Position numbers and translations under genes: made by a program. The notes under the pieces were generated by a model that was not told the origin of the DNA, did not search any database, and was given only the letters and a program-made list of their open reading frames with translations. From Akkermansiaceae bacterium (GTDB lineage: Bacteria; Verrucomicrobiota; Verrucomicrobiia; Verrucomicrobiales; Akkermansiaceae), in the NCBI GenBank assembly GCA_903837825.1, contig CAILVZ010000380.1, forward strand, positions 1-32,307: a stretch of DNA of 32,307 bases. Direction: 5' to 3'. Positions within the stretch are counted from its first letter, which is position 1, and each line of letters starts with the position of its first letter. Below are positions 1 through 32,307 of the stretch, in pieces.

Positions 1-1
1 C

Positions 2-448
2 ACGTTCGTGGATTTTTTGCCGACCGCGGCGGATCTCGTCGGTGCTACCGCACCGTTCGGCATGGATGGCATCTCTATTTTGCCGACGTTGCTCGGTCAG
101 GAACAATCCAAGCAACACGACTCGTTGTATTTTAAAATCTATGAACCTTATTTCCAGCAATCGGTGCGCTTGGGTGACTGGAAAGGTTACCGGCTGGGCA
201 CAAAAGCGCCGCTCGAACTCTACGATCTCGAGGCCAATCCCACGGAACAGCACGACCTAGCAGCCGCGCATCCCGATATTGTCAAAAAAATCGAAGCCAT
301 CATGGTGGCGCAACACACGCCTTCACCTCACTACGACGCGCCGGAACAATCCGAGAGAGACACCAAGAAGCCCGGCAAGAAAAAGAAGGTGAAATCCCTC
401 CCCGAATTGTTGAACGAGGAAAATGCGAATCCCGAACCTATTAAATGA
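2..448 (+). CDS. Sulfatase, C-terminal part (5' end outside window)
   Basis: The reading frame is open from base 2 and enters with TFVDFLPTAADLVG, the segment that in formylglycine sulfatases follows the catalytic core (consensus 'SFVDLLPTLADLAG'). It continues with a short C-terminal subdomain containing RLGDWKGYRL and LYDLEANPTEQHDLA, also typical of the family. The catalytic cysteine motif and metal ligands lie upstream of the window, so substrate class cannot be judged. After the usual family end there is a lysine-rich, charged tail (KKPGKKKKVK) of about 35 residues, probably disordered. The TGA stop overlaps the ATG of the next sulfatase gene (ATGA), so the two are probably translationally coupled. 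The gene starts before the window; an in-frame GTG at base 8 is not a credible start. Confidence 0.85.
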   Translation, partial: TFVDFLPTAADLVGATAPFGMDGISILPTLLGQEQSKQHDSLYFKIYEPYFQQSVRLGDWKGYRLGTKAPLELYDLEANPTEQHDLAAAHPDIVKKIEAIMVAQHTPSPHYDAPEQSERDTKKPGKKKKVKSLPELLNEENANPEPIK

Positions 449-2040
449 GTAACTTGAATATGCATCATCCATCAGCCGCCTGTCTTGCTGCCCTGCTGTT
501 AACGCCGCTGGTCGCGCGATCAGCACCCGCCGCTTCCGAGCCGCAGGCCAAGCCCAATATGATTATCATCCTCGCCGACGATCTAGGCCCAGGCGACATG
601 AGTTGCGCCGGCGCGACGAAAATCAAGACGCCGAACATCGATCGGCTCGCGGCGGAGGGCGTGCGCTTCACGCAGGCTTACGCACCATCGGCGACTTGCA
701 CGCCATCACGCTACTCGATGTTGACCGGTGAATACGCCTGGCGGCAGAAGGCGAAGAACAATGCCATTCTGGATGGTGATGCGCCGCTTTGCATCGAACC
801 TGGCCGATTCACTTTGCCAGAGATGTTGCGCGAGGCGGGCTACCAGACTGGCATTGTCGGCAAATGGCACCTAGGTCTCGGCGACGGCAAGACCAAGGTT
901 GATTTCAACGGTGAGGTCAAACCGGGTCCGCTCGAAGTCGGCTTCGATTATTGCCACATCATTCCCGCCACGGTGGATCGTGTGCCAAGCGTGTGGATTG
1001 AGAATCACCAAGTGCGCAACCTCGACCCCTCAGACCCGATCGAAGTCAGCTACCTGAAGAACATCAGCAGCGAGCCGACTGGCTTGGAGCACCCCGAACT
1101 GCTTTCCCGATATGGTGCGGACAAACAGCACTCCAACACCATCATCAACGGCATCAGTCGCATCGGCTATATGTCAGGCGGAAAATCGGCCAGGTTCAAG
1201 GACGAGGAGCTGGCCAGCACCGTGGTTGCCAAATCCGTGGAGTTCATCGAGCAGCGGAAAGATAAACCGTTTTTCCTAGAAGTCGGCTTGTTTGAGCCAC
1301 ACGTGCCGCGCGTGGCCGAAAAACCGTTTGTCGGTACGAGCGATTGCGGTCTTCGCGGTGATGTCATTCGGCAAATCGACTGGGAGGTCGGCGAAATCAT
1401 GAAAGCGCTCAAACGCCTTCAAATCGCAAACAACACGCTCATCATTCTTTCGAGCGATAACGGCCCGATTCTCTTTGACGGCTACAACGACCGCTCGGTG
1501 GAGGACTTGAACGGACATCGTCCTACCCATGGCCTGCGGGGGTGGAAATATCAGACCTTCGAAGGTGGTTGCCGCGTGCCGTTCCTCGCAAGCTGGCCAG
1601 CCCAAATCAAACCGCGTGTCAGTAATCAAATCATCAACCTGACCGACTGCTTTGCGACTTTCTCAAAGATCGTTGGAGAGGAATTGCCGTCGAATGTGGC
1701 TCCGGACAGTTTGGATCTTTCCTCAGTTTTGCTTGGCAACACAACGGAAAATGTCCGGGATCATACCGTTCTGCATGGCATTGGAGGAACACTCGCGTTG
1801 CGGCAAGGCAACTGGAAATACCTTCCGGCCACCGCCAAGGGTGCGGTCGGCGGCACTGGCAGTGGCGCTGATGCATCCGACCCGCGCTTCGCGTCCGCGA
1901 TCATCCCTGAACCGATGTTGTTCGACCTATCCACCGACCCGGGTGAAGAAAACAACATCATCGCCCAGCATCCGGAAAAAGCCGAGGAACTCGCATCAAG
2001 GCTGCATGCCATTGTCACCAAGAGCGCGTCGTCGAAATAG
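445..2040 (+). CDS. Secreted sulfatase (formylglycine, Cys-type)
   Basis: This 531-aa protein is a sulfate-ester hydrolase of the alkaline phosphatase superfamily. A hydrophobic stretch at residues 11-30 looks like a signal peptide ending near ARSAPAA, so it probably acts in the periplasm or outside. Residues 41-46 (IILADD) give the metal-binding Asp pair. C85 lies in CTPSRYSMLTG, the C-x-P-S-R signature that is converted to formylglycine. GKWHLG (K140, H142) and SSDNG (D338, N339) supply the remaining active-site residues. All key residues are present. Its start overlaps the stop of the preceding sulfatase by 4 bp. An internal ATG six codons later is an alternative start with little effect on the signal peptide. 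No formylglycine-generating enzyme is encoded nearby. The substrate is unknown; sulfated polysaccharide is a reasonable inference from the family. Confidence 0.9.
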   Translation: MSNLNMHHPSAACLAALLLTPLVARSAPAASEPQAKPNMIIILADDLGPGDMSCAGATKIKTPNIDRLAAEGVRFTQAYAPSATCTPSRYSMLTGEYAWRQKAKNNAILDGDAPLCIEPGRFTLPEMLREAGYQTGIVGKWHLGLGDGKTKVDFNGEVKPGPLEVGFDYCHIIPATVDRVPSVWIENHQVRNLDPSDPIEVSYLKNISSEPTGLEHPELLSRYGADKQHSNTIINGISRIGYMSGGKSARFKDEELASTVVAKSVEFIEQRKDKPFFLEVGLFEPHVPRVAEKPFVGTSDCGLRGDVIRQIDWEVGEIMKALKRLQIANNTLIILSSDNGPILFDGYNDRSVEDLNGHRPTHGLRGWKYQTFEGGCRVPFLASWPAQIKPRVSNQIINLTDCFATFSKIVGEELPSNVAPDSLDLSSVLLGNTTENVRDHTVLHGIGGTLALRQGNWKYLPATAKGAVGGTGSGADASDPRFASAIIPEPMLFDLSTDPGEENNIIAQHPEKAEELASRLHAIVTKSASSK

Positions 2041-2549
2041 CCAGGAACGAGTTTTCCGTCGATCAATCCATCTAACCAGCCAACAGGATAAAAGTCTGCC
2101 GTCGATGGATTCCATCGACCAATTGCTACTCCCGGTGGAGCTGGAGTGAGGAGGGATCGCAATCGGGGAAAATCGATACGGGGTTCATCGAAACCGTCAT
2201 TCGTGCAAAATAAAGGGATAGTCCTTTCGTCGGTTAGGAATTTGAAGAAAGGGATCGCGGCTTAGTGTCAGCGATCGGTGCCACCGTTACTTTGTGGTGT
2301 GAATTTTTTGGAGCGATGCCTTTGCTCTTCTGGCTTGTGAGGGATGGACGATCTTTCTGGTGAGAAGCTCATCTGCCATCGTGCTTATTTCGCAAATCAG
2401 TCCATCGGGTTGATGCTCGCCGGGAAAAGCCAAGGTGTGGGGCGGAGAGTAGATCTGCGTGCTGGCCCTGCTTCGCGGTTTTTGATCACGAATTTCCTGC
2501 TTTGCCAATTGGCTTGGTGGCGCTAGGCTTCGCCCTTCCCAGCGAATCC
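2041..2549. other. Intergenic region, about 500 bp, no gene seen
   Basis: No convincing coding sequence was found on either strand; the open frames here are short, or are antisense extensions of argD. It holds a perfect 8-bp stem hairpin at 2101-2119 (loop ATT) about 60 bp after the sulfatase stop. That hairpin lacks a T-tract, so it is a weak candidate terminator at best. A possible sigma-70-like promoter for argD is TTGCCA (2502-2507), a 16-base spacer, then TAGGCT (2524-2529), just before the argD start. The stretch could also be eroded coding DNA. Confidence 0.5.
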
Positions 2550-3800
2550 ATGACCACACCTGAACGTTACGCAGAACATGTTCTTCCCACCTATGGGCGG
2601 TTTCCGCTTGTGCCTGTGCGTGGTGCGGGTTGTCGGCTTTGGGACGATGCCGGCAAAAGCTATCTCGATTTCTGCATGGGCATCGCGGTGTGTTCGTTGG
2701 GTCATTGCCACCCGCGCTTGGTTGAGGCGATCCGCCATCAGGCAGGTGAGTTGATCCATGTATCAAATCTCTACCAACATCCCCTGCAGGCTGAATTGGC
2801 TGAGGAAATCAACGAGCATCACGTGCGGCTGCCTGGGAAGATTTTTTTCTCCAACTCCGGAGCTGAGGCGAATGATGGCTTGATCAAGGCGGCCCGCCGA
2901 TTTGGACAGAAGCGCCCGCATGCGGATGGCACCAGGCGCTATGAGGTGCTCACGTTCCTGCAGTCGTTCCATGGCCGGACCCTTGGATCGATGGCTGCCA
3001 CGGGTCAGGCGAAAATCCAAGAAGGCTTCGATCCGCTCCTGCCTGGCTTTCGTCACTTGCCGTTCAATGACATCGCCGCGGTCGAATCCGCCATTCGGCC
3101 GGAGACTGCGGCGATTCTGCTAGAGCCGATCCAAGGTGAAGGTGGGGTGAATCAAGCGACGCCCGAGTTCATTCGTGCGGTTGCTGAGATTTGTGAGAAG
3201 CACGACTTGTTATTGTTTTTTGATGAGGTGCAGGTTGGCTTCGGCCGTTGTGGGGATTCCATGGCTTGGCGGATGACCGCGCCGGAGATCAGGCCTGATG
3301 GAATTTCCTGGGCGAAGGGCATGGGTGGCGGCGTACCGATTGGCGCCTTTTGGTTGAGCGATCGCGCGATCGATCGCGATGACACTCCGCTGTCCTCGCT
3401 TCTCGGGCCTGGTTCACATGGCTCGACTTATGGTGGCAACCCGCTGGTGTGTGCCGCATCGCTGGCGGTGCTTAAGGAGATTCGTGAGCAAGAATTGGCG
3501 GTGAATGCGATTCTTCAAGAGGTTCGGATCCGCGAAACCGTGCGCTCGTGGAGTCTTCCGGTGATTGCGGAAGTGCGTGGCCAAGGCTTGTTGCTTGGCA
3601 TTGCACTTGATCCTGCGCGGATCCCAACTCCGGAAGGCAAGACCGCTGCACTGGTGGTCGTGAACGAGCTCATGGCACATGGGCTCATCGTTCCTCCTGC
3701 TGGACCTAACACTTTCCGGTTATTGCCACCGCTCAATGTCACTGATGCGGAAGTGGATGAAGCGCTTGAGATCATTCGTAAAGTTCTCAGCCAATTTTAA
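2550..3800 (+). CDS. argD: Acetylornithine aminotransferase
   Basis: This cytoplasmic PLP enzyme (about 416 aa) transfers an amino group from glutamate to N-acetylglutamate semialdehyde in arginine synthesis. Class III aminotransferase marks are clear. SNSGAEAN (101-108) contacts the PLP phosphate, and DEVQVGFGR (225-233) carries the Asp that binds the pyridine nitrogen. K256 in WAKGMGGG is the Schiff-base lysine, and GSTYGGNPLVCAA follows. I chose the ATG at 2550 because the protein then begins MTTPERYAEHVLPTYGRF, matching the usual N-terminus; a longer frame from 2502 adds 16 unlikely residues. It lies 17 bp before argF, so the two form an arginine operon. The family overlaps with succinylornithine and ornithine/4-aminobutyrate aminotransferases, but the argF neighbour favours ArgD. 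Confidence 0.92.
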   Translation: MTTPERYAEHVLPTYGRFPLVPVRGAGCRLWDDAGKSYLDFCMGIAVCSLGHCHPRLVEAIRHQAGELIHVSNLYQHPLQAELAEEINEHHVRLPGKIFFSNSGAEANDGLIKAARRFGQKRPHADGTRRYEVLTFLQSFHGRTLGSMAATGQAKIQEGFDPLLPGFRHLPFNDIAAVESAIRPETAAILLEPIQGEGGVNQATPEFIRAVAEICEKHDLLLFFDEVQVGFGRCGDSMAWRMTAPEIRPDGISWAKGMGGGVPIGAFWLSDRAIDRDDTPLSSLLGPGSHGSTYGGNPLVCAASLAVLKEIREQELAVNAILQEVRIRETVRSWSLPVIAEVRGQGLLLGIALDPARIPTPEGKTAALVVVNELMAHGLIVPPAGPNTFRLLPPLNVTDAEVDEALEIIRKVLSQF

Positions 3801-3817
3801 ATCTAACACTATTTTTT

Positions 3818-4711
3818 ATGAAAAGCCTCCTCTCCATCGAGCAGCTTACGGCCGTTCAGATTTCAAGTCTGTTAGAATCTGCTGCTGACCTCAAGCGGCA
3901 GCGCGGCCGTGAGGAGCAGCCTCTAGCAGGTCAGACATGGGCGATGATTTTCACGAAGTCCTCGACCCGCACCCGCGTCTCATTCGAGGTGGGGATCCGT
4001 GAGCTGGGTGGATTTCCGATGTTTCTCTCGGGCAACGACATCCAGCTTGGTCGTGGGGAGCCGATCAAAGACACCGCGCGGGTTCTAGGGCGGATGGTGC
4101 ATGGGGCAGTCATTCGAACCTTCGCGCAGCAGGATGTGGTTGACTTTGCCGAGTTCTCGGGGATTCCGACGATCAATGCGCTGACGGACGATGAGCATCC
4201 GTGTCAGATTCTCGCCGATCTTTTGACGATTCAGGAAAAGCATGGATCGTGGGAGGGCAAGAAGGTTGCCTTCATTGGTGACGGGTTTTCAAACATGACT
4301 CGCTCATGGATGTGGGCGGCAAAGCGGCTCGGTTTCGAGTTGGCGGTGGCCTCTCCGGCCTCGTGCCAGCCACCAGTAGAATTTCTAGCAGAGCTGGATG
4401 CGCCGAACGTGACGATCACGGAGAGCCCGGCAGTTGCTGCGACGGGGGCGCATGTCATCAATACCGATGTCTGGCTCTCGATGGGTCAGGAAGGCCAGCA
4501 GGAGAAGGAATTGGAGTTTGCAGGATTCCAAGTGGAGGCGGGTCTGCTTGCGCATGCCGCACCGGGCCACATCGTTCTCCATTGTTTGCCTGCCTACCGG
4601 GGGAAAGAGATCAGCGAAGAGGTGTTAGAGCTTCATGCCGAGACGATTTTTCAGCAGGCGGAAAATCGCCTTCATGCACAAAAGGCGGTACTGGTTTCGC
4701 TTGCTCGCTGA
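3818..4711 (+). CDS. argF: Ornithine carbamoyltransferase
   Basis: This 297-aa enzyme forms citrulline from ornithine and carbamoyl phosphate, the sixth step of arginine synthesis, in the cytoplasm. S-T-R-T-R (49-53) binds carbamoyl phosphate, HPCQ (127-130) follows, and HCLPAYRGKE (255-264) carries the catalytic Cys of ornithine-type enzymes. The segment GDGFSNMTRSW replaces the more usual GDGNNMANSW, which is a mild divergence in the ornithine-binding region. The C-terminal residues match the family, and the length is slightly short but complete. It follows argD with a 17-bp gap. A TCTAAC hexamer lies in that gap. Confidence is high; N-acetylornithine carbamoyltransferase is a less likely alternative. 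Confidence 0.93.
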   Translation: MKSLLSIEQLTAVQISSLLESAADLKRQRGREEQPLAGQTWAMIFTKSSTRTRVSFEVGIRELGGFPMFLSGNDIQLGRGEPIKDTARVLGRMVHGAVIRTFAQQDVVDFAEFSGIPTINALTDDEHPCQILADLLTIQEKHGSWEGKKVAFIGDGFSNMTRSWMWAAKRLGFELAVASPASCQPPVEFLAELDAPNVTITESPAVAATGAHVINTDVWLSMGQEGQQEKELEFAGFQVEAGLLAHAAPGHIVLHCLPAYRGKEISEEVLELHAETIFQQAENRLHAQKAVLVSLAR

Positions 4712-4729
4712 TTTTTGGCGAGTCTGCTT

Positions 4730-4753
4730 CCGGTTAGGCTGTTAGAAAACCGG
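4730..4753. terminator. Weak convergent hairpin after argF
   Basis: CCGGTT (4730-4735) pairs with AACCGG (4748-4753) around a 12-base loop in the 30-bp gap between the convergent argF and HAD genes. It overlaps the HAD stop codon. The stem is only 6 bp and the T-tract is poor, so a terminator role is uncertain. Confidence 0.25.
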
Positions 4754-5623
4754 TGCGGCTACGGTCGCATTTTCGCGCTCCTCGATGCGGCGCCGCAGGA
4801 TGCGGTCGGCGGTTTCTCGCACCATTTCCGAGAGCAACAACCAGAGGTGTGAGCCTTGGCGGTAGTCGGCGGGGGCGATGTGTTTGACGCGTCCGGCGTG
4901 GGTCGAGAGTTGGAAGCACTTGCGGAACGAGCGGCCGCTTTCATCGGCGGGATTGTAGACGGCGATGCCTTGTCCGCCGTTGCGAGCCATCACCGTGAAG
5001 CAGGGCACATCGGTTGGACCGTCGCCGACATAGACCATGTTTTCGAATGGGATCGGCCGCTGTTCTGGAGGCATGTGATCGTTCACATCTTGGTCGTAGC
5101 CAAGCATGCCCTTGTTGATGCGGAAAAGGAACTGGGTTTTGGTCGTGTGGGAGATGGCGCGTTTTGGAAAGCTGATGCGACCCTCGGCATCCTCGCCAAA
5201 TTCACAACCAAACATTGCCTTCACATAGGGTTGCAGGCGGGAGCCATCGAGCAAGGCCTTCAGTCCAGACGAAATGATGTAGTGTTCGATTTTGATGCCG
5301 GCGGCTTCGTGCTCGGGGAGGAGCGCGGCTTGGGGCAGTGCCTCGAAAAGCTCGGGCAAGCCTGGAAAAAACCGAAGGCCTGCGCCGAGTTGGGTAAGGC
5401 GTGCGTTCGTGACATTGTCCATGCCGAGGTAGTCTAGCAGGCACTTCATGTAGGCGAGTTCGCCATCCCATTGGTGTTGGTGTACCAGCGCGTTGCACTT
5501 GGCCCAGAATTGTGCAGGATCGATCCCGAACTCCGGAAAGACCACATCATCTTGCATGTAGCGTGGGCTAAGGGTCTGGTCGTAGTCGTAAACCAGCGCG
5601 ATTGTGTTTTGTGGAGCTGCCAT
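4742..5623 (-). CDS. HAD-superfamily phosphatase
   Basis: This 293-aa cytoplasmic protein has the full haloacid dehalogenase motif set. D13 and D15 in DYDQTLS are the nucleophile and acid/base. ISSG (117-120) is motif II, a lysine near 154-162 is motif III, and GDGPTD (200-205) is motif IV that holds Mg2+. The large inserted cap between residues 20 and 110 and the overall arrangement resemble phosphoserine-phosphatase-like HADs, but the substrate cannot be told from sequence. It lies 95 bp downstream of the ABC exporter on the same strand and may be co-transcribed with it. There is no sign of damage. A specific role is not assignable. Confidence 0.8.
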
Positions 5624-5718
5624 CGGAACACGGCAAGCAAACCACCAAGGAGCTGGGCGACAAGGAGGAAATCCACGGATGTCGCATTTTCCGTGGTGAG
5701 GGTCTGCGTGAAAATCGG

Positions 5719-7449
5719 TTAATGCTCCGCGGAGAGGAACGATTTCTGGCAGAGCTCGGCGTATTTTCCCGCGTGCTCAAGAAGGTCGGTGTGCGTGCCT
5801 TGCTCGATGACCTGACCTTTCTCGAGCACGTAGATCCGGTCGGCGTTTTGAATCGTCGATAGCCGGTGAGCAATCACAAATGCGGTGCGGTTTTCCATGA
5901 GGCGGTCGAGCGCGTCTTGGATTTGGCGCTCAGTTTCCGAATCCACGGAGGCGGTCGCCTCGTCTAGCAGAAGGATCGGGGCGTTCTTGAGGAGGGCCCG
6001 GGCGATCGAGAGTCGTTGTTTTTCGCCGCCTGATAGTTTAACGCCGCGTTCGCCGACGTTGGTATCGAGACCCTGAGGAAGATTTCTAACAAACTTCTCA
6101 GCGTGGGCAGCAGAAAGGGCCGACCATAGGGCGTCGTCGGATGCGTCACGTTTGGCCAGTTGGAGGTTTTCCCGCACTGTACCGTTGAATAGAAAGGGCT
6201 CTTGGGTCACGTAGGCGAGGTTTTCCCGCAGGGATGCTTTCGCGAGCGTGCCGATGTCGATGCCGTCGATGGTGATGGTTCCGGAGCCAGCCTCGTAGAA
6301 GCGTGCCAGCAACGCGAGCACCGTGGTTTTGCCGGCGCCGGTTGATCCGACGAGGGCGACCGTCTGTCCGGGTTGCGCATCCAGCGTGATTCCATTGAGG
6401 GTCGGTTGCTCCTGATAGGAAAATGTAACATTTTCAAAATGCACGTGGCCGGCGATTTTTTCGGGGAGAGTTTGGCCATGGGTCGAGTGGGGTTCTTCTT
6501 CGGAATCGAGAATTTCGAACACGCGGTCGGCTGCGGCGCGTCCGGATAGGACCATTTGATTGAGAGAATTCAGGCGGTCGATGGGCTCGTAAAACAATGC
6601 GAGAAACAACAGGAATTTGGTGAAGTCACCCATCGTGAGGTCATGTTGCATCACCGCGTGTCCACCGCAGGCGAGGACGAGCACATAGCCAATCATTCGT
6701 AAAAATGACATGCTTGGTGAGTAGAGAGCCCACCATTTCATCATGCGCAACGAGGTGACGCGCAGCGTGTCGGAGAAGCGGTTGAAGCGGGCGTGCTCAG
6801 CGGTCTCAGCTGCGTACGCTTTGATTTGGTGCACCCCTGAGATGTTGTCGTGCAGGAGGGCGTTCAAGTCCGATGCAGCGTCACGTTGATTGCGGTAGCG
6901 GTCGCGGCCTTTGGTGGAATAAATCCAAGCCCCCACCGCGAGCAAGGGCACGGGTAGCGTCGCCCATGCGGCAACCGTGGGGTTTAGGATGAACAAGAAA
7001 ACCCCGATTCCGATGACTTGGAGGGCCGCGATGAGTCCCTGCTCAATTCCATCGATGAGGACCCGCTCCATGTTGGTCACATCTTCCACCACGCGGGTCA
7101 TGATGTCGCCCGTGCGGCGGGAATCAAACCACTGAAGCGGCAAGCGCTGGATTTTCTCGTAAAGATCCGAGCGGATATCGAAAATGACCTTCTGCTCGAA
7201 GATGTTGTTGATGAAAATACGGACCGAATTCAGGCCGTCTTTGGTGAGAAATCCAAGAATCGCGATGCAAATCCAGAAGGAAAACTCCCCGTGACGCGCC
7301 GGGTTTGGAATAATTTGGTCGATGACGTAGCCCGTGGCGTTCGGGAATACAAAAACGGCCAATGTCATGCCCACCGCACAAAAAAGCTGAGCCGCTGCAA
7401 GGCCTGGATAGTGGCGCAGATAGGAAAAGACGCGTAAAATGGACTTCAT
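5719..7449 (-). CDS. ABC exporter, fused membrane and ATPase domains (MsbA-like)
   Basis: This 576-aa half-transporter has a type IV exporter membrane domain of about six helices in residues 15-300. It contains the conserved [18 protein letters not shown] coupling region, followed by an ATPase domain. Walker A is GSTGAGKT (368-375), the signature is LSGGEKQR (472-479), Walker B is ILLLDE (492-497) and the switch histidine is H528. Such proteins act as homodimers in the inner membrane and export lipids (MsbA) or other hydrophobic molecules. The ATG at 7449 gives the standard start [14 protein letters not shown]. The frame runs on upstream to 8070, but that part is antisense to the coiled-coil gene and is not protein-like. 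The HAD gene follows on the same strand. The substrate is inferred only from family. Confidence 0.88.
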
Positions 7450-7546
7450 GACGGGCCAAAGCGATGCCTGTGTGTGTCTGCTTTGTAAAGCCAAGTGCGA
7501 AAGAACTTTGTCATGAGGTGAAATTTGGGGTTGCGGAGGCGGGTGG

Positions 7547-7564
7547 GGACTTCCTAGAGTCCCG
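7547..7564. other. Short hairpin in divergent intergenic region
   Basis: GGGACT (7547-7552) pairs with AGTCCC (7559-7564) around TCCTAG. Flanking GGCGGG and CGCC can extend the stem with a bulge. It lies about 30 bp before the coiled-coil gene start in the 147-bp gap between divergent genes. It could be a 5' leader structure; function unknown. Confidence 0.3.
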
Positions 7565-7596
7565 CCACACGCAATTGAAAGTTCACTCAAAAGCCC

Positions 7597-8367
7597 ATGT
7601 CTAAAGCCTTCGGAATCATTACTGCCATCGTCCTCGCCATCTCCGCCTTCTTCGCCATGAAGAACAAAGCGGCCTACGAGAGAGAGATCACCACCACCCA
7701 AGAGCGCAAAGCTGAGCTTGCGAAAAGCCAAGCTCGCTTGAAAGCCGACGAGAAGAAACTCGCTGCGCTTCCAGTCGAGCGTGAAGGCGTCGATGGTGAA
7801 GCTGACAAGCTTTCCGCCGCTGAGGCCGCCGAGCAAAAGAACAACGCGAGTCTCAAGGCGAAGGTCGAGGCGAAGACTGCGACGATTGCGGCGAACAAGC
7901 AGAAGCTTGACGACATCCGTGAGAAGACCGCCAAGACGGGCGACCTCAAGGAGCTTGCCTCCAAGATGCGTGCCACGAACTCCGAGCTCGAGGAGTTGAG
8001 CCAAGCGACCACCGCCAGCGAGGCGAAGCTTGCGAACCTCACGGCACAAAACACCGCCACGGATGCACAAGTGGCCGCAGCAAAGGGCAAGTTTGATAAC
8101 TTCGCCAAGGGAATTTCCCTTCCGAACCTCAAGACGCGCATTCGCTCGATCTATCCAAACTGGGGCTTCGTGACCTTGGCTTCTGGCAACAGCGCCGGCG
8201 TGGTGCCAAACTCGACCCTCAATGTGGTTCGCGATGGTGAAGTGGTTGCAAAGCTTCTCGTTACCGCAGTTGAAAGCAATTCCTCCTCGGCCAGCATCGT
8301 TCCCGATTCCATGGGATCAAACGTTGCCCTCGCGGTTGGCGATTTCGTGAGCCCTGCCGCAAATTGA
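7597..8367 (+). CDS. Membrane-anchored coiled-coil protein with MreC-like C-terminal domain (copy 1)
   Basis: This is a 256-aa protein of unknown function. Residues 4-21 form a single hydrophobic N-terminal anchor. Residues 25-170 are a Lys/Glu/Ala-rich region with heptad character, a predicted coiled coil. The C-terminal 80 residues are a compact beta-rich domain: IRSIYPNWGFVTLASGNSAG, then VVRDGEVVAKLLVTAV, and a closing VALAVGDFVSP. The pattern 'xWGFV...G...G', followed by 'RDGxVVAKLxVTxV' and a final 'GD.V', resembles the beta domain of MreC, the cell-shape scaffold. The topology (anchor, coiled coil, beta domain) is also that of MreC, though the protein is not canonical MreC. It is a paralogue of the next gene, 40 bp downstream. 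A cell-envelope role is inference. Confidence 0.75.
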   Translation: MSKAFGIITAIVLAISAFFAMKNKAAYEREITTTQERKAELAKSQARLKADEKKLAALPVEREGVDGEADKLSAAEAAEQKNNASLKAKVEAKTATIAANKQKLDDIREKTAKTGDLKELASKMRATNSELEELSQATTASEAKLANLTAQNTATDAQVAAAKGKFDNFAKGISLPNLKTRIRSIYPNWGFVTLASGNSAGVVPNSTLNVVRDGEVVAKLLVTAVESNSSSASIVPDSMGSNVALAVGDFVSPAAN

Positions 8368-8407
8368 TTGAACGATTGCAAGCCTAATCCATTTTAAAGA
8401 AGACCCC

Positions 8408-9217
8408 ATGAAAGCCATTTTTTACATTGTCGCCATCCTCGCCGGAGGCGGTGCTGCCTTTTTCTCGTTCAGCCAATCGTCCAAGTTTGATTCACTTCAA
8501 GCAGACCGGCTCGCGACGATCGCTCAAAACACCAAGGTGGTCGGCTCGGCTGAAACCGCAGAGTCCGAAATCAAGAGGGAAGAGGATCTCCTCACCGCTT
8601 CGAAAGAAAAGCGTGATTTGCTATCGCAGAGCGTTTCCTCGTTGAAGTCGGCGGGCAGTGCGCTCACCGGCGATGTTGCTAAGCTCGACGGCGACCTGAA
8701 AGACCAAGACGAGGAGTTGGACCAACTCAACAAGGCGGTGGTCGAGGTGAACACGATCATGGCAGACCTCGGTGGTGGCGTAACGCTCGACACCTTGGCG
8801 GAAAAGATCCAACAAATCGAAGCCGACAAGAAGGCCAAGCAAGCCAAACTTGAAGAACTTGAGGCTCTCAACGATGGGGCAACCAAGAAGCTCGCTAGCG
8901 GAAACGCTGAGTTGGATCGCCTTACCAAGCGGATGGTCGAGCGTAGTGCTCGGATCGGTGCGAACTCCATCGAAGCGGTGGTCACTGCGGTCAATCAAGA
9001 TTGGGGATTCCTCGTTGTGGGTGCGGGATCCAACTCCGGTTTCACGCCTCAGAGCGGATTGTTGATCCAACGCGATGGCCGAGTGATCGCCAAGGTGCGT
9101 CCTTCCGCGATCGAGCCAACGCAAACGATTGCTGAGATCGACTTCAGCAGCTTGGCGCCAGGCGTCCGTCTCCAACCCGGTGACCAAGCGATCCTCGCCA
9201 CGCCTGCGGTCAACTGA
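8408..9217 (+). CDS. Membrane-anchored coiled-coil protein with MreC-like C-terminal domain (copy 2)
   Basis: This 269-aa paralogue has the same architecture as the gene before it. Residues 2-22 are a hydrophobic anchor and residues 25-185 a charged coiled coil rich in Lys, Glu, Asp and Leu. A C-terminal beta domain carries VVTAVNQDWGFLVVGAGSNSG, LLIQRDGRVIAKVRPSAI and LQPGDQAILATP. Sequence identity with copy 1 is mainly in the C-terminal domain (WGF, RDG.V.AK, GD); the coiled coils have diverged in sequence. That suggests an old tandem duplication with retained domain function and possible hetero-oligomerisation. A strong rho-independent terminator follows 16 bp after the stop. Function is unknown; co-expression with copy 1 is likely. 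Confidence 0.75.
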   Translation: MKAIFYIVAILAGGGAAFFSFSQSSKFDSLQADRLATIAQNTKVVGSAETAESEIKREEDLLTASKEKRDLLSQSVSSLKSAGSALTGDVAKLDGDLKDQDEELDQLNKAVVEVNTIMADLGGGVTLDTLAEKIQQIEADKKAKQAKLEELEALNDGATKKLASGNAELDRLTKRMVERSARIGANSIEAVVTAVNQDWGFLVVGAGSNSGFTPQSGLLIQRDGRVIAKVRPSAIEPTQTIAEIDFSSLAPGVRLQPGDQAILATPAVN

Positions 9218-9233
9218 GATCGGTTATTTTTCC

Positions 9234-9273
9234 AAAAAAGCTCCGCAGGCTTGCATGCCGCGGGGCTTTTTTT
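9234..9273 (+). terminator. Rho-independent terminator after coiled-coil pair
   Basis: An A-rich 5' arm (AAAAAGCTCCGC) pairs with GCGGGGCTTTTT across a loop of about 12 bases, with one T.G wobble, and runs into a T7 tract. It is about 11 bp from the start of the lipoprotein gene, so that gene either has a promoter within the terminator or depends on read-through. Confidence 0.85.
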
Positions 9274-9283
9274 ATGCTCGGGC

Positions 9284-9475
9284 ATGAAGCGTTACTTCGG
9301 ATTATTTCTTCTTGGGTTGGCGGCGTCTTTTGGATTGGTTTCCTGCGCGGGAGAGCCGGAAAGAAAGCCAGTCGGCCCAGTTTCGGATACGAGCAAGATC
9401 CCATGGAACACTCCGATTGCTGGCCAAGGCCAAGGGCAATTCGGAATGATGCCGCAAAATCAATACCGCCGCTAA
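9284..9475 (+). CDS. Small lipoprotein
   Basis: This 63-aa protein begins MKRYFGLFLLGLAASFG and has the lipobox LVSC at residues 19-22. It is therefore expected to be exported, cleaved before C22 and lipid-anchored. The mature part is about 40 residues, Gly/Gln/Pro-rich, ending GMMPQNQYRR, with no recognisable domain. I took the ATG at 9284 because it gives a well-formed signal peptide; an upstream ATG at 9251 lies inside the terminator hairpin. The stop lies 11 bp from the convergent rlmH stop. Small lipoproteins of this kind are common but poorly characterised. Confidence 0.7.
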   Translation: MKRYFGLFLLGLAASFGLVSCAGEPERKPVGPVSDTSKIPWNTPIAGQGQGQFGMMPQNQYRR

Positions 9476-9486
9476 GCGCTCAGCGT

Positions 9487-9930
9487 TCAGTCGCGGTGGT
9501 AGGGCGCGCCACTCTTGAGCGAGGCGACCCGGTACAATTGCTCTAACAGGACAAGCAGTGCGAGTTCGTGCTGCAGCGTGAAAGGGGAAAGCGTTAGAAT
9601 CAGGTCACAATTCGCGCGGAGCGCTTCGTTGTGCCCATCGGCCGCACCGATCAGGAAAGCTACGGATTTTACATCGCCCCGCATTTCGAGCGCATCGAAC
9701 CGCTCGGCAAATTTTCGAGTGGTGAGGCATTCGCCGCGTTCATCGAGGGCGATGCGGAAGCATCCTTGCGAACGTTCTAACAGCCGTTCGGAAACCTCGT
9801 CACGATCTCCAGCCTTCACCACGATCAATTCATAGCCTCCAAACCGGGACAGGCGTTTGGTATACTCGTCGACCCCCGCCTTGGCGTAGGCGAGTGCGGG
9901 TTTGCCTGCGACGATGATTCGGATTTGCAT
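9487..9930 (-). CDS. rlmH: 23S rRNA pseudouridine-1915 N3-methyltransferase
   Basis: This 147-aa SPOUT-type methyltransferase uses SAM to methylate pseudouridine 1915 in helix 69 of 23S rRNA. It begins MQIRIIVAGKPALAYAK. The SAM-binding knot includes AFLIGAADGH, where the usual form is F.IGG..G, so the second Gly is replaced by Ala. The C-terminal signature LSPFTLQHELALLVLLEQLYR...SGAPYH is diagnostic of RlmH. The ATG at 9930 is chosen because upstream residues in frame do not resemble the family. Its start is divergent from the methyltransferase gene, about 67 bp away. The length is near the usual 155 aa. Confidence 0.9.
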   Translation of the reverse strand: MQIRIIVAGKPALAYAKAGVDEYTKRLSRFGGYELIVVKAGDRDEVSERLLERSQGCFRIALDERGECLTTRKFAERFDALEMRGDVKSVAFLIGAADGHNEALRANCDLILTLSPFTLQHELALLVLLEQLYRVASLKSGAPYHRD

Positions 9931-9997
9931 GATCTGGATTGAAGCTTGCTCGATTCCGCCCGCTCCGCCAATGTCAAATCGACAGTCAATCGCACTC

Positions 9998-10741
9998 ATG
10001 AGTTCCATCTACGAATCCGACAAAATCTTAGCGGAATACCTTTTATTTCACTTCGGCGCAGCAGCGGAAATTCTCCCATCGGATCGCATCTGGCCGGCGG
10101 GCATGGATGAGGCGCTGGATTTCCCGGTTCGCACGGTCGCCCACTTTTCCAAGGAAACTGTGAAACGTGGACTCGATCTCGGTTGTGCCGTCGGGCGGTC
10201 CGCCTTCGAGATGGCACGCACCTGTGCGGAAGTGGTGGGCATCGATTTTTCCCACGCTTTCATCCGAGCAGCCGAATCGTTGCGGCGCGGAGAGGTGTTG
10301 GGCTATGACCGCCGCGAAGAAGCGACGGTGCAGACTCGCTTGGAAGCGAAGTTGCCTGACGGCTTGGATCTCACCGGCCTGAGATTTTGCCAAGGGGATG
10401 CGATGCATCTGCCGAGCGATCTGGGTGCGTTTGATCGGGTGCATGCGGCGAATTTGCTCTGCCGCTTGCCACAACCGGGCTTGCTGTTAGATCGGCTTCC
10501 GGAATTGGTGAACCCCGGTGGCGAGCTGGTGCTGGCCACGCCGTGCACCTGGCTCGAGGAATTCACCCCGCCCGAACAATGGCCGGTGAACGGGACGCTC
10601 GATTGGTTAGAATCGGCGCTGTCTCCCGCTTTTGACTTGATTCGCCAGACCGAAGAACCGTTTCTCATCCGTGAGACCGCTCGCAAATTTCAGTGGACGT
10701 CATCGATGGTGACCGTCTGGCGGCGCCATGCGAGGCTTTGA
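9998..10741 (+). CDS. Putative 4-mercaptohistidine N1-methyltransferase (OvoA C-terminal-like)
   Basis: This 247-aa class I SAM methyltransferase matches the OvoA C-terminal family in detail. YESDKILAEYLLFHFG lies at the N-terminus, LDLGCAVGRSAFE (59-71) is the SAM-binding loop, and GIDFSHAFI follows. AANLLCRLPQP, LVLATPCTWLEEFTP and a terminal ETARKFQW...TVWRRH complete the match. In ovothiol synthesis this domain methylates the imidazole nitrogen of 4-mercaptohistidine and is often fused to the sulfoxide synthase OvoA. Here it stands alone, and no OvoA sulfoxide synthase or PLP lyase OvoB is in the window. The ATG at 9998 gives the family's usual N-terminus. Its TGA stop is formed with the first bases of the 26-bp repeat. 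Family membership is confident; activity in ovothiol synthesis is inference. Confidence 0.82.
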   Translation: MSSIYESDKILAEYLLFHFGAAAEILPSDRIWPAGMDEALDFPVRTVAHFSKETVKRGLDLGCAVGRSAFEMARTCAEVVGIDFSHAFIRAAESLRRGEVLGYDRREEATVQTRLEAKLPDGLDLTGLRFCQGDAMHLPSDLGAFDRVHAANLLCRLPQPGLLLDRLPELVNPGGELVLATPCTWLEEFTPPEQWPVNGTLDWLESALSPAFDLIRQTEEPFLIRETARKFQWTSSMVTVWRRHARL

Positions 10742-10765
10742 TTGCCGGCAATCGATTCGTGCAGT
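10740..10765. repeat. 26-bp direct repeat, copy 1, with 14-bp palindrome
   Basis: The repeat starts with the perfect palindrome GATTGCCGGCAATC and is followed by GATTCGTGCAGT. It matches the copy at 11480-11505 at 25 of 26 positions, in the same orientation, 740 bp away. Its first two bases complete the methyltransferase stop codon. Confidence 0.9.
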
Positions 10766-10802
10766 GCGCGAGAGAAGGGAAATCGCACCCGGATGGATGA
10801 AA

Positions 10803-11103
10803 TTATGCCGATGGAGTGCGCTCGATCCAGTATTCGGGTCGTCTGGCACTGTGAGCAATGGCAAGGATCCAAATGATCTCGGAGTGGATCATGTATGCGA
10901 CGTAATAGGGGAATACCTTCAGATTCACGCGACGATAGCCGTTCGGACGCACGTTGGGCAGCTCCGGATGATTCTCGATCCAAACGGTCGCTGCTTGCAC
11001 TTCTTGCCTGAAGCGGACGCCCAGGCCGGATTCGATACCATTCGAAATGGGCGATGGCGTCTGCAAATTCTGCCGTCGCATCGTCAAGAATCTGCAGAAT
11101 CAT
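10803..11103 (-). pseudogene. ParE/RelE-type toxin, frameshifted
   Basis: Two reading frames together spell a ParE/RelE-family toxin. From the ATG at 11103 the first frame gives MILQILDDATAEFADAIAHF followed by EWYRIRPG. The second frame takes over at GLGVRFRQEVQAA and continues with LPNVRPNGYRRVNLKVFPYYVAYMI, then a terminal SARRPEYWIER. In intact family members the 'EWY...PGLG.RF..EV' stretch is continuous, so a +1-insertion-type or 2-base-loss event lies near 11027-11045. Intact toxins inhibit gyrase (ParE) or cleave mRNA (RelE). The start overlaps the antitoxin stop as ATGA, the normal arrangement. A shorter frame beginning at 11087 lacks a family-like N-terminus and is not convincing as a functional toxin. 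Programmed frameshifting or a sequencing error cannot be excluded. Confidence 0.75.
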
Positions 11104-11327
11104 GCTGGATAAAGTTTCTTGAACTGGGCGAGGACCTCGGTAAGAGCACTGGATTTGGCAGTGCCGTTTAGCACCGTTTTCATCCGTGCGGCGATTTCCT
11201 CGTTCCATGCCGTTTCTACCTCAGGGGAAAAATCCTGATCGGACTCAGATGCATCAAGAAGAATACGGGCCAGCTTTAGTCTCTGAGCGGATGGCAATTC
11301 GAGACAATCCTTGGTAAGTTCGGCCAT
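11100..11327 (-). CDS. Antitoxin, addiction-module component family
   Basis: This 75-aa protein resembles the 'putative addiction module component' antitoxins (TIGR02574-like). The helical pattern LPSAQRLKLARILLDA is followed by an acidic linker and AWNEEIAARMKTVLNG, and the protein ends TEVLAQFKKLYPA, where the family normally ends '.EV....R..L'. These proteins bind and neutralise a ParE/RelE-type toxin encoded immediately downstream and usually repress their own operon. The stop overlaps the toxin ATG by 4 bp. The antitoxin itself looks intact although its toxin is frameshifted. The pair sits inside the 26-bp repeats. Confidence 0.8.
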   Translation of the reverse strand: MAELTKDCLELPSAQRLKLARILLDASESDQDFSPEVETAWNEEIAARMKTVLNGTAKSSALTEVLAQFKKLYPA

Positions 11328-11479
11328 GGCTTTTATTCAATGACAGTTACCTCTTTTTAGGCGCTTTGGTAAGCTGAAGGACGATGAAACCGCTGCGTTG
11401 GCACGGCATTTATGCATTGGAACCGTTCCCAGTTCGGGCCGCTGCTGCGATCATTCATTTTCCCAAACAAATGGTGTGC

Positions 11480-11505
11480 GATTGCCGGCAATCGATTCGC
11501 GCAGT
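11480..11505. repeat. 26-bp direct repeat, copy 2, with 14-bp palindrome
   Basis: This copy differs from the one at 10740-10765 by a single T-to-C change (position 11500). The palindrome GATTGCCGGCAATC is extended by one C/G pair here. Its last base is shared with the stop codon of the M23 peptidase, so the two copies abut the ends of the two convergent flanking genes. Confidence 0.9.
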
Positions 11506-12242
11506 CACCGCAACGAGTCCGTTGCCCGGAGGAGCTTCGCGAGAGGCGATGGGGAGAGGTCGTGGGCTACGGCATTTCGCAGCGTATTCACCCATTTCGC
11601 GGGGTTTAACCGATTGAGCGGGTTCATGGAATATCCCGGGCCGATCTCGATGCCGTCGCCTGTGCGGAGTTCGAAGTGGAGGTGTGCCGGATAGTTTCCA
11701 TTGGCCGTGCCCACGGCACCCACGCGTTCGCCCCGCGCGACGAGTGCGCCCGGGCGCGTGGCGATCTCGCTCAAGTGGGCATACATCGATTCAATGGACC
11801 GACCGTCTGCCAAGCGATGGGCGATGACCACGACGTTTCCCCAGCCTGGCGATGGCTCCCCGGCGTAGACCACGAGACCATCCGCGATGCTGAATACTGG
11901 GTCGCCGAGGTCGGTGTTCATCCCGCCGATGCCGTTGAGGTCGTCGCCCATGTGGTGGCCACCGCGTAGGTCGTTCATGTCCCAAAACTTCTGGGCGTTG
12001 TAGATCCACCCGGCGTGGTTCGATCCGAGCGGGGGATCGAAGCGCTGCGCGACGGGGATTTGTGCCGTTTGCCAAGCCGGTCGGAAATCGAAGCGATGAT
12101 CCAAGGGCGCCCCTTGCGGCATCGGCAGGGGCATTCCTGCTACGGTGGGAGGATTTCTGGTGAGAATCCAAGCACCAGCCGCCGCTCCGATCAGCACAAG
12201 AGTGGTGAGGAGGATCCATAAGTTCCGCGTGCGCTTGAGCAT
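11505..12242 (-). CDS. M23 family (LytM-like) peptidase
   Basis: This 245-aa protein has an N-terminal hydrophobic helix (residues 8-27, signal anchor or signal peptide) and a LytM domain in residues 95-220. The zinc site is recognisable as H97-x-G-x-D101 (in HHMGDDLNG) and H187-x-H189 (in HLHFE), with a catalytic-type H156 in YAHL. These enzymes cut peptide cross-bridges of peptidoglycan in the periplasm; the full residue set suggests an active enzyme rather than a degenerate activator. The insertion GGMNTDLGDPVFSIADGLVVYAG is the normal beta-hairpin edge. The ATG at 12242 gives MLKRTRNLWILLTTLVL; upstream codons lack signal-peptide character. It is divergent from the fusion gene at 12395. 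Confidence 0.87.
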   Translation of the reverse strand: MLKRTRNLWILLTTLVLIGAAAGAWILTRNPPTVAGMPLPMPQGAPLDHRFDFRPAWQTAQIPVAQRFDPPLGSNHAGWIYNAQKFWDMNDLRGGHHMGDDLNGIGGMNTDLGDPVFSIADGLVVYAGEPSPGWGNVVVIAHRLADGRSIESMYAHLSEIATRPGALVARGERVGAVGTANGNYPAHLHFELRTGDGIEIGPGYSMNPLNRLNPAKWVNTLRNAVAHDLSPSPLAKLLRATDSLR

Positions 12243-12336
12243 GAATGACTTGGCAGGTTGGGGGTTCCTCAACCCTAGACGCAAATGGAACGGGCCGCCA
12301 AGCTGCGTGAGTTGAATTTTGCAATTTTGATTTGAT

Positions 12337-12375
12337 GTCTGGGGCGGTGCGCGTGCATTGCCCCAGACTTTTTTT
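12337..12375 (+). terminator. Strong rho-independent terminator in leader of phosphatase-sulfotransferase gene
   Basis: GTCTGGGGC (12337-12345) pairs perfectly with GCCCCAGAC (12360-12368) around a 14-base loop, followed by seven T residues (12369-12375). It is 19 bp before the ATG at 12395. No plus-strand gene lies within the preceding 1.5 kb, so it terminates either a leader transcript (attenuator) or an unannotated small RNA starting in 12243-12330. Confidence 0.85.
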
Positions 12376-12394
12376 ATTCCATTCGCCATTTCCC

Positions 12395-15307
12395 ATGACC
12401 GCCGTTTCTGCGCCGTCTGCCCGCAAAGTTCTCCTGATCGGCTGGGATGCCGCTGACTGGAAAGTGATCCACCCGCTGCTGGATGCGGGGAAGATGCCGA
12501 ATCTGGCGCGCTTCCTGGAGCAGGGGGTGATGGGCAACATTGCGACGCTGCAGCCGTGTTTGTCGCCGATGCTGTGGACCTCGATCGCGACAGGCAAGCG
12601 GCCCTACAAACACGGGATCCACGGGTTTTCTGAGCCCGATCCCGTCAGTGGTGGCATCCGCCCGGTGACGAATCTTTCGCGCAAGACCAAGGCGATTTGG
12701 AACATTCTCAATCAGAACGACAAGAACACCATCACCGTCGGCTGGTGGCCATCCAATCCGGCCGAGCCGCTGAGCAAGGGGGTGATGGTTTCCAACGATT
12801 ACCAGACGGCTCACGGTCCGCCGGAACCGTGGCCGCTCAAGCCGGGGACGATCCATCCCGAGCGCTTGGAGAAACATTTGACCGAGCTGCGGTTCCATCC
12901 ATCCGAGTTGAACGAGGACGATCTACGGGCGTTCTTGCCAGGGCTCGAGGGGATGTCGCGCGAGGAGCTGGACAAGGCGGAGAAGGATCCGCGGATGCAG
13001 TCGCTGATGAAGACGATCGCCGATTGTACATCGATTCATTCGGCGGCCACTGCGTTGATCCAGAACGAGCCGTGGGACTTGATGTGCGTGTATTACGACG
13101 CGATCGACCACTTTGGTCATGCGTTCATGAAATACCATCCGCCGCAGCGGCCGCAGGTGGATGATTGGGATTATCGGGTTTTCAACCACTGCGTCGAGGC
13201 GGGCTACCGCTATCACGACGCGATGCTGGGCACCTTGTTGCAGTTGGCGGGCGAGGACACGACCGTGATCCTGATGTCGGACCACGGGTTTCATCCGGAC
13301 GACCTGCGATTGAATACCGTCCCGCGTGAACCTGCGGGGCCCGCCGCCGAGCACCGGCAGTTTGGGATATTCGCGGCCAAAGGCCCGGGTCTAAGGCAGG
13401 ACGAGCGCATCTACGGCGCGAACCTGCTGGATATTTGCCCGACGCTGTTGCACCTGTTTGGATTGCCAGTGGGCGAAGACATGGATGGGCGGGTGCTGAT
13501 GGATCTTTACGATCCGCAGCAGGGAACACCCGCCGCCGTCGAGCGCATTCCGAGCTGGGACGAGGTTGCGGGGGATCACGGGATGCACCCGCCTGACCGG
13601 CAAATCGCGCCGGTGGATTCCAAGGCAGCGCTCGATCAACTCGTCGCGCTCGGCTACATCGACGCGCCGGACGCGGATCAATCGACGGCCTTGGATCAAA
13701 CCGTGCGTGAGTTGGATTACAATTTGGCGCAATCGTACATCGATGGCGGGATTTATACCGAGGCGGTCGTGCTGTTGGAACGGCTTTACGCCACGTGGCC
13801 GATGGAGCACCGCTTCGGCTTCAAGCTGGCGACGTGTTATCAGAGCCAGGGGCGCCCCGCCGATTTGCGGGCACTGGTGGCGACCGTGAGCGAGCGCCGC
13901 TTGCAGGAGGCCGAAGAGGCGGTGGCGATTCTCAAGGAGAAAGCACCTGCGGACGAGGCGGCTGGACTGGCCGAGAAGGAGCGCATCGAGGCGATGGGCG
14001 ATGACGAAAAAGAGAAGTTTTATCGTGAGCGCCGCGAGTTGCTGGCCAAGACGCGGCCGAATTTGTTTTCGCTGCGGTACTTGGAAGCCAGCGCCGACTT
14101 TGCGGAGAAGAAATTTGAGGAGGCGCTGGAGAAGCTCGAATCGCTGGACAGCGACTTTGGGGCGCGCCGCAATGCGCTGACGCTGCGAGGCGAAGTTTTG
14201 CAACGGTTGCAACGCTGGCCTGAGGCCAGCGCTGCGTTCGAGGAAGCGCTGAGTTTCGACCGCGAGGCGCCGGGTCCGCTGCTCGGGTTGGCGCGGACGG
14301 CAATGGCGGCGCGCGATTTCCCGGCGGTCATCGAGCACGCGCAGGCCTCGTTGGGACTGCTCTATTTCCAGCCACGCGCCCACTACCTGCTGGGACTGGC
14401 GCATTTCCGGATGGGCAATCTGGCCGAAGCGGAACAAGCATTCGTCACCTGCATCACGCAAGCACCCTTGTTCACTGCCGCGCTGCGGATGCTGGCGCAG
14501 ATCGCCCGCCTCAGCGGGGCGGATGCAATCGTTCAGAGCCAATGGCACCTCCAGCTGAGAATTGCCCGCCAGCGGCAAAGTGAACTCCAACAATCCCACC
14601 AAGCGGAAATCAAGGGGCTTCATCAGCAAAGCCTGCGGAGCGGCGATGACCCAAAGAACCGCCCGATGCCCGAGCTCGTGCCGCGTCCAGAAGTCCTCGC
14701 GGATGTGGCCGAGGAGGAAATCATCACGATTGTCAGCGGTCTGCCTCGCTCCGGAACCTCGCTGTTGATGCAGGTCCTCCAAGCCGCTGGAATCTCTGCT
14801 TTCACCGACGGGAAGCGCCAAGCGGACGCCTCGAACGAGCGCGGATACTACGAACACGAAAAGGTCGGCAACCTCCTGAAATCCACGGACAAGTCGTGGT
14901 TGCTCGATGCCCGGGGTAAGTCGCTGAAAGTGGTCGCCCCGCTGCTGGCGGCCCTGCCAATTAGAATTCAAGAGACAACCTCCAACATTCAGAATCTTCA
15001 TTACCGCGTGCTCTTCATCGAGCGTGAAATGGAGGAAATTCTAACAAGTCAGGAGACCATGCTCGACCGACTCGGCAAAGGCACCTCGAGCGGCGCAGAC
15101 ATCGCCAAGGCCTACCTGCAACAAGTCCGCCACGCCAAGACTTGGCTCTGTGGGCGTGGCATTTCGGCGCTCAGTGTGTCCCACGCCGACTTGGTCCACC
15201 GCACGGATCAAGTCTTGCCGCAGATCGCCGCTTTCCTCGGCAAGCCCGAGCAAGTCGAAGCAATGAAGGCGGTGATCGATCCGGCGCTTCACCGCGTCCG
15301 GAAATGA
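12395..15307 (+). CDS. Alkaline-phosphatase-superfamily / TPR / sulfotransferase fusion protein
   Basis: This 970-aa protein joins three parts. Residues 10-400 are a type I phosphodiesterase/nucleotide pyrophosphatase-like domain. Its metal ligands are visible as D18 (IGWDAADW), D238/H242 (DHFGH), D296-H297 (SDHG) and the H of AEHRQFG, with a probable Ser/Thr nucleophile near S57 (CLSPMLWTS...TG). Residues about 438-735 are TPR repeats (LDYNLAQSYIDGGIYTEAV; HYLLGLAHFRMGNLAEAEQAF). After a charged linker, residues 776-970 resemble a sulfotransferase, with the PAPS-binding loop IVSGLPRSGTSLL (779-791) and a terminal helix region. No signal peptide is evident, so it is predicted cytoplasmic. The ATG at 12395 follows the leader terminator. 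Substrates are unknown; the pairing of a phospho/sulfo-ester hydrolase fold with a sulfotransferase is notable. Confidence 0.8.
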   Translation: MTAVSAPSARKVLLIGWDAADWKVIHPLLDAGKMPNLARFLEQGVMGNIATLQPCLSPMLWTSIATGKRPYKHGIHGFSEPDPVSGGIRPVTNLSRKTKAIWNILNQNDKNTITVGWWPSNPAEPLSKGVMVSNDYQTAHGPPEPWPLKPGTIHPERLEKHLTELRFHPSELNEDDLRAFLPGLEGMSREELDKAEKDPRMQSLMKTIADCTSIHSAATALIQNEPWDLMCVYYDAIDHFGHAFMKYHPPQRPQVDDWDYRVFNHCVEAGYRYHDAMLGTLLQLAGEDTTVILMSDHGFHPDDLRLNTVPREPAGPAAEHRQFGIFAAKGPGLRQDERIYGANLLDICPTLLHLFGLPVGEDMDGRVLMDLYDPQQGTPAAVERIPSWDEVAGDHGMHPPDRQIAPVDSKAALDQLVALGYIDAPDADQSTALDQTVRELDYNLAQSYIDGGIYTEAVVLLERLYATWPMEHRFGFKLATCYQSQGRPADLRALVATVSERRLQEAEEAVAILKEKAPADEAAGLAEKERIEAMGDDEKEKFYRERRELLAKTRPNLFSLRYLEASADFAEKKFEEALEKLESLDSDFGARRNALTLRGEVLQRLQRWPEASAAFEEALSFDREAPGPLLGLARTAMAARDFPAVIEHAQASLGLLYFQPRAHYLLGLAHFRMGNLAEAEQAFVTCITQAPLFTAALRMLAQIARLSGADAIVQSQWHLQLRIARQRQSELQQSHQAEIKGLHQQSLRSGDDPKNRPMPELVPRPEVLADVAEEEIITIVSGLPRSGTSLLMQVLQAAGISAFTDGKRQADASNERGYYEHEKVGNLLKSTDKSWLLDARGKSLKVVAPLLAALPIRIQETTSNIQNLHYRVLFIEREMEEILTSQETMLDRLGKGTSSGADIAKAYLQQVRHAKTWLCGRGISALSVSHADLVHRTDQVLPQIAAFLGKPEQVEAMKAVIDPALHRVRK

Positions 15308-15537
15308 TTGGCGTTTGGAGATGGCGGAAATTCGGCGGCGATGTCATGGATTCTGGCGCAACGCGTGCCTACGAAGAACCCCAAAAAGAGGCTTGCCCGA
15401 CCGCGGTTGGTGGCTTATATCAAGGCCGTAGATGCATTCTTGGTGGGGTCAGGCTTCCTCCCAATCTCACCCGTTTTGCATAGATTCTCGGCACCCGCCG
15501 CTCAATGATTTCCTTGGAACGATCCGTCATGAACCTC

Positions 15538-15562
15538 AAAACCAATCGCATCGATTGGTTTT
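15538..15562. terminator. Perfect symmetrical hairpin (possible bidirectional terminator or leader structure)
   Basis: AAAACCAATCG (15538-15548) pairs exactly with CGATTGGTTTT (15552-15562) around the three-base loop CAT. A/T ends on both sides suit a terminator on either strand, but the T run is only four bases and is followed by C residues. It lies 230 bp after the fusion gene and 130 bp before infC. Confidence 0.45.
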
Positions 15563-15680
15563 CCCCCGCTGTCTCCGATCTATGATCCGGCGTCTGGTCC
15601 ATCGTTCTGCATCCCTCTTCGCATCGTTTTCGTGCGGCGGCTTTGGTCGTTCGTGCCGCGATGCGTCGCATCTACCCACT

Positions 15681-15685
15681 GGAGG
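15681..15685 (+). promoter_or_regulatory. Shine-Dalgarno that fixes the infC start
   Basis: GGAGG ends 8 bases before an ATC codon (15694). No ribosome binding sequence precedes the in-frame ATG at 15661 or the TTG at 15643, so this site supports a non-AUG initiator for infC. Confidence 0.7.
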
Positions 15686-15693
15686 ACAACACC

Positions 15694-16398
15694 ATCGCTA
15701 AGCCACAAAGAGACCCAAACAGGGGCCGTTTCCGCGACATGACGCGGATCAACGACCGAATCCGTGCACCGAAAGTCCGCGTCGTGCTCGCCACTGGCGA
15801 ACAACTTGGCGTGATGAGCTCGCGTGACGCGCTTGCAAAAGCTCAATCGCTCGGACTTGATCTGGTCGAAATCGCGGGCCAAGTCGATCCGCCGGTCTGC
15901 AAGATTGTCGACTACGGGAAATTCAAGTATGAGCAGGCCAAGCTGAAAAAGCAGAAGTCGAAAAGCGCCACCCGCATGAAGGAAGTGAAATTCCGCGTGG
16001 GCACAGGTCAGCACGACTACAACATCAAGCTGGGTCGGGCGGAAGGTTTCCTCGAAGCGAATCACAAGTGCCGCTTCGTCTTGCAGTTCCGCGGTCGTGA
16101 AAATGCTCACAAGGACCTTGGGTTTGTCGTTCTCAACCGGATCATCGAAGACTTGAAATCGATGGCGCAAGTCGACCAACCCCCGCGCCTCAACGGACGG
16201 GCGGTCGCGATGATTCTCTCGCCGCTACCCGCGCATCAGCGGAAACGGAAATTCCACCTGTTCCATGGCGAGCTCATGGAAGAGGACGATTTCGAAACCG
16301 ATGCGGAGCAAGAAGATGACATCCCCGACGACGATTTCGTCCCTGATGAGGTCTCGGATGAGGTCTCGGATGAGGCTGCTCCAAAGCAGGCGGATTGA
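15694..16398 (+). CDS. infC: Translation initiation factor IF-3 (apparent AUC start)
   Basis: IF-3 binds the 30S subunit and checks start-codon pairing. The N-terminal domain (INDRIRAPKVRVV...DLVEIA...PPVCKIVDYGKFKYEQAKLKK) and the C-terminal domain (EVKFRVGTGQHDYNIKLGRAEGFLE...ENAHKDLG) are complete. The best start is ATC at 15694, giving (M)AKPQRDPNRGRF, placed 8 bases after GGAGG. IF-3 genes classically begin with AUU or a similar rare codon so that IF-3 represses its own translation. The C-terminus is extended by about 35 very acidic residues including a tandem DEVSDEVSDEA. A strong hairpin terminator follows. The length is 234 aa, longer than the usual 180 because of the tail. Confidence 0.9.
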   Translation: MAKPQRDPNRGRFRDMTRINDRIRAPKVRVVLATGEQLGVMSSRDALAKAQSLGLDLVEIAGQVDPPVCKIVDYGKFKYEQAKLKKQKSKSATRMKEVKFRVGTGQHDYNIKLGRAEGFLEANHKCRFVLQFRGRENAHKDLGFVVLNRIIEDLKSMAQVDQPPRLNGRAVAMILSPLPAHQRKRKFHLFHGELMEEDDFETDAEQEDDIPDDDFVPDEVSDEVSDEAAPKQAD

Positions 16399-16405
16399 GT
16401 TTAAC

Positions 16406-16459
16406 ATTCCTGCTGGCGGCGAGAGGATTTTCATAGCCCGCCGTTAGCAGGAATTTTTT
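16406..16459 (+). terminator. Rho-independent terminator after infC
   Basis: ATTCCTGCTGGCGGCG (from 16406) pairs with CGCCGTTAGCAGGAAT (ending 16454), a 16-bp stem in which two G.T wobbles are the only non-Watson-Crick pairs, followed by a T-rich tract. It separates infC from the HAD gene. Confidence 0.85.
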
Positions 16460-16494
16460 CTAACCACTCGTAAGATTGCGCCCCATCTTGGCCC

Positions 16495-17154
16495 ATGCTC
16501 TATCTGTTTGATATCGATGGAACGCTCGTCGATACGGGCGGTGCGGGGATGAGGGCGCTGCAGGAAGCCACGCACGAAGTTTTCGGGCACGAGGGGCCGG
16601 CACTTGACCTTGCGGGAAGCACGGATCTTGGGATTGTGGCGCACATCCACCGCCATTTCTCGATTGAATCCACTCCCGAGCGGGTGGACGCTTATTTCAA
16701 AGTCTATCTCGATCGGTTAGACTGGAATTTAGCGCATGGCGGGTTCCCGGGCCGGGTTCTGGATGGGGCTGCGGATTTGCTCATTGCCTTGGCCGCGCGG
16801 GACGATGCGACGATTGGCTTGCTGACTGGTAACACGGCGGGTGGGGCCGCAGCGAAAATGCGGCACTTTGGCTTGGCAAGTCACTTTCCCTTTGGGGCTT
16901 ACGGCTGCGACCATGCCGATCGAAATCGCCTCGGCCCGATCGCGCTCGAACGGGCGGCCGTCCACGCGGGAAGAAGTTTTACGCCTGCTGAAACCTGGGT
17001 CATCGGAGACACGCCCAAAGACATCGCCTGTGCTCGTGCCATGGGTGCCCGCTGCCTCGCGGTGGCGACCGGTCAGTTTTCCTCCGAGCAACTCACGGAG
17101 CATCGGGCGGATGCGGTGGTGGAATCACTGGGGGAAGCGCTCAGTTGGATTTGA
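16495..17154 (+). CDS. HAD-family phosphatase (phosphoglycolate-phosphatase-like)
   Basis: This 219-aa protein has HAD motif I FDIDGTLVDTGG (D6 and D8), motif II LLTGN, motif III in the HADRNRLGPIALERA region and motif IV VIGDTPKDIACARA. A helical cap between residues 17 and 85 is typical of phosphoglycolate phosphatase and related subfamily IA enzymes, which dephosphorylate small metabolites in the cytoplasm. The exact substrate cannot be read. The start MLYLFDIDGTLVD is the standard one. It follows the infC terminator by about 36 bp, so it probably has its own promoter. Confidence 0.82.
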   Translation: MLYLFDIDGTLVDTGGAGMRALQEATHEVFGHEGPALDLAGSTDLGIVAHIHRHFSIESTPERVDAYFKVYLDRLDWNLAHGGFPGRVLDGAADLLIALAARDDATIGLLTGNTAGGAAAKMRHFGLASHFPFGAYGCDHADRNRLGPIALERAAVHAGRSFTPAETWVIGDTPKDIACARAMGARCLAVATGQFSSEQLTEHRADAVVESLGEALSWI

Positions 17155-17264
17155 GTGGGGGAGGCGAATCGTTTTTTGACCGATCACCGAGTTTTTGTCC
17201 GACGATGGGTCTATTCTGGATTTTTTTTGTATGCCGATCGTAGCCACCCTGCTTCACTGACGCC

Positions 17265-18659
17265 GTGTCCGCAACGCAGACAAACCCGACAGAAGATACC
17301 CTGTTGTTAGTCGATCCCGATCTGGATTTCTTGGATTGGGCTACCAAGCACCTTTCCGCAAAAAATTTGAGGGTTTTGCGGTGCGATAATGCGGCGAATG
17401 CGATCAAAGTGATCGAAAAAACTCCGGTGAGTGTCGTCGTTGCGGCCATGGACCTCGAGCCGTTCGACGGGCCGGAATTGCTCGGGCGCATCATGCAGCA
17501 AAGCCCGCAGACGCTTGTCATTCTCACGGCGGGCTTTCCAACGACCAGCCAGATCATCGAGGTGACCCAGCGCGGTGCCCACGACGTGTTGCGCAAGGAA
17601 TCTCTTGCCTTCGAGCTGCGCCCAGTGATCGAGTCCGCGCTTCAGACTCAAGATGATCGCCGTGCGGCGCATCATCCAGATGCGGAAATGCCCAAGCACG
17701 ATGGCCGGGTGAAAATGATCGGGATTTCCCGCGCGCTTCAGGAGGTTTTCAAGCTCGTCGGTCGTGTTGCGCGTTCCGATGCGCCGGTCTTAATCGCCGG
17801 GGAGAGCGGAACGGGCAAGGAACTCGTGGCAAAGGCAGTGCACGAATACAGCCCACGCCGACAGAAGGAGATGATCACCATCAACTGCGGTGCTATTCCT
17901 GAAAATTTGTTAGAAAGCGAACTGTTCGGTCACGAGAAAGGTTCTTTCACCGGAGCGATTGCCCGTCGGGCTGGTCGTTTCGAGCAAGCGGACGGTGGAA
18001 CGCTCTTCCTCGACGAAATCGGAGACATGCCGCTTTCGATCCAAGTGAAGCTTTTGCGCGTTCTGCAGGATGGGTCATTTTCTCGGGTGGGTGCCAATGA
18101 GACGATGACCACTGATGTTCGGATCGTAGCAGCCACGCACAAAAATCTATCAGATGAAGTTGCGGCGGGGCGATTCCGCGAAGACCTTTACTACCGACTG
18201 AATGTGGTGGAAATCAAGATTCCCGCACTGCGTGAGCGCTTGGAAGACATCCCACTTCTCGCGGAATTTTTCCTTCAACGCATCACCCGGAAGAATGGCA
18301 TGGCCCGCATCCGGATTTCGGCCGAGGCCGTGAGCACCCTGCAGGCCCACCATTGGCCTGGGAATGTGCGCGAACTCGAGAACACTATCGCCCGTGCTTG
18401 TGCCCTTGCGTCATCGCAGATCCTTCTTCCAGCGGATATTCCCTTAGCATCCGCACCGCGCAAGGCGCTCGATGGCTTCACTGCTTCGTTAGATCAGTTG
18501 ATCAATGCGGCACCTACCGATGTGAACCTGCTCGATTGGCTTGGTGGCGAGGTTGCCAAGCGTATCCTTGAGCGGTCGGACGGTGAGCTCAAGGAGGCCT
18601 CAATCGCCATGAATCTTCCTCTAGCAGAACTCAGAAAATTGTTGGCGCAGAAAAAATAA
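17265..18659 (+). CDS. NtrC-family response regulator, sigma-54 activator
   Basis: This 464-aa regulator has three domains. Residues 11-125 are a receiver with acidic D17/D19, phospho-acceptor D63 (AAMDLEPFDG), T88 and K111, all consistent with phosphorylation. Residues 145-385 are the AAA+ domain: Walker A GESGTGKE (179-186), the sigma-54 contact loop GSFTGA (226-231, a tolerated variant of GAFTGA), Walker B GGTLFLDEIGD and the region WPGNVRELEN. Residues 425-464 form a Fis-like DNA-binding helix-turn-helix (DGELKEASIAMNLPLAELRKLL). It starts with GTG at 17265. No partner histidine kinase is adjacent, so it is an orphan here. upp follows 5 bp later, probably co-transcribed. Target genes are unknown. 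Confidence 0.88.
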   Translation: MSATQTNPTEDTLLLVDPDLDFLDWATKHLSAKNLRVLRCDNAANAIKVIEKTPVSVVVAAMDLEPFDGPELLGRIMQQSPQTLVILTAGFPTTSQIIEVTQRGAHDVLRKESLAFELRPVIESALQTQDDRRAAHHPDAEMPKHDGRVKMIGISRALQEVFKLVGRVARSDAPVLIAGESGTGKELVAKAVHEYSPRRQKEMITINCGAIPENLLESELFGHEKGSFTGAIARRAGRFEQADGGTLFLDEIGDMPLSIQVKLLRVLQDGSFSRVGANETMTTDVRIVAATHKNLSDEVAAGRFREDLYYRLNVVEIKIPALRERLEDIPLLAEFFLQRITRKNGMARIRISAEAVSTLQAHHWPGNVRELENTIARACALASSQILLPADIPLASAPRKALDGFTASLDQLINAAPTDVNLLDWLGGEVAKRILERSDGELKEASIAMNLPLAELRKLLAQKK

Positions 18660-18664
18660 TCCTG

Positions 18665-19288
18665 ATGTTTCACGCCATCGATCATCCGCTCATCGCAGAG
18701 GAGTTGACCAAGCTTCGCAATCCCGAATGTCCTTCGCCCGAGTTCCGGCAACGAGTTCGCCGGATCGCTTCGTTGATGGCTCCCAGCGTCACGGCGAATC
18801 TCGAAACCATTGTGGTACCTTGCCACACACCGCTCGAAATCACCTCGGGGAGCCAAGTCGCTCGGGAGATCATTCTCGTCCCGGTGCTTCGCGCAGGGCT
18901 GGGATTTCTCGATGGCTTTCTGGATTTGATCCCGCAGGCATCCGTCGTGCACATCGGCCTAGCACGCAACGAGCAAACGCTGCAGCCTGAGCCCTATTAT
19001 TTAAAGCATCCGCCGGTTTTGGGCGAGAGCGAGATCATCATCCTTGACCCCATGCTAGCGACCGGCGGGTCAGCGATTGAGGCCGTCCGCAGCCTCCGAG
19101 ATGCTGGGGCGCGCCACATCCGATTCGCCTGTCTCGTCGCCGCGCCCGAGGGGGTAGCCGCGCTGGAGGACGCTTTCCCTGGCCTGGCGATTTATGCCGC
19201 GTGCCTCGACCGCTGCCTCAACGATTCCGGCTACATCCTGCCTGGCTTGGGCGATGCTGGAGATCGATTGTTTGGCACTTGCGGCTAA
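18665..19288 (+). CDS. upp: Uracil phosphoribosyltransferase
   Basis: This 207-aa enzyme makes UMP from uracil and PRPP in pyrimidine salvage. The PRPP motif is ILDPMLATGGSA (126-137). VPVLRAGLGFLDG and the C-terminal signature GYILPGLGDAGDRLFGT are diagnostic. The length is the usual one. It begins 5 bp after the NtrC-type regulator; any functional link to it is unclear. The following TPR gene is 64 bp downstream. Confidence 0.93.
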   Translation: MFHAIDHPLIAEELTKLRNPECPSPEFRQRVRRIASLMAPSVTANLETIVVPCHTPLEITSGSQVAREIILVPVLRAGLGFLDGFLDLIPQASVVHIGLARNEQTLQPEPYYLKHPPVLGESEIIILDPMLATGGSAIEAVRSLRDAGARHIRFACLVAAPEGVAALEDAFPGLAIYAACLDRCLNDSGYILPGLGDAGDRLFGTCG

Positions 19289-19352
19289 CCGTGGTTTTCC
19301 GATCATCAGGGCTGGCAATGGGCCGATTCTCTCTGTATTTTTCGCCAGTCCG

Positions 19353-21944
19353 ATGAAATGGTGGCCAAGTTTATCACTGCTCCTGTTTTCCCTGCAGCCA
19401 CTGCTGGGTCAAGGGGAGGTCATGGCTACGCCCAATGAGCAAAAGGGGAATGATGCCCTAGCGGCTGGATTGTGGGAGGTCGCCGAACTGCATTTCAAGG
19501 ACTGCCTCGCCGACCCGGCCCCCACCACGCCCGAGGTGAGAGCAAGAGTGGCATTTCATCTCGTTGAGTCTTTGATCCGCGGTGGAAATCCCGTTGAGGC
19601 CGCCGATCTACTCGAGCAATCATGGCTTTCAGGAAATCCCGCAGCACCCTTTTGGAAAGCCCAAGCATTGGCTTCGCAAGGCCGTCTCTCTGAGGGCTCG
19701 GTCCTCTTATCGAAGCTCCTGAGTGATCCCGCGGCCCCCCATCGCATCGAGGCAGCACTGACCCTGAAAAGTCTTCAACTGGCACTCGGACAACCTCAGT
19801 CCGCACTCGATACGCTCGGTGCTTTGATTTCGGAGGCTAACCCCGCAACCCGGGCGAAGATCCGACTCGAGCAGGTCGAAATTCTAATCGATCTCAATCG
19901 TGCCACCGAAGCGCGGAGTTTGCTGTCAGCGGTCGACTCGATCGCCGTTCCTGACCAGCCGATTGCGGGGTTTCTAACAGCCCAGCTGCTGCTAAAAGAA
20001 GGCCGCTTCACCGAAGCGCGGGCTGGATTCCAAGAGCTCATCAATCACCCCCAAGGACAATCGCTTGAACGCTATCACCTTGCTGCCATCGGTCTTGCGG
20101 ATGCGATTATGGCTGAAGGAAACCCACAAGAGGCTTCGAACTCGCTGATCGAATTTCTCGATGATCATCCGACTTCACCATTCCTGGATGCGATTTTTCA
20201 ACGGCTGGCGCAGTGGGTGCCTGCGAATCCGAAGGCCAACGATCCAACGCTTGAGGGCATCGCTCGTTGGATCACTCCTCCGACGATACCCGCAAGCGGG
20301 TTGATCGCTACGTCTTCACCAGCGAGCGCCTCTGCAGCCGCCGCTTGGTCAGTGACACGAATTTCTAGCGATCTAACCGAACTTCGTGTGTTTTCGCTCT
20401 ACACTCGGGCGCTTGTCATTCATCGATTTGGAACTCCAGAGTCCAACGCTGAATCCAAGCAACTCTTGAGGCGGTTGTGTCTCGAAAATCCCGATCATGT
20501 CCTTGCTCCGCGGGCACTCTATCAGCTCGCGAGATGGGCTCTCGAAGAGGGATCGGTGGATCAGGCGTTTTCAATCTTGGCGGCTCTTAGGGATTCCACC
20601 AAGTTATTGGATATCAAAGGAGAAACAACGTTTCTGGAGGCGCGTGCCACTTGCTTGCATGGCGACCCGACACAAGCCGTTCAGTTATTTGATGAAGCCG
20701 CCCTTGAGTTGACTGGGGCAAATGCTCGGACCGCGCGACTCATGGCGGCGATCGCCCGCCTTCGCGGTGGAGATATCAATGGAATCTCGCTCATCCAACA
20801 CCAAAACACCACTACCGATGATGGCCTTGAGGCAGACATTGAGCTTGAGCGCGCCCTTGCGACACCGACTCCGAATGCTGCTAGGCCCTTACTTGAGGAG
20901 TTCCTTCGGCGATTCCCGAGCCATCCGAGAGTGGCAGAGGCGAAACTTGCCGCGATAGAGGCTGCGCTCAATAGCCCGAGTCCGGACCTTGGATTTGCCA
21001 AATCCCAACTGGATAGTCTGTTAGAAAATAGCGAAGGCACAAGCGTCGTCAACGCACCGCGCATCGCTCTAAATCGCCTAAAGATCGCAGACCTCTCAAA
21101 CGATGTGAAGGCCACGGCTACCATCGCCGAATCGATCATCACCCAATACCCAGCTGACCCCGCGGCAGCGGAAGCTGCGTTGACATTAGGGCGCAGCCTT
21201 TTCCAATCAGGCAGCTACAATGCCGCTCGGTTGGTCCTTGAAAAACTTGCTGCATCCGACACGCATTCGGCGAGCGCGCAGGCAGCATGGCTTCTCGCCG
21301 CGCGCGCGGCAGCACTTGGCGGAACCCCTCAGTCGAAAGAGGAAGCCCTGATCCTTTTTGACAAGGCCATCGGAAGTAGCGGGCCTGTCAGTTCGATCGC
21401 GATTCTCGAAAAGGCAAAACATCTCATCAATCTCTATCGGCTTAACGAAGCCTCGACCTTTCTGTCCAAGTGGATGGCGACTTTACCGGAAACCGATCCT
21501 CTCCAGCTACCCGCAGGCCTTTTGCTGGGTGAGGCATTGTATGCGCAAGGGAGTTCAAATCCCGCCTCGCTGGTAGAGGCACTCGCGGTGTACGACAAGT
21601 TGCTGAAGCAGGCGGTGAACCAGACGGCCTTGTTGAATCGGCTTCAATACCTCCGAGGCATCACCCTTGAGCAACTGCCGGATGAAATGGATCCATCAAA
21701 AAAGCGCGATAAACAGGCGCTTCAGGCCTACCACTCGGTGCTGGAAGTCACCACCCCACCCACGGAGTGGGATTATTTTGAGCGCTGTGGATTTCGCGCA
21801 CTTGCTCTGTTAGAAAACGCCCAACGCTGGCGCGAGGCGGTGAATGTCGCCAATCAAATCGCTTCTTTCAAGGGGCCTCGCGCTGAAGAAGCCTCCACTC
21901 GCGCAAGCCAACTCCAGCTCAAGCACATGATCTGGGAAGACTAA
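19353..21944 (+). CDS. Large secreted TPR-repeat protein
   Basis: This 863-aa protein begins MKWWPSLSLLLFSLQPLLGQG, a clear signal peptide. The rest is almost entirely helical tetratricopeptide-like repeats, for example NDALAAGLWEVAELHFKDCL, SGSYNAARLVLEKLA and EALAVYDKLLKQ, with no catalytic motif. Such exported TPR proteins act as scaffolds in the periplasm or outer membrane (in the way BamD or YbgF/CpoB repeats do), but no specific partner can be named. The ATG at 19353 is chosen for the signal peptide; the frame is open further upstream inside upp but is not protein-like. It is followed by dapB after 37 bp. Confidence 0.75.
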   Translation: MKWWPSLSLLLFSLQPLLGQGEVMATPNEQKGNDALAAGLWEVAELHFKDCLADPAPTTPEVRARVAFHLVESLIRGGNPVEAADLLEQSWLSGNPAAPFWKAQALASQGRLSEGSVLLSKLLSDPAAPHRIEAALTLKSLQLALGQPQSALDTLGALISEANPATRAKIRLEQVEILIDLNRATEARSLLSAVDSIAVPDQPIAGFLTAQLLLKEGRFTEARAGFQELINHPQGQSLERYHLAAIGLADAIMAEGNPQEASNSLIEFLDDHPTSPFLDAIFQRLAQWVPANPKANDPTLEGIARWITPPTIPASGLIATSSPASASAAAAWSVTRISSDLTELRVFSLYTRALVIHRFGTPESNAESKQLLRRLCLENPDHVLAPRALYQLARWALEEGSVDQAFSILAALRDSTKLLDIKGETTFLEARATCLHGDPTQAVQLFDEAALELTGANARTARLMAAIARLRGGDINGISLIQHQNTTTDDGLEADIELERALATPTPNAARPLLEEFLRRFPSHPRVAEAKLAAIEAALNSPSPDLGFAKSQLDSLLENSEGTSVVNAPRIALNRLKIADLSNDVKATATIAESIITQYPADPAAAEAALTLGRSLFQSGSYNAARLVLEKLAASDTHSASAQAAWLLAARAAALGGTPQSKEEALILFDKAIGSSGPVSSIAILEKAKHLINLYRLNEASTFLSKWMATLPETDPLQLPAGLLLGEALYAQGSSNPASLVEALAVYDKLLKQAVNQTALLNRLQYLRGITLEQLPDEMDPSKKRDKQALQAYHSVLEVTTPPTEWDYFERCGFRALALLENAQRWREAVNVANQIASFKGPRAEEASTRASQLQLKHMIWED

Positions 21945-21981
21945 CGCAACAATCACCAACGATCATCTAACCATTTCATTT

Positions 21982-22716
21982 ATGCCAAATCTACTCGTCA
22001 CTGGAAAATCTGGCCGCATGGGCCAAGCGGTACTTGAGGCTGCTGCTCACGCCAATGTCCATGTCGCCGCCACTCATGACACAGGTGAAGATCTCATCGC
22101 CGCGATCACGAAAGCGAACTGCGCCATCGACTTTACCATTCATTCATTCACCACCACCCTCGTCGAAGCAGCTCTGAAGCACAACGTCCGTCTTGTGATT
22201 GGCACCACTGGACATACCGATGAAGAGCGCGCCATCATTCATGAGGCTGCTAGGTCGATCCCCATCGTCTACGCAGCCAATTATTCAGTCGGCGTCAACA
22301 CGCTCTTTTGGCTGACACGCCAAGCCGCGCGGATCCTCACTCAGGATCGCTTTGATATCGAGGTGACCGAGATGCACCACAAACACAAAATCGACGCGCC
22401 CTCTGGCACCGCTCGCAGGCTATTGGAAATCCTCAACGAGGAAACGGGAACGTCTTATCAAAACGATGTGGCGCATGGACGCATGGGTAACATCGGTCCA
22501 CGCAAGCCTCGCGAGATCGGGATGCACACGCTTCGTGGCGGTGATGTGGTAGGCGATCACACGGTGCTTTTCGCTGCGGATGGCGAGAGGGTTGAACTGA
22601 CCCACAAGGCATCATCCCGCCTGACATTTGCTGCAGGGGCGGTCCGGGCCGCTCGGTGGCTGCAAGATCAGCCTGTCGGACTCTACGACATGCAGGACGT
22701 GCTTGGCTTAGTCTAA
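21982..22716 (+). CDS. dapB: 4-hydroxy-tetrahydrodipicolinate reductase
   Basis: This 244-aa NAD(P)H-dependent enzyme of the lysine/diaminopimelate pathway supplies peptidoglycan precursors. The N-terminal Rossmann loop is GKSGRMG (8-14). The segment VIGTTGH follows, then the catalytic region EMHHKHKIDAPSGTA (130-144), and the C-terminal GDHTVLFAADGERVELTH. All key residues are present. It lies between a TPR protein and a lipoprotein gene on the same strand (gaps 37 and 27 bp), so co-transcription is possible. The length is slightly short relative to the E. coli protein but normal for the family. Confidence 0.93.
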   Translation: MPNLLVTGKSGRMGQAVLEAAAHANVHVAATHDTGEDLIAAITKANCAIDFTIHSFTTTLVEAALKHNVRLVIGTTGHTDEERAIIHEAARSIPIVYAANYSVGVNTLFWLTRQAARILTQDRFDIEVTEMHHKHKIDAPSGTARRLLEILNEETGTSYQNDVAHGRMGNIGPRKPREIGMHTLRGGDVVGDHTVLFAADGERVELTHKASSRLTFAAGAVRAARWLQDQPVGLYDMQDVLGLV

Positions 22717-22743
22717 CAACTGCACCCAAATCTCAAAACGAGA

Positions 22744-24291
22744 ATGACATTCATGCGCTCCCTACCAACACTTTCATTGCTGCTCATGTTAACGGCTTGT
22801 GAGCCGAAGAAAGCTGAGCATATGGGGAAGCCAGCGGCCATGCCACAGCCATCGGTTGCGGACTCCCACGCTTCCACTCGCACCGACTTCAAGTCCTCAG
22901 TGGTGCGCGTGAGTTCCACCCAGCAGTCATGGAATGCCGGCCAACCATGGGAAAAAAACCCACCTACCCAAAGGCGGGCGCTTGCTGCCATCGTCAGTCC
23001 CCAACGGGTTCTAACTACTTCTGAAATGGTCGGCGATGCGACCTATCTTGAGCTTGAATCTCCGGATGGCACGCACTTTGCGCAAGCAAAGGTGATTGCG
23101 GTGGACTATGAGGCAAATCTTGCACTGTTAGGCCCTGTTTCTGAGGATGAAGGGAAACTCCTATTCGAGCATACCACCCCGCTTGAAATGAACACGCCTC
23201 CTACCATCGGAGAAGGAGTTCAAATTATCCAAATCGAGGAAAATGGCCAAACTATTCTAACCGATGGAAGCATCCAAAGCATTGACGTCACCTCAGATTT
23301 CTTGCCTGGGAATCGTTTCCTGACATACTTGGTCAAAGCATCCATGCAGAGCGTTGCCAGCAGCTTTTCGCTGCCGGTGCTTCATGAGGGCAAGATGGTG
23401 GGCGTTTTAACGGGGTATCAAGCCAAGGACCAGATTTGCAATGTGATTTCCACTGATATCGTCAACCGCTTCATCAAGGAAGCCGCCGATGGTGACTATC
23501 AGGGATTTCCTAGCCTAGGAATATCCACGGGTAAGACAGAGGATCCATCGTTCCGGCAGTGGCTCAAGCTCAACGATCAAGATGGTGGACTTTATATTCA
23601 CGGGGTGCGGAAAGGCGGCGCCGCTCAAGTCGCTGGAGTTAAGGAAGGTGATGTCTTGCTCGCCATCGATGGCCACCCAATCGATCGCCGCGGTTTCTAT
23701 CAGCACCCAAGCTATGGAAGTCTTTTCTGGGGCCACTTGGTCCGTGGTGAAAAGTCGACGGGCGAATCTTTCACGCTTTCGTTGGTGAGGGATGGTAATC
23801 CGATGGACCTTAAGGCGACGCTCACCCGTGAAGATGAGAACTCAAAATTGGTGCCTGCCTATCAATTTGGCAAAGCGCCGAATTTCATGATCAAGGGCGG
23901 CCTTGTCTTCCTTGAACTCACGCGACCGCTGTTGGAAGCATTTGGCGAAAATTGGGAAAGCCGGGCGCCGCTCGACTTTCTCGATGCGCTTGAAAATCCC
24001 GAAAAATATGAAGATAAGGTGGATCGCATCATTTTCTTGAGTCGATCCATCCCAACCCCTGCTACCGTGGGTTACGAATCTGTTAGGAATCTAGTCGTCC
24101 GCAAAGTCAACGGGAAGGAGATCAAGAATATGAGAGGTCTCATTGATGCGTTCAAAGGAAATCTTGGGGATCGCCATGTCATCGAGTTCGCGGAGGATGA
24201 TTTTAAGCTCTATCTCGACGAGGCAACCTCTGCCGCTGTCGATGCCCAACTCCTTCAGCACGGGATCAGTCGGCTTTCCAGGGCGGAATGA
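22744..24291 (+). CDS. PDZ-containing lipoprotein, degenerate DegP/HtrA-like protease
   Basis: This is a 515-aa lipoprotein (lipobox LTAC, C19). Residues 50-245 follow the layout of a trypsin-like HtrA domain but appear to lack the catalytic triad. The position of the usual 'VLTNxHV' histidine reads VLTTSEMV (residues 89-96), and the aspartate of 'DxxxDLALL' is an Asn in DYEANLALL (N125). The usual GNSGGP is SSFSLP (206-211), keeping a Ser but not the glycines. A PDZ domain (GGLYIHGVRKGGAAQVAGVKEGDVLLAIDGHPI) lies at about 280-370, and a second PDZ-like segment lies near residues 410-490. It is therefore predicted to be a non-catalytic peptide-binding or scaffold protein. An ATG nine bases later (22753) is an equally possible start. 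Confidence 0.72.
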   Translation: MTFMRSLPTLSLLLMLTACEPKKAEHMGKPAAMPQPSVADSHASTRTDFKSSVVRVSSTQQSWNAGQPWEKNPPTQRRALAAIVSPQRVLTTSEMVGDATYLELESPDGTHFAQAKVIAVDYEANLALLGPVSEDEGKLLFEHTTPLEMNTPPTIGEGVQIIQIEENGQTILTDGSIQSIDVTSDFLPGNRFLTYLVKASMQSVASSFSLPVLHEGKMVGVLTGYQAKDQICNVISTDIVNRFIKEAADGDYQGFPSLGISTGKTEDPSFRQWLKLNDQDGGLYIHGVRKGGAAQVAGVKEGDVLLAIDGHPIDRRGFYQHPSYGSLFWGHLVRGEKSTGESFTLSLVRDGNPMDLKATLTREDENSKLVPAYQFGKAPNFMIKGGLVFLELTRPLLEAFGENWESRAPLDFLDALENPEKYEDKVDRIIFLSRSIPTPATVGYESVRNLVVRKVNGKEIKNMRGLIDAFKGNLGDRHVIEFAEDDFKLYLDEATSAAVDAQLLQHGISRLSRAE

Positions 24292-24335
24292 TCATGAATG
24301 CTGCTTGCGCCGCCAACCCATCAGACTGACCACTC

Positions 24336-25796
24336 ATGAAAACCGTATCACGCGTCATGGTTTTGGCCACCACCTTCATGGCGTTCCATGTAGGAGCCGT
24401 GACCGCGGCACCTTCTGCACGCAATGTGCTGTTCATCATCGCGGATGACCTCAATACCTTTCTTGGATGCTACGGCGACCCGCGAGCCAGGACTCCAAAT
24501 ATCGATCGATTGGCAGCGCGCGGTGTACGCTTTGACCGTGCTTATTGTTCTCAGCCACTGTGTGGGCCTAGCAGGAATTCAATTCTAACAGGACTCTATC
24601 CCAATAGCACGGGAATCCTTGCCAATGCTCAGATTTTTCGCCAAAGCATCCCGAATCAGATCAGCCTTCCTCAGGCGTTTCGCAACCAAGGTTGGTTGGC
24701 TGCGCGCGTTGGAAAGCTCTATCACTACGATGTGCCGAAGTCGATTGGCACCGCTGGACATGACGACCCCGCGTCATGGGAAGTTCAGATGAATCCGGCA
24801 GGTGTCGATCACTTGGTGGAGGAACCAAATATTGTGAGCCTTTCGCCCGGAAACTTCGGTGCCACACTCAGTTGGTATGCTTCCCCTAGGCCCGATGCTG
24901 ACCACACGGATGGCAAGGTCGCGAACGAAGCCGAATGGATTTTGGAACGCTGTGCCAAACAGCAAGATCGACCATTCTTTCTCGCCGTGGGCTTCTTTCG
25001 GCCCCACACCCCCTTCGTGGCACCGAAGACTCCCTATTTTGACGAATATGCCGAGGCTGACATGCCCATCGTCACTGGAGTGACGGAGGATCAGGCTGAT
25101 ATTCCACCAGCAGCACTCGCAAGTCGCAAAGCGGAGGAGGAAAAGATGACCGACACCCAACGCCGCCAGGCCATGCAAGGCTACTATGCAAGCATAAGCT
25201 TTATGGATGCCCAAGTCGGTCGGGTGATTGACACGCTCGATCGATTGAAGCTTACAGATAGCACGATTATCGTTTTTACCAGCGATCATGGCTACCACAT
25301 GGGCGAACATGGATTGTGGCAAAAACGCAGTTTGTTTGAGGAGAGCACCCGTGTGCCACTTCTGATCATTGCGCCAGGAGTCACGCCTCATGCGGCAGTC
25401 GCCAAATCGCCGATCAGCCAAGTTGATCTTTACCCAACACTTGCTGGACTTTGCGGCATCAAGTCGCCTTCCAACCTTCAAGGCCAGAACCTCATCAACA
25501 CTTTAAAAGATCCTGCCACACCGGGCCGGGGTTGGGCGGTCACTCAAGGAACGCACGGCTATAGTTTACGCACAGAGCGCTGGCGCTACACCGAATGGGA
25601 CGAGGGAAAGCAAGGTCGTGAGCTATACGACCACGATGCTGATCCCAAAGAGCTCAAGAATCTCGCAAATGACCCTTCCCATGAGCAAGCCGTCAAATTG
25701 CTTTCGGAGCAGCTTCGATCAGCGGTGAAGACGACATTCCCGCCCTCGGGCAAGACGCCGGAAATCAAGGAGGGAATTTGGACTCCGAGCATCTAA
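24336..25796 (+). CDS. Iduronate-2-sulfatase-like secreted sulfatase
   Basis: This 486-aa exported enzyme has a signal peptide (residues 1-25). Its fold-typical motifs are FIIADDLN (calcium ligands D37, D38), C76 in CGPSRNSILTG as the formylglycine precursor, GKLYHY (K127, H130) and TSDHGYHMGEHG (D317, H318). The N-terminal LGCYGDPRARTPNIDRLAARGVRF and GLWQKRSLFEESTRVPLLI are those of iduronate-2-sulfatases. These remove 2-O-sulfate from iduronate-containing glycans in animals; bacterial homologues act on diverse sulfated polysaccharides. The catalytic residues all appear intact. It is the first of four plus-strand genes for exported proteins. The start at 24336 gives a good signal peptide. 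Confidence 0.9.
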   Translation: MKTVSRVMVLATTFMAFHVGAVTAAPSARNVLFIIADDLNTFLGCYGDPRARTPNIDRLAARGVRFDRAYCSQPLCGPSRNSILTGLYPNSTGILANAQIFRQSIPNQISLPQAFRNQGWLAARVGKLYHYDVPKSIGTAGHDDPASWEVQMNPAGVDHLVEEPNIVSLSPGNFGATLSWYASPRPDADHTDGKVANEAEWILERCAKQQDRPFFLAVGFFRPHTPFVAPKTPYFDEYAEADMPIVTGVTEDQADIPPAALASRKAEEEKMTDTQRRQAMQGYYASISFMDAQVGRVIDTLDRLKLTDSTIIVFTSDHGYHMGEHGLWQKRSLFEESTRVPLLIIAPGVTPHAAVAKSPISQVDLYPTLAGLCGIKSPSNLQGQNLINTLKDPATPGRGWAVTQGTHGYSLRTERWRYTEWDEGKQGRELYDHDADPKELKNLANDPSHEQAVKLLSEQLRSAVKTTFPPSGKTPEIKEGIWTPSI

Positions 25797-25813
25797 CATC
25801 TCCTCGCGGTCTC

Positions 25814-27691
25814 ATGCAATGGAAGATCTTCGTGCTGGTTTTGGCGGTGCTTGCAGTCCCGATCGCGATCCGAGCCGCCGATAGGCCCAACATTCTTTGG
25901 TTGAGTAGCGAAGACAACACGACCCTGTTAGGGTGTTATGGTGATTCCATGGCACGCACTCCAACGCTGGATCAACTTGCTCGCGATGGAGTTCTTTTTG
26001 AAAACTGTTTCGCTCAGCCAGTTTGCGCGCCTTCGCGGTTCGCGTTGATCACGGGGACGTTCGCGGCATCTTCCGGTCCTGCAAACCACATGCGGGCTGA
26101 GGGCAAAATTCCCTCATGGATGACGGGGTTTCCTGCATTTTTGCGAAGGGCTGGCTATTTTACCACGAACCAGTTGAAGACCGATTACAATTCACTCATC
26201 CGTGTCGATCAGGTTTGGAATGAATGCGGACGCACTGCGGACTATGCGAATCGAGCGGATTCGAGGCAGCCATTCTTCAGCGTTTATAATCACGAGGTGA
26301 CCCACGAGAGTTGCTTGTTCAAGACCGATGCATTGCCACTCAATTTCCCTCCAACCGATCCCGCGAAAGTACGCATTCCCTCATACCAACCGGACACTCC
26401 AGAAATTCGTGCGGACTGGGCGCGTTATTATGACTGCCTAAAGTTGATGGATCAACAAATTGCGGTGAAACTGGAAAATCTATCAAAGTGTGGTCTAGCA
26501 GATAACACGATCGTATTTTATTTTTCGGACAATGGAGGGGTCTTGCCCCGTAGCAAACGCTTTCTCCATGAAAGTGGCACTCATGTTCCACTCATCGTCT
26601 ATTTCCCGCCCAAGTGGCGGCATCTCGCGCCTGGACCACCCGGGTCGAGAATTAAGACGCCCGTTAGCTTTGTGGATTTCGCACCTACGGTTTTATCGTT
26701 GGCGGGCGTGGAAATCCCAGGGCATATGCAAGGTCGGGCGTTCGCGGGCCCAAAGATGAAGCCGAACGAATACGTTTACTGCACCCGCGACCGCATGGAC
26801 GAGCGCTACGACATGGTGCGGTCGGTCATCGACTCGCGCTGGCTTTATATCCGGAATTTTCGCCCAGATATCAACTACGTTCAGCCGCTAAGCTACATGT
26901 TCAACGCCCGCGGGTATCGGTCATGGGAGCGATTGGCCCGAGGAGGGAAGCTGACCGAAGCGACCGCGAGGTTCTGGGGCGAGAAGCCCACTGAGGAACT
27001 TTACGAGATGGCAGTGGATCACGATAATGTCCATAACCTCGCCAATGATCCTGCCTGCCGGGAGACCCTTAATCGCATGCGCGATGCCTTAAAGAGGCAC
27101 ACACTAGAAATCAACGATAACGGATTTCTGCCCGAAGGCTCGGTGCTTGAAGGTTATGATGAATCGAGAGCGGTGGGGGCCTACCCACTTGTGGAGGTCT
27201 ATCAAATGGCTCTAATTGCATCAGAGCGTAACCCCGATAATCTAGTAAAACTGATTGAGGGGCTTAAAAGTTCAAGCGAGCCCATCCGGTGGTGGGCGGC
27301 ACAAGGATGCACGATGCTGGGTGATCGAGCTCGCTCCGCAAAAAGTTCTCTTTTGCATTGTTTGAAAGATTCGTCAGGAGCCGTCCAGATTGCTGCGGCT
27401 GAAGCTCTTGCTTGTATGGGTCAGTACGACGAGGGGCTTCGGATTCTGCAGCATTGGTTATGTGTGAATGAAAACCCCCAATTTTCTCTGCAGGCCGCCA
27501 ATGTCATCGACCGAATCATCGAGGGGCCAAGGCCCGTGCCAGCCATGATGATGGCATTCCTCGAAGAAGCCGAAATGCGGTTTAAGGCCGATGGGAACAA
27601 TAGCGATGCTCAAAGGATTCTGAAGCGGATGAAATCTGTCGTGGAGGGAAAAATGCCTGCATGGGTTTCAAATCCTCAGTTCCAAGACTAG
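25814..27691 (+). CDS. Secreted sulfatase with C-terminal HEAT-like repeats
   Basis: This 625-aa protein has a signal peptide at residues 1-22. The core has ILWLSSEDN (metal-binding residues as Glu-Asp rather than Asp-Asp), C71 in CAPSRFALITG as the formylglycine precursor, and FSDNGG (D239, N240). Family comparison suggests the group of Cys-sulfatases acting on N- or O-sulfated glycans, but the substrate is not determined. After the normal end, residues of about 465-600 carry helical HEAT-like repeats (IRWWAAQGCTMLGDRARSAKSSLLHCLKDSSGAVQIAAAEALACMG), probably a protein-interaction extension. The ATG at 25814 is preferred to a TTG at 25778, which overlaps the previous gene. It follows the preceding stop by 17 bp. 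Confidence 0.88.
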   Translation: MQWKIFVLVLAVLAVPIAIRAADRPNILWLSSEDNTTLLGCYGDSMARTPTLDQLARDGVLFENCFAQPVCAPSRFALITGTFAASSGPANHMRAEGKIPSWMTGFPAFLRRAGYFTTNQLKTDYNSLIRVDQVWNECGRTADYANRADSRQPFFSVYNHEVTHESCLFKTDALPLNFPPTDPAKVRIPSYQPDTPEIRADWARYYDCLKLMDQQIAVKLENLSKCGLADNTIVFYFSDNGGVLPRSKRFLHESGTHVPLIVYFPPKWRHLAPGPPGSRIKTPVSFVDFAPTVLSLAGVEIPGHMQGRAFAGPKMKPNEYVYCTRDRMDERYDMVRSVIDSRWLYIRNFRPDINYVQPLSYMFNARGYRSWERLARGGKLTEATARFWGEKPTEELYEMAVDHDNVHNLANDPACRETLNRMRDALKRHTLEINDNGFLPEGSVLEGYDESRAVGAYPLVEVYQMALIASERNPDNLVKLIEGLKSSSEPIRWWAAQGCTMLGDRARSAKSSLLHCLKDSSGAVQIAAAEALACMGQYDEGLRILQHWLCVNENPQFSLQAANVIDRIIEGPRPVPAMMMAFLEEAEMRFKADGNNSDAQRILKRMKSVVEGKMPAWVSNPQFQD

Positions 27692-27783
27692 TGTTCGTTT
27701 CGATCGTGGATTGCCACAAATTTTAAGTGTCGTCAATTGTCGCGCAACTTTGTACAAGCGGCATAGTTTCTATTTCCAAGCTA

Positions 27784-30630
27784 ATGAAAAATCCAGCGCC
27801 TGTTCCAACCTCCGAAAGCGAATCTAACCCCAAGAGTTCAAGCAAACTTGGTCTAGCACGTGCGAGTTGCCATAAGCTTGCAATCGTTGCCCTTGCCATT
27901 GCGCCATGCACTGCATTTTCTGCCATCGAGTCGAGTGGCGATGCTCCAACCCAAGCTGCGCCCTTCGCCTCATTTGCGCCGAGAGTGAAGCTCCACTGGG
28001 ACAGTTCATTCCTCTACATCGAAAACAATGGTCTGCCTACCCATAGCATGATGGTGGGGATCACTGCATGGCAGCAACAGGTGCCAATGCCTCAATCGTA
28101 TTTCGGGGACAATGCTTGGCGCGTCCCGCTTCATCCAGTCCCTGCGAAGGAATCGCGGACGATTAAAGGGCACTTCCTTCGTGGCGCGATTGCACTTGCT
28201 GCAAATGGCATCCCGATTTTCAACCCACAAAATAACCGGGGCGAAATCTCACAGGAGATCGGCGAACTCGACCAATGGGGCGGTCACTGTGGTCGCGCAG
28301 ACGACTATCATTACCATGCGGCACCACTCCATTTGCAAGCGGCAGTCGGCAAAGACAAGCCCATCGCCTACGCCCTTGATGGTTATCCAATCTATGGTCT
28401 AACCGAAGCTGATGGTTCGCCACTTGGCAAACTCGATGAATGCAACGGGCACGCAACACCCTCACTCGGTTACCACTATCACGCGTCAACCAAATATCCT
28501 TATGTCAATGGCGGCTTCCATGGTGAGGTGGTGGAACTCGGTGGGCAAGTGGATCCGCAGCCCCACGCTCAGTCCGTCAGGCAAGCACTGCCGCCGCTGA
28601 ACGGCGCCAAGATCACAGGCTTCAAGGCCGCGCCCGATGAGAAATCGTTCAGCCTCCAATACACGGTTGCTAATAAACCTGCATCGGTAAGCTACGGCAC
28701 CTCTGGAGATGGCACATGGAAATTCAAATACGTTAATGCCGATGGATCGACCAGTGAAGAAACCGGAACGATGTCGGCACGCGGTAGCGGTGGAGGTCGC
28801 CCGAAGGAGCGTAATGGTGGTGGTCCTTCAAACGATCGCGGCGGCGCTCAAAGTGACCAGGGTGGAGCACCTGCATCCGATCGCAAGTCACCCAATCTAA
28901 TGCCAAAGGTACCGAGCAGTGAGCCTCAGGCCGTCAGCCATTCGCAATCGAGCGGATCGTTTAAACTCACCAGCCCAGAAGTGATGGATGGAGGCAACCT
29001 TCCAATCGATTACACCGGTGATGGGAGCAGTGCAACCCTTCCACTCGCATGGAGCGGCGCGCCCGCTGGCACCAAGGGTTACGCGTTGATCATGCACCAT
29101 CTGGACCCTGAAGGAAAGACGAAGATCTACTGGACCCTTTATAACATCCCAGCTAGCGCTCAAGGGCTCCCAAAAAATACTAAGGACGTCGGAGTCTTGG
29201 GGCGCAATACGATCAATGATCGGTTAGGCTATGCCCCGCCGCATTCGAAGGGTCCCGGCGCAAAGACCTATGTGCTTACGCTTTATGCGCTATCTGCGCC
29301 CCCGCAGATTGCTACCGCTCCATCCCAAGTGACGGGCGAAAGTCTTGCTGCAGCGCTTAAGGATCGCACCCTCGCGACTACGGAGCTCAGCGTGGTCTAC
29401 ACCCGTGACGGCACAGCCGATTCTCAGGAGCAAGGCGGGCAAAAGATTCCGCGTAGTGAAGATCGGAGCGAAGATCCTAGTAGCGATCTAACACCACCAC
29501 GTAAAGACGGTGAGCGGAAAGAGAGGGAGGGTGATAATGCTTCCGCTCAGGATGCGCAGCCCACGCCATGGATGAAGAAGCATGGTTCTGAAATCGATAT
29601 CGATGGAGACGGCGTCATCACGCTGGCCGAGTTGGCAGACGATATGAATCGTGCATTTGCGATTTACGACCAAGACAAAAATGGCGTGCTGAGCCCGGTC
29701 GAGGTTGAGAAAACCGGAGATGTTCGTGAAGGTGCAGCCTTCGCAGGCCTTATTTTTAAGCACTTTACGGATCTCGATTCTACTGGCGACGGGAACGTCT
29801 CGCGGGACGAAATGGTGGCGGCAGTCAAGTTCATCTTTACCTCTGCGGATCTCAATCACGACAACCGAGTGACCTCCATGGAATGGCAAAATGCTTCTAA
29901 TGCTCCATTCCAGGTCCGGTCTGGAAATACGAGTGGACCATCTTCATCGAATCGATCACCCAATCAAGACACTGCGAAGAAACCAGCGAAAGAGATTAGA
30001 ACTACGCGGAATGGTCCAGATGCAAAGGGTTTCATTAAGCCAGATCTAACAGAAACAATTAAGGTGAACGTCTATGCAGACAACTGGTTCATGTTATACA
30101 TCAATGGCAAGCTGGTCGCAGTGGATCCAATTGATTTTATTCCCCACAATGTGGTCAGTGTCGATATTCTCCCAGAATATCCCATGACCATTGCCGTGAT
30201 GGCGAAGGACAATGCGGATCCCAAGACTGGAATGGAATATGGAAATCATGTGGGCGATGGTGGCCTTATCATCAAGTTTGCCGATGGTACCGTGAGCAAT
30301 GCGACGTGGAAGGCGAAGTGTTTCTTCAAAGGTCCGATCAACCACGATGTGGCTCACCCAACGGTTGAGCACACACCGATTCCTGAAAACTGGTATACTG
30401 TGAATTTTGACGACAGCAAGTGGGCAAACACTGCGGAATATACCGAGCAGCGAGTTAATCCGAAGGAAGCATTTTATCAGGCGGATTTCACGGGAGCCAA
30501 GTTCATTTGGACGGAGGACCTCGACCTTGATAACACGATCATTTTTCGAACGAAAATCGAGAAGCCCACTTGGACGAAGCGCTGGAATACCAAGCCAGAC
30601 TTGGATGTCACCGGTGCGCCTACTCGCTGA
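27784..30630 (+). CDS. Secreted multidomain protein: YHYH, PEBP-like and EF-hand domains
   Basis: This is a 948-aa exported protein. A hydrophobic segment at about residues 34-48 (LAIVALAIAPCTAFSA) acts as a signal peptide after an unusually long N-region. Residues 60-270 form a YHYH domain with two copies of the motif (Y175-H178 and Y230-H233) and conserved GYPIYG. Residues about 390-550 resemble YbhB/YbcL-type phosphatidylethanolamine-binding proteins (LTSPEVMDGGNLPIDYTGDG; WTLYNIPA). Residues about 604-715 contain four EF-hand loops, for example DIDGDGVITLAE and DQDKNGVLSPVE. A final 190-residue beta-rich domain (VYADNWFMLYINGKLVAV) looks like a jelly-roll/ligand-binding module. GTG at 27727 is a weaker alternative start. 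Function unknown; calcium binding is inferred from the EF loops. Confidence 0.75.
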   Translation: MKNPAPVPTSESESNPKSSSKLGLARASCHKLAIVALAIAPCTAFSAIESSGDAPTQAAPFASFAPRVKLHWDSSFLYIENNGLPTHSMMVGITAWQQQVPMPQSYFGDNAWRVPLHPVPAKESRTIKGHFLRGAIALAANGIPIFNPQNNRGEISQEIGELDQWGGHCGRADDYHYHAAPLHLQAAVGKDKPIAYALDGYPIYGLTEADGSPLGKLDECNGHATPSLGYHYHASTKYPYVNGGFHGEVVELGGQVDPQPHAQSVRQALPPLNGAKITGFKAAPDEKSFSLQYTVANKPASVSYGTSGDGTWKFKYVNADGSTSEETGTMSARGSGGGRPKERNGGGPSNDRGGAQSDQGGAPASDRKSPNLMPKVPSSEPQAVSHSQSSGSFKLTSPEVMDGGNLPIDYTGDGSSATLPLAWSGAPAGTKGYALIMHHLDPEGKTKIYWTLYNIPASAQGLPKNTKDVGVLGRNTINDRLGYAPPHSKGPGAKTYVLTLYALSAPPQIATAPSQVTGESLAAALKDRTLATTELSVVYTRDGTADSQEQGGQKIPRSEDRSEDPSSDLTPPRKDGERKEREGDNASAQDAQPTPWMKKHGSEIDIDGDGVITLAELADDMNRAFAIYDQDKNGVLSPVEVEKTGDVREGAAFAGLIFKHFTDLDSTGDGNVSRDEMVAAVKFIFTSADLNHDNRVTSMEWQNASNAPFQVRSGNTSGPSSSNRSPNQDTAKKPAKEIRTTRNGPDAKGFIKPDLTETIKVNVYADNWFMLYINGKLVAVDPIDFIPHNVVSVDILPEYPMTIAVMAKDNADPKTGMEYGNHVGDGGLIIKFADGTVSNATWKAKCFFKGPINHDVAHPTVEHTPIPENWYTVNFDDSKWANTAEYTEQRVNPKEAFYQADFTGAKFIWTEDLDLDNTIIFRTKIEKPTWTKRWNTKPDLDVTGAPTR

Positions 30631-30635
30631 AAAGG

Positions 30636-32072
30636 ATGAGATTTTTCCACCTCATTGCCCTTGTGGGTCTGGCGGCAATTTTGTTGATCGCCGCTAAGCC
30701 TGATGGTCGGCCCAAAGGTGGGCAAGGTGGGGGTGCTGCAGTTGAACCTGCCATTACTCCAGATTATTGGTACAATGTTTGGCTATGCCGTCCTGGCGCA
30801 AAATCGGTCACGGCTAGCGTGATCGGTTGGAAGGACATGGAGATCTATGCGGCGTTTGGCGAGAATCCTGAGGCCATGTCCAAAAGCACACAAAAAGTCA
30901 AACTCGCTGCAGGACAGGCCCAAAACTTGGTCATGGATCAGTTGAAGCCTGATACTGTGTATTTCTATCAGATTAGTCGTTCCATCAATGGAGGCGATTT
31001 CGTCAAGGGCGAGGTTCGTAGTTTTCACACCCAGCGCAGCCGCGATTCCGCATTCTCGTTTGATATCCAGGCGGATTCACATCTTGATGTTAGCTCGGAC
31101 TTGAAAGTCTATCAACAGACACTTTCAAACATGCTCACGGATAAACCCGATTTCATGGTGGATCTTGGCGATACCACGATGGTTGACAAGTTTGGGAGTT
31201 TCTACACCCGTGCCGAATCCCAGTATCGGGCACAACGTTACTACATGGGTCAGATTGCCCATTCCGTACCAATTATGCTTACACTTGGGAATCACGACGG
31301 CGAGCAGGGTTCGCGCCTAACAGGTCAACCGAACTCCATGCCGCTTTTGTCAGTTGCGCTACGTAAGAAGTATTTCCCCAATCCAGAGCCTGGTGAGATT
31401 TACACTGGGAATTCCGTTCCTCGATCTGATGCTGGTTTGCTGCAGGACTATTATGCTTGGGAATGGGGGAGTGCCTTGTTTTTGGTGTTAGATCCATTTT
31501 GGTTCACGACGGATCGGCAGGCGGATGACAACTGGAGCATGACACTCGGTAAGACACAATATGACTGGCTGAAGCGAACGCTTGAGGCGAGCAAAGCTCC
31601 TTACAAGTTTGTGTTCATTCACCACCTCGTCGGGGGCTTAGGGCGTGATGTGCGCGGCGGGGTAACCCCAGCGCCGTATATGGAATGGGGTGGCAAAAAT
31701 GCGGATGGAAGCGATGGGTTTGCGCTTCATCGCGCTGGCTGGGAGATGCCGATTCATCAGTTATTTGTAAAAAATGGCGTGAGTGTGGTGTTCCATGGCC
31801 ATGATCACCTGTTCGCGAAGGAGGAACTTGACGGAGTGATCTATCAGGAGGTTCCGCAGCCGAGTCATCCAAGTGGCGGTACGCGAAGCGCGGAGGAATA
31901 CGGCTACACGGGTGTCATTCTTGGAAGTTCCGGTCACCTGCGGGTCACGGTTAAACCTGCGCAAGCCAGTGTCGAATACGTTCGCTCGATTGTACCGGGA
32001 GTCACCAAGGATCAAGTCGGTAACGCGAGCGTGGCCCATCGATATGTGGTCCAGCCTCGGGGAGTCAATTGA
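30636..32072 (+). CDS. Secreted metallophosphoesterase (purple-acid-phosphatase-like)
   Basis: This 478-aa protein has a signal peptide (residues 1-20). An N-terminal fibronectin-like segment (44-130) precedes a calcineurin-like metallophosphoesterase domain. Metal-binding motifs appear in order: D147-x-H149 (in IQADSHLD), GD (178-179, VDLGDTT), GNHD (218-221), FIHH, and GHDH (in VVFHGHDHLF). This is the family's dinuclear metal set, so it is predicted to cleave phosphomonoesters or diesters outside the cytoplasm. It starts 5 bp after the YHYH protein stop and is very likely co-transcribed with it. The exact substrate is unknown; phytase or nucleotidase activities are possible alternatives. 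Confidence 0.85.
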   Translation: MRFFHLIALVGLAAILLIAAKPDGRPKGGQGGGAAVEPAITPDYWYNVWLCRPGAKSVTASVIGWKDMEIYAAFGENPEAMSKSTQKVKLAAGQAQNLVMDQLKPDTVYFYQISRSINGGDFVKGEVRSFHTQRSRDSAFSFDIQADSHLDVSSDLKVYQQTLSNMLTDKPDFMVDLGDTTMVDKFGSFYTRAESQYRAQRYYMGQIAHSVPIMLTLGNHDGEQGSRLTGQPNSMPLLSVALRKKYFPNPEPGEIYTGNSVPRSDAGLLQDYYAWEWGSALFLVLDPFWFTTDRQADDNWSMTLGKTQYDWLKRTLEASKAPYKFVFIHHLVGGLGRDVRGGVTPAPYMEWGGKNADGSDGFALHRAGWEMPIHQLFVKNGVSVVFHGHDHLFAKEELDGVIYQEVPQPSHPSGGTRSAEEYGYTGVILGSSGHLRVTVKPAQASVEYVRSIVPGVTKDQVGNASVAHRYVVQPRGVN

Positions 32073-32082
32073 GCGGCGATGA

Positions 32083-32107
32083 CGAAGAAGCGGTGTGCTT
32101 CACTTCG
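32083..32107. terminator. Possible convergent hairpin
   Basis: CGAAG-AAGC (32083-32091) pairs with GCTT and CTTCG (32097-32107) around GGTGT with a two-base bulge, between two convergent stops. There is no T-tract, so the terminator call is weak. Confidence 0.3.
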
Positions 32108-32307
32108 AGAGACTGGCTGTGGTCTCTTTCGCATTGTGAGCGACCGCCGCATGCCATGCTTCACGGAGCATTTGGGTCACGGGTCCCAAGGGAAGTGTTC
32201 GCTCATCAAGCTTGGAAACGCCTGTTATCCCCCGAAGTGAGGAGGTGACAAAAAGCTCGTCGGCCTCAGCGACATCTGAGGGAGTTAGGTGAGATTCCTC
32301 ACAGCAA
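32100..32307 (-). CDS. Class IV aminotransferase, C-terminal part (5' end outside window)
   Basis: The minus strand is open from the window edge to a TGA at 32100-32102. The readable segment EESHLTPSDVAEADELFVTSSLRGI and then TGVSKLDERTLPLGPVTQML matches the C-terminal core of class IV PLP aminotransferases (branched-chain and D-amino acid aminotransferases, aminodeoxychorismate lyase). In that family, '.DEXF.TSS.RGI.PV..ID.R' lies next to the cofactor phosphate. It ends with KETTASLSK. The PLP lysine and start lie outside the window, so the specific enzyme cannot be named. It is convergent with the phosphoesterase gene (27-bp gap). Confidence 0.8.
   Translation of the reverse strand, partial: CCEESHLTPSDVAEADELFVTSSLRGITGVSKLDERTLPLGPVTQMLREAWHAAVAHNAKETTASLSK

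Follow-up and report, generated by a model that had tools for sequence, protein, structure and literature searches.

We report a secreted protein family that is real, conserved and apparently undescribed, in which known domain types come together in a new and functionally suggestive set: a YHYH domain, a phosphatidylethanolamine-binding protein (PEBP) domain, a C-terminal domain (CTD) resembling a carbohydrate-binding module and, optionally, EF-hands. The member studied here is encoded in a 32,307-nucleotide stretch of an Akkermansiaceae genome (contig CAILVZ010000380.1), referred to below as the window, where it stands between sulfatase genes and a metallophosphoesterase (MPE) gene. We give roughly even chances to the reading that the protein is exported, depends on calcium, targets glycans and assists a desulfation/dephosphorylation system outside the cell.

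The open reading frame occupies positions 27727-30630 of the forward strand and has 967 codons when counted from a GTG at 27727, or 948 from an ATG at 27784. The ATG is the likelier start because, in a by-eye alignment, the relative L036 has a Met lining up with it. Residue numbers throughout are those of the 967-aa frame. The features of the region are as follows.

24336-25796, + strand: sulfatase with a CGPSR formylglycine-type motif, second upstream neighbour (Pfam PF00884)
25814-27691, + strand: sulfatase with HEAT repeats and a CAPSR formylglycine-type motif, immediate upstream neighbour (Pfam PF00884, PF13646)
27784-30630, + strand: coding sequence of the multidomain protein from the likelier ATG; frame open from GTG 27727
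27874-27924, + strand: probable signal-peptide hydrophobic core and cleavage region, residues 50-66, read from the sequence
27934-28572, + strand: YHYH domain, residues 70-282, an extended form with two GH..YHYH motifs (Pfam PF14240, conservation over 109 domains, AF2 model)
28285-28317, + strand: first candidate metal motif, H187..Y194-H-Y-H197, flanked by D182 and D218, each in 109/109
28447-28482, + strand: second GH..YHYH motif, residues 241-252; H242, H250 and H252 each in 97/109
28579-28797, + strand: beta-meander that follows YHYH in the family, residues 285-357 (family profiles, AF2 model)
28948-29409, + strand: PEBP domain, residues 408-561, with altered pocket H458, Y468, K513, Y515 (Pfam PF01161, alignment)
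29557-29910, + strand: EF-hand region, residues 611-728, with four loops at 29596-29631, 29668-29703, 29776-29811 and 29848-29883
30025-30618, + strand: C-terminal CBM67-like jelly roll, residues 767-964, with D785-N786 at 30079-30084 and FDDSxW at 30406-30423
30636-32072, + strand: secreted calcineurin-like MPE (Pfam PF00149), a neighbour in relatives too

An earlier note on this DNA had proposed an exported protein with the order YHYH-PEBP-EF-hand-jelly-roll. Pfam matches and an AF2 jelly roll confirmed that order, with the two YHYH motifs at residues 194-197 and 249-252 and the four EF-hand loops at residues 624-635, 648-659, 684-695 and 708-719. Its beta-rich C-terminal domain is predicted by AF2 to be a jelly roll (pLDDT 86.5), and its export agrees with the probable signal peptide; the n-region ahead of the hydrophobic core is unusually long. 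In comparison with L036, the nearest relative (80% identical), dN/dS was 0.092 for YHYH, 0.184 for the meander, 0.074 for PEBP, 0.185 for the EF-hand region and 0.070 for the CTD. Purifying selection thus acts on all folded domains, and all of them are kept as protein. The low-complexity linkers, also noticed earlier, evolve fast (dN/dS 0.26, 0.88 and 0.44 for the three, against 0.07-0.18 in the domains).

A contig scan with the protein as query gave 79 loci, mostly from Verrucomicrobia, with some from Planctomycetes, one titled Armatimonadetes and one Terriglobia. Some part of the protein was matched in 40 of 99 related genomes. The CTD has a patchy distribution: 20 of 288 genomes phylum-wide contained a CTD match at E <= 0.001. 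Domain orders were assigned with domain profiles built in this analysis, over 114 loci and the window, with near-duplicates included (PBP denotes the PEBP domain). The commonest was YHYH-meander-EF-PBP-CTD (29 ORFs), followed by YHYH-meander-PBP (17), YHYH-meander-PBP-CTD (16) and YHYH-meander-EF-PBP-EF-CTD (14). The window's own order, YHYH-meander-PBP-EF-CTD, was found in six ORFs representing three distinct genomes, namely the window (also L006), L036/L007 and L039/L008. The counts of domain orders, of YHYH and PEBP conservation and of N-terminal His residues may contain near-duplicate loci, identical domain sequences having been removed only for the YHYH and PEBP conservation counts; the window itself recurs among the loci as L004, L006, L115 and L117. 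A tree built from 57 distinct ORFs requires at least four changes of EF-hand state, and therefore the EF-hands are the moving part and YHYH and PEBP the constant part. The YHYH, PEBP and C-terminal set is widespread in Verrucomicrobia and present in Planctomycetes, and the EF-hands are an optional, moving module. The architecture had been called unusual. Its exact order is indeed rare among the loci examined, but it is not a one-off, being a variant of this family. That the note knew of no described protein with such an order agrees with our search of the open-licence literature on YHYH/PF14240, alone or with PEBP or sulfatase, in which no paper among those listed dealt with such an architecture.

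YHYH domains are found in bacteria and phages. In the window protein, PF14240 matched residues 131-226 with E 2.9e-12 and 47.4 bits against a cut-off of 25. The match covers only positions 2-110 of the 193 in the profile; the remainder appears to have diverged or been rebuilt around the second motif. Among 109 distinct YHYH domains, D182, H187, Y194-H195-Y196-H197, P200, D218 and G219 are invariant. The AF2 model of YHYH and meander is confident (pLDDT 91.3, pTM 0.88), but it gave no confident match to a known fold. For the YHYH core fold no PDB match was found at Foldseek E <= 0.001. The best VIA match to the model of YHYH plus meander was FABP5 (Z 7.4 over 66 residues), but the VIA rows fell mostly over the beta-meander and may reflect just a common arrangement. 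One viral model also matched, with E 4.9e-9. A phage origin was rejected, as the YHYH-PEBP stretch was unmatched in a search of 50,697 phage records.

The domain has been termed enigmatic, and in jumbo phages its His triad and Asp are predicted to coordinate Zn2+ in a metal-dependent hydrolase (excerpt of PMC7824862); it is also listed among diatom-prevalent Pfam families (excerpt of PMC11992049). The present family shares with the phage domain described in that excerpt of PMC7824862 a conserved His triad and Asp and a profile score above the cut-off. Unlike the phage form as given there, the domain is longer here, carries a second GH..YHYH motif and a beta-meander, and is fused to PEBP and a CBM67-like module. 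Its invariant His and Asp residues fit the Zn2+-site prediction made for phages, and YHYH may itself be an enzyme, a metal hydrolase.

The earlier note had also recognized a PEBP-like domain. That similarity held: PF01161 matched residues 425-558 over its whole length (2-135 of 135) with E 5.9e-19 and 69.2 bits against a cut-off of 24, while TIGR00481 matched with E 4e-10, below its own cut-off. The window's genome contains no other PEBP match. We compared the pocket by alignment with the solved bacterial PEBPs 1fux, 1vi3 and 3n08. As with these YbhB/YbcL-type proteins, the alignment runs over the whole domain; unlike them, the family domain has the Asp and His pocket residues replaced, is secreted and is fused to other domains. 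H458 stands for the first Asp of DPD in 88/88 members, Y468 for the His of HW in 84/88 and K513 for the His of PH[HR]Y in 84/88, and Y515 is conserved in 88/88. By fold and profile the domain is a PEBP member lying outside the canonical-site subgroup, with a pocket that is conserved within the family but different from the canonical one. As the canonical residues are missing, a phosphatidylethanolamine-type ligand is not to be assumed. Canonical ligand binding as a candidate function is weakened by the changes at H458, Y468 and K513.

For the EF-hand region, EF-hand_1 (PF00036) scored 46.4 bits against a cut-off of 25.4. All four 12-residue loops follow the acidic 1/5/12 pattern, with one exception, an Asn at position 5 of loop 2; Thr occupies position 3 of loop 3. 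Lanmodulin (NF053806) scored 28 bits against a curated cut-off of 135. Lanmodulin-like lanthanide binding was rejected, the weak NCBIfam and PDB matches being ordinary EF-hand likeness.

The CTD is the most conserved part of the protein, with 34 invariant columns over 23 members. No Pfam family matched the last 200 residues of the protein, and the sole relevant one, Bac_rhamnosid_N, reached E 0.15 in 1 of the 23 members. The AF2 model superimposed on residues 167-298 of SaRha78A, its CBM67, with Z 10.5 and an rmsd of 3.0 over 118 residues at 22% identity; it also matched a Pleurotus ostreatus lectin (Z 9.9), and by Foldseek alone it gave E 0.011. In a profile-to-profile comparison, the CTD matched A3, a profile built from the GH78 N-terminal domains of related genomes, with a probability of 92% and E 6.7e-7, against 0.2% for a YHYH-profile control. 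A3 aligns weakly to SaRha78A 169-228, a stretch that reads ..ISADNVYAVSVDG, and the CTD sequence at the matching place is ..VYADNWFMLYING. SaRha78A residues 177-182 are SADNVY, of which we take D179 and N180 to be the Ca2+/sugar (rhamnose) ligands. The corresponding D785-N786 of the CTD is invariant in 23/23 members, and D-N is retained in the farthest homologues. The CTD thus shares with the CBM67 of SaRha78A the jelly-roll fold, the A-D-N motif at the matching place and the FDDSxW motif. Unlike that GH78 rhamnosidase, it has no attached catalytic rhamnosidase and gives no significant single-profile match. Judged by model and alignment, the jelly roll can additionally be named CBM67-like: it resembles the module with which a GH78 rhamnosidase binds rhamnose in a calcium-dependent manner. 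That CBM67 depends on calcium is stated in the excerpts of PMC4690510, in which the module is rhamnose-bound in 3w5n, and of PMC11512411.

Verrucomicrobiota have been described as specialists on sulfated fucose/rhamnose polysaccharides (excerpt of PMC8857213), which makes sulfated methyl-pentose polysaccharides a sensible class of substrate in this phylum. The loci studied here share with the sulfatase-rich polysaccharide loci of that excerpt the phylum, the sulfatases and the methyl-pentose theme. They differ in that glycoside hydrolases are not a constant neighbour here and that the excerpt of PMC8857213 does not mention YHYH, PEBP or CBM67. The window's genome has one RhaA match; a search of it for the GH78 N-domain and BMC shell gave no match, and none of the 18 genomes of the same order that match the family strongly (E < 1e-70) has a RhaA match. 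Rhamnose catabolism was rejected as the direct purpose, since the GH78-N, RhaA and BMC searches show no tracking. The ligand may therefore be another sugar, or binding may not serve catabolism.

In the window the gene order is sulfatase, sulfatase-HEAT, multidomain protein and MPE, with gaps of 92 and 5 bases around the multidomain gene, and L036 has the same order. Neighbours were counted for 79 family ORFs from L036-L114 and the window, with 6 at contig edges retained. A sulfatase was the next same-strand gene or part of the same chain for 52 of the 79, compared with 26 of 361 control genes drawn from the same loci rather than genome-wide (Fisher odds 24.8, for related and hence not independent rows). 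Within two genes, a sulfatase was found for 55/79 family ORFs and 58/361 controls, and an MPE for 22/79 and 27/361, respectively; 21/79 family ORFs had neither within two same-strand genes. Sulfatases are common in the window's genome (25 matches). At 45% identity the 53 adjacent sulfatases separate into 7 clusters, and therefore the association has probably been formed or maintained with different sulfatases. The catalytic Cys is present in 94/94 aligned sulfatases, and the window's motifs, CGPSR and CAPSR, are of the CxPxR type. Glycoside hydrolases and lyases are no constant neighbour: 61 of the 145 untagged neighbours listed were scanned as a set, and among them GH18, GH20, alginate lyase and LPMO_10 occurred once each.

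The association also takes the form of single polypeptides. L031 is one ORF reading CTD-YHYH-meander-EF-sulfatase, and L100 is one 3755-aa ORF carrying YHYH-CTD-sulfatase-MPE. YHYH and sulfatase share a chain in L039 (1210 aa), L046, L072 and L085, and L064 is a sulfatase-MPE fusion. Conversely, in the split form of Planctomycetes a CTD gene lies upstream of an adjacent YHYH-PBP gene, and in that of Opitutae YHYH, sulfatase and PBP are three genes. Two Loktanella plasmids carry YHYH, PEBP, CTD and YHYH genes in a row; a Rhodobacteraceae plasmid has CTD and YHYH genes, the plasmid CTD genes being annotated as 'PEBP family protein'; and on a Chlorohelix plasmid PEBP is accompanied by a two-component pair and two MPEs. 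No sulfatase profile matched within the stretches of Alphaproteobacterial plasmids examined. Parts that alternate between fused and separate forms usually work together. The recurring sulfatase neighbour and the single-chain fusions L031 and L100 bear out the suggested link to the adjoining hydrolases. Since relatives lie beside or are fused to enzymes that remove sulfate or phosphate, the protein probably helps these act on a shared extracellular target.

Other readings of this neighbourhood were weighed. One is phosphate or phospholipid scavenging, in which PEBP would bind lipid-released phospho-headgroups, the MPE would free phosphate and the sulfatase-fold neighbours would be phosphoesterases. 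The MPE neighbour, the PEBP beside two MPEs on the Chlorohelix plasmid and a ceramidase-like gene in a 12-locus cluster speak for it. We consider it very improbable, however, given the replaced His and Asp residues of the PEBP pocket, the formylglycine-type Cys retained by the neighbouring sulfatases, and the fused chains L031 and L100, from which PEBP is missing while YHYH, CTD and sulfatase are kept.

The protein could instead be a non-catalytic extracellular matrix or surface scaffold, whose adhesive modules form calcium-dependent crosslinks in the cell's own polysaccharide, with sulfatases adjoining because they remodel the matrix. The giant relatives with Ig, fn3 and cadherin-like domains, the low-complexity linkers, the lectin-like domain, the EF-hands as mobile Ca2+ modules and the many carrier genomes without rhamnose catabolism are consistent with it. 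The His and Asp residues of YHYH kept in 109/109 nevertheless suggest a metal site rather than a spacer, the fusion partners are enzymes, and inspection of the window protein by eye revealed no anchor motif. We regard a scaffold as rather unlikely.

A further reading is copper or zinc handling: YHYH and a mature N-terminal His would bind the metal, and the cluster would answer to an envelope two-component system. A pattern-based count found His directly after the signal peptide in 63/92 family ORFs, near-duplicates possibly among them, against 5/108 neighbouring sulfatases. Genes for a CpxA/CpxR-like pair lie nearby in several relatives (25 and 17 of 79 loci), as do those for HupE_UreJ_2 (11/79) and DsbD (10/79), both families assigned on one member each. 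Yet the N-terminal His is missing from the window protein and from its closest relatives, L036/L007 and L041; the best-scoring models for the two-component pair are Cpx/Bae/OmpR ones, none of which reaches its curated cut-off or is specific to metals; HupE and DsbD come from a single lineage (Opitutae); and the sulfatase fusions are left unexplained. A role in metal handling therefore seems decidedly unlikely.

In the preferred reading, that of an accessory to desulfation and dephosphorylation, the signal peptide would export the protein and the CBM67-like domain would bind a deoxy-sugar-type glycan via Ca2+ held by D785-N786. The EF-hands would sense Ca2+ or become rigid with it. YHYH would hold a metal through H187, H195, H197 and D218 and/or D182, and may break a bond in the same material. 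The rewritten PEBP pocket would accept another kind of anionic group, which may be a product bearing sulfate or phosphate, and the neighbouring sulfatases and phosphatase would remove sulfate and phosphate from the captured material. A bolder version, which we entertain only tentatively and on balance doubt, is that an extracellular enzyme system not yet described, present in Verrucomicrobia and Planctomycetes and encoded by separate adjacent genes in Alphaproteobacteria, has YHYH, the rewritten PEBP and the CBM67-like lectin at its core. YHYH would then constitute a new metal-dependent hydrolase class that may employ the mature N-terminal His in most members and would attack the same material as the partner sulfatases and phosphatases, sometimes in one giant polypeptide.

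The family gives the YHYH domain a defined set of partners, namely a lectin-like module, a PEBP whose pocket is altered, sulfatases and a phosphatase, in short constructs that are testable. If the preferred reading is true, the protein would add an accessory or enzymatic component to the desulfation of algal-type polysaccharides.

A histidine lies directly after the probable signal peptide in 63 of the 92 family ORFs (homologues of the multidomain window protein), versus 5 of 108 neighbouring sulfatases with the same arrangement. Junctions in family ORFs read ..AA|HDLATTD and ..FA|HTWKAG, and examples from loci of other genomes or contigs (L-numbers) are:
L066:7764-10487
L037:7719-10712
L058:5266-7086
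A mature N-terminal histidine is a known device for copper binding. The window protein, unlike these 63 ORFs, has no histidine directly after its probable signal peptide.

Close to the family gene, a CpxA/CpxR-like two-component pair turns up repeatedly (kinase at 25 of 79 loci, regulator at 17), with a divergent orientation at several of them:
L037:5477-7720, minus strand, CpxA/CpxR-like pair
L058:994-1686, ECF sigma factor ahead of the cluster, in place of the pair

Three giant ORFs of 2500-3755 aa combine sulfatase, purple-acid-phosphatase-like metallophosphoesterase and Ig/fn3 domains in one chain:
L066:2-7735, directly upstream of the family gene
L071:2-7708, likewise directly upstream
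L100:7578-18842, additionally carrying YHYH, Lcl_C and the CBM67-like C-terminal domain

Tandem YHYH paralogues without PEBP occur in the window genome C58 (L002, L003) and at L085:14532-18487.

The sulfatase at L037:10685-12058 has CECSR at its formylglycine site, Cys replacing the Pro of CxPxR; about a dozen of the aligned sulfatases are similar CECSR types. The window's third sulfatase (445-2040), at the opposite end from the window protein, has CTPSR.

Three plasmid genes carry the public label 'PEBP family protein':
L160:8520-9167
L161:7513-8160
L163:6226-6867
All are homologues of the CBM67-like C-terminal domain (E 1e-31 to 1e-34). They are not PEBP, and the public annotation is misleading.
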